Source: Variovorax sp. YR216 (GTDB taxonomy: Bacteria; Pseudomonadota; Gammaproteobacteria; Burkholderiales; Burkholderiaceae_C). From it: a stretch of 64,000 nucleotides of DNA. Below are positions 1 through 64,000 of this stretch, piece after piece (positions within the stretch are counted from its first letter, which is position 1; every line of letters starts with the position of its first letter). The stretch spans positions 496,001 through 560,000 of the forward strand of contig NZ_FNRO01000002.1 in the NCBI RefSeq assembly GCF_900107745.1, given 5' to 3'. The notes beneath the pieces were generated by a model. It saw only the letters and a list, made by a program, of their open reading frames with translations, was not told the DNA's origin and searched no databases. The position numbers were made by a program, and so were the translations under genes.

Positions 1-1355
1 TCCCGGTATTGATGGCGATGGGCCTCACGGTCGCCGGCCAGGCGGCGGCGCAGGAGAAGCTCACCGTCTGGTGGGTCAAGGGCTTCTACAAGGCCGAGGA
101 CGATGCGCTCTTCGCCGCCATCAAGAAGTTCGAGGAGAAGCACAAGGGCGTCAAGGTCGAGCTGTCTCAATACCCGGTGCAGGACATGATCCCGAAGACG
201 GTGTCCGCGCTCGATTCGGGCAGCCCGCCCGACGTGGCTTATGCCGACGTGTATGACTTCCAGGTCACAGGCAAGTGGGCCTTCGACGGCAAGCTGGAGG
301 ACATCAGCAGCGTGATCGCGCCGATGGTGAGTCGCTTCGCACCCAACACGGTCGAAACCACCTTCCTCTACAACGACCAGACGAAGTCGAAGGCCTACTA
401 CGCCTTCCCGATCAAGCAGCAGACGATGCACATCAACTACTGGATCGACATGCTGGCGGAGGCGGGCTTCAAGGAGTCGGACATTCCGACGACCTGGAAG
501 GACTACTGGTCGTTCTGGTGCGAGAAGGTGCAGCCCGCCAGTCGCCAGAAGAGCGGCAAGCGCACCTTCGGCACTGGCATGCCGATGGGCGTGGATTCGA
601 GCGATTCGTTCTATTCGTTCCTGACCTTCGCCGATGCGTACAACGTGAAGATGGTGAACGACAGCGGCAAGCTGCTGGTGGACGACCCGGCGGTGCGCGC
701 GGGCCTCATCAGTGCCATGACCGACTACGTCGCGCCCTACCAGAAGGGCTGCACGCCACCGTCGTCCACGAGCTGGAAGGACCCGGACAACAACGTCGCC
801 TTCCACAACAAGACGACGGTGATGACGCACAACGCGACCATCTCGCTGCCGGCCAAGTGGCTCGACGATTCGAACAACGCGTCGCTCACGCCCGAGCAGC
901 GCGAGGAGGCCAAGAAGAACTACTTCGAGCGCATCCGCACGGCCGGCTTCCCGTCCAAGCCCGACGGCAGCAAGATGGTCTACCGCACCGCGGTGAAGAC
1001 CGGGGTGGTGTTCAAGGACGGCAAGAACAAGCAGCGCGCCAAGGAGTTCGTGACCTTCCTCATGCAGGAGGAGAACCTCACGCCGTACGTCGAGGGTTCG
1101 CTGGGCCGCTGGTTCCCGGTGACCAAGGCGGGGCAGGCGAGCCCGTTCTGGCAGGCTGATTCGCACCGCAAGTCGGTCTACAACCAGTACGCGGCGGGCA
1201 CGGTGACGTTCGAGTTCACCAAGAACTACCGCTTCACCATCCTCAACAACGAGAACGTCTGGGCCAAGGCCATGAACCGCATCGTGAGCGACAAGGTGCC
1301 GGTGGACAAGGCGGTCGACGAGATGATCGAGCGTATTAAAACTGTCGCGCGCTGA
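1..1355 (+). CDS. Sugar ABC transporter substrate-binding protein (5' partial)
   Basis: Periplasmic receptor of a carbohydrate ABC importer (family 1 extracellular solute-binding protein). The frame is open to the window edge, so the true start and first part of the signal peptide lie outside. What remains is the end of a signal sequence with a cleavage site near AQAAAQ|EK, then a mature domain starting EKLTVWW. About 450 residues remain, close to full length for the family. It is followed 27 bases later by two MalF/MalG-type permeases and then a MalK-type ATPase, so the operon is complete apart from its promoter. The sugar or polyol cannot be deduced from sequence alone; other family 1 substrates such as polyols or glycosides are possible. 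Confidence 0.85.
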   Translation, partial: PVLMAMGLTVAGQAAAQEKLTVWWVKGFYKAEDDALFAAIKKFEEKHKGVKVELSQYPVQDMIPKTVSALDSGSPPDVAYADVYDFQVTGKWAFDGKLEDISSVIAPMVSRFAPNTVETTFLYNDQTKSKAYYAFPIKQQTMHINYWIDMLAEAGFKESDIPTTWKDYWSFWCEKVQPASRQKSGKRTFGTGMPMGVDSSDSFYSFLTFADAYNVKMVNDSGKLLVDDPAVRAGLISAMTDYVAPYQKGCTPPSSTSWKDPDNNVAFHNKTTVMTHNATISLPAKWLDDSNNASLTPEQREEAKKNYFERIRTAGFPSKPDGSKMVYRTAVKTGVVFKDGKNKQRAKEFVTFLMQEENLTPYVEGSLGRWFPVTKAGQASPFWQADSHRKSVYNQYAAGTVTFEFTKNYRFTILNNENVWAKAMNRIVSDKVPVDKAVDEMIERIKTVAR

Positions 1356-1382
1356 GGCGTTGAGTTTCGGAGGTAGCCAGCC

Positions 1383-2258
1383 ATGAGTTCCACCGCAAGC
1401 GCCGTCGTGGCGCCCGGCGCCGCCGAGGCGCCGGCCTCGAAGACCGGACGCTGGCAGTTCTGGGGGCGACTGATGGTCGTTCCCTACCTGCTGGTGTTCG
1501 TGGTCTTCGTGCTCTACCCGGTGTGCTACGGGCTCTGGCTGGCGCGCCATCCGCAGAGCTACGAGCATCTGGTCGCCGATCCGATCTTCTTCAGGTCGGT
1601 GATCAACACGATCATCTTCCTGGTCGTCGCCATCAACGTGAAGATGGTGGTGGCGCTGGTGCTCTCGGGCTTCTTCGTGCAGTCGCGGTGGTGGATCAAG
1701 ATCCTCTCGGGCATCTTCATCCTGCCGTGGGCGGTGCCGTCGATCCCGACGATCCTGTCGGTGCGCTTCATGCTCAACCCCGAGTGGGGCGTGATCAACA
1801 GCACCATCTTCCGGTTGACGGGGCTCGACGGGCCGAACTGGCTCAACGATCCGACCCTCGCGCTCTCTTTCGCGATGCTGATGCACATCTGGAAGTCGCT
1901 GCCGTTCTGGACGCTGATCCTGGTGGCCGGGCGTCTCGCGATCCCCACTGAACAGTACGAGGCCGCATCGGTCGACGGCGCGAGTTCGTGGCAAAAGTTC
2001 AAGTTCATCAGCTGGCCGGCGCTGCGCACGCTCTATGTCACCTCGCTGATCCTCTCGATGATCTGGACGCTGGGTGATTTCAACAGCGTCTACCTGCTGA
2101 CCGGCGGCGGCCCCGCCGACCTCACGCACGTGCTGGCGACGCTCGGCATCCGCTATCTGCGGCTCGACCAGGTCGACCTCTCGATGGCGTCGATCGTGGT
2201 CGCGTTGCCGCTGGTGCTGCCACTCGTCTATCTCATGATGAAGAGGCTATCGAAATGA
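1383..2258 (+). CDS. Sugar ABC transporter permease (MalF/UgpA type)
   Basis: Inner-membrane permease of the sugar importer, 291 residues with a cytoplasmic N-terminal tail of about 30 residues and six hydrophobic segments. The coupling-loop EAA motif reads EAASVDGAS near residue 198, the site that contacts the ATPase. The ATG is preceded by GGAGGT at 1369-1374, which fixes the start. The stop overlaps the next permease start (ATGA), so the two subunits are probably made in equal amounts by translational coupling. Substrate is unknown. Confidence 0.9.
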   Translation: MSSTASAVVAPGAAEAPASKTGRWQFWGRLMVVPYLLVFVVFVLYPVCYGLWLARHPQSYEHLVADPIFFRSVINTIIFLVVAINVKMVVALVLSGFFVQSRWWIKILSGIFILPWAVPSIPTILSVRFMLNPEWGVINSTIFRLTGLDGPNWLNDPTLALSFAMLMHIWKSLPFWTLILVAGRLAIPTEQYEAASVDGASSWQKFKFISWPALRTLYVTSLILSMIWTLGDFNSVYLLTGGGPADLTHVLATLGIRYLRLDQVDLSMASIVVALPLVLPLVYLMMKRLSK

Positions 2259-3103
2259 AATGGACAATGAAGTCCGTCGGCAACGAGGCCAAGCTGCTGC
2301 TGATCGGCATTCCGGTGCTGCTGTGGACGCTGATTCCGGTCTACCACATGGTGCTGTTCGCGATCTCCCCGCGCGGCAAGGCGACCAGCGGCCATTTGTG
2401 GCCGGATTCGCCGACCTTCGACAACTTCGCGACCGTCTTCCAGCAGAAGCACTTCTATCTCGATCACTTCTGGGTGCAGCTCGGCAATTCGGTGCTGATC
2501 GCGGTGGCGGTCGGCGTCATCACGCTGTTCGTCGCGACCACCGCGGCCTTCGCGATCAGCCGGCTGCGTGTGAGGGGAGGGCGCACGGTGATGAACATGG
2601 CGCTGTTCACTTACTTCATCCCGGCGGCGTTCCTCGCGGTGCCGATGTACAAGACCATGGGCAACTACGGGCTGCTCAACAGCCAGTGGTCGCTGATCCT
2701 CGCGATGGTCACCATTGCGTCGCCGTACTGCATCTGGGTGCTCAAGCAGGCTTCGGACAAGCTGCCCTACGAGCTCGACGAAGCCGCGCGCATGGACGGC
2801 GCATCGCCACTGCAGCTTTTCCGGCTCGTGTATCTGCCGCTGATGGTGCCTTCGCTGGTTGCGGTGGGGACCTACGCGCTGCTGCTTGCCTGGAACGAAT
2901 ACCTCTACGCGTTCCTGCTGCTGTCGAACGACCGCAGCGTCACGCTCGCTGTTGCGCTCGGCAACTTCCTCGCGGCCGATGATTCGCCGTGGGAACTGCT
3001 CATGGCCACCGGCCTGATCTATGCGCTGCCGCCGGCGGCGATCTATTACGCATTCAAGCGCTACATGGTCGGCGGCATCACCGCCGGCGCGGTCAAGAGC
3101 TAA
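2255..3103 (+). CDS. Sugar ABC transporter permease (MalG/UgpE type)
   Basis: Second inner-membrane permease, 282 residues, with six predicted membrane segments. The EAA loop reads EAARMDGASPLQLF, as in MalG-like subunits. The start ATG overlaps the preceding stop codon. The ATPase gene follows after 116 bases, a gap filled mostly by an intergenic repeat-like element (3104-3197). Together with its partner it should form the heterodimeric channel of the importer. Confidence 0.9.
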   Translation: MKWTMKSVGNEAKLLLIGIPVLLWTLIPVYHMVLFAISPRGKATSGHLWPDSPTFDNFATVFQQKHFYLDHFWVQLGNSVLIAVAVGVITLFVATTAAFAISRLRVRGGRTVMNMALFTYFIPAAFLAVPMYKTMGNYGLLNSQWSLILAMVTIASPYCIWVLKQASDKLPYELDEAARMDGASPLQLFRLVYLPLMVPSLVAVGTYALLLAWNEYLYAFLLLSNDRSVTLAVALGNFLAADDSPWELLMATGLIYALPPAAIYYAFKRYMVGGITAGAVKS

Positions 3104-3197
3104 CCCCCAGGCTTCGCGCACTTCGTGTCGCTGCGCCAACCCCCTTTCAGGGGGCAACACCAGCGGCCCGGCGAAGCCGGTTCCGCGGTGTTCCCCG
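3104..3197. repeat. Comamonadaceae-type intergenic repeat
   Basis: The noncoding spacer between permease and ATPase genes holds a short hairpin-rich element: CCCCC/GGGGG arms around a TTTCA loop at about 3140-3154, then a second GC-rich palindrome containing CCGGCGAAGCCGG at about 3168-3180, ending in TTCCGCGGTGTTCCCC. I recognise this text from memory as a dispersed intergenic sequence common in Variovorax and Acidovorax genomes. Only one copy is in the window, so repetition cannot be shown here. Its hairpins could stabilise the upstream mRNA end or reduce read-through into the ATPase gene. Confidence 0.5.
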
Positions 3198-3219
3198 CTT
3201 AGTCAGAAAGAGAAGCAAC

Positions 3220-4290
<1,071 letters not shown>

Positions 4291-4316
4291 CGGCGCAGTC
4301 CCGTCTCTCCAAGACG

Positions 4317-4346
4317 AAAAAGGGCGCCGAAGGCGCCCTTTCTTTC
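4317..4346. terminator. Bidirectional intrinsic terminator
   Basis: A perfect ten-base stem, AAAGGGCGCC and GGCGCCCTTT with a three-base loop, has A's on its left and TTTCTTT on its right. It sits between convergent genes (sugar ATPase on + and rhlE on -), so it can terminate both transcripts. Confidence 0.85.
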
Positions 4347-4361
4347 AGCAGAGGATTCCGC

Positions 4362-6146
4362 TCAGCGGCCGAACGAGCGGCCACCGCCGCCGTATCCGCC
4401 ACCGCCGGAGCGGCCGCCACCCGAGCGGCCACCGCCGCCACCGCCGGAACGATTGCCGCCGTACCCGCCACCGCCGCGACGGCCCCGGCCGCCCAGGCTG
4501 TCGACGCTGGTGCGCAACGGATCGGGCTGGCCTGCGCCGCCGGCGATCGCTTCGGCGCGCAGGTGCGCCACTGCGTCGGCCTGCGTGGGGCTGTGGCTGT
4601 TGCCGTGATGGCGCGGCTGGCGCTCCTCGTGGTCATGGGCGTGACGATGGTGCGTCGGCGCCTGGTGCGGCGTGCGTGCCGGTCCCTGGGGTCCGCGCGG
4701 AGCCTGTTGGCCCCGACCGCCTTGACCCCGGCCCGCTTGGCCGCCGTTGCCGTTGGCGTTGCGGCTCGCCTGGGCGCCCTGGCCCTGTGCGCCCTGGCCC
4801 TGTGCGTTGCCGCCGCCGCGGCGTTGGCCGTTGCCCACGCCGCCGCGCTCGCCCTGTCCGGCCTTGTTGTCGCGGATGCGCTGCATCATTTCCTGGCGCG
4901 CCGCCTTGGCAGCCGCCTGCATGACTTCGCGGCTCGGCGGACGGCCGGCGCCGCCCCAGATGGTCTGGCGGCCCATCGCGATGGGTTCGGCGCGCTCGCC
5001 TTCTTCGGGGCCGAAGCCGTCGATGACCTTCACCGGGATCTGCTGCTTGGTGAAGCGCTCGATCTCCTGCATGAAGCCTTCTTCGTCGAGGCAGACGAGG
5101 CTCACGGCCTCGCCGCTCGCACCGGCACGGCCCGTACGGCCGATGCGGTGGACGTAGTCTTCGCTGACGTTCGGGATTTCGTAGTTGACGACGTGCGGCA
5201 GTTCGTCGATGTCGATGCCGCGCGCCGCGATGTCGGTCGCGACCAGGGCGCGGATCGCACCGGTCTTGAAGCCGGCCAGCGCCTGCGTGCGTGCGCTCTG
5301 GCTCTTGTTGCCGTGCAGCGCCATCGCCTCGATGCCGTTCTTGGTGAGGAATTCGGCCACGTTGTTGGCGCCGAACTTGGTGCGGGTGAAGACCAGCACC
5401 TGGCTCCAGTTGTGCTCGTTGATGATGTGGGCGAGCAGGGCCTTCTTCTTGGTGCGGCCGACCGGATGGATCACCTGCGTGATGCGCTGCACGGTCGTGT
5501 TGCGCGGCGTGACCTGGATGTGCTGCGGATCGCGCAGCAGGCCCGCGGCGAGTTCGCGGATCTCGTCGCTGAAGGTGGCCGAGAACAGCAGGCTCTGCTT
5601 TTCCTTCGGCACCAGCGCGAGCACCTTGCGCACGTCGTGGATGAAGCCCATGTCGAGCATGCGGTCGGCTTCGTCGAGCACCAGGATCTGCACGGTCGAC
5701 AGGTCGAGCATGCCCTGCTGCTGCAGGTCGAGCAGGCGGCCGGGCGTGGCCACGAGGATGTCGACGCCGCGCTTGAGGCGGTCGATCTGCGGGTTCATGC
5801 CGACGCCGCCGAAGATCACGGTCGAGGTGAGCTGCAGGTACTTGCCGTAGGTGCGGACGGATTCCTCGACCTGGGCCGCGAGTTCGCGCGTGGGCGTGAG
5901 CACCAGGGCGCGAACGCCGGTGCCGCCGAACTTGTTGTTGGCGCTGCGGCTCATCGTGAGCTTGTGCAGCAGGGGGAGGGTGAAGGCGGCGGTCTTGCCG
6001 GTGCCGGTCTGGGCGCCGCCGAGGAGGTCGTGGCCTTCGAGGACGGCCGGGATGGCCTGGGCCTGGATGGGGGTGGGGTTTTCGTAGCCCTGCTCACGCA
6101 CGGCTTTCAAGATGGCCGGGGCCAGCTTCAGATCGTCAAAGTTCAT
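4362..6146 (-). CDS. rhlE: DEAD-box ATP-dependent RNA helicase RhlE
   Basis: RNA helicase involved in ribosome assembly and RNA remodelling, 594 residues from ATG 6146 ([10 protein letters not shown], the usual RhlE beginning). Motifs appear in order: Q motif around TPIQAQAIP (25-33), Walker A AQTGTGKT (45-52), [18 protein letters not shown], and the C-terminal [10 protein letters not shown]. After the two RecA domains comes a tail of nearly 190 residues: N/G/Q-rich, then a His-rich stretch ([10 protein letters not shown]), then RGG-like GGGGR repeats to the end. RNA-binding tails are usual in RhlE of this group, but this one is long. An upstream TTG (6158) would add four residues and is less likely. 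Confidence 0.93.
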
Positions 6147-6377
6147 TGAGTTCAACAAGCGCCCTACACGGCGCAGTGGTATCCACCCGCTCGGTCGTCT
6201 TGTTGACGGCGAGCCAGTAAGGGCGGATGAAGGTCAGGGGTGGGAGCCTGAAGACCTGATTCATCGAAAGGAGATAGGCCTTCTTCGTCCCCGGCGGAGA
6301 GCCGGCGCTGCGGGCAACTGGACCCGACAACAGCCACTATTGTCGCATGAGTCGCGCCGGAGCGCCCGGGCCCCGCC

Positions 6378-7610
6378 TCAGCGGGCGTTTTCCGGACGCC
6401 GGAGGTAGACGAACATGCCCGCGATCGATTCGCGCTGGTCATCGCGGATCGGCGCGTGCACCAGTCGCACGACATCGAGGCCGTGATCCGCCGCGAGGCC
6501 GCGCAGATAGCGTTCCGAATGCGCGTAGCGCAGGCTCGGCAGCAGTTCGAAAGCCGCGTTTTCGTCGGCCGCTGTCTCGGCAGAAAAACAGAAGATGCCG
6601 CCCGGCTCCAGCACCCTGTGCAGCGCGGCAAAGACTGGCGCGAGATCGCCCACGTAGATGAAGACATCGGCGGCCGTCACGAGGTCGTGTCGCTCATCCG
6701 TCTGCGCCAGATACGCCGTGATGTCGGCGTGCACCAGCCGCTCGTAGAGCCCGAGCGCGTCCGCCTTCTGCAGCATCTGGCGGGACAGGTCGACGCCGAC
6801 TAGCTTGTCGGCGAGCGGCTTCAGGTACGGCGCGCAGAGACCGGTCCCGCAGCCGAGGTCGAGCGCCGAGCGGAAGCCGCGACCCAGCTCGGCAAGATGC
6901 GTCGCGAGCGTCCTGTGCGCCTGGTAGCCCAGTTGGCCGACCAGATGTGCGTCGAAGTCATGCGCGTAGTCGTCGAACAGCGTTTCGACATAGTGGCCGG
7001 GCGCTGTCGTCGGCGTTGCGTGCTCGCCGGACACCGAGGCGAGGTAGTACCGGTGCAATTCGGGATCGGCGCCGAGCGCCAGCGCCTGCCTGAACGCGGC
7101 GGCGGCTTCTTCGCCGCGCTTCATGTCGCGCAGGATGCTGCCGCGGTTGGTCCAGGCCTGGGCGATGCCCGGGTCGGCGGCGAGCGCGCGATCGTACGAA
7201 TCGAGCGCCTGCGCAGGCCGCCCGAGTGCCTGCAGCGTCTGGCCGTGGCGCAGCCAGGTTTCGCCGGGGGGCAGGGTGCCCAGTTGCAGCACTTTCTCAT
7301 GGCTCGCGAGCGCTTCGGGATGGCGGTTCAGTTGCCCGAGCGCATTGGCCTTGTGAAACCATGCTTCCGCGTTTTCGGGCTCGATGGCGAGGATCTGTTC
7401 GATCACGACGAGCGCGTCCTGCGGGCGTCCGAGCCCGAGCTGGGCGGCGGCGAGGTTGATCAGCGTGGACACCCGCCCCGGAACCAGCGCGAGCGAAGCG
7501 AGATAGGCCTGCTCCGCGTCGGCGAATCGTCCGGCCTTGAAGGCCTCGAGGCCCTCGAAAAAGCGCTGTCGGGCCTGTTCGAAAGCCTCGGGTGCAGGTG
7601 TGGTGCTCAT
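6378..7610 (-). CDS. TPR-repeat SAM-dependent methyltransferase
   Basis: A 410-residue two-domain protein. Residues about 14-185 form tandem tetratricopeptide repeats (phrases such as DALVVIEQILAIEPENAEAW). Residues about 205-405 form a class I methyltransferase whose SAM-binding motif I is LDLGCGTGL (249-257), followed by an acidic strand GVDLS and a motif IV region around VTAADVFIYVGDL. TPR-methyltransferase fusions usually modify a protein or small molecule recognised by the TPR part; the substrate here is unknown. The start ATG 7610 gives MSTTPAPEAF; the open frame continues 62 codons upstream but without support. It is divergent from ettA. Confidence 0.82.
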   Translation of the reverse strand: MSTTPAPEAFEQARQRFFEGLEAFKAGRFADAEQAYLASLALVPGRVSTLINLAAAQLGLGRPQDALVVIEQILAIEPENAEAWFHKANALGQLNRHPEALASHEKVLQLGTLPPGETWLRHGQTLQALGRPAQALDSYDRALAADPGIAQAWTNRGSILRDMKRGEEAAAAFRQALALGADPELHRYYLASVSGEHATPTTAPGHYVETLFDDYAHDFDAHLVGQLGYQAHRTLATHLAELGRGFRSALDLGCGTGLCAPYLKPLADKLVGVDLSRQMLQKADALGLYERLVHADITAYLAQTDERHDLVTAADVFIYVGDLAPVFAALHRVLEPGGIFCFSAETAADENAAFELLPSLRYAHSERYLRGLAADHGLDVVRLVHAPIRDDQRESIAGMFVYLRRPENAR

Positions 7611-7831
7611 GGATGGGGCCGGAGAATAGCAGCGCTGCCGTGGGGTTCCGGCCCTGGATTCCACGGGGAGTGGGCCCCTGCGGTAGACTTCACCCCCAAT
7701 CCCGGTCGGAAATCGCGCTGCAGCAGCAAGCGCCTGCCATGAAGGCAGATCCGCAATCGATCCTCGCGCAAGGTTCGTTGCTGGTTTCCCGATCACCCCG
7801 TGCAGTCCCCCATCATCGAGCAGAGATAGAC

Positions 7832-9493
<1,662 letters not shown>

Positions 9494-10855
9494 TCAGGGC
9501 GAGGGCTTCGCGGCCCCGTCGGCGGACGGCGGGCCCGCCAGCACCCGCTTGCGGACCGCATAGATGTTGTTGCGCAGGGCGTAGAGCTCGTCCGCGTACG
9601 ACAGCGGCACCGCCACCTTGTTGACGCGGCCGTCCAGGTCGTCGAGTTCTTTCAGCAGTGCATCCCGCTCGCCCTTGTGCGTGTCGAGCTTGTGCTCGAC
9701 CTCGCGCAGCCGCGCATACCAGCGGAACACCCGCCGCCGGACGCGGAACTGGTAGAGCGGCGGCACCACGCGGGTCAGCGGCAGCATCAGCACCAGCAAG
9801 CCGCCGAGCACCAGCCACATCCGCTCCACCAGGTTGCTTGCCCAGAACGGCAGATAGCGCTGCCAGAACGGCGGCGTGCCATTGATGGCGCGATCGCCCT
9901 CGGGGCTCACCGGCAGTTCGCTGGTGCGGGTGTTCGGGAAATCGCGCGCACGATGGAACCAGCCCGCGCCGCCGTGCAGCGTTTGCGCGTTCTGCGCGAA
10001 GAGCTGCCGGATCGCCGGATGCGTTTCCTCGCGCGACAGCAGGGACGTGGTGGCGGCCAGCAGCGACAGGTCGTGCGATGGAAGATCGGCCGCGAGATCG
10101 ACCACGCCGCGCGGCAGCGTCACCGGTTGCAGGAAGGAGAAGCGGCGCGAATACGCGTCGCTCTGCGCGAAATCCATGAGCTGGATGTCCGGCGCGCGCA
10201 GCAGTCGCTGCACCAGCGGCGATTGCGGCGCCGAGGCCAGCACGATCACGTCCAGCAGCCCGGCCTGCAGCGCCTCGGTGGCCGGTGTCTGCTCCAGGTT
10301 CGACAGGTTCAGCGTGGCCGGGTCCATGTGGTTGGCGCGAAACATCCGGTCCATGATGTCCGGCACGCCGCTGCCGGGCTTGTCGACGTTGATGCGCAGC
10401 CCCTTCATCTGCGGGAGCGCGGTGAGCTGCGCGGTCTTGCGGTCGATCTTGCGCGCCGCGTCGGTGCGGTAGAAGAACCAGAGGGGTTCGAAGAACAGGC
10501 TGCCCAGCGACGTCAGGCCCGCTTCCTCGTCCTTCACCGGATCGGCGCTGCCGCCGCGAACGAAGCCCACGTCCGCCTCGTGCTTGCGCAGCAGCTGCAG
10601 GTTGTCCAGCGAGCCGTCCGTCGGCTTCTGGATCACCTCGATCCCGTTGGCCTTCAGCGCGGCCGCATAGCGCTTGCCGAATTCCGCATAGGCGCTGCCG
10701 GACGGGCCGGTCGCGAGTGTGACCTGCTTGGGCGGCTGCGGCTGGAGCCACCAGTACGCCGCAACGAGCAGTCCGATGACGAGAAAGACAATGGGTCCGG
10801 CGGAGACGATGAGATCGCGGATCGCGAGAAGAAAAAGTCGGATGGCTTGGGGCAT
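9494..10855 (-). CDS. TAXI-family solute-binding protein, membrane anchored, with C-terminal coiled coil
   Basis: A 453-residue protein whose core (about residues 40-310) is a TAXI-type TRAP receptor: VTLATGPSGSAYAEFGKRYA followed by the GFVRGGSADP and MKGLRINV blocks. Unlike transport receptors it has an uncleaved-looking N-terminal membrane helix (about 12-36), a second helix (about 346-362) and then a basic, coiled-coil-like cytoplasmic tail of some 90 residues (REVEHKLDTHKGERDALLKE). No TRAP permease (DctM-like) gene is near. The start at ATG 10855 removes 21 unsupported codons. The protein may sense a periplasmic ligand or scaffold a membrane complex; transport is unproven. Confidence 0.75.
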   Translation of the reverse strand: MPQAIRLFLLAIRDLIVSAGPIVFLVIGLLVAAYWWLQPQPPKQVTLATGPSGSAYAEFGKRYAAALKANGIEVIQKPTDGSLDNLQLLRKHEADVGFVRGGSADPVKDEEAGLTSLGSLFFEPLWFFYRTDAARKIDRKTAQLTALPQMKGLRINVDKPGSGVPDIMDRMFRANHMDPATLNLSNLEQTPATEALQAGLLDVIVLASAPQSPLVQRLLRAPDIQLMDFAQSDAYSRRFSFLQPVTLPRGVVDLAADLPSHDLSLLAATTSLLSREETHPAIRQLFAQNAQTLHGGAGWFHRARDFPNTRTSELPVSPEGDRAINGTPPFWQRYLPFWASNLVERMWLVLGGLLVLMLPLTRVVPPLYQFRVRRRVFRWYARLREVEHKLDTHKGERDALLKELDDLDGRVNKVAVPLSYADELYALRNNIYAVRKRVLAGPPSADGAAKPSP

Positions 10856-11096
10856 GGGCACGGCATTTTCTGTGGGTTTGGCGCAGCCTTCGTTACAAAG
10901 CGCTCGCATGCGGCGCACGAGGCATAGGGCGTTCAGCCAGAAAGACTAGGCCTTCGACACTGACGCACGGCGTATTGATGCAGTGCAGCGTACGAGGCCC
11001 AATGGAGGGACCGGGCAGCAGGCCAGGCGGACCGCGGGGATTCACCTGGATGCTGTTCGGACTTCACTCCACCCTTCATTTGCCTTTCGCCGGACC

Positions 11097-11324
11097 ATGA
11101 CGCACCTCAAGACTCATCTGCTGCTCTTCGGCAAGGTGCTTGTGGCCTTGCTTGCGATCTCGATGCTGCTGCTGATCGCGGGGCAGGACCTGTTCCCGCT
11201 CATGTCGCCGGTCGACCTGTTGCTGAGCGCCGGCTCCGGGGTGATCCTGCTCATCGTTGTGGTGTACCTGCCCGCGCTGGCGTGCAAGGTCCTTCAGGCG
11301 AGATCCGCTGCAGAGGGGAAGTAG
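11097..11324 (+). CDS. Small two-helix membrane protein, hypothetical
   Basis: A 75-residue protein with two hydrophobic segments (about 8-27 and 40-63) separated by a short polar loop with GQDLFPLMSP, and a positively charged C-terminus. I do not recognise the family. The start ATG 11097 (MTHLKTHLLLFGK) is chosen because the hydrophobic region begins there; the open frame upstream is not membrane-like. Its last 31 bases overlap the end of the convergent P1 peptidase gene. Confidence 0.55.
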   Translation: MTHLKTHLLLFGKVLVALLAISMLLLIAGQDLFPLMSPVDLLLSAGSGVILLIVVVYLPALACKVLQARSAAEGK

Positions 11325-12331
11325 GCCTCCGCGGTGCGCACGCTGCGCGCCGCCCGCACCGCACGCAAGGTCGCGCGCGCCACCACCTCGGCGGCCAGTG
11401 CGCTCAACACCGTCATGCCCGGCGCGTCGCCCTGCAGCGGAACGCGGCCGGTGGCGAGCGCGAACAGCGTGTCGCCGTCGCTCATCGTGTGCACCGGGTT
11501 GATCGCGCGTGCGAGCCCGTCATGCGCAGCGGTCGCGAGCCGGTTCGCCTGCACCTTGGTGAGCACCGCGTCGGTCGCGACCACCCCCAGCGTGGTGTTG
11601 GTGCCCGCGAGCAGCGGCGTCGGCAGATGCCCGCGCAGCAGTGCACGGCGCGTGTCGAGAAGGGACTTGCCGTCCTCCGTGCGTGCGCCCGCGACGACCC
11701 GGCCCGTATCGGGGTCGATCACGTCGCCAAGCGCATTGCAGGCGATCAGCGCACCCACCGTCACGCCGTTGACCTTGACCGAGGCGGTGCCGATGCCGCC
11801 CTTCATCGCGCGATGCACGCCGAACAGCTTGCCCACGAGCGCGCCGCTGCCGGCGCCGACATTGCCTTCGGCCGGTGCTGCCGACGAAGCGGCCTCGCAG
11901 GCCGCATAGCCGGCCGCTGCGTCGGGACGGATGCGCGCATCGCCGACCGGCAGGTCGAACAGCACGGCGGCGGGAATGATCGGCAGCGTGCCATAGCGGA
12001 CATCGAGGCCGATGCCGTGCTCTTCGAGCCAGCGCGTCGCGCCGTCGGCTGCGGCCAGCCCCCACGCGCTGCCGCCGGCCAGCATCACCGCATGAATGTG
12101 CTGCACGAAGTTGCCGGGCGCGAGCAGATCGGTCTCGCGGGTGCCGGGTGCGGCGCCGCGAACATCCACCCCAGCCACCGCGCCGTCGCGGGCCAGGATC
12201 ACGGTGCAGCCGGTGGGGCGGCGGGTGTCGGAGAAATGGCCGACCTCGATGCCGGCAACGTCGGTGATGGCGCCCTCGTAAGGGGCGGGGGAGGAGGGGG
12301 AATCGGGCATCCGAAGATTATGGTTGTTCAT
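11294..12331 (-). CDS. P1 family peptidase (L-aminopeptidase/D-esterase type)
   Basis: A member of the DmpA/NylC superfamily (S58), N-terminal nucleophile hydrolases that cleave themselves into two chains. It has 345 residues from ATG 12331. Recognisable blocks are TDVAGIEVGHFSDTRRPTGCT, LAGGSAWGLAAADG and EGNVGAGSGA. The expected autocleavage site is Asn245-Thr246 in the sequence AGTNTTLGVVATDA, resembling NylC (Asn-Thr) rather than DmpA (Gly-Ser). GAGG lies just before ATG 12331; ATG 12310 (MPDSPSSPAP) is an alternative start without a clear ribosome site. There is no signal peptide. It is divergent from the MerR gene. The natural substrate is unknown. Confidence 0.85.
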   Translation of the reverse strand: MNNHNLRMPDSPSSPAPYEGAITDVAGIEVGHFSDTRRPTGCTVILARDGAVAGVDVRGAAPGTRETDLLAPGNFVQHIHAVMLAGGSAWGLAAADGATRWLEEHGIGLDVRYGTLPIIPAAVLFDLPVGDARIRPDAAAGYAACEAASSAAPAEGNVGAGSGALVGKLFGVHRAMKGGIGTASVKVNGVTVGALIACNALGDVIDPDTGRVVAGARTEDGKSLLDTRRALLRGHLPTPLLAGTNTTLGVVATDAVLTKVQANRLATAAHDGLARAINPVHTMSDGDTLFALATGRVPLQGDAPGMTVLSALAAEVVARATLRAVRAARSVRTAEAYFPSAADLA

Positions 12332-12412
12332 GTGCCTCATTTGCAGGCAACTCAGCGGCAACCCGCATGGAATGGACCTGCAGCACCTGCTGTCCTCGCG
12401 CAACCCACAACG

Positions 12413-12421
12413 TTATCCACA
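12413..12421 (+). promoter_or_regulatory. Isolated perfect DnaA-box sequence
   Basis: TTATCCACA, the E. coli consensus DnaA box, lies in the 188-base divergent region between the P1 peptidase and the MerR-type regulator. There is no cluster of boxes, dnaA/dnaN or AT-rich unwinding element, so this is not an origin. It could be a regulatory or titration site, or chance. Confidence 0.35.
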
Positions 12422-12519
12422 GAAGTCCGGTGTAACTCGGGACAAGGTCCGGCGTGAGTTGCCGAGCACGCCGCCTGCTGCGACCATCGGCTCCATCGAT
12501 GTCAAGCCCAAGTTTCACC

Positions 12520-12993
12520 ATGCCGGATGCAAACCATGCTGCGCAGGCCTCTTACCGTATCGGCGATGCCGCCGCTCGCAGCGGCGTAAGCGCCGCAAAT
12601 ATCCGCTACTACGAAAAGGAAGGGCTGATCACCCCGCAGGGACGCGCCGACAACAGCTACCGCGTCTACAGCGATGCCGACGTGCACCGCCTGCGCTTCA
12701 TTCGCCTGTGCCGCGCGATGGACATGTCGCTCGACGAGGTACGCACGCTGCTCGCGCTCGACCTGCGCAGCAAGGCCGATTGCGACGCGGCCTGCGTGAC
12801 GCTCGATGCGCATCTCGGCCATGTGCGCGAGCGCCTTCGCGAGTTGCGCTCGCTTGAAAAGGACCTGATCGCACTGCGCGACTGCTGCGACGGCACCGAT
12901 GCCGAGTGCCACATCATCGGAACGCTGCATGCGCGCGCCGACCGCGAATCGCCGCCCGACCCGCCGCGCGCGCGGGCCACGCGCCACGTGTGA
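12520..12993 (+). CDS. Cd(II)/Pb(II)-responsive MerR-family regulator (CadR/PbrR type)
   Basis: A metal-sensing activator of 157 residues. The N-terminal MerR helix-turn-helix reads YRIGDAAARSGVSAANIRYY, then comes a dimerisation helix and a metal-binding tail. Cysteines at 88, 123 and 130 reproduce the CadR/PbrR spacing (77/112/119, offset by an 11-residue N-terminal extension); further cysteines lie at 92 and 122. ATG 12520 is chosen; ATG 12499 would add seven residues. Regulators of this type normally sit beside a metal-exporting ATPase, which is absent here, so the target is presumably elsewhere. No MerR-type operator with a 19-20 base spacer was recognised upstream. Confidence 0.85.
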   Translation: MPDANHAAQASYRIGDAAARSGVSAANIRYYEKEGLITPQGRADNSYRVYSDADVHRLRFIRLCRAMDMSLDEVRTLLALDLRSKADCDAACVTLDAHLGHVRERLRELRSLEKDLIALRDCCDGTDAECHIIGTLHARADRESPPDPPRARATRHV

Positions 12994-12997
12994 ATCT

Positions 12998-14005
12998 TCA
13001 GCGGCCGCGCGCCGGCAGCGGCATCTTCTTCTCGCTCATCACGTCGCGAAGAATCGCCGGGTCGTCGGTGATGATGCCGTCCACGGCCCAGTCGATCAGC
13101 CGGATCATGTCCGCGCGCTCGTTCACGGTCCAGGGCAACACCTGCAGGCCCATCGCATGCGCTTCCTTGACGAGCTCGGGCGTGAGTTCCTTGAACGCCG
13201 GCGACCAGATGACCTTGCCCGGGCCACCGCCCGCTGCAGCCTTCACGAGGCGCGGCGCGGAGCCGAAGTCCTCTAGGCGCAACCCTGCCGTCCAGCGGCT
13301 GTCGCGCAGGGTGCGGCTGGTGGTGAGGTAGGCGCGCTGGATTTGCGGCGCCTGGTCACGCACCAGCGCGAGCGTGCGCCAGTCGAAGCTCTGGATGGTC
13401 ACGCGCTGCGCCATGCCGGCCTTGTCGATCTCTGCCAGCAGCGCGCGCACCATGCGTTCGGGCGACGCGGTTTCGTCGGGCTGCGAGGGATCGACCTTGG
13501 TCTCGATGTTGAACCGCACCTGGTCCGCGCCTGCCGCGCGGACGCGCTCGAACAACGAGGCCAGCGTGGGGATGCGCTCGCCGTCGCGAACCAGTTGCTT
13601 CGAGAACTGCTTGCCGTAGTTGCTGTCCGGGTCGATGCGTCCCACGTCGTACGTTTGCAGCTGCGCCAGCGTCAGGGTGCGGATCGCCGGTCCGTTCGAC
13701 GGCAGAAAATTGCCCTGCGCATTGCGTGTGTGATCGGGGTTCAGCGACGTGTCGTGCGAGATCACCACGACATCGTCGGCGGTGAGCCCGATGTCCAGCT
13801 CGAGGGTGTTCACGCCCATGTCGATGGCGTTCGAGAACGCGGCCAGCGTGTTCTCCGGCATCAGTGCGCGACCCCCCCGATGCGCCTGCAGATCGATGGC
13901 CGCCCGCGGCGCGGGCGCCAGCGCCGTGCACCCCGCAACGGTGACTGCTGCCGCAATGAGCGCGCAGGCCGAGCCAGGAACACCGCGGAACCGCCTGGGG
14001 GTCAT
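12998..14005 (-). CDS. Glycerophosphodiester phosphodiesterase, lipoprotein
   Basis: Hydrolyses glycerophosphodiesters to sn-glycerol 3-phosphate and an alcohol. It has 335 residues. The signal sequence ends in the lipobox VAGC with lipidated Cys26. The TIM-barrel GDPD motifs are present: HRGGRALMPENT near residue 41 (catalytic His-Arg and Glu), LELDIGLTADDVVVISHD, and a C-terminal WTVNERADMIRLIDWAVDGIITDDP. Its start ATG overlaps the stop of the upstream DUF1439 gene (ATGA), so the pair is co-translated. The product should act in the periplasm, like GlpQ. It is convergent with the MerR gene, five bases apart. Confidence 0.9.
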   Translation of the reverse strand: MTPRRFRGVPGSACALIAAAVTVAGCTALAPAPRAAIDLQAHRGGRALMPENTLAAFSNAIDMGVNTLELDIGLTADDVVVISHDTSLNPDHTRNAQGNFLPSNGPAIRTLTLAQLQTYDVGRIDPDSNYGKQFSKQLVRDGERIPTLASLFERVRAAGADQVRFNIETKVDPSQPDETASPERMVRALLAEIDKAGMAQRVTIQSFDWRTLALVRDQAPQIQRAYLTTSRTLRDSRWTAGLRLEDFGSAPRLVKAAAGGGPGKVIWSPAFKELTPELVKEAHAMGLQVLPWTVNERADMIRLIDWAVDGIITDDPAILRDVMSEKKMPLPARGR

Positions 14006-14580
14006 CTCAGCTCTACCGTAATGGCGTCGTTCTGCACAGTGATGGCTCCGATCTCGTACGTCTTGCGTCCAACGGTCAGCTCCTCGGCAGTGAAGGTGCG
14101 CAGCGGCTGGTCGCGAAGCAGCTCCTGCGCGACGACGGCGCCGATCTGCTGGAGCCGCTCGGCATCGCGGCCGGTCACGCCCTGCAGTTCGAGCCGTTCC
14201 GCCTGTGGCTGATCGAGCCGCAGCGCGCGCGCGGGCGCATCGTACTTGAGCGCGCTGCTGACCGAGACAACGCCCTGTACGGTCGAGGGGCGCAGCAGCG
14301 GGCTGGTGATCGTGAGCGCCGCGGTGATCGCGGCGCGATTCGTCGCAGCGTCGAGCCCGAGCTGCGGATTGCTCAGGCTGACGGTGAAGATGTCCGCATA
14401 GCGCTTCTGCACCGGGAAATGCTTCGCGATCTGTGCTTCGAGTTCCTGCCGGCTCGCGGTGTATTCGCTGGTGAAGAAGTTGAAGCCCGCCACCGCCGCG
14501 AACGGCGCGGGCAAGACCGCGGCGCCCAGCAGCGCGCGCAGCATCAGACGGCGGGACGAGGAGGGGGAGCGGTTGCGCAT
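14002..14580 (-). CDS. DUF1439 (YceB-like) envelope protein
   Basis: A 192-residue protein with an N-terminal export signal containing twin arginines (SRRLMLRALLG), resembling a Tat signal, cleaved near AVAG. The mature part matches the DUF1439/YceB pattern as I recall it: FTSEYTASRQELEAQIAKHFPV, then alternating beta-strands that form a lipid-binding-like fold (ITAALTITSPLL, LELQGVTGRD). Function of the family is unknown. It is translationally coupled to the GDPD lipoprotein downstream, suggesting a shared role at the envelope or in lipid turnover. Confidence 0.7.
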   Translation of the reverse strand: MRNRSPSSSRRLMLRALLGAAVLPAPFAAVAGFNFFTSEYTASRQELEAQIAKHFPVQKRYADIFTVSLSNPQLGLDAATNRAAITAALTITSPLLRPSTVQGVVSVSSALKYDAPARALRLDQPQAERLELQGVTGRDAERLQQIGAVVAQELLRDQPLRTFTAEELTVGRKTYEIGAITVQNDAITVELR

Positions 14581-14635
14581 ACCGCTCCGAGCTTGCCACA
14601 GACGCCCGGGTTCCCGCCGCCCGGCGGTACGGGAC

Positions 14636-15401
<766 letters not shown>

Positions 15402-15418
<17 letters not shown>

Positions 15419-16055
15419 GGAATTTCCTCTCGAGGTTCTTGGCGTACAGGCTCACGGGAAAGCACAGCACGAAATAGAGCAGGGCGACGCAGCTGAACAC
15501 CACGAAGGGCTTGAAGGTCGCGTTCGAGATCATGCTGCCCGCCTTGGTGAGCTCGACGAAGCCGATCACCGATGCGAGCGCCGTGCCCTTGATGACTTGC
15601 ACCAGGAAGCCCACGGTCGGCGCGACCGCGATGCGTACCGCCTGCGGCAGGATCACGTGGCGCATCTGCTCGCCGAAGCCGAGGGCGAGGCTGCCGGCCG
15701 CCTCCCACTGGCCCTTGGGGATGGACGCCACGCAGCCGCGCCAGATCTCGGTGAGAAAGGCGCTGGTGTAGAGCGTCAGCGCCACCGATGCCGCCGTCCA
15801 CGCCGAGACGTCGACTCCGAAGAGCGCGATGCCGAAGTAGGCAAGAAAGAGCTGCATCAGGAGCGGCGTGCCCTGGAAGATCTGCACGTAGAAGCCGACG
15901 AGCCGCTGCGCCGCCCGCCCTCCGGAAAGCCGCAGGAAAAGCAGCAATGCACCGACCGCGCCGCCGCCCACGAAGGCGATCAGCGACAGCACGACCGTCC
16001 AGCGCAGCGCCATCAGCAGGTTGCGCAGGATGTCCCAGATGGAAAAGTCGCTCAT
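15402..16055 (-). CDS. Polar amino acid ABC transporter permease
   Basis: A His/Glu/Gln/Arg-type permease of 217 residues with several hydrophobic segments. The EAA-loop equivalent is WRGCVASIPKGQWEAAGSLALGF, shared with HisM/GlnP, and is followed by VILPQAVRIAVAPTVGF. It begins seven bases after the stop of the first permease and overlaps the ATPase gene downstream. The two permeases should form a heterodimeric channel. Confidence 0.9.
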
Positions 16056-16062
16056 GCGCGCC

Positions 16063-16725
16063 TCACCGTCCGAAGAACCAGCGCGGGCCGGCCCAGTTGA
16101 GCAGCCGCCGCGCGCCCATTGACAGCGCGAGGTAGATCACCGTCGCGATGATGAAAGCCTCGAACGCGCGGAAGTTGCGGCTCTGGATCAGGTTGGCGGC
16201 GTAGCTCAGTTCCTCGGTGGAGATCTGGCTGCACACCGCCGAGCCGAGCATCACGATGATGATCTGGCTCACCATCGCGGGCCACACCTTCTTCATCGCA
16301 GGCGGCAGCACCACGCGCGTGAACACCTGCACCCGGTTGAGCGCAAGGCTCACCGCCGCCTCGATCTGCCCGCGCGGCGTGGCCTCGATGCCAGCGCGGA
16401 TGATCTCGGTTGCGTATGCGCCGAGGTTCATCACCATCGCGATCACCGACGCTACCTCCGGCGAGAGCTTGAAGCCCGCCGCAGGCAGCCCGAAGAAGAT
16501 GAAGAAGAGCTGCACGATGAATGGCGTGTTGCGGATCAGCTCCACGTAGGCGCCGACGATCCAGCGCAGCCACGCCGGCCCGTTCGCTCGCGCCCAGGCG
16601 CAGGCGATGCCCACCACCATGCCGATTACCGTCGCGATCGCGGTCAGGCCCAGCGTCCACAGCACGCCCCTGGCCAGCAGGGGCCACTGGCCGAGAACGG
16701 CGCCGAAGTCGAATTCGATGCCCAT
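16063..16725 (-). CDS. Polar amino acid ABC transporter permease
   Basis: A 220-residue permease of the HisQ/GltJ type. The typical RNTPFIVQLFFIFFGLP block is near residue 68 and the coupling loop is RAGIEATPRGQIEAAVSLAL. It lies 12 bases downstream of the receptor gene on the same strand, so the order is receptor, permease, permease, ATPase. Confidence 0.9.
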   Translation of the reverse strand: MGIEFDFGAVLGQWPLLARGVLWTLGLTAIATVIGMVVGIACAWARANGPAWLRWIVGAYVELIRNTPFIVQLFFIFFGLPAAGFKLSPEVASVIAMVMNLGAYATEIIRAGIEATPRGQIEAAVSLALNRVQVFTRVVLPPAMKKVWPAMVSQIIIVMLGSAVCSQISTEELSYAANLIQSRNFRAFEAFIIATVIYLALSMGARRLLNWAGPRWFFGR

Positions 16726-16737
16726 GTGGCAGGCGGA

Positions 16738-17529
16738 TCAGACCGGCAGGTCGCCCGCCGGGCGGCCGAGCCACTTCTTCGCCATCGTGTCGAGCGTGCC
16801 GTCCTTCTTCGCGCTGGCGATGATCTCGTTGACCTTGGTCTTCAGCGCGTCCTCGCCCTTGGCGACGCCGATGAAGCAGGGGCTGTCCTTCAGCAGCAGC
16901 TTGTATTCGGCGCCGAGCTGCGGGTTCTTCTGCATCATGTCGCCCGCAACCGCCGCGCTGGTGGCGATGGTCTGCGTCTGGCCGGCGACGAAGGCGGCGA
17001 TCGTCGCGTTGTTGTCCTCGAAGCGCTTGAAGTCGACGTTGGGCGGCGCGACCTTGGCGAGCTCCTGGTCTTCCATCGCGCCGCGCGTCACCGCCACGCT
17101 CTTGCCGCCCATGTCGGCGAAGCTCTTGATGTTGAGGTTCTTCGACGCATAGACCGCCTGGAAGAAGGGCGCATAGGCGGCCGAGAAATCGATGACCTTC
17201 TCGCGCTCCGCGTTCTTGCCCAGCGTGGAGATCACGAGGTCCGCCTTGCGGGTCTGCAGATAGGGAATGCGATTGGCGCTCGTCACCGGCACCAGCTCGA
17301 CCTTGGTGCCCAGCTTGCTCGCGATGAGCTGTGCCATCTCGATGTCGAGGCCCTGCGGCGTCATGTTCTTGTCGACCGAGCCGTAGGGCGGGTAGTCGGT
17401 CGGTACCGCGATCTTGATGACCTTGGCCTTCAGGATGTGGTCGAGCGCGTTCTGTGCTTGCGCTGCGCCGGTGGCGAACAGCGCGCAACCGGCGAGGATC
17501 GCCGCGAACTGGCGCTTGGAAAACTTCAT
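16738..17529 (-). CDS. Polar amino acid ABC transporter substrate-binding protein
   Basis: Periplasmic family 3 receptor of 263 residues, with a signal peptide (MKFSKRQFAAILAGCALFAT to about AAQAQ) and the mature domain starting with KVIKIAVPTDYPPYG. The segment PQGLDIEMAQLIASKLG is characteristic of amino-acid receptors, as is the later DLVISTLGKNAEREKVIDFS block. An AGGAGCC ribosome site precedes the ATG. The first gene of the operon; a Bug receptor gene lies 72 bases upstream on the same strand. Confidence 0.9.
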   Translation of the reverse strand: MKFSKRQFAAILAGCALFATGAAQAQNALDHILKAKVIKIAVPTDYPPYGSVDKNMTPQGLDIEMAQLIASKLGTKVELVPVTSANRIPYLQTRKADLVISTLGKNAEREKVIDFSAAYAPFFQAVYASKNLNIKSFADMGGKSVAVTRGAMEDQELAKVAPPNVDFKRFEDNNATIAAFVAGQTQTIATSAAVAGDMMQKNPQLGAEYKLLLKDSPCFIGVAKGEDALKTKVNEIIASAKKDGTLDTMAKKWLGRPAGDLPV

Positions 17530-17601
17530 GGCATGGCTCCTGGGTAGGTCGGTGGAATTCGTCCGCCGACCGCACGCAAGAGCTGTGCCCAGGCGCCCGG
17601 C

Positions 17602-18567
17602 TCAGTCCATCCGTGCGCCGGACGCCTTCACCGCCTTTTCCCAGCGGGGCGTTTCGGTGACGAGGAACTTCGCGAATTCCTCGCTCCCCATGAAGGCCGG
17701 GTCGGCGCCCTGGCTCACCATGCGATCACGAATCTCGGGGTTGGTGAGCACCTGTCGGAACGCGTCGCTGAGCTTGGCGACCACGTCCTTGGGCGTGCCG
17801 GCCGGCGCGAGGAAGCCATAGAACCCGACGACCTCGAAGCCCTTCACGCCGGACTCGATGACGGTCGGCACATCCGGCAGGGCCGGGTTGCGCTTTGCAC
17901 TCGTGACCGCAATCGCGCGGACCTTGCCCTGCTTGTGATAGTTGGCTGCCTGCGGAATCGACTCGGCCATGAACTGCACCTGCCCGCCCATCAGGTCGGT
18001 GAAGGCCGGTGCGCTGCCCCGGTAGGGGATATGGACCATGTAGATGCCGGTCGCGCTCTTGAACATCTCGGGCACGAGATGGCTGATGCCGCCGTTGCCC
18101 GCCGAGCCGTAGTTGATCTGCCCCGGGCGCGCGCGGGCGTAATCGATGAACTGGTGCAGGTTGGTCACCGGCAGCGAAGGCGTCACCAGCAGCGCGAGCG
18201 GCTGCATCGCGGTGCGCGCGATCGGGGTGAAGTCCCTGAGGGTGTTGTAGGGCAGCTTGCTGTAGAGCGCGCCGTTGATGACCGCGACGCCGGTGTTGGC
18301 GAGCATCAGCGTGTAGCCGTCGGCCGGGCTCTTGGCGACCATTTCGGCGCCGACGGAGCCGCCCGCGCCGGGCTTGTAGTCGATGATGAGCGGCTGGCCC
18401 AGCACCGCCTGCAGCTTGTCGGCGAGCAGGCGGGCGTGCTGGTCGAGCGGCCCGCCGGCCGGGAAGCCGATGATGATCTTGATGGGCTTCTCGGGGTAGG
18501 CCGCAAAGGCCGCGGCCGATGCCGCGATGCACAGTGCGGCCGCGATGGCCTTGCGGGCGATGTTCAT
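17602..18567 (-). CDS. Bug-family tripartite tricarboxylate transporter receptor (TctC-like)
   Basis: Periplasmic solute receptor of 321 residues with a signal peptide cleaved near AAFAAYPEK. Family motifs are IKIIIGFPAGGPLDQHAR, PLIIDYKPGAGGSVGAE and YTLMLANTGVAVI, and the C-terminal part has the usual FLAPAGTPKDVV. Bug receptors typically bind carboxylates with high affinity and are far more numerous in these bacteria than TctAB permeases; none is encoded nearby. It could be expressed with the amino-acid importer downstream (72-base gap), but a functional link is not shown. Confidence 0.9.
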   Translation of the reverse strand: MNIARKAIAAALCIAASAAAFAAYPEKPIKIIIGFPAGGPLDQHARLLADKLQAVLGQPLIIDYKPGAGGSVGAEMVAKSPADGYTLMLANTGVAVINGALYSKLPYNTLRDFTPIARTAMQPLALLVTPSLPVTNLHQFIDYARARPGQINYGSAGNGGISHLVPEMFKSATGIYMVHIPYRGSAPAFTDLMGGQVQFMAESIPQAANYHKQGKVRAIAVTSAKRNPALPDVPTVIESGVKGFEVVGFYGFLAPAGTPKDVVAKLSDAFRQVLTNPEIRDRMVSQGADPAFMGSEEFAKFLVTETPRWEKAVKASGARMD

Positions 18568-18619
18568 GCTGCTTGTCTCCTCGTTGTGCGAGGGATCATA
18601 AACAGCGTGCGATGCTGCG

Positions 18620-19246
18620 CTAACGGCGATAGACCAGCATCAGATTGTTCGCCGGCATCTCGATCAGCCGCGTGCGTGCGAAAGCGCGCGCAGAAGCGGC
18701 GGCGTCGAGATCCTCTAGCCGCCGCAGCCCCCAGCGCGGATCGCGCGCCTTGAGCGAGGCGTCGAACGCTTCGTTCGACGGCGCGGTCTCCACGCCCTCG
18801 CGGCGCCATGGGCCATAGAGCATCAGCGGCGCGCCCTTGGGCAGGAGCCGCTGCGCGCCCGCGACCAGTCCGAGCGTCGCTTCCCACGGGCTGATATGCG
18901 CCATGTTGACGCACAGCATCGCATCGGCGGCATCGACCGGCCAATCCGTGGATGCAGCGTCGAGTGCGAGCGGAGGCAAGACGTTGTCGAGCCCAGCGCA
19001 CCAACTCGCGATCGAGCCAAGCGCACCCGGGTCCGGATCGGTCGGCTGCCAGATATGGCCGGGGAAAAGCTCCGCGAAGAAGGCGCAATGCTCGCCCGAT
19101 CCGCTCGCCACTTCGAGCACCTTGCCGGTGACCGGCAATTCCTCCTGCAGCACCTCGGCAATCGGCTCGCGGTTGCGCAAAGTGGCCGGCGCATGCTTGC
19201 GCTCCGCGCTATCGTTGCCGGGCAACCAGGGAGTGGGACCTTGCAT
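18620..19246 (-). CDS. DUF938 SAM-dependent methyltransferase-like protein
   Basis: A 208-residue member of the DUF938 family (class I methyltransferase fold). It starts at ATG 19246 (MQGPTPWLPGNDSAERKHAP); the SAM motif is LEVASGSGEHCAFFAELFP, followed by QPTDPDPGAL and the conserved NMAHISPWEAT and LYGPWRREG blocks. The open frame continues upstream into DNA of different character, which is not coding. The reaction catalysed by this family is unknown. It is 52 bases upstream of the Bug receptor gene on the same strand. Confidence 0.85.
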   Translation of the reverse strand: MQGPTPWLPGNDSAERKHAPATLRNREPIAEVLQEELPVTGKVLEVASGSGEHCAFFAELFPGHIWQPTDPDPGALGSIASWCAGLDNVLPPLALDAASTDWPVDAADAMLCVNMAHISPWEATLGLVAGAQRLLPKGAPLMLYGPWRREGVETAPSNEAFDASLKARDPRWGLRRLEDLDAAASARAFARTRLIEMPANNLMLVYRR

Positions 19247-19661
19247 TTCGGCCTCGCGAGAAAGTTGTTGTCTCGGCAGGAGTATCCCCGCGATGGGCAG
19301 AAGCCTCGTCGCTGGCAGCCAAAGGCCAGCAGCCTGTCGTGGCAGCACTCTGCGCAGCGCAATCCAAGGAGCCCGAGCCCACTGCGGACCTCCTTCAGGT
19401 GCCTGTGCGCGGGTCCGGCCGGCAGCTTGCGAGCGCCGCAATCAGGACAGCGGATGTCTCTTGAGGGCCCGTTGCGGTCATACGCGATTTGATGCGAAGC
19501 GGATGTTCAGGGCGACGACTTGATGGCGTGACGAACCTACCCGGCAGGCGCTTCGGACCAGGTCGATCTCGACCGTTTTGGCGCAACCCGACTTGCCAGC
19601 TTGCACGGGCTCTTTTGGTGCGCCGTTTCCGCGCGGATGAGAGGACGCGGGTGCGCTCGGG
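19247..19661. other. Non-coding segment beside the PF04392 gene
   Basis: I see no gene in these 415 bases. Neither strand carries an open frame that looks like a protein. On the minus strand, short frames include a piece reading MTATGPQETSAVLIAAL. On the plus strand, antisense text HSITSSTRCSSEEG begins here and runs into the PF04392 gene. Both resemble spurious ORFs that recur in Bradyrhizobium and related alphaproteobacterial genomes, as I recall. This may be the flank of a transferred segment. Confidence 0.35.
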
Positions 19662-20645
19662 TCACTCAATCACCTCATCCACGCGCTGCAGCAGCGAGGA
19701 AGGGATAGTGATGCCAAGCGCCGTTGCGGCCTTGAGATTGATCACCAAATGCAAGATGCTCGGTCGCCAGATCGGGAGGTCGCTCGGCTTGGCACCTTTG
19801 CAAATCTGATCGACATACGACGCCAATCGCCGGTAGGTCTCTCCATCATTGGCGCCATACGACATGAGCCCCCCATCCCGCACTTGCGAAGGCCACTCAT
19901 AAATCGCAGGCAGCCGATTTTTCGCGGCGAGGTCGACGATCTGCTTTCTGTCCCGCACAAAGAAAGAATGCCCACCGACCAAGAGGCCGTCGGGCCGCGC
20001 CGCGCTAATCGTCTCGAACGCGCCGTCGTAGTCGCCGGCTCGAACCTTGACGACTTTCAGTTCCACGCCGAGAGTCGAGGCGGCCTTCTCGGCCTCCTGC
20101 ACCTGAAGTTTCAGCCCAAAGCCGGGGTCGTCCGGAACGAGCAGAGCAAATCGCGTCGCTCGGGGCACCAATTCCCTGAGCATCTCCAGCCTCTTTCCCG
20201 CCAGTGTGCCATCCGGCGCGATCAGAACTCCCGTAACGTTTCCTCCCGGCCGACCGAGGCTTGGCACGAGACCGACCGCAATTGGATCGACGTTGCTCAG
20301 AAAGACGATCGGAATCGTGCTTGTCACATCTTTCAACGCCAAGACCGGCGATGAGCCGACGGCCACGATGACATCGGGACTGAGCTGCACCATTTCACGC
20401 GCACGTCCGGGAATCCGTTCGGGATCGTCGCCCGCGTGTCGCTCCTCGAAACTGAGGTTTTGGCCTTCGATGTAGCCCAACTCCCGCATCGGTTTCAGGA
20501 GAAAGTCGCCCCCCGAGATCGAGGGGGCACCTGCCCGGAGGATCCCGATGTGGCAGATTTTCCCCTTCGGTTGCGCTTGTGCGCCGCGAGACCCGGCGAG
20601 CAGCGTACCCGCGACGACCCGGGTGAACGTCCGGCGATCCAGCAC
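19662..20645 (-). CDS. ABC transporter substrate-binding protein, PF04392 (DUF534) family
   Basis: A 327-residue periplasmic binding protein of the uncharacterised ABC family PF04392. The start is taken as GTG 20645 (VLDRRTFTRVVAG), which gives an export signal with twin arginines cleaved near GAQA. The body contains KICHIGILRAG, the ELGYIEGQNLSFEERHA block and a typical C-terminus FVINLK-like stretch (LVINLKAATALGITIP) ending RVDEVIE, so it is full length. No permease or ATPase is nearby. Base composition and codon use look less GC-biased than neighbours. It is probably an imported gene. Confidence 0.8.
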   Translation of the reverse strand: MLDRRTFTRVVAGTLLAGSRGAQAQPKGKICHIGILRAGAPSISGGDFLLKPMRELGYIEGQNLSFEERHAGDDPERIPGRAREMVQLSPDVIVAVGSSPVLALKDVTSTIPIVFLSNVDPIAVGLVPSLGRPGGNVTGVLIAPDGTLAGKRLEMLRELVPRATRFALLVPDDPGFGLKLQVQEAEKAASTLGVELKVVKVRAGDYDGAFETISAARPDGLLVGGHSFFVRDRKQIVDLAAKNRLPAIYEWPSQVRDGGLMSYGANDGETYRRLASYVDQICKGAKPSDLPIWRPSILHLVINLKAATALGITIPSSLLQRVDEVIE

Positions 20646-20984
20646 TTGGACACCCCATTGACGAATGGATCTGCAACGATCGTACGCTCGGGCGGACCTC
20701 TCGGCCACAGTCGAGTGACTGCTTTCGGAATGTTGTCGCGTTGCTGCCCAATGTCTCCAATTGGCCGCATCCTGCCACAGCCGAGCCGGCGCTACAGGGC
20801 CCATCACGGTCTTTCGGCTTCGTCCCAAGCATGTCCGCAATGCAAGTGATGCTGACATAGCCAGTCGAGGCGCGTCGAAGCCGGCGGGCGCTATAGCGGT
20901 TCCTGATTGAGCATCCGAATGTGGGTGCTTCGCGATGCCGCCTGCCCGCCGCATACAGTTTCGAACAAGTGGCACGCGAGTGCC
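20646..20984. other. Non-coding segment between PF04392 gene and aminotransferase remnant
   Basis: About 340 bases without a supportable gene. The open frames extending the PF04392 gene upstream lack family similarity, have no ribosome site and contain low-complexity residues. I see no tRNA, terminator or clear promoter. Part of it probably holds the promoter of the PF04392 gene. Confidence 0.4.
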
Positions 20985-21152
20985 TTAAAGCACCTCGCCC
21001 AGCCGAGCAATGCATTCTTCGATCTTCTCGACGTTGGAGGTTGCGAAGCTCAGGCGTAACGTTGCCAGGCCGGGCGACTCGGCAAAACCCGGCACGAAGG
21101 CGACCAGTCGCGCGATCGCCTTTTGGGCGAACTCGATCGCATTGCGCTCCAT
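20985..21152 (-). pseudogene. C-terminal remnant of a class I aminotransferase
   Basis: A 55-codon open frame ends in TAA at 20985. Its residues LVAFVPGFAESPG and TLRLSFATSNVEKIEECIAR match the extreme C-terminus of aspartate-aminotransferase-like PLP enzymes (VAVVPG..., LRISYATS..., I-E-x-x-x-x-RL). The PLP-binding and catalytic regions are missing because the frame runs directly into the region after the aconitase-type gene. This looks like the tail of a gene cut by a past rearrangement at about 21.16 kb. Confidence 0.55.
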
Positions 21153-21227
21153 GCCGCTAGCACCTGTCAGGCGCGCCCAGCACGCCTTGCATCCTCGGCA
21201 GCGCTCCCATCCGCGTGGGCGAGACGC

Positions 21228-23165
21228 TTACTGCCGGATCGATGCCTTCAGTTCCGAGAAGCTCACGATTCGGCCGGCGATCGCACTGGCAGCCACCGTG
21301 GAAGGGCTGGCGAGCCACAGCGCGCCCGGGCCCGAGCGACCCGGAAAGTTGCGATTGATCGCGCTGATCGTCACCTGGTCCTCGCGCTCGCTCGCGCCCG
21401 GGCCGGCATTGATGCATGCCCCGCAGCCTGGCTCGACCAGCTGGACGCCCATGCGCTCGAAGAGCGCCACCATCTGCACCCGGTCGCTTCGCGCACGCAC
21501 GTCCTCGCTGCCGAACTGCAGGAAGAACCGCACGCCCGGCGCGATGCCGAGCCGGTGTTCTTCGGCCCAGGCGAGCACTGCGTGGTAGGCCCCGATGTCC
21601 TCGAGCTTGCCCCCCGTGCAGGAGCCACCGTACGCAATGTCGATCGCGACCGCCTCGGCGAGTGCCGACAGCGCCAGGCCCTGCCCGGGATCCCCGGGGC
21701 GCGCCACCATGGGTTCGAGCGTGCCGCAATCGACCTCGATCTCGTGCGCATAGTGCGCCCCCTCGTCGCTGCGCATCCAGGGTTCGAGTCGGAAGTCGAT
21801 GCCCCGACGCTCGCGCAGGAAGCGAAGCGTTTCATCGTCGGGGGCCACGATGCCCGTCAGGCCGCCGATCTCGGCCACCATGTTGGTGAGCGTGGCGCGC
21901 GCGTCCGTCCCCATCGCGCGCAAGGCCTCGCCCATGTACTCGAAGACGAGTCCGACCAGGCTGCCGTTGCGGACCTCCGGCAGGCGCAGCAGATGCAGCA
22001 CGACATCCTTGGCATCGACCCCGTCCGGCAGGGTCCCGCGCAACCGCACCCGGCAGACCTTCGGCGCGGCCACGCGCACATCGCCCGTGATCCATGCGTT
22101 GGCCATTTCGCTAGCACCGATGCCGAAGGCGAAGGCCCCGAGCGCGCCGCAATGCGGGGTATGTGAATCGGTGCCGATCGCGACCTGGCCCGGCAACACG
22201 TAGCGCTCGGTCATGATGGAGTGGCAGATGCCTTCCGCCCCCTTCCTGCCGGGCACGCGGTGATGCAAGCGGACCCCTTGCTGCGCGCAAAACCGTTCCT
22301 GCATCTTGCCCATCGCCATGGCCGAGTCGAGCAGCCCCAGGGCGCGCTTTGCCGGTGACATGGTCTCTTCGACATAGACCAGGTGATCCGCGAAGCACTG
22401 GATCGATGCGACGTCGTGCAAGGCGATCTCGGGCCCCATCGCGTTGTTCATGAACGCGGCGCACATCCCGGTCACGTAGTCGTGCGAGTAGCGCCAGTCC
22501 GCCCTCACGAAGCTGATGCCTGAAGCCGAAGGCGGCCTTTTGGCCGAGCGCGCGATGATCTTCTCGACATAGGTCAAAGGGCGGCTCAAGGGCGGTTGCG
22601 GCTCCATCGCGATCTCGCCGGCCAGCCGGGCCTTCGTGTAGTTGAACAGCCCTCCGCGCGCCAACACCTCGGCCGTCACGGCATCCAGCCCCGCCACCAA
22701 CTCCGAAACGAGGATCGCCTCGCCCGCGCGGATGCGATCGACGAGGCCGAAGTCGCTCGACGTGAAGATGCCGAGGTTGTGGCAGTTCTGGCGATAGATG
22801 CGCTCGAACTTCTGCGCGATGACCAGGCGGATGCCGGCCATGCGCTCGGCATAGGGACTCGCCTCGCGCGACGAACCCTTGCCGTAGCGCGTGCCGGCCA
22901 CCGTCACCGCGAAGCCGCCGCGCCGCACCTGGTCAATGCCGATGGGCCTGCGACCCTCGCAGGTCAGGCCGACGTAGGGATAGCGGCCGAGCGTCTCGTC
23001 GACATGGAAGCAGGCCCAGCCCGGCGTGATCTCGTCCGTGGAGACGTCGTCGCGCAGCTTGCCGGCCTGCGCCTGCGAGAGATCCTCGCCGGCGATCTGC
23101 CGCTCGATCAGCGTCGGATCCTCCGACAGGAAAAGGATGCGGCCTTCGAATCGGATGGCATGCAT
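21228..23165 (-). CDS. Fused aconitase/isopropylmalate dehydratase-type hydro-lyase, swivel domain first
   Basis: A 645-residue [4Fe-4S] dehydratase with fused subunits in reversed order. Residues about 20-180 are a LeuD-like swivel domain (DVSTDEITPGW, then GTRYGKGSSREASPYAE and NCHNLGIF). Residues about 200-645 are LeuC-like: TYVEKIIARSA, GTDSHTPHCGALGAFAFGIG, GGSCTGG (cluster Cys) and EPGCGACINAGPG (two cluster Cys). LeuCD are separate proteins and aconitase A has the swivel last; AcnB has it early but after a HEAT domain that is absent here. The start is ATG 23165, preceded by AGAGGAG; the ATG at 23192 overlapping the Bug stop lacks such a site. The substrate is probably a hydroxy di- or tricarboxylate delivered by the adjacent Bug receptor. 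Confidence 0.85.
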   Translation of the reverse strand: MHAIRFEGRILFLSEDPTLIERQIAGEDLSQAQAGKLRDDVSTDEITPGWACFHVDETLGRYPYVGLTCEGRRPIGIDQVRRGGFAVTVAGTRYGKGSSREASPYAERMAGIRLVIAQKFERIYRQNCHNLGIFTSSDFGLVDRIRAGEAILVSELVAGLDAVTAEVLARGGLFNYTKARLAGEIAMEPQPPLSRPLTYVEKIIARSAKRPPSASGISFVRADWRYSHDYVTGMCAAFMNNAMGPEIALHDVASIQCFADHLVYVEETMSPAKRALGLLDSAMAMGKMQERFCAQQGVRLHHRVPGRKGAEGICHSIMTERYVLPGQVAIGTDSHTPHCGALGAFAFGIGASEMANAWITGDVRVAAPKVCRVRLRGTLPDGVDAKDVVLHLLRLPEVRNGSLVGLVFEYMGEALRAMGTDARATLTNMVAEIGGLTGIVAPDDETLRFLRERRGIDFRLEPWMRSDEGAHYAHEIEVDCGTLEPMVARPGDPGQGLALSALAEAVAIDIAYGGSCTGGKLEDIGAYHAVLAWAEEHRLGIAPGVRFFLQFGSEDVRARSDRVQMVALFERMGVQLVEPGCGACINAGPGASEREDQVTISAINRNFPGRSGPGALWLASPSTVAASAIAGRIVSFSELKASIRQ

Positions 23166-23188
23166 GTCGGCTCCTCTGGCTGCGCCGG

Positions 23189-24190
23189 TCATTCGACCAG
23201 CTTGACGTCGGCATCGCGAATGATGCCCTCTCGCTGCTGCCGCTCCGCCTGCATTCGCTTGGCGAAATCAGCCACCGTCCCGCCCGTGGGCGTGAGGCCC
23301 AGCTCGGCCAGCTTGCTGCCGACGCTCGGGTTGCGCAGCGCGATGCCGACCGCTTCATTGAGCCGAGCGACGATCGGCGCCGGCGTCGACTTGGGCGCCA
23401 TCAGGCTGTAGCTCACCAGCATGTCCGTGCCGGGCAGGATCTGCCCCATGCGGGGAATCTGCGGCTGTGCCTCGTAGACCTTGGTGGTCGCCACGCCGAC
23501 CAGCTTGATCTTTCCGGCCGCCACCATCGGCTGCGCCGTGCTGACCAGAGTGATCAGCATGTCGATCTGGCCCCCGGCGAGGTCGCCCAGGGCCGCGCCG
23601 GCTCCGCGGTAGGGCACGTGATTGAGGCGGACCTGGCCTGACTTGGCAATCAGCTCGCCCAACAGATGATGATCGGTGCCGACGCCGGGGGTGCCGAAGC
23701 TCAACGGCGCGCTGCTGGCCTTCGCTTGCTTCAAGAGGCCTGCGAAATCGTTGGCCGGTGACGCGCTGTTGACCGCGATCACGAGCGGCGCCTCCGCCAG
23801 GTGCGCGACAGGCGCGAGCGCGGCCACGGCGTCGTCCGCCTTCTTCCCGTATAGCGCCGGGTTGATGGCGTACAGGCTGTCGGTCGCCAGCAGCAGCGTG
23901 TAGCCGTCGGCGGGCGCCTTGGCGACTAGCGAGGTTCCGACCAGCCCACCCGCACCAGTGCGGTTGTCGACCACGACCGGTTGCTTGAGCGTCTCGGTCA
24001 GCGAGTTGGCCAACACGCGGCCCAGGATGTCCGCGCTGCCGCCTCCCGCGAAAGGCACGACGAGCGTGATCGGCCGGCCGGGATAGGCATCGGCGGCGAC
24101 GGCGCCACTGACGATGCCGCAGGCCCAGGCCGCCAGTGCGGCGCCGCGCATCAGCCTTCCCATTTCGAATCTCGCGCTCTTGAACTTCAT
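23189..24190 (-). CDS. Bug-family tripartite tricarboxylate transporter receptor (TctC-like)
   Basis: A 333-residue periplasmic receptor with a signal peptide cleaved near AVAADAYPG. Motifs include ITLVVPFAGGGSADILGR, PVVVDNRTGAGGLVG and YTLLLATDSLYAINP. Its stop lies 23 bases before the dehydratase start, so the two form an operon divergent from the LysR gene. This suggests uptake of a carboxylate that the dehydratase then isomerises or dehydrates. The TctAB permease is not in the window. Confidence 0.9.
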   Translation of the reverse strand: MKFKSARFEMGRLMRGAALAAWACGIVSGAVAADAYPGRPITLVVPFAGGGSADILGRVLANSLTETLKQPVVVDNRTGAGGLVGTSLVAKAPADGYTLLLATDSLYAINPALYGKKADDAVAALAPVAHLAEAPLVIAVNSASPANDFAGLLKQAKASSAPLSFGTPGVGTDHHLLGELIAKSGQVRLNHVPYRGAGAALGDLAGGQIDMLITLVSTAQPMVAAGKIKLVGVATTKVYEAQPQIPRMGQILPGTDMLVSYSLMAPKSTPAPIVARLNEAVGIALRNPSVGSKLAELGLTPTGGTVADFAKRMQAERQQREGIIRDADVKLVE

Positions 24191-24267
24191 GCTTGTCTCC
24201 AGGTGTGGGTATGGCCCTCACTCTAGATTTCCCTTAGAGACACAAACTGCAATTTGGCGCATCGTTC

Positions 24268-24282
24268 GTTCCCGTTTGGAAC
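24268..24282. promoter_or_regulatory. Putative LysR operator (inverted repeat)
   Basis: The perfect inverted repeat GTTCC-CGTTT-GGAAC contains a T-N11-A core and sits 12 bases before the LysR start, inside the divergent region with the Bug/dehydratase operon. LysR regulators usually autoregulate from such sites. Assignment is by position and symmetry only. Confidence 0.45.
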
Positions 24283-24294
24283 TTGCCTGCCACG

Positions 24295-25203
24295 ATGCGC
24301 ACCGATTTCGATCCCGTCACCCTGCGCCTCTTCCTAGCCGTTTGCGAAGAGGGAAGCATCACCAAGGCGGCCGATCGGATGTCCATCGTGCCCTCGGCCG
24401 TGAGCAAGCGAATGGCCGCGCTCGAGGACGACGTCGGTATCGTGCTGCTGCAGCGTGGCGCCGGGGGCATGGGCCCCACCGAAGCCGGACAGGCATTTGC
24501 ATCGCAGGCCCGAGAGGTGCTCGCCGGCATGGACCGCATGCATGCGACGATGCACGACATGGCGACGGGAGGCGCTGGGACGGTTCGCATCCTCGCGAGC
24601 CTGGCGGCGCTGTCGCACCGTCTGCCTGCCGACATCGCCGCCTTGCTTCGAAAGCACCCGGCTTTGAAGCTGAGTCTGCGCGAGGCGTCCTCCACCGAGA
24701 TGGTGCGGCAGGTCAAGGAGGGGGCCGCCGACCTAGCTGTGTGCTGGGATGTCGCAGACTTGACGGGGCTGCGGGCCGTGCCCTATCGACCCGACCATGC
24801 CTGCGCCCTGGTCTCGCGCGCCCATCCGCTGTCCCGAAGGAAGTCCGTGCCCTTCGCGGAGACGCTCGGCTACGACCATGTGAGCGCGATGCCGGGCAGC
24901 ATGATGGAGACGATGTTGCGCCGGCATGCGGCAGTGGCGGGCAAGACCTTGCTGCCACGCATTGAAGTCGAGAGTTTCGAGGGCGTGGCCCATGTCGTCG
25001 CGGCCGACCTCGGAATCGGCATCCTGCCGCGCGAGGTGCTGCGCCCATGGGTCGACGCACTGCCGATTCGCGTGATTCCATTGTCCGACGAATGGGCCAC
25101 CCGCCGTTTCGTCGTGTGCTTTCGGACGGATCCCTACTTGTCGCGCGCCGCGCAGATCGTCGCAGAGGGGCTTCGGCTTGCCGCCACCATCGCGGCGGAA
25201 TGA
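24295..25203 (+). CDS. LysR-family transcriptional regulator
   Basis: A 302-residue LysR regulator. The winged helix-turn-helix covers residues about 5-64 (TLRLFLAVCEEGSITKAADR, then VPSAVSKRMAALEDDVG), and the effector-binding domain follows. ATG 24295 gives MRTDFDPVTL; an upstream TTG would add four residues. It is divergent from the Bug receptor/dehydratase operon and probably controls it in response to the carboxylate substrate. The usual arrangement of LysR regulators and their targets supports this, but the inducer is unknown. Confidence 0.9.
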   Translation: MRTDFDPVTLRLFLAVCEEGSITKAADRMSIVPSAVSKRMAALEDDVGIVLLQRGAGGMGPTEAGQAFASQAREVLAGMDRMHATMHDMATGGAGTVRILASLAALSHRLPADIAALLRKHPALKLSLREASSTEMVRQVKEGAADLAVCWDVADLTGLRAVPYRPDHACALVSRAHPLSRRKSVPFAETLGYDHVSAMPGSMMETMLRRHAAVAGKTLLPRIEVESFEGVAHVVAADLGIGILPREVLRPWVDALPIRVIPLSDEWATRRFVVCFRTDPYLSRAAQIVAEGLRLAATIAAE

Positions 25204-25300
25204 ACGCGTCCGCTGTCTTCCCCTTCTCGAACGTTGAGCCGCGCAGCGTCAAACTTCCGCTTGTGGCTGCGGATTCAACCGGTCGCAACGTCGCACGCAG

Positions 25301-25677
25301 CTACACCCAACGCCGGACGGCTTCGGCTGTGTCGCTCGGCTTGGTGTTGAAGCTGATTCGGGCTTGAGGGGGGGGGCAGCTCGATGCACCACGTTGATCA
25401 GTTGCTCGAAGAGAAGGAAGTAAGCGGGGATGGTCCGGATACCGGCACCGATGACCACGCAGTCGAACAGCTTTTCAGAGAGCTTCTGAGCCACTACGTC
25501 TGCAGCCGTGTCACCGAGGTCAGTCAGGCAGAGTTCTGCTTCGTACCCTAGAGCGGCAAGTCTTGCCTGGTCCGCCTGAAGCCCGGCCCGAACCTTCTCG
25601 GCGTTCATATCGGGCATCGTGCTGAAGTCAACAAAGTCCGGCTCCAACCCAATCACCAACACTTGCGTCCTCGTCAT
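25301..25677 (-). pseudogene. Small Rossmann-like hypothetical protein, frameshifted at a nine-G tract
   Basis: The gene starts well: AAGGAGA precedes the ATG, and the product reads MTRTQVLVIGLEPDFVDFST with a strand-helix pattern and VVIGAGIRTIPAYFLLFEQL. After INVVHRAAPP the reading frame enters low-complexity text, while an alternate frame continues sensibly as ARISFNTKPSDTAEAVRRWV and stops at TAG 25301. The switch point is a run of nine G's on the + strand (25368-25376). With a run of seven or ten the two halves would be in frame (about 125 residues). This is a single-base indel in a homopolymer: mutation, slippage variant or sequencing error. Function is unknown. Confidence 0.7.
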
Positions 25678-25811
25678 CAGATTCTCCTTGGATGCTCTGG
25701 CCGTCGAGCCGGGAACGCGACCGCCAGCGGGCCTGTGCGGGCGATGTTCACATTGTTTATCTCATGGGTCGAGGAAACGTGAACAGAGCGCCCGCAGGGC
25801 CAGCGCCAGGG

Positions 25812-25991
25812 TCAATCCGCGGGTGGGTCTTGTCTGGACTCGTCCCTCGTGCGGATGACCAGCGAGCGCAGTTCGTGCAGGCTGGTCAATTGTTCTTCGC
25901 TGCGGCGCTTCATCGCTTCGAGTTCGCGGATGACGCGCAGGAAGGGGTTGGGGTCTTGGGGGTGCGCGGGCGCGCAAGTAGGGTGTGCCAT
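25812..25991 (-). CDS. Hypothetical 59-residue charged protein
   Basis: A small protein with a strong ribosome site, AGGAGG six bases before ATG 25991. The product starts MAHPTCAPAHPQDPNPFLR and continues as a charged, probably helical stretch (VIRELEAMKRRSEEQLTSLHELRSL) that looks able to form a coiled coil. I do not know the family. Longer frames in the same region lack comparable ribosome sites. The 5' leader of up to 270 bases (25992-26261) contains a GCGGCTC/GAGCCGC hairpin at 26107-26127. Confidence 0.6.
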   Translation of the reverse strand: MAHPTCAPAHPQDPNPFLRVIRELEAMKRRSEEQLTSLHELRSLVIRTRDESRQDPPAD

Positions 25992-26261
25992 TGAGAGCCT
26001 CCTGAACTGCTGTTTGCAAAAATCGCAGCGCCCGCTGCTAAACGGAGGCGGCGACTCGAACGGGTTAGCAGACCGGGCAGTCCAGGAGGAGAACCGGCGA
26101 GCCTTGCGGCTCCCCGCTCGAGCCGCCAAAAAATGGGGCACGAACAACGAAGCCGCAGAACCATTCGATTCAAATGCGGCTTCTCTCCTGACGACTACTT
26201 CGAGCTGCTAAACCCGATCACGCCTTTGTGTGACGTGACGCGGCAAAGTATAGCGACGGCC

Positions 26262-26702
26262 TCAACTCTTGAGCGTTGCCTTCAGCGTGATCTCCGGAAC
26301 GCTCGCAAGCGCTTTCGACAGCGGGCAACCGGCCTTCGCGCCGGCTGCGAGCGCCTGGAACTTCGCTTCGTCGATGCCCGGGATCACGGCTTCCAATTCA
26401 AGCTGAATGCGATCGATCTTGAAGCCCGGGCCATCCTGGGCGAGCCGCACCGCCGCCTTCGTATCGATCGACTTCGCCGTGAAGCCCGCGCCTTCGAGCG
26501 CGAACGCAAACGCCATCGTGAGACAGCCCGCATGGGCCGCGCCGAGGATTTCCTCGGGGTTGGTGCCGCGCTTGTCGTCTTCGAAGCGGCTGGCGAATCC
26601 GTAGGGGTAGTCCTTCAGTGCGCCGGTCTCGGTGCTGATCTGCCCCTTGCCGGTCTTGCCGGCGCCTTCCCAGTGAACGCTCGCGCGCTTGTCTGCTGGC
26701 AT
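26262..26702 (-). CDS. osmC: OsmC-family peroxiredoxin
   Basis: A thiol peroxidase that reduces organic hydroperoxides, 146 residues. The two catalytic cysteines are Cys60 in HAGCLTMAF and Cys126 in KAGCPLSKAL, matching the OsmC subfamily (E. coli 59/125). The N-terminus MPADKRASVHWEGAGKTGKG is typical. It is a cytoplasmic enzyme. The promoter should lie in the 196 bases shared with the divergent acyl-CoA ligase gene. Confidence 0.93.
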   Translation of the reverse strand: MPADKRASVHWEGAGKTGKGQISTETGALKDYPYGFASRFEDDKRGTNPEEILGAAHAGCLTMAFAFALEGAGFTAKSIDTKAAVRLAQDGPGFKIDRIQLELEAVIPGIDEAKFQALAAGAKAGCPLSKALASVPEITLKATLKS

Positions 26703-26898
26703 GTGAACTCCTTCGAGGTGGGTGGGTTGAACGGAGCCTGCCGTTGTACGGCAGATCGGCCGCGCCGTCTGTCAGCCGCCGGCGGTCGATTGACAAAAGA
26801 TTGCATCTTTCGGAGTCGCCCATGTGACGGATTTCGGGGCTTCCCCCATGCTGCACTGCCGCGTGGCGTCGTAGGCTTCCGGGCTGTTTGGAGACCGT

Positions 26899-28593
26899 AT
26901 GGAACGACCGCACTACAAGTTCTGGCCGCAGCGCCTGCCTCGCTCGATCACCGTCCCCGCCACCTCGTTGTGGCACAACCTCAAGACGAATGCCGAGCGC
27001 TTTCCCGACAAGCTCGCGATGGTGTTCTTCGGCAGCGAGATCACCTACCGCGAATGCGCGGCGCAGGTCGAGCGCCTGGCCGGCACCCTGCATGCCCTGG
27101 GCGTGAAGCGCGGCGACCGCGTGGTGCTCGACATGCAGAACTGTCCGCAGCTCGTGATCGCGCATTTCGCGATCCTGCGCGCCAACGCGGTCGTGGTGCC
27201 GGTCAACCCGATGAACCGGTCCGAAGAACTCAAGCACTACATCACCGACCCCGACGCCAAGGTGGCGATCACGACCGGCGACCTCGCGGCCGAGCTGGCC
27301 AAGGCCAGCAACGCGCTGGAGCCGAAGGACCGGCTCGCGCACATCATCGTGACCCAGTTCACCGACACCTTCGACGCCGAGGTGACCGGCGACGAGGCGC
27401 CGCCGCCCCAGTGGCGCGACTGGCTGCTCACGCACCATCCGCTGCCCGAACTGCAGGACGGCAGGGCGATGAGCTGGACCGACGCGATGAACGCCGGCCA
27501 TGCCGCGCCGGAGCACGTGGTCGGTGCCAACGACATGGCGCTCCTGCCCTACACCAGCGGGACCACCGGCCTGCCCAAGGGCTGCATCCACAACCATTCG
27601 AGCCTGAATCACAACGCCTTCGCGGGCCAGATCTGGGGGCTGGGTTCGTCGGAGGCAGTGGTCCTCGCGGTGGTGCCGATGTTCCACATCACCGGCGTGG
27701 TGAGTGTGATGCACACCACCATCCTCATCGCTGGCACGCTGGTCATCATGCCGCGGTGGGACCGGGACATGGCGGGGCGCCTGATCTCGCGCCGCAAGGT
27801 CACGAGCTGGACCAACATCCCGACCATGGTGATCGACCTGATGGCGAGTCCCAGCTTCGCGAACTACGACCTGAGCAGCCTGAGCTACATCGGCGGCGGC
27901 GGCGCAGCGATGCCGCAGGCGGTCGCGCAGCGGCTGCTGGAGCAGTTCGGCCTCAAGTACCAGGAAGGCTACGGCCTGACCGAGACGGCCGCGCCCTCGC
28001 ATGCGAATCCGTTCGAGAACCCGAAGCAGCAGTGCCTGGGCATTCCCTACATGAGCACCGACTCGCGCGTGGTCGACCCCGACACGCTGCAGGAGATGCC
28101 CATCGGTGAATCGGGCGAGATCATCACGCACGGTCCCGAGGTGTTCCAGGGCTACTGGAAGCGTCCCGACGCCACGGCGGCCGCCTTCGTCGAGTTGGAG
28201 GGTAAGCGCTTCTTCCGCTCCGGCGACATGGGCCGCATGGACGAGGACGGCTACTTCTTCATGACTGATCGCCTCAAGCGCATGATCAACGCGAGCGGCT
28301 TCAAGGTCTGGCCGGCCGAGGTCGAGCTGCTGATGTTCAAGCACCCGGCCATTCAGGAGGCCTGCGTGATCGCGATGAAGGATGCTTATCGCGGCGAATC
28401 GGTCAAGGCGGTGGTGGTGCTGCGCCCGACGCACAAGGACACGACCGAGCAGCAGATCATCGACTGGTGCCGCGAGAACATGGCGGTCTACAAGATTCCG
28501 CGTGCGGTGCAGTTCGTCGACGCGCTGCCCAAGAGCGGCAGCGGCAAGGTGATGTGGCGGCTGCTGCAGGAGGCGGAGAGCAAGGACGCCTAG
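26899..28593 (+). CDS. AMP-dependent acyl-CoA ligase (FadD-like)
   Basis: An ANL-superfamily ligase of 564 residues that activates a carboxylic acid to its CoA thioester using ATP. Motifs: P-loop YTSGTTGLPKGCIHNH near residue 217, GYGLTE near 357, the RSGDMGRMDEDGYFF hinge region and the C-terminal catalytic lysine in LPKSGSGKVMWR. It is most like medium/long-chain fatty acid-CoA ligases; aromatic acid ligases are an alternative. No other fatty acid oxidation genes are adjacent. Start ATG 26899 fits the family N-terminus (MERPHYKFWPQRLPRSI). Confidence 0.88.
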   Translation: MERPHYKFWPQRLPRSITVPATSLWHNLKTNAERFPDKLAMVFFGSEITYRECAAQVERLAGTLHALGVKRGDRVVLDMQNCPQLVIAHFAILRANAVVVPVNPMNRSEELKHYITDPDAKVAITTGDLAAELAKASNALEPKDRLAHIIVTQFTDTFDAEVTGDEAPPPQWRDWLLTHHPLPELQDGRAMSWTDAMNAGHAAPEHVVGANDMALLPYTSGTTGLPKGCIHNHSSLNHNAFAGQIWGLGSSEAVVLAVVPMFHITGVVSVMHTTILIAGTLVIMPRWDRDMAGRLISRRKVTSWTNIPTMVIDLMASPSFANYDLSSLSYIGGGGAAMPQAVAQRLLEQFGLKYQEGYGLTETAAPSHANPFENPKQQCLGIPYMSTDSRVVDPDTLQEMPIGESGEIITHGPEVFQGYWKRPDATAAAFVELEGKRFFRSGDMGRMDEDGYFFMTDRLKRMINASGFKVWPAEVELLMFKHPAIQEACVIAMKDAYRGESVKAVVVLRPTHKDTTEQQIIDWCRENMAVYKIPRAVQFVDALPKSGSGKVMWRLLQEAESKDA

Positions 28594-28938
28594 AACCAAA
28601 GTTCGACGGCACGCCCCTTGGCCAGAGATGAGTTGTTGTCGCTGGCCAGCGGCGCACTAGGCGGGTGATCTCCGCGCGGCTCAGTTCGCTTGAGCATCCG
28701 AGGCACAGCAAAACAATCCCTGCATTCGCGCGTGTCATTTGGCGATCGCGAAGCGGTCCGGCACCGACCCGATCCGGGCGCTACGCGCCGATTCAGAAAC
28801 TTCTCGTCGCCGGAGAGCGGTGATGTCCCTATTGTGAGTAACGCGAAATCCTCGGCTGGCTGATCGGGCCTGTGCCGACCTCAGTGGGTTTCTTCCGACT
28901 GGGGGTGCGAAATCCGAAACTCAAGGGAGGCCACAACG
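28594..28938. other. Non-coding gap before the transglycosylase gene
   Basis: About 345 bases with no gene I can support on either strand; short minus-strand frames lack ribosome sites. The composition becomes more AT-rich toward the right end. The last bases carry AAGGGAGG, the ribosome site of the next gene. Any promoter of the transglycosylase/small-protein pair should be here, but I cannot pick clear -35/-10 elements. Confidence 0.4.
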
Positions 28939-29664
28939 ATGGCGACACACGGCGGAATAAGGCATAGGACTCCATTCGAGTCATGGCAGGAGGGCATAGA
29001 TCGTGCCGACTCAAGGTGGGATGCCTACGACAACATCATTCGATCCACGGTCGATCAATACAACGCGCATCTGATGCGCACCACCCAGGGGTATTTCCCT
29101 CTGGACTGGAAGTTGGTCAAGGCGATGGCTTGGACGGAGACCGGCGCTGCTCGTCCCCAATGGGCCACAAAACCTCTTCAGATTGGAAATGCGGGCGACC
29201 CCGGACTTCAAGTGATGTTGCGTCGCGAAGAAGGGAGCGATCTGATCGTGCCCCCGACGATGCATGTCTCATTCATATCGGCCGCCAGTAACCCTCGGGC
29301 CAACATTGAAGCCGGTGTTGGCTACCTGCTGACCAAACTGGCAAACACTTCTATTCGAAGCGTTCCTGAGCCCAGTTCGCAGGTCTACCAGGTTACGGTC
29401 AAAGCAGGTGACAGCCTCAGCAAGATCGCCCGCTCTGAGGGCAGCACAGAAGAGTTGATGAAACAGCTGAACCCTGGCGTGCACGGGCTAACGATCGGTC
29501 AGGTGCTCAAGTGCCGGAAGGCGTCGATGCGAAGGGTGGTCACGGGCTGGAAGTTCATCAACACATCGAACATCGCGCGCTACTACAACGGTGGCGGGGA
29601 CCCCAAATACCGCGAAAAGCTGGACTTCGTCCTCCGGGCATTGGAGCGCCGGAGGAAACAATGA
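28939..29664 (+). CDS. Lytic transglycosylase (SLT-like) with LysM domain, no signal peptide
   Basis: A 241-residue peptidoglycan-active protein. Residues about 40-135 resemble an SLT transglycosylase: DWKLVKAMAWTETGA with candidate catalytic Glu67, KPLQIGNAGDPG, and NIEAGVGYLLTKL. Residues 149-193 are a LysM peptidoglycan-binding domain (YQVTVKAGDSLSKIARSEGS). The C-terminus has IARYYNGGGDPKYREKL, again typical of lysozyme-like folds. The N-terminus is hydrophilic (MATHGGIRHRTPFESWQEGI), so Sec or Tat export is not expected. It overlaps by four bases the gene for a secreted small protein. This is the pattern of a type VI effector and its immunity protein; a phage-type lysis role is the main alternative. 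Confidence 0.75.
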   Translation: MATHGGIRHRTPFESWQEGIDRADSRWDAYDNIIRSTVDQYNAHLMRTTQGYFPLDWKLVKAMAWTETGAARPQWATKPLQIGNAGDPGLQVMLRREEGSDLIVPPTMHVSFISAASNPRANIEAGVGYLLTKLANTSIRSVPEPSSQVYQVTVKAGDSLSKIARSEGSTEELMKQLNPGVHGLTIGQVLKCRKASMRRVVTGWKFINTSNIARYYNGGGDPKYREKLDFVLRALERRRKQ

Positions 29665-30113
29665 TGAGGCTCCGCACATTCCGCTTGGCAGTTTGGGCCG
29701 CTGCCACGTTGTTCTTGAGCGCCGCATCTGCCCTGTCTGTAGAGGACACGCCGTTCACTGGCAATTTTGGCGGCTCTTCCGGCAGGGTTTGCAGCGGGGG
29801 CATCCACATCAGGGCGAAGACGCTGGAGTGGATCTCCACCTACCGCATCTGCAAGTCGAGTTCCTATGATGTGGTGGAGCGGGACGCGTCGGGACAGTAC
29901 CCGCGAATCGTGTTCCGCATCAAGAATCGAAGTCGCCAATGTGGCCTGGAAATTTTCGAACTGGCGCAGGCAGACGCTCACATCGGTCAATGGGAAGCTA
30001 CCGCGTATCCCTCAATGGAGGCGTACCTGAAACGTGATCAGCCTGGCTGGGTCGATTCGCAGGCACCGGAGCGACAAGCCCTTTCCTGCATGATGTTCGA
30101 TATGAATCGTTGA
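29661..30113 (+). CDS. Sec-exported four-cysteine protein, candidate immunity protein
   Basis: A 150-residue protein. GGAGGAAACA lies directly before ATG 29661, and the stop of the transglycosylase gene overlaps it (ATGA). The signal peptide (MMRLRTFRLAVWAAATLFLS) is cleaved after about ASALS. The mature part has four cysteines (in GRVCSGG, YRICKSS, RQCGLEI, LSCMMF), suggesting two disulfides and a periplasmic fold. I recognise no family. Because it is co-translated with a peptidoglycan-cleaving protein and is sent to the periplasm, a role as inhibitor of that enzyme is plausible but unproven. Confidence 0.7.
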   Translation: MMRLRTFRLAVWAAATLFLSAASALSVEDTPFTGNFGGSSGRVCSGGIHIRAKTLEWISTYRICKSSSYDVVERDASGQYPRIVFRIKNRSRQCGLEIFELAQADAHIGQWEATAYPSMEAYLKRDQPGWVDSQAPERQALSCMMFDMNR

Positions 30114-30230
30114 GCTTTCGAACTCAACGTACGTGGTGAGGCTGCCGGAGTTCAGGCCATGGCATGTCTTCATCGACAATCCCGCGCGTGCGTCCTTCGC
30201 ATCGGATTCACCTTGACTGGCTGTTTGGAA

Positions 30231-31097
30231 TTAGTGTGGCTTTCGTAGCATCTCGATGAGCCGCGCGAGCGCCACCGAGGGCGTCCCTTTCCAGACCAGA
30301 TGCGTCCGGTTGTGCCGCACCCGTTCCGGCAGTGGATGCTGCCGGACATCCGCCGTGGCGCGCAGCGCCTTGAGCACCGACACCGGCACGATCGCGAAGC
30401 CGGTGCCTGCGGCCACGCAGGCGATCATTGCCTGGTAGGAAGAGAACTCCAGCGATCGTGACGGCGACACGCCGCCCTTGCCGAGCCACTGTTCGAGCAG
30501 GCGGCGGTACGAGCAGCCTTGCGCGAACGCGATCAGTGTCGAGTTCGCGAGGTCGCCCGGCCGCGTGACCGAGGTCACGCTGAGGGCCGTGACGAGCACC
30601 AGCTCTTCTTCGAACACCGGCAGCGATTCCACGCCGGCCGGTGAGAAGGGTTCCGACACGAACGCAGCTTCGATCTCGAAGGCATTCACCCGCTTCAGCA
30701 GCGCACCCGTGGTGCCGCTGACCAGTTCCACCACCACCCCCGGATAGAGCTTGTGAAAGCGCGACAGCACCGGCGCGAGCCGGCTGCCCGCCGTGCTTTC
30801 GAGCGAACCCAGCCGGAAGGTGCCCAGCGGCAGATCGCTGCGCAGCTCGGACTCCGCCTCGTCTGCGAGTCGCAGCAGGCGATCGGCATAGGGCAGCAGC
30901 TTGTGGCCCGCCGGGGCCAGCGCAAGCGTGCGGCCCTGCCGATGGAAGAGCTTGTGCCCGAGCCGCTCCTCGAGCTGCTGGATGCGCGTGGTGACGTTCG
31001 ACTGCACGCGGTTGAGCTTGTCCGCCGCGCGGATCACGCCGCCTTCCGCCACGACGGTGCGGAAGATCTCTAGGGAGTCCAGGTCGATGGTTCTCAT
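30231..31097 (-). CDS. LysR-family transcriptional regulator
   Basis: A 288-residue LysR regulator starting at ATG 31097 (MRTIDLDSLEIFRTVVAEGG). The helix-turn-helix is in VIRAADKLNRVQSNVTTRIQ; the effector domain follows (LGTFRLGSLESTAGSRLAPV). The open frame continues far upstream, but that part is antisense to the MFS gene. It is divergent from the MFS transporter with 66 bases between them and probably regulates it. Confidence 0.9.
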   Translation of the reverse strand: MRTIDLDSLEIFRTVVAEGGVIRAADKLNRVQSNVTTRIQQLEERLGHKLFHRQGRTLALAPAGHKLLPYADRLLRLADEAESELRSDLPLGTFRLGSLESTAGSRLAPVLSRFHKLYPGVVVELVSGTTGALLKRVNAFEIEAAFVSEPFSPAGVESLPVFEEELVLVTALSVTSVTRPGDLANSTLIAFAQGCSYRRLLEQWLGKGGVSPSRSLEFSSYQAMIACVAAGTGFAIVPVSVLKALRATADVRQHPLPERVRHNRTHLVWKGTPSVALARLIEMLRKPH

Positions 31098-31163
31098 AAG
31101 AAGAATGATCGTTCTGAATAATTCATTTGTGGGTGACTCGCATTCTGCGTCTAATGACATGCC
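31098..31163. promoter_or_regulatory. Divergent AT-rich promoter region (LysR / MFS)
   Basis: This 66-base spacer is clearly more AT-rich than its surroundings and includes the near-palindrome GAATAATTC (31116-31124) close to another GAAT...GTTC arrangement. It must hold both promoters and probably the LysR-binding site. Confidence 0.45.
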
Positions 31164-32348
31164 ATGTCGAACCCCACCCTCACCATGTCGCGGCCTTCCT
31201 ATCTGTCCGTCTGCGTCGCCGGTCTGCTGGCGCTGGCGATCGCGATGGGCATCGGCCGATTCGCCTTCACCCCGATGCTGCCGTTGATGATCCGCACCGG
31301 CAGCCTCGACGTGGCAGCCGGTGGCTGGCTGGCGGCGGCCAACTACGCGGGCTATCTGCTGGGTGCGCTGACCACGGCGCGCCTGCCGCTCACGCCGCAG
31401 CGCGTGGGGCTGGTGTCGCTTGCGGTCATCGTGATTTCTACCGCGGCGATGGGTTGGTCCGGCTCGGTCGCGTTCTGGCTGGTGCTGCGCTTCGTCGCGG
31501 GCGCCGCGAGTGCGTGGGCATTGGTGAGCACCAGCGTCTGGTGCCTTGCTTGGCTGGCGCGGCTGGACCGGCCCTCGGGCGCCGGCCTCCTTTATGCGGG
31601 CGTCGGCGTGGGCATCGCGCTCGCGGGGCTCTATTGCTGGCGCGCCGGTGCGGCAGGTGCGTCGCCGGACAGCCTCTGGGCGCAGCTCGGCATCCTTGCG
31701 CTGGTGGGGCTCCTGGTCGTCGCGGCGCTGATGCCGCGCGACGGGGTGGCAGCCGCCGCCGCGCCGCGTGCGGGCGATGGTGCGACCGCACCGGGCGCCG
31801 TGTCGTGGGGGCTGGTGCTCAGCTACGGCATTCTCGGCTTCGGCTACATCCTGCCGGCGACCTTCCTGCCGGTGCTGGCGCGCGCGGTGGTCGACGATCC
31901 TTCGGTCTTCGGTGCCGCATGGCCGATCTTCGGCGCCGCGGCCGCGGGCTCGACGCTGCTCGCGGCGGCGGTGCTCGGCCACATCTCGCGGCGGCGCGTG
32001 CTTGCGGGAAGCCACGCGCTGATGGCGCTGGGGTGCCTGCTGCCGGTGGTCCACCTTTCCGCGCTCACGGTGCTTGCCGCAGCGCTGCTGGTCGGCGGCA
32101 CTTTCATGGTCGCGACCATGGCCGGCATGCAGGAGGCGAGGGCGAGCACCCTCGGCGATCCGACACGCGCGCTCGGCAGAATGACCGCCGCGTTCGCCAT
32201 CGGCCAGATGGCCGGCCCGATCCTGTCGTCCGCCCTGAGCGGGTCGTCACAGGGCTTTGGCGGGCTCTTCATTGCCCTGACGGTCGGCGCGGTCGCGCTG
32301 CTGGGCAGCGCGGCATGGCTGATGCGCGAACCGCGAGCGATTGCTTGA
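31164..32348 (+). CDS. MFS transporter, YbfB/YjiJ family
   Basis: A 394-residue inner-membrane protein with about twelve hydrophobic segments. The first segment, with GIGRFAFTPMLPLMI, is characteristic of the YbfB/YjiJ subfamily of the major facilitator superfamily. Substrates of this subfamily are poorly known. It is followed 17 bases later by a carboxymuconolactone-decarboxylase-like gene, and a LysR regulator is divergent, so the three genes probably act in one pathway. Confidence 0.88.
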   Translation: MSNPTLTMSRPSYLSVCVAGLLALAIAMGIGRFAFTPMLPLMIRTGSLDVAAGGWLAAANYAGYLLGALTTARLPLTPQRVGLVSLAVIVISTAAMGWSGSVAFWLVLRFVAGAASAWALVSTSVWCLAWLARLDRPSGAGLLYAGVGVGIALAGLYCWRAGAAGASPDSLWAQLGILALVGLLVVAALMPRDGVAAAAAPRAGDGATAPGAVSWGLVLSYGILGFGYILPATFLPVLARAVVDDPSVFGAAWPIFGAAAAGSTLLAAAVLGHISRRRVLAGSHALMALGCLLPVVHLSALTVLAAALLVGGTFMVATMAGMQEARASTLGDPTRALGRMTAAFAIGQMAGPILSSALSGSSQGFGGLFIALTVGAVALLGSAAWLMREPRAIA

Positions 32349-32365
32349 ACGAAAGGAACCCCAAC

Positions 32366-32959
32366 GTGCTTCAACAAGGCCACACCCAACCCTGGGCCGA
32401 GCGCCTGCCGATGCCTTCGGCCGAATCGATGACGGATGCGCAGCGTGCGGCCGCGCAGGCGCTGATCGACGGACCCCGCAAGGCGGTGTTCGGCCCCTTC
32501 ATTCCGCTATTGCAAAGCCCGGTGCTCATGGAGCGCATCGGCAGCCTCGGCGAATACCTGCGCTTCGACAGCCCGCTGGACGCCCGCGTGCGCGAGCTCG
32601 TCACCTGCGCGGTGGCGAGGCATGTCGGCAATCAGTTCGAATGGGTCGTGCATGCCACGGCCGCGGTCAAGGCCGGGGTCAGCGCCGATGCGATCGAGGC
32701 CCTGCGCCTCGGCCGCCGGGCCGCGCCGCTGGCTGAAGACGAACAGCTCGCGCTCGATTTCGCGCAGGAGCTACTGCACAGCCACGGCGTGAGCGAGCCC
32801 ACGTACGCCGCGGCGGAATCGCGCTTCGGGAAGTCGGCCGTGGTCGATCTCGGTGCCCTCGTCGGCTACTTCACCATGGTCTGCTGGGTGATGAACGTGG
32901 CCCACACGCCGGTGAAGCCGGCGGAAGGCCAGCCGGGGCTCGATGCCTTCCCGCTCTAG
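32366..32959 (+). CDS. Carboxymuconolactone decarboxylase family protein
   Basis: A 197-residue protein of the AhpD-like CMD fold. It starts at GTG 32366 (VLQQGHTQPWAERLPMPS), preceded by GAAAGGAA. The core reads DARVRELVTCAVARHVGNQFEWVVHATAAVKAG. The CxxC redox pair of AhpD is absent (a lone Cys in VTCAVA), so it is closer to decarboxylase-like or uncharacterised members than to the peroxidase. It shares an operon with the MFS transporter. The substrate is unknown. Confidence 0.85.
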   Translation: MLQQGHTQPWAERLPMPSAESMTDAQRAAAQALIDGPRKAVFGPFIPLLQSPVLMERIGSLGEYLRFDSPLDARVRELVTCAVARHVGNQFEWVVHATAAVKAGVSADAIEALRLGRRAAPLAEDEQLALDFAQELLHSHGVSEPTYAAAESRFGKSAVVDLGALVGYFTMVCWVMNVAHTPVKPAEGQPGLDAFPL

Positions 32960-33030
32960 ATTAAAGATCAGTTACAGGTCAGCTTTTCGCCCGCTTCGGC
33001 GACACAATCCGCGCTGCGCGGACAGGGTCC

Positions 33031-34776
33031 GTGAAACGACCCTTCGATCCGCACATGTTCGATAAAGGCTTCTTCCCGCGTCAGGCGGTCGCGTCTGGCG
33101 GCAACCGCTGGGACTGGGCGCTTCTGCCCCTGGTGCTCGCGACGCTGTTCGCGCTGGCCTATGGCGGCGCGCAGATGGCGCGCCCCTACGAGCTGGGCCA
33201 GCCGCTGCCGATCAGCCTCGAGCCGTGGATGCTGCCGTACTACCTGCTGCGCACCACGCTGCGGATGTTCCTCGCGCTGGGCGCATCGCTGGTGTTTGCC
33301 TGCGTGTTCGCGGTGCTCGCGACCCGCTACCGGATCGCGGAGAAGATCCTGGTGCCGATGCTGGACATCCTCCAGTCGATTCCCATCCTCGGCTTTCTGT
33401 CGATCACCGTCACCGGTTTCATCGCGCTGTTTCCGGGCAACCTGCTCGGCGTGGAATGCGCGGCGATCTTCGCGATCTTCACCTCGCAGGCGTGGAACAT
33501 GGCGTTCAGCCTGTACCAATCGCTGCGCACGGTGCCGCCGGAACTGCGCGAGGCAGCGTCGGTGTTCCAGCTCTCGCCGTGGCATCGCTTCTGGCGGCTC
33601 GAGCTGCCCTTCGCGGCGCCGGGGCTGCTGTGGAACATGATGATGTCGATGTCCGGCGGCTGGTTCTTCGTGGTCGCTTCGGAAGCGATCTCGGTGTCGA
33701 ACCAGAACATCAAGCTGCCGGGTGTCGGCTCGTACATCGCGATGGCGATCGAGGCGCGCGACCTCGGCGCGATCGGCTGGGCCATCGGCGGGATGCTGAT
33801 CGGCATCACGCTGTACGACCAGCTCTTCTTCCGTCCGCTGATCGCATGGGCCGACAAGTTCCGCTTCGAGGAAGGCAGCACGGAAGAGGCGCCGCGTTCG
33901 TGGCTGCTGACGTGGCTGCGTCGCACGGACCGCATCAAGCGCATCATCATCGGCGCGATGCGGCCGTTCGAACGGGCGCTGGTGCTGTTCCGGCGCGATT
34001 TCGACGGCACCTCGATCAAGGCCCGTCCGCGTCCGCCCGATCCGGCGGTGACGCGCGTCTGGGACGCCACCATCGCGGCCGCGGTGCTGCTGGCGGTGGT
34101 GTGGCTCGTGCGCTTCATCCATACCGAAGTCGGCTGGTCCGAGGTGGTGCATGTCTTCGTCCTGGGCTTCTACACGATGGTGCGCGTGCTGGTGCTGATC
34201 GCGCTGGCGGCGCTGGTGTGGGTGCCGATCGGCGTGTGGATCGGCATGAATCCGCGCTGGGCCGGACGTCTGCAGGGGGTCGCGCAGTTCCTTGCGGCCT
34301 TTCCGGCGAACCTGATGTTCCCGGTGGCGGTGCTGTTCATCGTGCGCTGGCAGCTCAACCCCAACATCTGGCTCGCGCCGCTGATGGTGCTGGGCACGCA
34401 GTGGTATCTCCTCTTCAACGTGATCGCGGGCGCGTCGACCATCCCGACCGAGCTGCGCTACGCGGCGGAGAACCTCGGGCTCACCGGCTGGCTTAAGTGG
34501 CGGCGCTATCTGCTTCCGGCGGTGTTCCCGAGCTTCGTCACCGGCGCGATCACCGCGAGCGGCGGGTCCTGGAACGCGAGCATCGTCGCCGAGTACGTGA
34601 CGTGGGGCGACACCACCCTGCAGGCGGCGGGCCTGGGCAGCTACATCGCACACATGACCGCGATCGGCGACTTTCCGCGCATCGCGCTCGGCATCGGGGT
34701 GATGTGCGTGTTCGTCATGGGCATGAACCATTTCGTCTGGCGCAAGCTCTATGAGCGAGCGGAGACCAGGGTCTGA
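33031..34776 (+). CDS. ABC transporter permease with two fused membrane domains
   Basis: A 581-residue inner-membrane protein made of two successive nitrate/sulfonate-type permease domains (about residues 60-280 and 350-575). Each has the coupling motif: [20 protein letters not shown] in the first and [20 protein letters not shown] in the second. A charged linker (about 285-335) joins them. The two half-channels of the importer are thus in one chain. The start is GTG 33031; ATG 33055 is an alternative eight codons inside. The ATPase gene is 17 bases downstream; no receptor gene is found on either side. Confidence 0.88.
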
Positions 34777-34793
34777 AATCGAGAGGAAAGCGC

Positions 34794-36122
34794 ATGGCCG
34801 AAGCCATCATCGAACTCAAGGGCGTGGGCAAGTCCTTCCGCTCGGCCGACGGCGCGCCGCGCGCGGTGCTCGAAGGCGTGGATTTCCGGCTGGCCGAAGG
34901 CGAGATCGTGGCGCTGCTCGGCCAGTCCGGCTCGGGCAAGTCGACGCTGCTGCGCATCCTGGCCGGCCTCATCGGCGTGGACGCGGGCAGCGTGAGCTAT
35001 CGCGGCCAGCCGCTCTACGCGCCGGCGCGCGGCATCGCGATGGTGTTCCAGTCGTTCGCGCTGTTTCCGTGGCTCACCGTGCAGCAGAACGTCGAGCTCG
35101 GTCTGGAGGCACGCGGCATCGCGGCGGATGAGCGCGCCCGTCGCGCGAGCACGGCGATCGACCTCATCGGACTCGCCGGCTTCGAGGGCGCCTTGCCGCG
35201 CGAACTCTCGGGCGGCATGCGGCAGCGCGTGGGCATCGCGCGTGCATTGGTGATCGAGCCCGAGGTGCTGCTGATGGACGAGGCGTTCTCCGCGCTCGAC
35301 GTGCTGACCGGCGAGCGCCTGCGCGACGACATCCTGCAGCTCTGGGGCAGCGGCGCGATGCCGACCAAGGCGATGCTCATCGTCTCGCACAACATCGAGG
35401 AAGCGGTGCTGATGGCCGACCGCATCCTGATCTTCGCGGCCGATCCGGGGCGGGTGCGCGTCGAGCTGCCGATCCATCTGCCGCGGCCGCGCGATGCGGA
35501 CAGCCTCGAGGTGCGCGCCTTGGTCGACGAGGCGTATGCGCTGATGACGGAGCGTGCGCCTGCCGCCGGCCGTGCCGCCGAGGAGCCGGCGCGCATGCAT
35601 CTGGGTGATCGGCTGCCCGAAGCGGACATCGGCCGCATGGAGGCACTGCTGGAAATGCTGGTCGACGACGACCGGGATGGACGCGCCGACCTGCCGCAGC
35701 TCGCCGAGGAAACCGAACTCGCCGACCATGACCTGCTGCCGCTCGCGCAGGCGCTTGCACTGCTGGGTTTCGCCAAGCTGGCGGATGGAGACCTGCATCT
35801 CTCCGAGCTGGGCAGGCGGTACGTCGCGGGCACGCACACGCTCCGGCAGCAGTTGCTGGGTCAGCAGCTGCTGGCGCACGTGCCGCTGGCCGCGCATATC
35901 CGCCACAGTCTGGAGCAGGCGCCTTCAGGCGAGCTGCCACAGGAGCCGTTCCTCGAATTGCTGAAGGAAAGCCTCGACGAACCCACGGCAGAGCGCGTGC
36001 TGCGTACCGCGATCGAATGGGGCCGCTACGGCGAGGTGTTCGAGTACGACCTGCGCACCGGCCTCATCCACCTGCCGGTAGGCGAGGAGGAAACCGAAGA
36101 ACCGTCGGCGGGACCGGGCTGA
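34794..36122 (+). CDS. Nitrate/sulfonate-type ABC ATPase with C-terminal AAA-associated domain
   Basis: A 442-residue protein. Residues 1-240 are an ABC ATPase: Walker A GQSGSGKS, signature LSGGMRQRV, Walker B end [11 protein letters not shown] and the [15 protein letters not shown] segment. Residues about 275-430 form an extra alpha-helical domain of the AAA-associated C-terminal type ([20 protein letters not shown], then [20 protein letters not shown]), which may bind a regulator. It partners the fused permease upstream. The transported solute is unknown; nitrate or sulfonate are guesses from subfamily only. Confidence 0.87.
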
Positions 36123-36125
36123 CGC

Positions 36126-37193
36126 TCAGGGCTTGCGAGCGTCGCGTGTTTCCAGTGCAAGGATCGCATCGGCCAGCCGCTCGATGCCTTGCTCGGAGAG
36201 ATCGTCGGATTCGACGCGCTGCCGGTCGGCCCACGTCGCGAAGTGCTGCGCTTGCGAGCGCGCGTAGTGCGGGTCGTAGTGCAGGGCCATCAGTTCCGCG
36301 AAGAGCGGGGCAAGTTCGCAGCCGCGCGCCCAGGCCTGCCAGCGCTGCACGGTTTCCTTGCCCTGCAGCTCCTTGAGCAGGCCGAGCTGCGTCGCCAGGG
36401 CCTCGCCGTCGTCACCGAGGTAGGCGTAGTCGCGCAGCAGGTAGGCGAGACGCGCCTCGGGCGTCGCGGCGATCTCGATGCACGGGCTCGCACGCATGCG
36501 CGCCACCAGGGGAATCGGCACGGCGATGCGCCCGATGCGCGGGCTTTCGCCTTCCACGTAGAGCGGGCGGGCGAGATCGATGCCATCGAGCACCTGCGCG
36601 ATGCAGGTTTCGAAGGCTTTTTGCGAAGGCTGGGGCGTTCCCGGGAGCGCGCCGAGCAGCGAGCCCTTGTGCCTGGCGAATCCTTCGAGATCGAGCATCT
36701 GCGCCCCGCGCGTGGCGAGTGCCTGCAGGACGCGGGTCTTCGCGCTGCCCGTTGCGCCGCACAGCACGCGCAGCGGCAGGCGAGGGGAGAGTGCCTCGAT
36801 CTGCTCGATCACGTGTTGGCGAAAGCGCTTGTAGCCGCCGGAGAGCTGCTGCGCATCCCAGCCGACGAGTCGCAGCCACGTCACCATCGAGCCGCTGCGC
36901 ATGCCGCCGCGCCAGCAGTACACGAGCGGCTTCCAGTTCGACGGCCGGTCGGCGAAGCGCTCGCGCAGATGCTTCGCGAGATTGGCCGCCACCATCGCGC
37001 CGCCGACCCGCCGCGCCTCGAACGCGCCCTGCTGCTTGTAGAGTGTGCCGACGATGCGGCGCTCCTCGTCGTCGAGGACCGGGCAGTTGATGGCGCCAGG
37101 AATGTGGTCCAGCGCGAACTCGGCCGGCGAGCGTGCGTCGATGAGGGTGTCGAACGCGGGCAGATCGGCCACACGGACAGGGGAGCGGTTCAT
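36126..37193 (-). CDS. mnmH: tRNA 2-selenouridine synthase (MnmH/SelU)
   Basis: Replaces the sulfur of 2-thiouridine at tRNA position 34 with selenium, using selenophosphate and passing through a geranylated intermediate. It has 355 residues. An N-terminal rhodanese domain carries the catalytic Cys93 in YCWRGGMRS (E. coli Cys97), then LSGGYKRFRQHV, then a P-loop domain with GATGSAKT (146-153). The residue before the P-loop lysine is Ala instead of the usual Gly. selD, which supplies selenophosphate, is not in the window. It is convergent with the ABC ATPase gene, with three bases between the stops. Confidence 0.93.
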   Translation of the reverse strand: MNRSPVRVADLPAFDTLIDARSPAEFALDHIPGAINCPVLDDEERRIVGTLYKQQGAFEARRVGGAMVAANLAKHLRERFADRPSNWKPLVYCWRGGMRSGSMVTWLRLVGWDAQQLSGGYKRFRQHVIEQIEALSPRLPLRVLCGATGSAKTRVLQALATRGAQMLDLEGFARHKGSLLGALPGTPQPSQKAFETCIAQVLDGIDLARPLYVEGESPRIGRIAVPIPLVARMRASPCIEIAATPEARLAYLLRDYAYLGDDGEALATQLGLLKELQGKETVQRWQAWARGCELAPLFAELMALHYDPHYARSQAQHFATWADRQRVESDDLSEQGIERLADAILALETRDARKP

Positions 37194-37428
37194 GGTCTAT
37201 TCAGGCGGTGGCGGACGGCGCGCAAAACTCACGGACTTGGCACAATGCCGGGCAGTTCCGGAGGCCTCGAAAAATCACCCACATGAAACTGATTGTCCTC
37301 ACGGCGTTTTCGCACGGTGGCGGCTACGAGGCTGCACCGGTCTTCAATCGGAGATTCTGGCACGCGCGCCAAGCGTGCCGTCCGGCGGGGCACGAGGCCG
37401 GATCCGCAGTTCAAGAAATGGAGCTTCC

Positions 37429-37989
37429 ATGATTCATCGTGCCGGCGCGGGCCTCGCATGCCTGTTGATCGCGCTGTCTTCTAACGCCGCAAAGGCGCAG
37501 GAGGCGCAGCAGCAGCCGCAGCAGTTGCAGCCACAAGAATCACCGGCTGCACGCTTCGACGGCAAGCCCTACTGGGAACTGGTGATCGGCCCGTTCGCGG
37601 TGCACTGGAGCAACGAGAGCGAGCACAAGCACGTCTATCTGCTGGGCATCGAGGGCAGCCTGCCCGGGGCGCCGCAGTGGTCCCACGCCGATGGAACCAT
37701 CTGGGGTTTCTCGGCGTTCAACAACTCGTTCGGTCAACCCTCGGCCTATGCGTACTACGGCTACCGCTGGGACAACCTGTTCGGCTATCCGTCGCTCTAC
37801 TTGAAGCTGACCGGCGGGGTCCTCTACGGCTACAAGGGCGAGTACGAGAACAAGGTGCCCTTCAATCACGATGGCTTCGGGCTGGGGATCATTCCCGGCA
37901 TCGGCTATCGGATCACGCCGTTCGACGCAGTGCAGGTCAACATGCTCGGCGCCGCCGGCCTGATCTTCACGTACAACCGCCGGTTCTGA
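37429..37989 (+). CDS. PagP-like outer-membrane beta-barrel protein
   Basis: A 186-residue exported protein: signal peptide cleaved near AKAQEA, a Gln/Pro-rich linker, then alternating aromatic beta-strands. Blocks such as WELVIGPFAVHWSNESEHKH, FSAFNNSFGQPSAYAYYGYR and LKLTGGVLYGYKGEYENKVP echo PagP-type lipid A palmitoyltransferases, though the identity is weak. From memory, relatives in Burkholderiales are often labelled sn-glycerol-3-phosphate transporter, a doubtful name. The protein ends in an aromatic residue (F), usual for barrels inserted by BAM. Upstream spacer 37194-37428 holds no convincing gene. Confidence 0.6.
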   Translation: MIHRAGAGLACLLIALSSNAAKAQEAQQQPQQLQPQESPAARFDGKPYWELVIGPFAVHWSNESEHKHVYLLGIEGSLPGAPQWSHADGTIWGFSAFNNSFGQPSAYAYYGYRWDNLFGYPSLYLKLTGGVLYGYKGEYENKVPFNHDGFGLGIIPGIGYRITPFDAVQVNMLGAAGLIFTYNRRF

Positions 37990-38050
37990 TGCGTGTTGCG
38001 AAGCCGACGAAAATCTTTCCGCGCGACTCCGGGCATGCACGATTTCAAGC

Positions 38051-38056
38051 TATACT
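38051..38056 (+). promoter_or_regulatory. -10 element of the tRNA-Gly promoter
   Basis: TATACT lies 28 bases before the tRNA, followed by a GC-rich discriminator (GCGAGGC), a combination typical of stable-RNA promoters under stringent control. No good -35 hexamer is visible at the expected distance. Confidence 0.5.
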
Positions 38057-38083
38057 GCGAGGCTTCGCAAAACGCGAAACAAC

Positions 38084-38159
<76 letters not shown>

Positions 38160-38162
38160 TTC

Positions 38163-38190
38163 AAAAAAAGAGGCTTCGGCCTCTTTTTTT
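38163..38190. terminator. Bidirectional terminator with UUCG tetraloop
   Basis: A GAGGC/GCCTC stem capped by TTCG and extended by seven A-T pairs gives a symmetrical hairpin with a T-tract on each strand. It ends the tRNA transcript on + and the flavin monooxygenase transcript on -. Confidence 0.9.
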
Positions 38191-38202
38191 CGTCTCCGCT
38201 TT

Positions 38203-39651
38203 TCACGAAAAGCGCATCACCCCATCGTCCACCGCGCCGAATCGCAGCGTCACGAGGTCGGCGAGGTAGTTCTGGTTCAGCTTCCACGGCTTCTTCGTGC
38301 CTTGCTTGGGCAACTGGTCCATCACGCGCTGGAAGTAGCCCGACGAGAAGTCGACCCACGGGTGCAGCGTCATGGCTCCGTCGTCCGCGCGAGGCACGCA
38401 TTGCCGTGCGCCAGTCTGCTTCATGTGATTGAGCAGCCGGCAGACGAAGATGGCGGCGAGGTCGGCCTTCAGTGTCCACGACGCGTTCGTGTAGCCGAAG
38501 ATGCTGGCGAAGTTCGGCACGCCAGCGAACAGCACCCCCTTGTAGTTGACCAGTTCGGCCGGGGCGAGCTTGCGTCCATCCACACGCATCTCGAGGCCAC
38601 CGACCAGCTTCAGCTTCAGGCCGGTGGCGGTCACGACGAGGTCCGCGGGCAGCTCCGCCCCGCTCGCAAGCCGCAGGCCGGTCTCGGTGAAGGATTCGAT
38701 CGTGTCGGTGACGACGCTGGCGCGTCCTTTTCGGATGGCCTTGAAGAGGTCGCCGTCGGGCACGAAGCACAGGCGCTGCTCCCACGGGTTGTAGCTTGGC
38801 GTGAAGTGCCTGTCGATGTCGTAGTCGGGACCGAGCTGCCGTCTCACCAGCTTCAGCAGCGTCGCCTTCGCGAATGCCGGCCTGCGCCTGCACAGCTTGA
38901 AGATCCCCACGGAAAGCAGCACGTTCTTCCAGCGCGTCAAGGCATGCGAAGCCCCGTCCCCGACGTGGCGCCGCAGCCATCGGGCGATCGGGTCCACCGT
39001 CGGAAGGCTCAGCACGTAGGACGGTGAGCGCTGCAGCATCGTCACGTGCGCAGCGGTCCTGGCGAGTTCCGGCACCAGTGTGACGGCCGTCGCCCCGCTG
39101 CCGATCACGACGACGCGCTTGCCGGCATGGTCGATGTCGTCCGTCCAGTGTTGGGGATGCACCACGCGGCCGCCGAAGCGTTCGAGTCCCGGAAAGGCGG
39201 GCGTGTAGCCTTCCGCGTAGTCGTAGTAGCCGCTGCACACCAGCAGGAAGCCACATCGCAGGACGATGCGTTCGCCGGAATCGCATTCGGCCTCGACGGT
39301 CCACCGCGCATCGGCCGATGACCAGCTCGCCGAACGCACGCGGTGGCGATAGCGGATCAGGCGATCGACGCCGGTCTCGCGTGCGGTCGCTTGCAGGTAT
39401 TCGAGGATGGAGCGCCCATCGGCGATGGAACGCGCATCCGTCCACGGACGGAACGAATAGCCCAGGGTATGCATGTCCGAGTCCGACCGCACGCCTGGAT
39501 AGCGGAAGAGGTCCCAGGTGCCACCCAGCGCGTCGCGCGCTTCGAGGATGACCACGCTGAGTTCGGGGCAGTGCCGCTGCAGGTGGGCGGCCGCACCGAT
39601 GCCGGACAACCCGGCGCCGACGATCAGCACGTCGACGAAGTCACCGGCCAT
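38203..39651 (-). CDS. Flavin-containing monooxygenase (Baeyer-Villiger type, EthA-like)
   Basis: An FAD/NADPH enzyme of 482 residues that likely oxidises a ketone, thioether or similar group. The FAD motif is GAGLSG (12-17) and the NADPH motif GSGATA (184-189). The Baeyer-Villiger fingerprint F-x-G-x3-H-x3-W appears as FGGRVVHPQHW (159-169), but the usual following Pro or Asp is Thr170. EthA has a similar block. A 93-residue protein gene precedes it by eight bases on the same strand and a flavin reductase-like gene is further upstream. The substrate is unknown. Confidence 0.85.
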   Translation of the reverse strand: MAGDFVDVLIVGAGLSGIGAAAHLQRHCPELSVVILEARDALGGTWDLFRYPGVRSDSDMHTLGYSFRPWTDARSIADGRSILEYLQATARETGVDRLIRYRHRVRSASWSSADARWTVEAECDSGERIVLRCGFLLVCSGYYDYAEGYTPAFPGLERFGGRVVHPQHWTDDIDHAGKRVVVIGSGATAVTLVPELARTAAHVTMLQRSPSYVLSLPTVDPIARWLRRHVGDGASHALTRWKNVLLSVGIFKLCRRRPAFAKATLLKLVRRQLGPDYDIDRHFTPSYNPWEQRLCFVPDGDLFKAIRKGRASVVTDTIESFTETGLRLASGAELPADLVVTATGLKLKLVGGLEMRVDGRKLAPAELVNYKGVLFAGVPNFASIFGYTNASWTLKADLAAIFVCRLLNHMKQTGARQCVPRADDGAMTLHPWVDFSSGYFQRVMDQLPKQGTKKPWKLNQNYLADLVTLRFGAVDDGVMRFS

Positions 39652-39659
39652 GAGGCCCG

Positions 39660-39941
39660 TCAGGCTTTGGACTGGCCGCCCTGCCGGTTGCCACCAAGCG
39701 CATAGACGACCGGCTTTTCGTCCGGAAGCTTCGGCGTCCCTGCACCTTCACCCAGCGGCACGTGCGACGTCCCGTAGACCTCGCGCTCCAATCGCTTGGC
39801 GCGTTCCGCATACATGCGGGCGAGGGCGCCGTGGTGCTCCGCGGCGGCCTGGTGCTCGATGCGGGCCAGGTTGGCCTCTTCGAGCAGGGTCATGATGCGA
39901 CGAAGATGACCGTTTCGATGGGGCTGGAAGATGTTGAACAT
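39660..39941 (-). CDS. Hypothetical 93-residue protein upstream of the monooxygenase
   Basis: A small soluble protein with a clear ribosome site (GGAGGAACC before ATG 39941). The first two thirds (MTLLEEANLARIEHQAAAEH, then ALARMYAERAKRLEREVYGT) look like a helical, heptad-rich segment; the last part is a flexible Gly/Pro/Lys-rich tail. I do not know the family. It ends eight bases before the monooxygenase start, so it is probably its operon partner. Confidence 0.6.
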   Translation of the reverse strand: MFNIFQPHRNGHLRRIMTLLEEANLARIEHQAAAEHHGALARMYAERAKRLEREVYGTSHVPLGEGAGTPKLPDEKPVVYALGGNRQGGQSKA

Positions 39942-40086
39942 CGGTTCCTCCGAATACGTGAGCCTGCAAGGAAGCAGTTGTAACGTGATTCGCCGATCTC
40001 GTGCATGTCAGCCGGATTCCACGATTGAGGTAGGCCGCCCGGCCAGTGACTCAGCGGTGGACAAAGAAGTAGAGTGGAAGGATTGC

Positions 40087-40716
40087 CTACATCTCGTCGA
40101 TCGGGGTGCTGCGCGTGCCACCCTGCGCCGCCAGCGAGTAGCGCTCGCGCGTCTTCACGTAGAAGCTCGCGCCGAAACGCCCCACCGGGAAGTAGTGCTG
40201 CAGCCGCACGCGCCAGGTCTCGGTGTCGATCAGTTCGTCGCGGGCGTGCATCCAGCGCACCTGGCCGATGAAGATCTGCCGGCTGTCGGTTTCCAGCGTT
40301 TCCCACAGCGTGCATTCGAAGGCAACCGGCGCCTCCGCGATGCGCGGCGGCTTCACGGCGCGGCTCGGCAGCGCGGTGAATCGAACCACGTCGAGCTCGC
40401 TCACATGCGGCGGATGCCGATCGCCGCAGCGGTGCATCTGCTCGGCAATGTCCTCGTCCGCGAGGTGGACGACGAATTCGCCGGTACGCACGATGTTGGC
40501 CGCCGTATCCTTGAGAGCGTTGTCCTGAAGGCGGTTCACGCTGATCATCACGATGGGTGGCTCTTCGCCGAGCATGTTGAACATGCTGAACGGCGCCGCG
40601 TTGACCACGCCGTCCACGCCGATCGTCGTGACAAGCGCGATCGGGCGCGGCACGATCAGGCTTGCCATCAACTTGTAGCGCTGGTACTCGGTGAGCTGCG
40701 AGAAATCAACGTCCAT
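40087..40716 (-). CDS. Flavin reductase domain protein (FMN-binding split barrel)
   Basis: A 209-residue protein of the flavin reductase-like family, which binds FMN in a split beta-barrel. It starts MDVDFSQLTEYQRYKLMASL, followed by IVPRPIALVTTIGVDGVVNA, PFSMFNMLGEEPPIVMISVN and TGEFVVHLAD blocks. Such proteins either supply reduced flavin or act on small substrates directly. It is divergent from the DUF3014 gene and lies 145 bases upstream of the 93-residue protein and monooxygenase genes on the same strand, so a link to them is possible. Confidence 0.88.
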   Translation of the reverse strand: MDVDFSQLTEYQRYKLMASLIVPRPIALVTTIGVDGVVNAAPFSMFNMLGEEPPIVMISVNRLQDNALKDTAANIVRTGEFVVHLADEDIAEQMHRCGDRHPPHVSELDVVRFTALPSRAVKPPRIAEAPVAFECTLWETLETDSRQIFIGQVRWMHARDELIDTETWRVRLQHYFPVGRFGASFYVKTRERYSLAAQGGTRSTPIDEM

Positions 40717-40752
40717 GATGATTTTTGAAAAGTGAGAGAGGAGCATTCCACC

Positions 40753-41646
40753 ATGCCCCAGTACGACGACCCAGCAGAATTCAGGCCAGCACGCGAATCC
40801 TCGATGTGGATCCCGGTGGTGGTCATCGTGGCGGTACTCGTCGCCGCGTTCGGCTGGTGGCGCTGGTCGCAGCAAAAGGAGGCACCGCCCGAGGCCCCGC
40901 CCACCGCGACCGCGCCCCAACCCCAGGCAGTGCCCGCCGACGTGCCCCCGCAGCCGCCGGTCGCGACGGGGCCGCAGAACCCGATGGACAACCTCGCGGA
41001 GCCCGAGAAGTCGCTGCCTGCGCTGAATGATGCCGACTCGCACGTGACGAGCGCACTCAACGATCTGCTCGGCCGCAAGAATGTCATGTCCTTCCTGCAG
41101 CTCGACGGCTTCGTGCGCCGCGCGGTCGCGACCGTCGACAACCTGCCGCGCGAGCATGCGACCGCGCGCGTGTGGCCGGTGCTGCCGACACCGCAGCGTT
41201 TCGCGGTCCAGGGCAACGGCGAAGTGAAGACGATCAGCCCCGACAACGGTGCGCGCTACACGCCCTTCGTGCTCTTCGTCGAATCGATCGACCCTGCGCG
41301 CGCGGTGGCGCTCTATGCGCGTCTCTATCCGCTGTTCCAGGAAGCCTTTGAGGAGCTCGGCTATCCGAACCGCTACTTCAATGATCGATTGGTGGCGGTG
41401 CTCGACCATCTGCTGAAGACGCCCGAGCCCACTGGGCCGATCCAGGTCAAGATCACCGAAGTGAAGGGCGAGATGCCGCTGGCGAACCCCTGGACGCGCT
41501 ACGAATTCGTCGATCCGCAGCTCGAGGCGCTCTCGGCGGGGCAGAAGCTCCTGATCCGCATGGGGCCGGTAAACGAGCGGCGCATGAAGGCCCGGCTCTC
41601 CGAACTGCGCCGCCTTGTCGCGACCGGGACGATGGCGAAGAAGTGA
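40753..41646 (+). CDS. DUF3014 domain membrane-anchored protein
   Basis: A 297-residue protein with one membrane helix (about 18-35, MWIPVVVIVAVLVAAFGWW), a Pro/Ala-rich linker (about 43-80) and a globular C-terminal DUF3014 domain (SALNDLLGRKNVMSFLQLDG, NGARYTPFVLFVESIDPARA, ITEVKGEMPLANPWTRYEF). Topology suggests the domain faces the periplasm. Function is unknown. The start is ATG 40753 with AGAGGAG nine bases upstream; GTG 40732 is possible but has no better site. Confidence 0.82.
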   Translation: MPQYDDPAEFRPARESSMWIPVVVIVAVLVAAFGWWRWSQQKEAPPEAPPTATAPQPQAVPADVPPQPPVATGPQNPMDNLAEPEKSLPALNDADSHVTSALNDLLGRKNVMSFLQLDGFVRRAVATVDNLPREHATARVWPVLPTPQRFAVQGNGEVKTISPDNGARYTPFVLFVESIDPARAVALYARLYPLFQEAFEELGYPNRYFNDRLVAVLDHLLKTPEPTGPIQVKITEVKGEMPLANPWTRYEFVDPQLEALSAGQKLLIRMGPVNERRMKARLSELRRLVATGTMAKK

Positions 41647-41662
41647 CCTACCCGACGGTAGG
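41647..41662. repeat. Short perfect inverted repeat after DUF3014 gene
   Basis: CCTACC-CGAC-GGTAGG begins right after the DUF3014 stop codon. It has no T-tract, so it is not a standard terminator; it could be an operator for the livH promoter or a mRNA 3' hairpin. Confidence 0.4.
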
Positions 41663-41793
41663 AACGCGAGTCTCCTAGGCGACGCGATCTCGGGAGAAAC
41701 CTTAGTCGGCGTGGCGCAGCACGCTTCCACAATGGGCCGCTTCGATACAGCCCCGGCGCATCCTCGGCGCGCACGGGACAGCCGAGGAACCCA

Positions 41794-42660
41794 GTGGAAC
41801 TGTTTTTTCAGCAACTTCTCAACGGCCTCACCATCGGCGGCGTCTACAGCCTCGTGGCCCTGGGGCTGACACTCGTCTACGGCATCCTGCACGTGCCGAA
41901 TTTCGCGCACGGCGCGTTCTACATGTCGGGCGCGTTCGCCGGCTACTACCTGATGGCCAAGCTCGGCCTGAACTACTGGGTCGCGATGGCCGGCGCGGCG
42001 GTGGTGGTCGCGGTGATCTCGATGCTCGCCCAGCGGCTGGTGTTCCATCCGCTGCGCAACGCGCCGGAGCTGCACGACATGATCGCGGCCATCGGCATCC
42101 TGCTGTTTCTCGAAGCCGGCGCGCAGGCGCTCTTCGGCGCGGATTTCCATCGCATGCCGACGCCCTATGGGCAGGTGGTCGAGATCTTCGGCCTCACCGC
42201 GCCGCTGCAGCGCCTCTTGATCATCGCGGGCGCGTTCGGGCTGATGGTGCTGCTGCATCTGTTCCTCAACCACACCGTAATCGGCTCGACCATCATCGCG
42301 ATGGCGCAGAACCGTGATGGCGCAGCGCTGGTGGGCATCGACGCATCCCGCGTCACGCTGCTGGTGTTCGCGATCTCGGGCGCGCTGGCTGCGATCGCTG
42401 CAGTGCTCTACGCACCCATCAACCTGGTCTATCCGGCGATGGGCAATCTGGTCATCACCAAGGCCTTCGTGATCATCATCCTCGGCGGCATGGGCAGCTT
42501 CCCGGGCGCGATCGTCGGCGGGCTGATCATCGGCATGGCCGAGAGCTTCGGCGGCTTCTACGTGTCCACCGACTACAAGGACATCATCGCGTTCGTGCTG
42601 CTGGTGGTGATCCTTTCCTTCCGCCCGCAGGGGCTGTTCACCATGAGGGGAGCCCGCTGA
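41794..42660 (+). CDS. livH: Branched-chain amino acid ABC transporter permease LivH
   Basis: A 288-residue inner-membrane permease of the HAAT family, multi-spanning, beginning VELFFQQLLNGLTIGGVYSL. The cytoplasmic block MAQNRDGAALVGIDASRVTL is characteristic of LivH proteins. It starts at GTG 41794 with GAGGAAC upstream. The stop overlaps the livM start. It is the first gene of a five-gene importer operon (H, M, G, F, receptor); the actual substrate could be branched-chain amino acids, or aromatic acids, amides or urea as in many homologues. Confidence 0.92.
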   Translation: MELFFQQLLNGLTIGGVYSLVALGLTLVYGILHVPNFAHGAFYMSGAFAGYYLMAKLGLNYWVAMAGAAVVVAVISMLAQRLVFHPLRNAPELHDMIAAIGILLFLEAGAQALFGADFHRMPTPYGQVVEIFGLTAPLQRLLIIAGAFGLMVLLHLFLNHTVIGSTIIAMAQNRDGAALVGIDASRVTLLVFAISGALAAIAAVLYAPINLVYPAMGNLVITKAFVIIILGGMGSFPGAIVGGLIIGMAESFGGFYVSTDYKDIIAFVLLVVILSFRPQGLFTMRGAR

Positions 42661-43661
42661 TGCGCCTGCTCGAAGGAAAGGCCGGCTGGGCACTGCTCGC
42701 CGCGCTGGCGCTGGCGTTCCCGCTCGTCGCGCCGAACAACTACCTGATCTCGGTGGCGACGCTGGCCTTCATCATGGCCATCGCTGCGCTGGGGCTGAAC
42801 CTCATCACCGGCTACACGGGCCAGTTCAACCTCGCGCACGGGGCCTTCATGGCGATCGGCGCGTACACGGTCGGCATCCTGACGGTCGATCACCAGGTGC
42901 CGTTCTGGATCGCCTTCGCGCTTGCGGGCGTGGTGACCGGCGTGCTGGGCTATTTCATCGGCCTGCTGTCGCTGCGGCTGCGCGGCCACTACTTCTCGAT
43001 CTTCACGCTGTGCGTGAGCTACATCCTCTTCCTGCTCATCGAGAAGTGGGAAAGCCTCACGCACGGGCCGGTCGGCATCATGGGCATTCCCGCGCCGACA
43101 GGCATCGGGCCGGTGCGCTTCGACACGCCGCTCGCGCAGTACTACCTGGTGCTGGCCTTTCTCGCGCTGGGGATCTGGGTGATGGCGCGCATCGTGCGCT
43201 CGCTGCTCGGACGCAGCTTCATGGCGGTGCGCAACAGCGACGATCTCGCGGAGGCGCTGGGCATCGACCTGATGCGCACCAAGACGCTGTCCTTCGTGCT
43301 GTCGGTGATCTATGCGGGCTTCGCCGGTGCTCTCTATGCGGGGCAGGTGCGATTTCTGGGGCCGGATCTCGCGAGCGAGGCCGTGACCTTCGACCTGATC
43401 ATGTTCGTGCTGGTCGGCGGCGTGGGCACGCTGCTGGGGCCGCTGGTCGGCACCTTCCTTGTCACGGCGCTGACGCAGAGCCTGCAGTTCCTGCAGGACT
43501 ACCGCATGGTCGTCTTCGGCCCGCTGCTGGTGGCGCTGATCATCTTCCTGCCGGATGGCATCGTCGGCACCTGGCTCAAGCGTCGCGCGCGTCGCGCGGA
43601 TGCGGTTCAGGGCGAAGGCCGGGCGCAGGTCGCCGTGACGGAGGCGAAGTCCCATGCTTGA
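42660..43661 (+). CDS. livM: Branched-chain amino acid ABC transporter permease LivM
   Basis: A 333-residue permease. The family block is NLITGYTGQFNLAHGAFMAIGAY near residue 48 (a shorter phrase, GYTGQFNLAHGAF, is diagnostic), and the cytoplasmic loop is MAVRNSDDLAEALGIDLMRT. About ten hydrophobic segments. Overlaps livH by one base (TGATG) and livG by eight bases. Confidence 0.92.
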   Translation: MRLLEGKAGWALLAALALAFPLVAPNNYLISVATLAFIMAIAALGLNLITGYTGQFNLAHGAFMAIGAYTVGILTVDHQVPFWIAFALAGVVTGVLGYFIGLLSLRLRGHYFSIFTLCVSYILFLLIEKWESLTHGPVGIMGIPAPTGIGPVRFDTPLAQYYLVLAFLALGIWVMARIVRSLLGRSFMAVRNSDDLAEALGIDLMRTKTLSFVLSVIYAGFAGALYAGQVRFLGPDLASEAVTFDLIMFVLVGGVGTLLGPLVGTFLVTALTQSLQFLQDYRMVVFGPLLVALIIFLPDGIVGTWLKRRARRADAVQGEGRAQVAVTEAKSHA

Positions 43662-44418
43662 GATTGACCAACTGACGAAGCAGTTCTTCGGGCTCACAGC
43701 GGTCGATTCGGTGACCACGCGCTTCGAGCGCGGCCAAGTGAGCGCCATCATCGGCCCGAACGGCGCAGGCAAGACCACCTTCTTCAACCTTGTCGCCGGC
43801 ACGCACAAGCCGACGTCGGGCCGCATCACCTTCAAGGGCCAGGACGTCACGGGCATGCGGCCCGACCATGTGGCGCGGCTCGGCATTGCGCGCACCTTCC
43901 AGACCACGCACCTGTTCGACAACGCGAGCGTGCTCGACAACCTGATCGTCGGCCATCGCCTGCGCACCCGCTCGGGCCTGTGGGACGTGCTCGCCAACTC
44001 GAAGCGGCTGCAGGAGGAAGAGCGCCTGTGCCGCGAGAAGGCGCGCGAGGCGCTCGATTTCGTCGGTGCCTCGCACATCGCCAACCGCATCGCGGCCGAC
44101 ATCACGCAGGAGGAGCGCAAGCGCGTGGCCTTCGCGCTCGCGCTCGCGACCGATCCGGAACTGCTGCTGCTCGACGAACCCGCGGGCGGCGTGAATCCGG
44201 AGGAGACCGTCGGCCTTGCGGCGCTGATCCGCAAGCTGGTGGACCACGGCAAGACCGTGTGCCTGATCGAACACAAGATGGACATGATCATGCGGCTGGC
44301 CGACAAGATCGTCGTGCTCAACAACGGCGCGAAGATCGCCGAAGGAACGCCCGCCGAGATCCGCCGCGATCCGCATGTGATCGAGGCCTACCTGGGGACG
44401 GACCATGTTGCGGTTTGA
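43654..44418 (+). CDS. livG: Branched-chain amino acid ABC transporter ATPase LivG
   Basis: A 254-residue ATPase. Walker A GPNGAGKT (30-37), the LivG-specific IARTFQTTHLFDNASVLDNL block, and LLLDEPAGGVNPEET. The signature LSGGQ is replaced by ITQEERKR, which is unusual: most LivG proteins carry LSYGQQRR there. The C-terminus VIEAYLGTDHVAV is typical. Overlaps livM and livF, so the four genes are tightly coupled. Confidence 0.9.
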   Translation: MLEIDQLTKQFFGLTAVDSVTTRFERGQVSAIIGPNGAGKTTFFNLVAGTHKPTSGRITFKGQDVTGMRPDHVARLGIARTFQTTHLFDNASVLDNLIVGHRLRTRSGLWDVLANSKRLQEEERLCREKAREALDFVGASHIANRIAADITQEERKRVAFALALATDPELLLLDEPAGGVNPEETVGLAALIRKLVDHGKTVCLIEHKMDMIMRLADKIVVLNNGAKIAEGTPAEIRRDPHVIEAYLGTDHVAV

Positions 44419-45112
44419 GAACGTCGACCTGCATTACGGCAGCTTTCGCGCGCTGAGCGGCGTGTCGCTGCACGCAGCGCCTGGCGAGCTGGTGGTGCTG
44501 CTCGGTGCGAACGGCGCGGGCAAGACATCGATCTTCATGGCGGCGAGCGGCATCCAGAAGCCGAGCGCGGGCAGCATCCGCTTCGGCGATCGCGAGCTCA
44601 TCGGCCAGCGCCCCGCGCAGATCGTCGCGTCGGGCCTCGTGCATTGCCCCGAGGGGCGCAAGCTGTTCCCGATGATGTCGGTGCGCAAGAACCTCACGCT
44701 GGGCGCTTATGTGCATCGCCGCGACAAGGCCGGCATCCAGCGCTCCATCGACGAGGTGTTCAGCCTGTTCCCGATCCTCGAGAAGAAGCAGGACCATCCG
44801 GCCGGTTCGCTCTCCGGCGGCCAGCAGCAGATGGTCGCCATCGGCCGCGCGCTGCTCGGCCGGCCCAAGCTGCTGCTGCTCGACGAACCGTCGCTCGGGC
44901 TCGCGCCGCTGATCGTCAAGCAGGTGTTCGAAGTGATCCAGCGCATCAACCAGGCCGGCACCACGGTGCTGCTGGCGGAGCAGAACGCGTACTCGGCGCT
45001 GGCGATCGCCCATCGCGCCTACGTCATCGAGCGCGGCCACATCACGCTCGAAGGCGACCGCGATTCGCTGCTCAACAACGAAGCCGTGCGCGCTGCGTAC
45101 ATCGGCGGATGA
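44405..45112 (+). CDS. livF: Branched-chain amino acid ABC transporter ATPase LivF
   Basis: A 235-residue ATPase, the second nucleotide-binding subunit. Walker A GANGAGKT, the CPEGRKLFPMMSVRKNLTLG block diagnostic of LivF, signature LSGGQQQM and LLLDEPSLGLAP. Its start lies inside the end of livG. The receptor gene follows after 43 bases. Confidence 0.93.
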   Translation: MLRFENVDLHYGSFRALSGVSLHAAPGELVVLLGANGAGKTSIFMAASGIQKPSAGSIRFGDRELIGQRPAQIVASGLVHCPEGRKLFPMMSVRKNLTLGAYVHRRDKAGIQRSIDEVFSLFPILEKKQDHPAGSLSGGQQQMVAIGRALLGRPKLLLLDEPSLGLAPLIVKQVFEVIQRINQAGTTVLLAEQNAYSALAIAHRAYVIERGHITLEGDRDSLLNNEAVRAAYIGG

Positions 45113-45155
45113 CATGACGCGCACCCTCTATCAATCAACCACAAGGAGATACCTG

Positions 45156-46340
45156 ATGCAGAGACATTCATCGACCCGTCGCCGCTTCGCGTTGCTGCCC
45201 ACCGCGCTGGCGCTTCTGGGTGCGTTCGGAGCCGGTTCGGCTCTTGCGCAGGACACCGTGAAGATCGGCTTCACCGGCCCCCTGAGCGGCGGTGCGGCGC
45301 TCTACGGCAAGAACGTGGTCAACGGCATCGAGATGGCGATCAAGGAGATCAACGCCGCCGGCCTCGAGGTCGGCGGCAAGAAGGTCAAGCTCGAACTCGT
45401 GGCGCTGGACGACAAGTACTCGCCCGCCGATGCCGCGATCAACGCGCGCCGCCTCGCGCAGCAGCACCAGGCGCCGGTGGTGTTCGTGCCGCACTCGGGC
45501 GGCATCTATGCGATGCAGGCCTTCAACGAGCAGGAAAAGTTCATCGTGATGGCGTACTCCAGCACGCCGAAGATCACCGAGACGGGCAACAAGCTCACCA
45601 TCCGCATTCCGCCGACCTTCAATTCCTACATCGAGCCCTTCACGCGCTACGAGATGAAGAAGTTCGGCAAGAAGGTCGGCATGCTGCCGGGCGACCATGA
45701 GTACGCGAAGAACTGGACGCAGCTCTTCGGCCCCGCATGGGAGAAGGCCGGCGGCACGATCGCGTCGAACAACCCGATGTCCTACAACCGTTCGGCGGAC
45801 TTCTACAGCGGCGTGAGCCGCGTGCTCGCCGAGAAGCCCGACGTGCTCTTCGTCGGCGGCCCCTCGGAGCCGACGGCGCTGGTGGTCAAGCAGGCGCGCG
45901 AACTGGGCTTCAAGGGCGGCTTCCTGATCATGGATCAGGCCAAGCTCGACGAGATGGCGAAGGTCACCGATGGATTGGGGCCGCTCGAAGGCTCGATCGG
46001 CGTGCTGCCGGTGTCGTACGACGAGCGCGTCGGTCCCAAGACATTCGCGGCGGCCTATCGCAAGGCGTATGGCGCCGACAAGGACCCGACCACCGAGTCT
46101 TCGTACAACTACGCGATGACGCACGCCGTGGCCGCCGCGATGAAGCTGGCCGGCACCACGTCAGACGCGACAGCCATCCGCGCCAAGATGGGCGAGGCGA
46201 TCGGCAAGCTGCCTAAGGAAACGAACGCCGGCGAGTTCAAGGGCGTCGATGCGGTCGGCGGCACGGTGGTCGATCCCTTGGTCGCAACGGTCGAGGGCGG
46301 CAAGATCAGGCCGGTGAATCTCAGCGACCTGATGAAGTAA
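45156..46340 (+). CDS. ABC transporter substrate-binding protein (LivK-like)
   Basis: A 394-residue periplasmic receptor starting at ATG 45156 with AAGGAG upstream. The signal peptide (MQRHSSTRRRFALLPTALAL) is cleaved near SALAQ; the mature protein begins DTVKIGFTGPLSGGAALYGK, the usual LivK-like start. It is the last gene of the liv operon, while receptors often come first. Substrate unresolved. A GGGCTGG/CCAGCCC hairpin at 46359-46381 follows but lacks a T-tract. Confidence 0.92.
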   Translation: MQRHSSTRRRFALLPTALALLGAFGAGSALAQDTVKIGFTGPLSGGAALYGKNVVNGIEMAIKEINAAGLEVGGKKVKLELVALDDKYSPADAAINARRLAQQHQAPVVFVPHSGGIYAMQAFNEQEKFIVMAYSSTPKITETGNKLTIRIPPTFNSYIEPFTRYEMKKFGKKVGMLPGDHEYAKNWTQLFGPAWEKAGGTIASNNPMSYNRSADFYSGVSRVLAEKPDVLFVGGPSEPTALVVKQARELGFKGGFLIMDQAKLDEMAKVTDGLGPLEGSIGVLPVSYDERVGPKTFAAAYRKAYGADKDPTTESSYNYAMTHAVAAAMKLAGTTSDATAIRAKMGEAIGKLPKETNAGEFKGVDAVGGTVVDPLVATVEGGKIRPVNLSDLMK

Positions 46341-46435
46341 GCGCTGCAGGCGGCGGCCGGGCTGGTCGAACAGGCCAGCCCCCGCACGAGCAGCAGCCTG
46401 CGTTCGCTCCGAGCCCTCGCGCCGCGCTGCGGTGC

Positions 46436-47005
46436 TCAGTTGCAGACGGTCGTGGTGCCGACCGGACGGCAGGTCCTGCCGTCGATGCTGCGGTAGCGGT
46501 CAAGCTGACCAGTGTTGCGATCCCAATGGTTGCCCTGTACGTCCTTGCAGGTGCGGTCGCCGCATTTGGTGATCCGGGGGCGCATGTCGCGTGGGCGGTT
46601 CGGCGGGCGGTTGACGCCGGGGCTGTAGTAGCCGTCGTCGATCCACATCGGGTCTTCGCCGCGATCGCTCCAGCGCGATTCGTCGGACCGGCCGGTGTTG
46701 TTGCCGGTGCGGCGGCCGTCGATGATGATCGGGCCTGCGGGTGCCTGCGGCGGCGCCGCGACGACGCTCGAATCGGGTTCCGGCGGGGTGCTCCGGACGG
46801 GGGCCGGCTGCCGATCCCCGCCCACGATCGAGATGGGGTCCGTCGTGGTCACGCTCGCTACCTTGTGCGCGCCGCGCGGGCATGTGCCGTCCGTGTAGCT
46901 CACGTTGCCCGCCCCATCGGCGCAGCGGATCACCTCGGCGCCGGCGGGGGGGCCGAAGGTCGCGAGAGCAGCCGCAAGGATCAGCGATGCACGCATGGAG
47001 AGCAT
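46436..47005 (-). CDS. DUF4124 domain envelope protein
   Basis: A 189-residue exported protein. The signal peptide (MLSMRASLILAAALATFG) is cleaved near AGAEV. The mature N-terminus EVIRCADGAGNVSYTDGTCP is a DUF4124 domain, frequent in small proteobacterial envelope proteins. A Pro-rich middle and a C-terminal four-cysteine segment (KCGDRTCKDVQGNHWDRNTG, then TCRPVGTTTVCN) follow. GAGGAGGACA before the ATG at 47005 decides the start over the ATG three codons in. Function unknown. Confidence 0.8.
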   Translation of the reverse strand: MLSMRASLILAAALATFGPPAGAEVIRCADGAGNVSYTDGTCPRGAHKVASVTTTDPISIVGGDRQPAPVRSTPPEPDSSVVAAPPQAPAGPIIIDGRRTGNNTGRSDESRWSDRGEDPMWIDDGYYSPGVNRPPNRPRDMRPRITKCGDRTCKDVQGNHWDRNTGQLDRYRSIDGRTCRPVGTTTVCN

Positions 47006-47121
47006 TGTCCTCCTCGATCAAGAGAGCGCGCACTCGCAGTGGTTGATTGCAACTTCGACGCGCTTGACATGCCTTGACGGCACAGCGCAGGATCGGTCGC
47101 GCATCAACAGCGGAGAACGCA

Positions 47122-47502
47122 ATGTCACCCAAACTGCAAATGCGAACGGTGCTGTCGGCGGCCTGCATGACGCTGGCGCTGGCGTGCGTCCCGGCCAAGG
47201 CGGCCGACGTGCCGATCGTCACCGGCGAGCAGTGGACCACGTCGAGCGAGGCGGTGAAGAAGGCCTACCTCGTCGGGCTCGCAAACATGGTCCAGGTGGA
47301 AATGGCCTACTTCGGAAGGAACCCGCCGGCCGACGCCCAGAGCTTCGTGCCGCGCCTCTCGAAGGGCATGCAGGGTCAGTCGCTGGACAGCGTGCGTCAG
47401 GGCGTCGATGGCTGGTATGCCGCGAATCCAAGCGGCCTGAAGCGCCCCGTGCTGGACATCATCTGGTTTGACATGGCCATGCCCGGCCTGCAGAAGAAGT
47501 GA
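47122..47502 (+). CDS. Hypothetical exported 126-residue protein
   Basis: A small protein with a signal peptide (MSPKLQMRTVLSAACMTLAL, cleaved near AKAAD). The mature part contains GEQWTTSSEAVKKAYLVGLA and SVRQGVDGWYAANPSGLKRP, ending in DIIWFDMAMPGLQKK. It is all-alpha in appearance and I recognise no named family. A CGGAGAAC ribosome site precedes ATG 47122. A glycine-zipper lipoprotein gene follows within 15 bases, so both probably belong to the cell envelope. Confidence 0.7.
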   Translation: MSPKLQMRTVLSAACMTLALACVPAKAADVPIVTGEQWTTSSEAVKKAYLVGLANMVQVEMAYFGRNPPADAQSFVPRLSKGMQGQSLDSVRQGVDGWYAANPSGLKRPVLDIIWFDMAMPGLQKK

Positions 47503-47516
47503 AGGGGAAACAGATC

Positions 47517-47750
47517 ATGAAACGAATGAACTGGCTCCTGGCGGTCGCGTCACTGGCATTGGCCGCGGGCTGCACGGACATGACGCCGCAGCAGCAGGGA
47601 ACGATGAGCGGCGCCGCGATGGGCGCCGCTGCCGGCGCCGGCATCGCCGCCATTGCGGGTGGCGATGCCTGGACGGGTGCGGCAATCGGCGGCGTGGCCG
47701 GCGGTGTCGCCGGCAACATCCACGGCGGAAGGCAGCAGCAGCGCTGGTAG
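47517..47750 (+). CDS. Glycine-zipper lipoprotein
   Basis: A 77-residue lipoprotein: signal MKRMNWLLAVASLALAAGC with lipobox AAGC (Cys19), then a glycine-zipper (GAAMGAAAGAGIAAIAGGDA and GAAIGGVAGGVAGNI) able to insert in membranes. It resembles OmpA/YMGG-type glycine-zipper proteins. AAGGGG lies nine bases before ATG 47517; a GTG overlapping the previous stop (47499) is a weaker alternative. It is convergent with gcvP, with 25 bases between. Confidence 0.82.
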   Translation: MKRMNWLLAVASLALAAGCTDMTPQQQGTMSGAAMGAAAGAGIAAIAGGDAWTGAAIGGVAGGVAGNIHGGRQQQRW

Positions 47751-47775
47751 GCCCGCCGTCGGGTCCGCAGAGGAC

Positions 47776-50697
<2,922 letters not shown>

Positions 50698-50739
50698 ATG
50701 CAGATCGAAAATGTGTGAAGCGCGGAACCTGGGGGGTGG

Positions 50740-51117
50740 TCAGCTCTCTGCCGAGAACTTCTCGTAAGCGGTTTCGTCCAGGAGTGCGTCGAGCTGCGCG
50801 GGATCACTCACCCGCACCTTGAAGAACCAGCCGCCTTCCATCGGCGCGCTGTTGGCCAGCGACGGATCGGCGCGCAGCGCTTCATTGACCTCGGTGATCT
50901 CGCCGGAAACCGGCATGAACACATCCGCCGCCGCCTTCACCGACTCGACCACACCGGCCACCTCGCCCTGGGCGAAGGACTTTCCCACCTCCGGCAGGTC
51001 GACGAAGACCACATCGCCGAGCGCGTCCTGCGCATGGACGGTGATGCCGACGGTGACGAGCGCCGCATCCGATTCGGTGCGGACCCACTCGTGATCCTTG
51101 GTGAACTTGGTGGTCAT
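50740..51117 (-). CDS. gcvH: Glycine cleavage system H protein
   Basis: The lipoylated carrier subunit, 125 residues. It shuttles the aminomethyl group from GcvP to GcvT. The lipoyl lysine is Lys61 in VVESVKAAADVFMPVSGEI. The N-terminus MTTKFTKDHEWVRTES is the normal H-protein start. An AGGAGCTTTCTTC ribosome region precedes the ATG. It sits between gcvT and gcvP with gaps of 42 bases on each side. Confidence 0.97.
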   Translation of the reverse strand: MTTKFTKDHEWVRTESDAALVTVGITVHAQDALGDVVFVDLPEVGKSFAQGEVAGVVESVKAAADVFMPVSGEITEVNEALRADPSLANSAPMEGGWFFKVRVSDPAQLDALLDETAYEKFSAES

Positions 51118-51159
51118 GAAGAAAGCTCCTTGATGAAAAAACGGTGAAAACGTGTGACG

Positions 51160-52323
51160 TCAGCCCCGGTAGTAACGGGCGGGAACGAAAGGCATGGTGC
51201 TGACTTCCATCGGGACCGGCTTGCCGCGCACGATCGCCTGAATGCGCGTGCCGGGCTCGGCATAGGCGAGGGCGACGTAGCCCATGGCGATCGGCCGGTC
51301 GACCGTCGGGCCGAGCAGCCCGCTGGTGACATGGCCGATGGCCGCGCCTTCGAAGGATTCGAGCGGGGTGCCGTCGCGCACCGGAATGCGCTCCAGCGCG
51401 ACGAGGCCCACGCGCTTGCGCTTGAGCGTGTCGTGATCGAGATGGCCGGCGGTGCCGGTCGATGCGGTGAGCTGCGCGAGGATCTTCGCGGCGCCCGGGA
51501 AGCCGCCCTCGCGCGCACCGCCTGCGCGGCGGACTTTCTGCATCGCCCAGCCGAGCGCAGCCTCGACGGGCGTGGTGGTTTCGTCGATGTCGTTGCCGTA
51601 GAGGCACAGGCCCGCCTCGAGCCGCAGCGAATTGCGCGCGCCGAGGCCGATCGGCTTGACTTCGGGCTGTGCGAGCAGCAGCCGTGCAAGCGCTTCGGCA
51701 TCGGCCGCGGCAACGGAAATCTCGAAGCCGTCCTCGCCGGTATAGCCGCTGCGGGTGACGAAGGCCGCGATGCCGCCGATGCGCACCGCACCGCCCGTCA
51801 TGAAAACGAACTGCTCGATGCCGGGCGAAAGCCGCGCGAGCGTCGACGCCGCCTGCGGACCCTGCAGCGCCAGCAAGGCGTGGTCGGGCATCGGCAAGAC
51901 CTGGCAGCGGTGGCCGATCTTCGCGGTGATGAGCGCGATGTCGGCGGCTTTGCACGCGCCGTTGACCACGACGAACCACGAATCGTGGCCTTCGTTGAAG
52001 AACATCAGGTCGTCGAGGATGCCGCCGTCGTCGTTCAGCAGCAGGCCGTAGCGCTGCTTGCCCGGCGCGAGGCCGGCCACGTCGACCGGCATGAGGGTTT
52101 CGAAGGCGGCCGCCGCATCGGGACCGACGAGCCGGAGCTGGCCCATGTGCGAGATGTCGAACAGGCCGGCCGCGTCGCGCGTGTGCTTGTGCTCGGCCAT
52201 GAGTCCGGCGGGGTATTGCACGGGCATCGAGTAGCCCGCGAAAGGCACCATGCGCGCGCCGAGTTCCACGTGCAGGGCGTGGAGCGGCGTCTTCAGAAGG
52301 TCGTCGGTCGATGCGGAAGCCAA
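51160..52323 (-). CDS. gcvT: Glycine cleavage system aminomethyltransferase, T protein
   Basis: Transfers the methylene group from the H-protein-bound aminomethyl to tetrahydrofolate and releases ammonia. It has 387 residues from TTG 52323. No ATG exists near the expected N-terminus (LKTPLHALHVELGARMVPFA), and GGAG lies six bases before this TTG. Typical blocks: GLFDISHMGQ, GLLLNDDGGILDDLMFFNEG and SGYTGEDGFEI. First gene of the operon, downstream of the glycine riboswitch. The frame upstream of TTG translates riboswitch sequence. Confidence 0.94.
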   Translation of the reverse strand: MASASTDDLLKTPLHALHVELGARMVPFAGYSMPVQYPAGLMAEHKHTRDAAGLFDISHMGQLRLVGPDAAAAFETLMPVDVAGLAPGKQRYGLLLNDDGGILDDLMFFNEGHDSWFVVVNGACKAADIALITAKIGHRCQVLPMPDHALLALQGPQAASTLARLSPGIEQFVFMTGGAVRIGGIAAFVTRSGYTGEDGFEISVAAADAEALARLLLAQPEVKPIGLGARNSLRLEAGLCLYGNDIDETTTPVEAALGWAMQKVRRAGGAREGGFPGAAKILAQLTASTGTAGHLDHDTLKRKRVGLVALERIPVRDGTPLESFEGAAIGHVTSGLLGPTVDRPIAMGYVALAYAEPGTRIQAIVRGKPVPMEVSTMPFVPARYYRG

Positions 52324-52378
52324 GGCGTTCTCCAAAGGCAAAGGGGCGGTCCGGATCCATGACCGAAGCCATGGGCCA

Positions 52379-52602
52379 CCCCTGCTGTCCGCTTTACCTG
52401 AGAGATTCACCCCACGATCGGGGCTTGCTCCTTCGGTGGACGATTCCGCCATACCGTCATTGCGGGGCGGGTCGCCTCTCTCCAGCAAGGAAACGCCCGT
52501 CGGGGCGCTTCGTCAGTCCTTTTGCCTGAGCGTTCGGGACCTTGCAAGTGGGGCCCTGCGCCTTCGGCGGCCCCGTCGCGCGGGGCTCTCTCCTGACCCG
52601 GC
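52379..52602 (-). ncRNA. Tandem glycine riboswitch (gcvT motif)
   Basis: Two successive glycine aptamers in the leader of gcvT-gcvH-gcvP. Aptamer 1 (about 52600-52512) has GGAGAGAG, GCCGAAGGCGCA and CTCAGGCAAAAGGAC. Aptamer 2 (about 52488-52382) has CTGGAGAGAG, CCGAAGGAGCAA and TCTCAGGTAAAGCGGAC. These are the conserved elements of the class. Tandem glycine riboswitches usually switch degradation genes on when glycine is abundant. The spacer to the TTG start is about 55 bases, and I see no intrinsic terminator there, so control may be at translation initiation. Confidence 0.95.
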
Positions 52603-52626
52603 GAGTGTAAGGGATCGACGGTCTCT

Positions 52627-54159
52627 TTATCGTCCGCGTCGCATCAGGTACTCGATCATTTCGAAGACGGCTTCGCTCAGCAGCGCGAGCGCCGCGGCCG
52701 GAATCGCGCCGGCGGCGAGCAGCTGGCGGTCGTTGAGCGCGAGGCCGGTCACGATCCGCTCGCCGAAGCCGCCCGCGCCGATGAAGGCGGCGATGGTCGC
52801 GGTGCCGATCGCGATGGTGGTCGCGGTCCGCACGCCGGCCAGGATCGTCGGCAGCGCGAGCGGCAACTGCACCAGGCGCAGGCTTTGCCCGGGGGTCATC
52901 CCTAGCGCGGTGCCGGCCATCCGGAGTCCCTGCGGGACTTCCGCCAGGCCGGTCACCGTGTTGCGCATGATCGGCAGCAGCGAATACAGAGTCAGTGCGA
53001 TGAGCGCGGGCAAGGTACCGATCACGCCGACGAGCGAGATCAGGATCGCCAACAGCGCGAGCGACGGAATGGTCTGCAGCAGCCCGGTGAGCCCGAGCAC
53101 CAATGCGCCGGCGCGCAGATGGGGAAACACCAGGATACCCAGCGGCACCGCGATCAGGATCGCGAGCCCCACCGAGATCGCGACCAGCAGCAGGTGCTGG
53201 CGGGCAAGTCGGCCGAGGTCCGGACCGAACAGCTTGGCAGTGAAGCCGCGCGAGGCGGCGTCGCCGGATGCCGGTGCACCGGTCGGCGGCTGCGCCTTGC
53301 CCGGCGCGAGGAAGTCGCGCGCGATGGTGTCGAAAGCCACGCCGTTCAGCTCGGCGCGAGCGTTCATCCCGATCATCGCGCGCTCGTCGATGCGGCCTTC
53401 GAGCTTCTGCAAGGCGGCCCATGCGGCCGGCCAGCGCGTGGGCAGGTCGAGGCGGTAGAGCACGACGGCGTCGTAGCGCGGAAAGTACTGGCGGTCGTCC
53501 TGCAGGACGCGCAGGCCGAGATGGTCGATCTTCGCGTCGGTGGTGTAGATGTCCGTCACGTCGATCTGCTTCGCGGCGATGGCGTCGTAGGCCAGGCCGT
53601 GGTCGAGACCGGTCGGCGTCTGCTTGAATCCGTAGCGATCGGCCAGCCCCTGCCAGCCGTCGGCGCGGCCGATGAATTCGTTCGACAGGCCCAGCTTCAG
53701 GTCGGGGTGCTGGGCGAGATCGCTCAGGTTGCGGATGGCGAGCCGGTCCGCGTCCGCCGCGCGCATCGCGAGCGCATAGCCGTCGTTGAAGCCCAGCGGA
53801 ATCGCGACGCCCAGGCCCAGCGGGCGCAACGCGGCGTTCATCTGGTCGAGCGTCATCGGTCCGTTGCTCTTGAGGATCTCCAGCGCGATGGTTCCGGAGT
53901 ATTCGGCGTAGAGGTCGATGCCGCCGGAGTTCAGCGCCTCATAGACGATGGCGGTGTTGCCGAGCCCTTGCCGCACCACTGGCGGGGACGGCAGATGCGG
54001 CGCGGCCGTCTGCGCCAGCACCTCGGCGAGGATGTACGACTCGGTGAACCGCTTGGAGCCGACACGCAGGGTCTCCTGCTGGGCGTGCGACGGAGCAGCG
54101 CCGCACAGCAGGCCCAGGCAGGCGAGGGCGGCGAACCAGATGCGGCGCAGCGGCGTCAT
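52627..54159 (-). CDS. Osmoprotectant-type ABC transporter: fused substrate-binding and permease protein
   Basis: A 510-residue protein: signal peptide (MTPLRRIWFAALACLGLLCG, cleaved near SHAQQ), an OpuC/ProX-like binding domain (LRVGSKRFTESYILAEVLAQ, about 25-290), then a permease domain (about 320-505) with the GLAEVPQGLRMAGTALGM coupling loop. Fusions of this order occur in glycine betaine, choline and carnitine importers. In this family the receptor part normally lies on the periplasmic side. The matching ATPase gene is not in the window. The start ATG 54159 is chosen over an ORF 18 codons longer because the signal peptide begins there. Confidence 0.88.
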   Translation of the reverse strand: MTPLRRIWFAALACLGLLCGAAPSHAQQETLRVGSKRFTESYILAEVLAQTAAPHLPSPPVVRQGLGNTAIVYEALNSGGIDLYAEYSGTIALEILKSNGPMTLDQMNAALRPLGLGVAIPLGFNDGYALAMRAADADRLAIRNLSDLAQHPDLKLGLSNEFIGRADGWQGLADRYGFKQTPTGLDHGLAYDAIAAKQIDVTDIYTTDAKIDHLGLRVLQDDRQYFPRYDAVVLYRLDLPTRWPAAWAALQKLEGRIDERAMIGMNARAELNGVAFDTIARDFLAPGKAQPPTGAPASGDAASRGFTAKLFGPDLGRLARQHLLLVAISVGLAILIAVPLGILVFPHLRAGALVLGLTGLLQTIPSLALLAILISLVGVIGTLPALIALTLYSLLPIMRNTVTGLAEVPQGLRMAGTALGMTPGQSLRLVQLPLALPTILAGVRTATTIAIGTATIAAFIGAGGFGERIVTGLALNDRQLLAAGAIPAAALALLSEAVFEMIEYLMRRGR

Positions 54160-54286
54160 CGATCCAGTGTATCGGCCGGGCCGCCATCCGGGCCAGCGGA
54201 GCGCGACAGGCACCGGGGTGTTCTCCTACAGCGGGTCGTGCGTGGGGCCGATGCCGGGCTGACAAACCTGAACGCAAACTGAAGCG

Positions 54287-55075
54287 GTGCTCATCAATTA
54301 CGTCCGCCGCGGCGAAGGCAAGCCGTTGCTGCTCGTTCACGGGCTCGGCAGCAATTGGCGTTCATGGCGGACGGTGCTGAAGCCGCTGGCTGCCGAGCGC
54401 AGCGTGACGGCGATCGACTTACCGGGTTTCGGCAAGAGCCCGGCTCTGCCCGGCGAGGTGTCGATCCGGACGATGTCCGATGCCGTCTCGCAGTTTCTCC
54501 GGGAGCACGACCTGCTCGGCACCGATGCGGTGGGCAGCTCGCTCGGCGCCCGGCTCGTGCTCGAACTGGCGCGGCGGGGCGGCGTGGTCGGTGCCGTGGT
54601 GTCGCTGGACCCGGTGGGCTTCTGGGCCGGATGGGAGCGGCACGCCTACCGGGCTTCGGTGTGCCTCTGGTGGCGGGCGGCGCGGCTGATGCGGCATTCG
54701 ATGCCGACGATCGCCACGCACGAGTGGTCGCGCGGGCTGCTCCTCGCGCGGCTTTCGGCGCGGCCGGCGCTCCTTTCCGCTTCGCAGGTGCTGGAGGAGA
54801 TGCGCAGTTGCGCCGCTTCGGCATCGTTCGGCGCGATGCTCGACGGCCTCGTGCGCGCCGCGCCGATGGAGGGCATCGCCGCCGGCTATCCGGGCAAGAG
54901 GCTCGTGATCGGCTGGGGGCGTTCCGACCGGATCTGCTTTCCCAGGCAGGCCGAGCGAGCGCAGCGATTGTTTCCGGACGCGCGGCTGCACTGGTTCGAA
55001 CGTTGCGGCCACTATCCGCACTGGGACGCGCCGGAGGAAACCGCGCGCCTCATACTGAAGACGACGGCCGATTGA
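54287..55075 (+). CDS. Alpha/beta-hydrolase
   Basis: A 262-residue alpha/beta-fold hydrolase. The oxyanion region is LLLVHGLGSNWRSW, the nucleophile Ser85 lies in GSSLG, and the catalytic His in RCGHYPHWD; the acid is probably the Asp of GRSDRICFP. It lacks a signal peptide. Starts at GTG 54287. The substrate is unknown; esterase, lipase or haloalkane dehalogenase-like members are all possible. It is 21 bases upstream of the ROK-like gene. Confidence 0.82.
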   Translation: MLINYVRRGEGKPLLLVHGLGSNWRSWRTVLKPLAAERSVTAIDLPGFGKSPALPGEVSIRTMSDAVSQFLREHDLLGTDAVGSSLGARLVLELARRGGVVGAVVSLDPVGFWAGWERHAYRASVCLWWRAARLMRHSMPTIATHEWSRGLLLARLSARPALLSASQVLEEMRSCAASASFGAMLDGLVRAAPMEGIAAGYPGKRLVIGWGRSDRICFPRQAERAQRLFPDARLHWFERCGHYPHWDAPEETARLILKTTAD

Positions 55076-55096
55076 GCGGCGAAGGAGCGGCAAGGC

Positions 55097-56182
55097 ATGA
55101 CCAGGCACAAGCATCGCAAGCCCATCGACGACCACCACCCACTGCCCGACGTGCATGGCGCGCGCGAGCTGCCTTCGGTGGTGGTCGAGGGCTACAGCCT
55201 CCAACTGCGTGACAAGGACGGCTTCGTCGGGGATCAGGCGAGTCAAACCGCATTTCGCGAGCTGCTCGAACGCTGGCGCCGCCGGCGCCGTACCAAAGGC
55301 AACGATCCCCTGGGCGGCCTGCACTCCAAGGAAATGACGAAGAAGGCGCTCGATCAGGTACTCAGCAGGAAGGCGTCGGAGGCTGCGGACGTGGTCCATG
55401 GGGTCATCGAGGAATTCGCCGAGGAACTGGCCTGGGTGATCGACCGCTTCATGCGCCATCCGTCATGGAAGGGCGTGGAGCGCATCGTGATCGGCGGCGG
55501 CTTTCCGGAAAGCGATGTCGGCGAGCGCGCGATCCTGCAGACCTCGGCCCTGCTGGAGGACATGCGAATTTCCGTGCAACTGGGCCGCATCAGCCACGAA
55601 ACCGACGACGGCGGCCTGCTCGGATGGGTGCATCTCGTGCCGCCGCCGCTGCTGAAGGGGCACGATGCGATCCTCGCGCTCGACATCGGCGGCACCAACG
55701 TCCGCTGCGGCATCGTCAAGACGCGCAGGCGGCGTGCGCGCGACCTGTCGAGGGCCAAGGTGATCCACCGCGAGAAATGGCGCCATGCAGACGATGGGCC
55801 CAGTCGCAAGGTGCTGGTCGATCGTTTGGTGGAGATGCTCGAAAAGCAGATGCGCTACTGCGGCAGGAAGGGCATCCGCCTCGCACCCTTCATCGGCATC
55901 GGCTGCCCGGGGTTGATTCGCAAGGACGGATCGATTGCGCGCGGCGCGCAGAACCTGCCCGGTGACTGGGAGAGCGAGAGCTTCCACCTGCCGAGCAAGC
56001 TCTGCGAACGGATCCCGACGATCGGCGGGGAGCCGACCGTGGCCCTCATGCACAACGACGCGGTGGTGCAGGGCCTGAGCGAGCTGCCCTTCATGGGCGA
56101 CGTGAAGCGCTGGGCCGTGCTGACCATCGGCACGGGCCTGGGCAACGCGAGCTACTGCAACAAGGCGCCGAAGGCTTCCTGA
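55097..56182 (+). CDS. ROK-family protein (glucokinase-like)
   Basis: A 361-residue protein. The C-terminal two thirds form an ASKHA kinase domain: phosphate-1 motif ALDIGGTNVRCGIV near residue 194, GIGCPGLIRKDGSI, and ATP-binding TIGTGLGNASYC. The N-terminal ~130 residues are basic and lack kinase motifs (LLERWRRRRRTKGNDPLGGL, KALDQVLSRKASEAADVVHG). The usual ROK zinc-binding cluster is not evident, so a sugar-kinase role is likely but not certain. AAGGAGCGGCAAGGC precedes the ATG. Confidence 0.78.
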   Translation: MTRHKHRKPIDDHHPLPDVHGARELPSVVVEGYSLQLRDKDGFVGDQASQTAFRELLERWRRRRRTKGNDPLGGLHSKEMTKKALDQVLSRKASEAADVVHGVIEEFAEELAWVIDRFMRHPSWKGVERIVIGGGFPESDVGERAILQTSALLEDMRISVQLGRISHETDDGGLLGWVHLVPPPLLKGHDAILALDIGGTNVRCGIVKTRRRRARDLSRAKVIHREKWRHADDGPSRKVLVDRLVEMLEKQMRYCGRKGIRLAPFIGIGCPGLIRKDGSIARGAQNLPGDWESESFHLPSKLCERIPTIGGEPTVALMHNDAVVQGLSELPFMGDVKRWAVLTIGTGLGNASYCNKAPKAS

Positions 56183-56183
56183 A

Positions 56184-56873
56184 TCAGCCCGCCAGTTCCT
56201 TGCCGAAGAAGCGCAGCGTGCGGTCCCACGCGAGCTGCGCCCAGACGGCGTCGTACTGCGTGATCGGGATGCGGCCCGGCCCTTGCGCGGTTTCGTTGGC
56301 GAAGGCGTGATGCGCCAGGTAGCGGTGGCCTTCGTAGCGCACGCCCGCGCCGCGGAGCTTTTCTTCGAGCGCATCGACGCCGGCGATCGCGAAGGCCTGG
56401 TCCTGCGTCGCCCAGTGCGCCATCACCGGCGCCTTGATCTTCGAGGCGTCGACGTATTCGAGTGGCGGGTAGCCGTACCAGACCACGCCGGCATCGGCTT
56501 CGGGCGCCATGGTCAGGCCCAGCACCGTGAGCGCGCCGCCCATGCAGTAGCCGGTGACGCCCACCTTGCCGCCGCGCGCCTTCAGGTGTTGGACGGCGCC
56601 GCGCACGTCTTGCGATGCGGCGTCGCCGAAGTTCAGGCCCGTCATCAGGTGATGTGCTTCCTCGGCCTCGACGGTGGATTTGCCACGATAGAGATCGGGC
56701 ACCAGCGCCGTGAAGCCCGCCTTGGCGAAGCGGTCCGCCACGCCGCGGATCTGGTCATTGATGCCCCACCATTCCTGGATCACCACCACCGAGCCGACCG
56801 CCTTGTCGGCCTCGGCCAGATAGCCATTGACGCTGCCGCCGTCGGGGCGCTTGAACTGCACGACATTTCCCAT
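56184..56873 (-). CDS. Dienelactone hydrolase family protein
   Basis: A 229-residue alpha/beta-hydrolase with a cysteine nucleophile, Cys110 in GYCMGG. His189 (AHHAF), Asp158 (ATQDQAF) and Glu36 (IQEWWG) complete the family pattern of dienelactone hydrolase. The enzyme opens dienelactones in chloroaromatic degradation, but most homologues have other or unknown substrates. AGGAG precedes ATG 56873. The stop is one base from the convergent ROK-like gene. The cardiolipin synthase gene ends about 77 bases upstream. Confidence 0.9.
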   Translation of the reverse strand: MGNVVQFKRPDGGSVNGYLAEADKAVGSVVVIQEWWGINDQIRGVADRFAKAGFTALVPDLYRGKSTVEAEEAHHLMTGLNFGDAASQDVRGAVQHLKARGGKVGVTGYCMGGALTVLGLTMAPEADAGVVWYGYPPLEYVDASKIKAPVMAHWATQDQAFAIAGVDALEEKLRGAGVRYEGHRYLAHHAFANETAQGPGRIPITQYDAVWAQLAWDRTLRFFGKELAG

Positions 56874-56950
56874 GGAGATCTCCTGAGGTTGGTTTGCGTT
56901 TCGGTCGACGAGGGGCGACAAGTATCGGCCGAAGTATCGGCCAGGAAGGC

Positions 56951-58330
56951 TCAAAGCTGGAATGCGATGGTCAGCAACAACCCTTCGGCCACGTCACGAA
57001 TCAGGCCGGGCTGTCGCGCCCGGTAGGTGTCGCCGGCCGAAGCCGTGGTCTCGATCCATTGCGCGAGCCAGTCGACATGCTCGTGCCCGTAGAACACCAC
57101 GGCCGCCTCGTGATTGATGAGCAGGCTGCGCATGTCGAGGTTGATCGACCCGCACAGTGCCAGGTCCTCATCCACCACGACCGCCTTGGCATGGGCCATG
57201 AAAGGCAGCATGCGGAAGACGACGCCGGCGCGCGTGAGGTCGCGCATGGCTCTTGCGCGAACGAAGTCGGCGAGCCGGTGGTTCGATTGCGCCGGGATGG
57301 CGATCGTGACCTGCACGCCGCGCCGGGCGGCCAGACGCAGCGCATCGCGCAGGCCGTCCCCGGGGACGAAGTAGGGCGTGATCGCGAGCACCCGGTGTTC
57401 GGCGCGGAAGCAGGCATCGATGAGCAGCGCCTGCGCGGTGTCTTCGGTCTGGTCCGGGCCGCTCGGCAGCAGTTGCGCGAATTCGCCTTCCACGTGAACG
57501 TCCCCGGCGGCCACCTCGCGCGGCTTGTGGTCGCGAACCGAGGACCAGTCGTGGTCGAACTGCCGCGCCGCTGCTGCCGCGACGCTGCCTTGCAGGTCGA
57601 ATGAAAGATCGCGCCACGGCACCGGATGGTCGTCGTTGCCCGTGAAGTATTCGCCCGCGAGATTGCGGCCGCCGGACCACAGCCATTGGTCGTCCGCGAT
57701 GGTGAACTTGCGATGGTTTCGCAGGTTGCGCGGCCCGGTCCGGCGCAGGCTGAAGATGGGGCGGAACACCGCGATCTCGGCGCCCGCGTCGCGCAGCGTG
57801 TCGAAGTGCGATCGCGGCAGCGACAACGCGCCGAAGCCGTCGAGCAGCACGCGGACCTTCACGCCCTCGCGGGCGCGCCGCGCCAGCCGGTTGATGACCT
57901 CGTGGCCGAGCGCGTCGTCGCCGATGATGAAGGTGCAGATGTCGAGGCGCACCCGCGCGCCTTCGACCACCTCGAAGAGCGCATCGCGCGCTGCCGCGCC
58001 GTCGGAATGGAAGCGCACTGCGCAGAGCCCCGGGGGTGCGAGGCCGAAGCTCTCGATCAGGTCGGCGGCCCAGTGGCCGGCCGGATTCGCGCGCGGCGGC
58101 CGCGGTGCGCCCGCCGGTCGCAGCTTGCGCTGGCCGAACAGCAGGTACATCGGGAGGATGACGTACGGCAGCAACGCCAGACCCATCACCCAGGCGATGG
58201 CGGTGGAAGGCGCGCGCTGCTCGCGCTTGGCGCGGCTGGTCAGCACGTAGACCAGCAATGCGAAGGTGACGACCAGCAGATGCTGCGACGGTGAGGGCAG
58301 CCAGTCGAGCCAGTCGTCGATGCGGTTCAC
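56951..58330 (-). CDS. Cardiolipin synthase (phospholipase D superfamily)
   Basis: Makes cardiolipin from phosphatidylglycerol, 459 residues. Two N-terminal membrane segments (LLVVTFALLVYVLTS and ALLPYVILPMYLLFG) precede two PLD domains with HKD-type motifs: HRKFTIADDQWLWSGGRN and HAKAVVVDEDLALCGSINLD. It starts at GTG 58330, overlapping the stop of the GST gene (GTGA), so translation is coupled. It is either a Cls homologue or a related phosphatidyltransferase; an E. coli-type ClsA/B/C assignment is not possible from sequence alone. Confidence 0.9.
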   Translation of the reverse strand: MNRIDDWLDWLPSPSQHLLVVTFALLVYVLTSRAKREQRAPSTAIAWVMGLALLPYVILPMYLLFGQRKLRPAGAPRPPRANPAGHWAADLIESFGLAPPGLCAVRFHSDGAAARDALFEVVEGARVRLDICTFIIGDDALGHEVINRLARRAREGVKVRVLLDGFGALSLPRSHFDTLRDAGAEIAVFRPIFSLRRTGPRNLRNHRKFTIADDQWLWSGGRNLAGEYFTGNDDHPVPWRDLSFDLQGSVAAAAARQFDHDWSSVRDHKPREVAAGDVHVEGEFAQLLPSGPDQTEDTAQALLIDACFRAEHRVLAITPYFVPGDGLRDALRLAARRGVQVTIAIPAQSNHRLADFVRARAMRDLTRAGVVFRMLPFMAHAKAVVVDEDLALCGSINLDMRSLLINHEAAVVFYGHEHVDWLAQWIETTASAGDTYRARQPGLIRDVAEGLLLTIAFQL

Positions 58331-58995
58331 GTGCGGAGAAGCGGTTGCAGGAAAACCGGCACCGGACGGCTGTTGTCCGCGAGGAACTTCATCATCGTGC
58401 CTACGACGTTGCGCACCGGCGCGCGTGCGCCGACGCGGTCGCGCCAGGCGAGCAGTCGTGGCGTGGCTTGCGTCATGCTCGCGCCCTTGCGGTCGGCGAA
58501 CACATGGGCCATGTAGAAGGCGATGTCGGCGTACGAGTAGGGACCCGCGAGGTAGTCGCGGTCGGCCAGCAGGGCTTCCAGCGCTTCGTAGAAGCGGGCG
58601 CAGGCGGCACAGGCCGCAACGGCCGGTGGGCTCTGCATGTCGTGCTGGAGGCCGAAGAGCCTCACCACATGCGGGAAGAAGACCTCGTCGGACTTGAGTT
58701 CGAGCTGGCGGGCCCTGGCGCGGTCGGCGATGGCGGCGGGCCAGAGGGGCGGGGTGGGAAAGCGGTCTTCGAGGTACTCGAAGATCTGGGTCGAGTCGAA
58801 CAGCTCGACGTCACCGTCGATCAGCACCGGCACCTGCCGCTTCGGGTTGACGCGCAGGACCTCGGGGTGCTTCGGCTCGTAGTTGTCGTCGCGGTCGAAC
58901 GGCACCATGACGCAGTCGAACGAGATGCCCTTTTCGAGCATCGCGATCTGCGCCTTGGCACCGAACATGCTGAGCGGACCGGTGAAGAGCCTCAT
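58327..58995 (-). CDS. Glutathione S-transferase family protein
   Basis: A 222-residue GST. The N-terminal thioredoxin-like domain has MRLFTGPLSMFGAKAQIAML, with the catalytic Ser or Tyr position falling in this region, and the cis-Pro segment RQVPVLIDGDVELFDSTQI. The C-terminal helical domain begins near RARARQLELKS. It could detoxify electrophiles, act in stringent-starvation-like regulation, or in dehalogenation; substrates are unknown. Cotranslated with the cardiolipin synthase gene. Confidence 0.88.
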   Translation of the reverse strand: MRLFTGPLSMFGAKAQIAMLEKGISFDCVMVPFDRDDNYEPKHPEVLRVNPKRQVPVLIDGDVELFDSTQIFEYLEDRFPTPPLWPAAIADRARARQLELKSDEVFFPHVVRLFGLQHDMQSPPAVAACAACARFYEALEALLADRDYLAGPYSYADIAFYMAHVFADRKGASMTQATPRLLAWRDRVGARAPVRNVVGTMMKFLADNSRPVPVFLQPLLRT

Positions 58996-59051
58996 GCCCG
59001 AAGCCTACTTCACACCGGCGCCAAAACAAACCAATCTGTCTAAGGCGAGCC

Positions 59052-60170
59052 TCAGCTTCCCCAGACTTCCTGCGCGACTTCGACGACGAGGCGCAGCTTG
59101 GCGCGTTGCGCCTCGACCGCAATGTTGTTGCCGTGAACCGTGCTGGAGAAGCCGCACTGCGGCGACAGCGCGAGCTGGTCGAGCGAGACGTACTTGGCGG
59201 CCGCCTCGATGCGTGCCTTGAGCTCGTCCTTGTCTTCCATCTCGCCGAACTTGGTGGTCACCAGGCCGAGCACGACCGTCTTGCCCTTCGGCAGGAAGCG
59301 CAGCGGACGGAAGTCGCCCGAGCGCGCGTCGTCGTATTCGAGGAAGTAGGCGTCGAGGTCCATCTCCTTGAGCAGCGCCTCGGCCACCGGCTCGTAGTTG
59401 CCGGCCGCGGCGTGCGTGCTCTTGAAGTTGCCGCGGCACAGGTGCATCGCGAGCGTCATGCCGGCGGGCTTCTGCGCGACCACCTTGTTGATGAAGTTCG
59501 CGTAGCGGTGCGGCAGCTCGTTGGGGTCGTCGCCGCGCTGGCGGGCGGCTTCGCGCATCCTCTCGTCGCAGAGGTAGGCGAGGTTGGTGTCGTCCATCTG
59601 CACGTAGGTGCAGCCGGCGGCGGCGAGCGAACGCAATTCGTCGCCGTAGGCCTTCGCGACGTCGTCGTAGAAGGTGGGGTCGAGTTCGGGGTAGGCCTCG
59701 CGGCTGATGCCGGCGCGGCCGCCGCGGAAGTGCAGCATGGTGGGCGAGGGGATCGTCACCTTCGGCGTGTTGCCGGCCGACACCTGGCTCTTGAGGTATT
59801 CGAAGTCGGCCAGCTGGATGTTCTTGGCGTGGCGCACCTTGTCGATGACGCGCATCACCGGCGGGGCCAGTTCCTCGGTGCCGTCGGGCTTGCGGATGGT
59901 GACCGGGATGTCGGTCTTCACGCCACCGAGCTGCTCGAGGAAGTCGATGTGGAAGTAGGTGCGGCGGAATTCGCCGTCGGTGATGCTCTTGAGGCCGATG
60001 TCTTCCTGGAACTTGACGATCTCGGTGATCGCCTTGTCTTCGACCTTGCGAAGCTGTTCGGGCGTGATCTCGCCCTTGGCTTTCTGCTCGCGGGCTTCGA
60101 GCAGGTATTGGGGACGCAGGAAGCTGCCGACGTGGTCGTAGCGTGCGGGCAGGCGGGCGTGTTCTGACAT
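59052..60170 (-). CDS. Short cobalamin-independent methionine-synthase-like (MetE C-terminal type) protein
   Basis: A 372-residue protein that corresponds to the catalytic half of MetE only; the N-terminal half of the full enzyme (about 750 residues) is absent. The zinc-binding residues are all present: His243 and Cys245 in AMHLCRGN, Glu278 in FLEYDD and Cys339 in SPQCGF. Members of this group often act on methylated compounds other than methyltetrahydrofolate, so a methyltransferase or lyase-like reaction on an unknown methyl donor is likely. The start is ATG 60170. It is divergent from a GntR regulator with four GGATAC sites in between. Confidence 0.85.
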   Translation of the reverse strand: MSEHARLPARYDHVGSFLRPQYLLEAREQKAKGEITPEQLRKVEDKAITEIVKFQEDIGLKSITDGEFRRTYFHIDFLEQLGGVKTDIPVTIRKPDGTEELAPPVMRVIDKVRHAKNIQLADFEYLKSQVSAGNTPKVTIPSPTMLHFRGGRAGISREAYPELDPTFYDDVAKAYGDELRSLAAAGCTYVQMDDTNLAYLCDERMREAARQRGDDPNELPHRYANFINKVVAQKPAGMTLAMHLCRGNFKSTHAAAGNYEPVAEALLKEMDLDAYFLEYDDARSGDFRPLRFLPKGKTVVLGLVTTKFGEMEDKDELKARIEAAAKYVSLDQLALSPQCGFSSTVHGNNIAVEAQRAKLRLVVEVAQEVWGS

Positions 60171-60208
60171 GGTTGGCTCCGTCGAAATCTGGAAAAGAAC
60201 GGTCGATC

Positions 60209-60316
60209 GTATCCGCACAGCGGCATGCGCTTACGGATACATCGACACTGGTGTTTACCCCTATTCGGGTGCAAAAAAAGACGATTCTCGGTGATCTGTG
60301 GATACATTCCGTATCC
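60209..60316. promoter_or_regulatory. Cluster of four GGATAC/GTATCC half-sites, candidate GntR operators
   Basis: GTATCC at 60209-60214, GGATAC at 60235-60240, GGATAC at 60300-60305 and GTATCC at 60311-60316, all in the divergent region of the MetE-like and GntR genes. The last two form a perfect palindrome GGATAC-ATTCC-GTATCC directly before the GntR GTG start; the first two are an everted pair near the MetE-like start. FCD/GntR regulators bind such dyads, so the regulator probably represses both promoters. Confidence 0.7.
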
Positions 60317-60317
60317 C

Positions 60318-61082
60318 GTGAATCCCCCCAGTCCTTCCGTTTTGTCCCACGCCGAAGCCGGCGGCTCGCAGGTCGTCAAGGCCCAGCTGCGGCTGCGCGA
60401 GATGGTGCTCGCCGGCGAATTGCCGGGCGGCGCGCGCATCGCCGAAGTGGCGATCTCGGAGTTGCTGGGCGTGTCCCGCACGCCGGTGCGCAGTGCGCTG
60501 ATGCGCCTCGAACAGGAAGGCCTGCTCGAGGCGCTGCCGAGCGGCGGCTATGCGGTGCGGACCTTTTCCGAGCGTGACGTGGGCGACGCCATCGAGCTGC
60601 GCGGCACGCTCGAAGGCCTTTCGGCCCGGCTCGCCGCCGAGCGCGGCGCGCCGCAGATGGTGCTGCGCGAGGCGCGCGCCTGTCTCAAGCGCATCGACGA
60701 ATTGATGCGCGAGCCGGCGCTCGATGACGCCGCCTTCTCGCGCTATGTCGCCTACAACGAGGAATTCCATCGCCTGCTCGCCGAGATGTCCGGTAGCCCG
60801 CTGATCGCCATGCAGACCGAGCGCGTGACCAACCTGCCTTTCGCTTCACCCTCGGGTTTCGTGGTGGTGGAGGCGAATTCGCCGGGCGCGCGCGACAGGT
60901 TGCTGGTCGCGCAGGACCAGCACTGGCAGGTGCTCGATGCCATCGAGAACCGCGAAGGCACGCGCGCCGAGGCGCTCATGCGCGAGCACAGCCGCATCGC
61001 CCAGCGCAATCTGCGTGAGGCCTTGCACGGCGCGCAGAGTGATGCCTTGCCGGCCGTGAAGCTCATCCGTCGCCGCGATTAA
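60318..61082 (+). CDS. GntR-family regulator, FCD subfamily
   Basis: A 254-residue regulator starting at GTG 60318 (VNPPSPSVLSHAEAGGSQVV). The winged helix-turn-helix covers about residues 18-80 (LRLREMVLAGELPGGARIAE, VSRTPVRSALMRLEQEGLL), followed by an FCD ligand domain with metal-binding histidines (EEFHRLLAEM, AQDQHWQVLDAI, MREHSRI). These regulators usually sense carboxylates or small catabolites and repress neighbouring genes. An upstream in-frame start (60225) would overlap the operator region and is less likely. Confidence 0.85.
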   Translation: MNPPSPSVLSHAEAGGSQVVKAQLRLREMVLAGELPGGARIAEVAISELLGVSRTPVRSALMRLEQEGLLEALPSGGYAVRTFSERDVGDAIELRGTLEGLSARLAAERGAPQMVLREARACLKRIDELMREPALDDAAFSRYVAYNEEFHRLLAEMSGSPLIAMQTERVTNLPFASPSGFVVVEANSPGARDRLLVAQDQHWQVLDAIENREGTRAEALMREHSRIAQRNLREALHGAQSDALPAVKLIRRRD

Positions 61083-61263
61083 GAGCTGCATAAGAATGAA
61101 CCAAAGCTTTGCGCGATGATCGCGCGCCGTATCCCTTGATCGCGCAGAAGTTCTTTTCCCACGGGGCGAGCTAGGTGTTTGCCGACGCCCTCGTGAGATT
61201 GCATTTCGTCACAATAGCCCCCGATTTTTCCCGTTCCAGCATTACCGCAGAAGGAGAGCTTTC

Positions 61264-62433
61264 ATGCTTCGTCGTCAATTCGTCCAGGCCGCCAGCCTGA
61301 CCGCCGTCGCGCTGGCCATGCCACTGGCCCATGCCGCGGACACTTTCAAGATCGGCCTGATCCTGCCCATGACCGGGCAGCAGGCTTCCACCGGTCGCCA
61401 GATCGAAGCTGCGGCGCGCCTCTACATGGCGCAGAACGGTGACACCGTCGCGGGCAAGAAGGTGGAACTGATCGTCAAGGACGACACCGGCCTGCCCGAC
61501 GTCGCCAAGCGCATTGCGCAAGAGCTCGTGGTGAACGAGAAGGTCAACGTGCTCGCCGGCTTCGGCCTGACGCCGATCGCGCTGGCGGTCGCGCCGATCG
61601 CCACGCAGTCGAAGACGCCGGCGATCACCATGGCAGCGGCGACCTCGGCCATCACCGAAGCCTCGCCCTACATGCTGCGTTCGAGCTTCACGCTGCCGCA
61701 GGTGTCGGTCGCGATGGGCGACTGGGCGCCGAAGAACGGCATCAAGTCGGTGGTGACGCTGGTGTCCGACTACGGTCCCGGCAACGATGCCGAGAAGTTC
61801 TTCGCCGAGCGCTTCCAGCTCAACGGCGGCAAGGTGCTCGACAAGCTGCGCGTGCCGCTGCGCAACCCCGATTTCGCGCCGTTCCTGCAGAAGGTGCGTG
61901 ACGCCAAGCCCGATGCCCTGTTCGTCTTCGTGCCCTCTGGCGCGGGTGCGGCGGTGATGAAGCAGTTCCTCGAGCGCGGCATGGACAAGGCGGGCATCAA
62001 GCTCATCGGCACCGGCGACCTGACGGACGACGATCAGCTCAACGACATGGGCGACGGCGCGCTCGGCGTGGTCACGACGCACCACTACTCGGCCGCGCAT
62101 CCTTCCGCGATGAACAAGAAGTTCGTCGAGGCCTTCGAGAAGGCCAACAAGAACATGCGTCCGAACTTCATGGCCGTCGGCGGCTACGACGGCATGCGCA
62201 TGATCTACGAGGCGCTCAAGACCACGAAGGGCCAGGGCGGCGGCGACGCGCTGCTGGCCGCGCTCAAGGGCCAGGTCTTCGAAAGCCCGCGCGGCCAGGT
62301 GCTGATCGACGCGCAGACGCGCGACATCACGCAGGACGTGTACCTGCGCAAGGTCGAGAAGAAGGACGGTCAGCTCTACAACGTCGAGTTCGACGTGATC
62401 AAGAGCGTCAAAGACCCAGGCAAGGCCAAGTAA
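61264..62433 (+). CDS. ABC transporter substrate-binding protein (LivK-like)
   Basis: A 389-residue periplasmic receptor. The signal peptide (MLRRQFVQAASLTAVALAMP) has a twin arginine and is cleaved near AHAAD; the mature start is TFKIGLILPMTGQQASTGRQ. AAGGAGAGC precedes the ATG. It is the first gene of the second Liv-type importer, followed by LivH- and LivM-like permeases. Promoter should lie in 61083-61263. The nearby MetE-like and GntR genes hint that the transported compound is their substrate, but this is inference. Confidence 0.92.
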   Translation: MLRRQFVQAASLTAVALAMPLAHAADTFKIGLILPMTGQQASTGRQIEAAARLYMAQNGDTVAGKKVELIVKDDTGLPDVAKRIAQELVVNEKVNVLAGFGLTPIALAVAPIATQSKTPAITMAAATSAITEASPYMLRSSFTLPQVSVAMGDWAPKNGIKSVVTLVSDYGPGNDAEKFFAERFQLNGGKVLDKLRVPLRNPDFAPFLQKVRDAKPDALFVFVPSGAGAAVMKQFLERGMDKAGIKLIGTGDLTDDDQLNDMGDGALGVVTTHHYSAAHPSAMNKKFVEAFEKANKNMRPNFMAVGGYDGMRMIYEALKTTKGQGGGDALLAALKGQVFESPRGQVLIDAQTRDITQDVYLRKVEKKDGQLYNVEFDVIKSVKDPGKAK

Positions 62434-62458
62434 TCACGACAGGGTTCCGGACAGCAGC

Positions 62459-63331
62459 ATGTTGACCATCCTTTTTGACGGCATTGCCTACGGCATGCTG
62501 CTGTTCGTGCTCGCGGTCGGATTGGCCGTGACGCTCGGATTGATGAACTTCATCAATCTCGCGCATGGCGCCTTCGCCATGGCGGGCGGCTACATCACGG
62601 TCTTCGCCATGCAGAAGCTGGGCGTGCCGTTCCTCGTTTGCCTGCCGCTTGCATTCATCCTGGTGGGTGCAGTGGGCGCATTGCTCGAACGAACGCTCTA
62701 CCGCCCGATGTACGGCAAGACGCACCTCGACCAGGTGATGTTCTCGATCGGGCTCGCCTTCATGGCGGTGGCGGGCATCGACTTCTTCGTCGGTTCGTCG
62801 CAGCAGAACATCCATCTGCCCGACTGGCTGCGCGGCCGCACCGAGATCGGCGACGGCGCGCTGATGCTGGGCATGGGCCACTACCGGCTCTTCATCATCG
62901 CGGTGTGCGCGCTGCTGACGGTGGTGCTGCAGCTCATCCTTACGCGCACGCGCTTCGGCAGCCGGCTGCGCGCGGCGGTGGACGATCCGCGCGTGGCCGC
63001 GGGCATGGGCATCAACGTGAACGTGGTGTTCCTGATGACCTTCGCGGTCGGCTCGGGACTGGCTGGCCTGGGCGGTGCGCTGGGCGCCGAGATCCTCGGG
63101 CTCGATCCGACCTTCCCGCTCAAGTACATGATCTATTTCCTCATCGTGGTGTCGGTCGGCGGCACCACCTCGATCACCGGGCCATTGCTGGCGGCGCTGC
63201 TGCTCGGCGTCGCCGACGTGGCGGGCAAGTACTTCATCCCGAAGATGGGCGCCTTCACCGTCTACCTCCTGATGATCCTCATCCTGATGTGGCGGCCGCA
63301 GGGCCTGTTCACCCGGAAGGGAGGACGGTGA
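62459..63331 (+). CDS. Branched-chain amino acid-type ABC permease (LivH-like)
   Basis: A 290-residue permease beginning MLTILFDGIAYGMLLFVLAV. The family segment is MNFINLAHGAFAMAGGYITV near residue 29, and the cytoplasmic loop reads AAVDDPRVAAGMGINVNVVF. The stop overlaps the next start (TGATG). It resembles the LivH subunits of HAAT importers for non-canonical substrates. Confidence 0.9.
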   Translation: MLTILFDGIAYGMLLFVLAVGLAVTLGLMNFINLAHGAFAMAGGYITVFAMQKLGVPFLVCLPLAFILVGAVGALLERTLYRPMYGKTHLDQVMFSIGLAFMAVAGIDFFVGSSQQNIHLPDWLRGRTEIGDGALMLGMGHYRLFIIAVCALLTVVLQLILTRTRFGSRLRAAVDDPRVAAGMGINVNVVFLMTFAVGSGLAGLGGALGAEILGLDPTFPLKYMIYFLIVVSVGGTTSITGPLLAALLLGVADVAGKYFIPKMGAFTVYLLMILILMWRPQGLFTRKGGR

Positions 63332-64000
63332 TGGACTTCCAATCCCCGCTGCTGGCCAAGGCGCGCTGGCGCCCGCTGGAGTTCGTGGTCTGGGCGGTGG
63401 CCTTCGTGCTGCCGCTGGTGCTGCCCTCGCATGCACTCATGATCAACGAGATCGCGATCGTCGCGCTGTTCGCGATGTCGCTCGACCTGATCCTCGGCTA
63501 CACCGGTGTCGTGTCGCTGGGCCATGCCGGCTTCTTCGGGCTGGGCGCCTACACGGCCGCCCTGTTCGCCAAGCATGTGATGCCCGATCCGACGGTCGGA
63601 CTGGTGGTGGCGATCGTGGTCGCTGCGCTGCTGGGCGCGGTCGCGAGCATCACCATCCTGCGCGGCAGCGATCTCACGCGGTTGATGGTCACGCTCGGCA
63701 CGGCGCTCCTCCTGCTCGAACTCGCGAACAAGCTCGACTGGCTCACCGGCGGCGCCGACGGCCTGCAGGGCGTGGTCATGGGGCCGGTGCTCGGCATGTT
63801 CGACTTCGACCTCTACGGCCGCACGGCCGCGTGGTATTCGCTGTCGGTGATGCTGGTGCTCTTCCTGCTGATGCGCCGGCTGGTGCATTCGCCGTTCGGC
63901 GCGACGCTCAAGGCGATCCGTGACAACCGCCTGCGCGCGATGGCCATCGGCATTCCGGTGATCCCGCGCCTGGCGGTGATCTACACCATCGCCGCCGCGG
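63331..64000 (+). CDS. Branched-chain amino acid-type ABC permease (LivM-like), 3' partial
   Basis: Open from ATG 63331 to the window edge (at least 223 residues). Begins MDFQSPLLAKARWRPLEFVV; typical LivM blocks are SLDLILGYTGVVSLGHAGFF and ATLKAIRDNRLRAMAIGIP. Its start overlaps the preceding permease stop. The ATPases of the importer presumably follow outside the window. Confidence 0.9.
   Translation, partial: MDFQSPLLAKARWRPLEFVVWAVAFVLPLVLPSHALMINEIAIVALFAMSLDLILGYTGVVSLGHAGFFGLGAYTAALFAKHVMPDPTVGLVVAIVVAALLGAVASITILRGSDLTRLMVTLGTALLLLELANKLDWLTGGADGLQGVVMGPVLGMFDFDLYGRTAAWYSLSVMLVLFLLMRRLVHSPFGATLKAIRDNRLRAMAIGIPVIPRLAVIYTIAAA

Follow-up and report, generated by a model that had tools for sequence, protein, structure and literature searches.

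The locus considered here, in which a MetE-like gene and a gene for a GntR regulator are read away from each other, raises the question of what the regulator recognizes in the shared promoter region and which signal it answers. In a preliminary description, four copies of GGATAC or its complement were noticed in about 108 bases of this region and were taken as half-sites of a defined operator for the adjacent FCD regulator. Direct scanning of 60209-60316 finds the copies exactly there, at 60209 (-), 60235 (+), 60300 (+) and 60311 (-). In the window, i.e., the whole 64-kb stretch of DNA that was analysed, the following genes bear on the question.

59052-60170, minus strand: MetE-like gene, cobalamin-independent methionine synthase catalytic-domain family (NF005085, 440.7 bits, cut-off 313; Pfam Meth_synt_2)
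60318-61082, plus strand: predicted VanR-type FCD GntR repressor gene, with a GTG start where type I loci (described below) have the Rieske ATG in the alignment
61264-62433, plus strand: periplasmic substrate-binding protein of a branched-chain-type ABC transporter (Pfam Peripla_BP_6, 1.8e-67)
62459-63331, plus strand: permease of the branched-chain-type ABC transporter (Pfam BPD_transp_2, 1.3e-35)

The regulator carries GntR (PF00392) and FCD (PF07729) domains, both above the Pfam cut-off, and scores 81.5 bits vs a cut-off of 271.5 for the NCBIfam phosphonate regulator phnR_burk. Its closest solved relative is Atu1419 of Agrobacterium fabrum (6z74; phmmer 3e-58, next best 2e-17), a VanR-group FCD GntR repressor (PDB 6z74, 6za0, 6za3, 6za7, 6zab; PMC7797058), with which it shares 109 of 218 aligned residues (50%). 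Orthologs were gathered by scanning genome contigs; the best 80 of at least 432 relatives, together with the window, make up 81 loci, and the ortholog counts leave aside L090 and L091, which are paralogs from the same genome. Throughout these 81 loci (the best 80 plus the window), the DNA-contact residues R31, E34, S44, R45, T46 and R49, the zinc ligands N137, H141, H192 and H214, and the pocket residues R86, Y133 and N221 are identical. The zinc ligands are also present in L090 and L091, and because these 37-39% paralogs have the kept pocket residues as well, the latter are no proof of a folate ligand. On the other hand, the wing residue Gly66 is not kept (Ser in the window; N 71, S 6, G 2 and H 2 among the best 80 and the window), nor are the effector-loop residues Lys175 and Arg183, which are Glu and Asp in the window, where Ser169 of the same loop is retained. 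In Atu1419, K175 and R183 are reported as loop residues touching citrate, and the wing is seemingly less crucial than in FadR (PMC7797058). Taken as protein comparison, these data give good support to the prediction that the regulator is a VanR-group FCD GntR repressor of the Atu1419 type, i.e., a member of a known repressor class, in which the regulator of Variovorax, Ramlibacter and Polaromonas can now be placed. A protein search in plasmids returned 1647 records, none of which reached 60% identity. The open-access literature that was searched contained no account pairing TGTATACA with a GntR regulator, nor one of a Rieske/GntR/demethylase/methionine synthase grouping in Variovorax.

The gene neighbourhood of the regulator was typed by tblastn of the neighbour genes. 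Variovorax appears in 43, Polaromonas in 12 and Ramlibacter in 11 of the titles of the best 80 loci. In type I (49 of the best 80), the MetE-like gene is divergent from a Rieske oxygenase gene, which is followed by the regulator and a reductase, and a transporter match is found in 46 of the 49. In type II (19 of the best 80), a different Rieske oxygenase, 43-48% identical to that of type I, is divergent from the regulator, and a reductase (16/19) and a MetE-like gene (16/19) are found on the oxygenase side. Type III comprises seven loci among the best 80 and the window, namely the window, L009, L010, L020, L044, L051 and L062, with the order MetE-like gene, regulator, transporter, the oxygenase and reductase being without match at the locus. 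Five of the best 80 are without Rieske and MetE-like matches, including L023, which lies near a contig end and has a reductase, and one more, L087, was typed as other. The 43 Variovorax-titled loci among the best 80 divide into 37 of type I, five of type III and L023, and the operator site proximal to the regulator in the window precedes a Rieske demethylase-like gene in 37 of the 43. The L011 oxygenase matches VanA_C (PF19112, 154.5 bits) and Rieske (PF00355, 67 bits), for which the window locus gives no match; among solved proteins, dicamba O-demethylase is the closest to the L011 enzyme.

Two of the four hexamers coincide with the most conserved parts of the intergenic region.

60233-60242, unstranded: predicted operator A, ACGGATACAT, 8/10 to ATGTATACAT, on the upstream side of the MetE-like gene; ranks second in conservation among the 8-bp blocks
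60298-60307, unstranded: predicted operator B, GTGGATACAT, 8/10 to ATGTATACAT, directly before the start codon; most conserved block

For the footprint, the 56 type I and type III intergenic regions from the best 80 loci and the window were aligned and weighted to an effective number of 31.8; the 25 of 81 loci of types II, none and other stand outside this 56-row alignment. Among 139 eight-base windows with a median of 0.71 bits, the two highest-scoring blocks that do not overlap span 60299-60306 (mean 1.94 bits) and 60234-60241 (mean 1.52 bits), i.e., B and A. Within the same 56 regions (best 80 plus the window), the core at site B always reads G[TG]ATAC (GTATAC 51, GGATAC 5), and site B matches ATGTATACAT at 8-10 of 10 positions in 55 loci and at 7 of 10 in one. 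The core at site A is GTATAC in 25, GGATAC in 19, GAATAC in 8, GTGTAC in 2 and missing in 2 (L075, L088) of these best-80-plus-window loci, which amounts to a matching core in 54 of 56 and to the form G[TGA]ATAC in 52 of 56. Atu1419 binds the operator ATGTATACAT, in which G3 is contacted by Arg45 and A5 by Thr46; a change of G3/C8 abolishes binding, a degenerate 8/10 site is still bound, and position 4 receives phosphate contacts only, with no base-specific contact (PMC7797058). Both window sites retain G3, A5, T6 and C8, their common deviation being position 4 (T to G), with further deviations at position 2 of site A and position 1 of site B. The single weak column of the site A 8-bp block is 60236, which is this very position 4 (0.42 bits; all others at least 1.5), and evolution and crystal structure appear to agree position by position on the operator predicted here. 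The GGATAC words at 60235 and 60300 are most likely not half-sites; each would be a whole operator core in which a single base departs from GTATAC. Only these two make good operators (8/10 to ATGTATACAT), the other two hexamers reaching 5/10. By contrast, the idea of a defined operator for the adjacent FCD regulator gains good support from phylogenetic footprinting, in the form of a predicted operator pair between the divergent MetE-like and regulator genes.

Where site A has a core (54 loci), A and B are separated by 62-66 bp (sd 0.74 across all 56; best 80 plus the window), near six helical turns in types I and III, and the distance from the MetE start to site A ranges from 49 to 81 (sd 5.0) over the same 56 loci from the best 80 and the window. 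At least two TGTATACA-type sites are present in 18 of the 19 type II promoters among the best 80, L073 having one, and there the distances run from 63 to 107 bp, i.e., 6.0 to 10.2 helical turns, many near half-integral. The A-B geometry is fixed in the locus type of the window, and helical phasing is no general requirement. DNA looping as a rule was considered and is unsupported, because the type II spacing is often half-integral, in contrast to the tight spacing of types I and III.

Our main reading, to which we give a probability of about 0.78, is that the divergent promoter would be under the control of an Atu1419-like repressor with two complete operators, released by N5,N10-methylene-tetrahydrofolate. 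A dimer of a probable tetramer would bind each site, A being placed in the upstream portion of the promoter of the MetE-like gene and B over the promoter and beginning of the gene read rightward, which is Rieske O-demethylase-like in most relatives (best 80) and the regulator itself in the window; the regulator would thus be autoregulated here, because its own gene stands behind site B. The repressor would block both divergent promoters until one-carbon units from demethylation load folate, N5,N10-methylene-tetrahydrofolate forms and the repressor lets go, and it would probably sense in this way the one-carbon units from the breakdown of methylated plant aromatics. The preliminary description had called the ligand unknown. 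That no longer stands in so far as methylene-tetrahydrofolate, the effector proposed for Atu1419 with support from gel shift, DSC and ITC (PMC7797058), can be named as a prediction open to testing, and it still stands in so far as for the window protein we infer it. Like Atu1419, the window regulator has the same helix DNA-contact residues, zinc ligands and TGTATACA palindrome, with sites before divergent genes and an adjacent one-carbon/folate enzyme gene, and, in most of its relatives among the best 80, a demethylase-like gene next to the sites. By contrast, the demethylase is of the Rieske type in the relatives and tetrahydrofolate-dependent in Agrobacterium, the partner gene is MetE-like instead of MetF-like, and the sites are 65 bp apart instead of 190 or 109 bp (PMC7797058). 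Several points speak against the main reading: the window sites match at 8/10 only, both with G at position 4; the residues at Gly66, K175 and R183 are S, E and D; the retained pocket residues occur in L090 and L091 too; the type II spacing does not follow that of types I and III; TGKATACA lacks genome-wide enrichment; and a consensus promoter scan found no promoter.

The same operator could also serve a different ligand, namely the methoxylated aromatic acid itself, vanillate- or syringate-like, as in Pseudomonas VanR2, which we hold to be possible though clearly second to the folate signal. VanR2 of Pseudomonas sp. NGC7 responds to syringate and 3-O-methylgallate, and it resembles the present regulator as an autoregulated GntR repressor of a VanAB-type O-demethylase with several short inverted repeats (PMC12314914). 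However, compared by operator word, VanR2 binds GGGATCCC and takes aromatic-acid effectors, whereas the window word is that of Atu1419, and the excerpted description of VanR2/vanAB mentions no MetE-like gene (PMC12314914). Furthermore, no pathway intermediate released Atu1419 from DNA (PMC7797058), and a one-carbon signal agrees well with the presence of a MetE-like gene at the shared operator region.

An aromatic-acid role of the locus is suggested on the transporter side, where a further element was found.

61110-61146, plus strand: predicted three-box PobR/PcaU-like operator of the transporter operon, TGCGCGATNATCGCGC-N11-TGATCGCGCA, 0 mismatches

The upstream element of the transporter reads TGCGCGATGATCGCGC-N11-TGATCGCGCA, and the whole genome holds two other copies within three mismatches, at 1 and 3 mismatches. 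The copy at one mismatch lies between pobA (TIGR02360) and a PcaR/PcaU/PobR-family (IclR) regulator (TIGR02431, 299 vs cut-off 284.75), and within one mismatch only the window copy at 61110 and the pobA region occur genome-wide. For the 76 loci with a transporter match (5 of 81 were left out), among the best 80 and the window, 49 have the palindrome (at least 14/17) in the 260 bp before the transporter, and 40 have the third box (at least 8/10) as well; of the 27 without palindrome in this best-80-plus-window set, 25 are on the Polaromonas/Ramlibacter side and two (L018, L024) on the Variovorax side of the tree. Published PobR sites share the three-box plan, a palindrome around the CGATNATCG core plus a third direct box, the arms being different (TGCG..CGCA instead of TGTC..GACA) (PMC8222616). 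Judged by its sequence, the transporter would have its own PobR-like operator. Because this operator is common to the pobA region and follows the published PobR plan, it supports hydroxy/methoxybenzoate use and an aromatic-acid role of the locus, and it also counts in favour of the aromatic-acid ligand.

The history of the missing enzymes is unusual. Judging from its gene content, the demethylating enzyme is gone from the window locus and the predicted switch remains.

60318-60355, plus strand: approximate junction of the missing Rieske oxygenase gene, from short, weak matches
61083-61104, plus strand: approximate junction of the missing reductase gene, with L011 matches on both sides

Window positions 60294-60322 weakly match L016 2844-2872 at the Rieske start (E 6e-4), and 60353-60380 weakly match L016 4000-4027 in the regulator (E 0.08); the counterpart matches to L024 are weak as well (E 0.004 and 2e-4), and the Rieske-start and regulator matches are about 1.1 kb apart in type I loci. 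At the reductase junction, L011 4716-4746 matches before (E 3e-4) and L011 5785-5956 after (E 4e-30). The L020 regulator begins MKTPATA, fused in frame, and Rieske proteins begin MKTPTTA; the regulator starts of L051 and L062 have no likeness to the Rieske start. In L044, a seven-codon open frame, MRTPATA, is seen at the type I Rieske start position, overlapping the start region of the regulator. A regulator tree, built by a quick method with 38 of 77 inner branches open, makes type III five changes, all forced by starred branches, and we read these changes as losses rather than gains because of the leftover Rieske-like starts in type III loci. The best remaining oxygenase of this kind in the window genome, VanA-like and 45% identical to the type I enzyme, is located elsewhere, in L153 2965-6529 (G000 C12), a stretch that also holds a gene resembling a reductase by eye and a further GntR gene.

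One speculative extension, which we regard as unlikely, sees in the window locus a one-carbon switch that stands alone: once the Rieske oxygenase and reductase genes had been lost, repeatedly and independently, the repressor would have taken over the operator, promoter and start codon of the enzyme and would now sense folate/formaldehyde for the whole cell and control the MetE-like methyltransferase, a PobR-type regulator would run the transporter separately, and the position-4 G may insulate the sites from a paralog with a perfect ATGTATACAT. The locus also suggests that a regulatory module may persist after the loss of the enzyme for whose control it arose.

It is quite unlikely that the operators are a decaying relic, drifting from GTATAC to GGATAC after demethylase loss and no longer functional. 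Both window sites carry the G variant, the demethylase and reductase genes are missing, and four of the five loci with GGATAC at both sites (best 80 plus the window) are type III. But the window, L009 and L010 retain both cores and the accessory arm; GGATAC occurs with the demethylase gene present, L022 having it at both sites and another 14 type I loci of the best 80 at site A; and L044, L051 and L062, without demethylase gene, yet have GTATAC at B.

The half-site model would have the regulator read GGATAC-N5-GTATCC as a 17-bp palindrome, FadR-like, each subunit taking one hexamer, and would treat the distal pair in the same way; we judge it very unlikely. The perfect palindrome beside the regulator start, as the preliminary description put it, does exist: 60300-60316 reads GGATACATTCCGTATCC, two perfectly inverted 6-bp arms on either side of 5 bp, and its second arm is the following element.

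60311-60316, minus strand: accessory GTATCC, 11 bp from B and beside the start codon; 5/10 to ATGTATACAT

Its perfect symmetry in the window and the presence of GTAT[CT]C at +11 of B in 50 of the 56 type I/III loci (best 80 plus the window) speak for the model. However, this partner arm follows only 3 of 74 type II TGTATACA matches among the best 80, both orientations counted, despite the orthologous regulator; in the distal pair the hexamers stand 20 bp apart, and the outer one lacks conservation at its three final bases; and Atu1419 binds a 10-bp palindrome, which would clash with FadR-type spacing (PMC7797058). The 17-bp reading was rejected on the second arm missing in the divergent type II architecture. 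The 60311 element recurs only in loci whose site adjoins the start codon (best 80 plus the window), and may be part of a start signal for transcription or translation. One whole-genome search with the 17-bp form gave the exact window site and eight other places, all at three mismatches, and another gave the window site (both strands) and one place at one mismatch; TGKATACA is not enriched genome-wide (43 vs 48 for the reversed control). We therefore propose no additional members of the regulon.

Chance repetition of a hexamer is a practically negligible explanation, with any-hexamer shuffles in its favour and, against it, the coincidence of two copies with the top two non-overlapping conserved blocks among 139 windows in 56 regions (best 80 plus the window). 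The cluster is real and beyond chance, as had been supposed: none of 20,000 dinucleotide shuffles of the 147-bp intergenic region holds four or more GGATAC/GTATCC copies, although 19 of 4,000 shuffles reach four when any hexamer is permitted as the repeated word, so that the post-hoc choice of the hexamer lowers the significance and does not abolish it. The 64-kb window has 13 copies vs 8.0 expected, equalled in 4 of 100 shuffles. The genome of 7,371,494 bases (7.37 Mb) has 783 copies, from which random placement would give about 0.0002 clusters of at least four in 108 bp genome-wide, and four in 108 bp are thus far from random.

Two further elements of the intergenic region are conserved.

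60206-60214, minus strand: conserved ATCGTA, which reads TACGAT on the minus strand and resembles a -10 element; the GTATCC hexamer at 60209-60214 overlaps it
60251-60261, unstranded: GTGTTTACCCC (consensus GTRTTTACCCT), between A and B; block 60254-60261 with a mean of 1.30 bits

Columns 60206, 60207 and 60210 reach 2.0 bits, and the hexamer columns 60212-60214 stay at 0.2-0.5 bits, i.e., the 60209 hexamer (5/10 to ATGTATACAT) is unconserved in its last three bases. TACGAT, directed toward the MetE-like gene, is a plausible -10 box; a consensus promoter/terminator scan found no promoter or terminator. The strongly conserved GTRTTTACCCT, 16 bp downstream of site A, may be part of a promoter or the site of another regulator. 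A fifth hexamer, at 61129 upstream of the ABC transporter, lies inside the spacer of the three-box operator, matches ATGTATACAT at 6/10, and is common to L009 and L010 and absent from six other loci (eight compared); it was set aside on these grounds as a regulator site for the transporter and is probably incidental.

Elsewhere in the genome, a paralogous FCD regulator (L150 5296-5388; G000 C24:192295-192387) has a perfect ATGTATACAT and two near copies; its upstream region holds the perfect ATGTATACAT and ACGTATACAT, 63 bp apart, and its divergent gene is short-chain dehydrogenase-like (by eye), followed by an ABC transporter. Because of the perfect ATGTATACAT before this paralog, cross-talk with it is possible. 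Three TGTATACA palindromes are also seen amid further FCD-type regulator matches in L151 (G000 C36:215320-224361), and the distribution of the TGTATACA word suggests that several regulators may share it.
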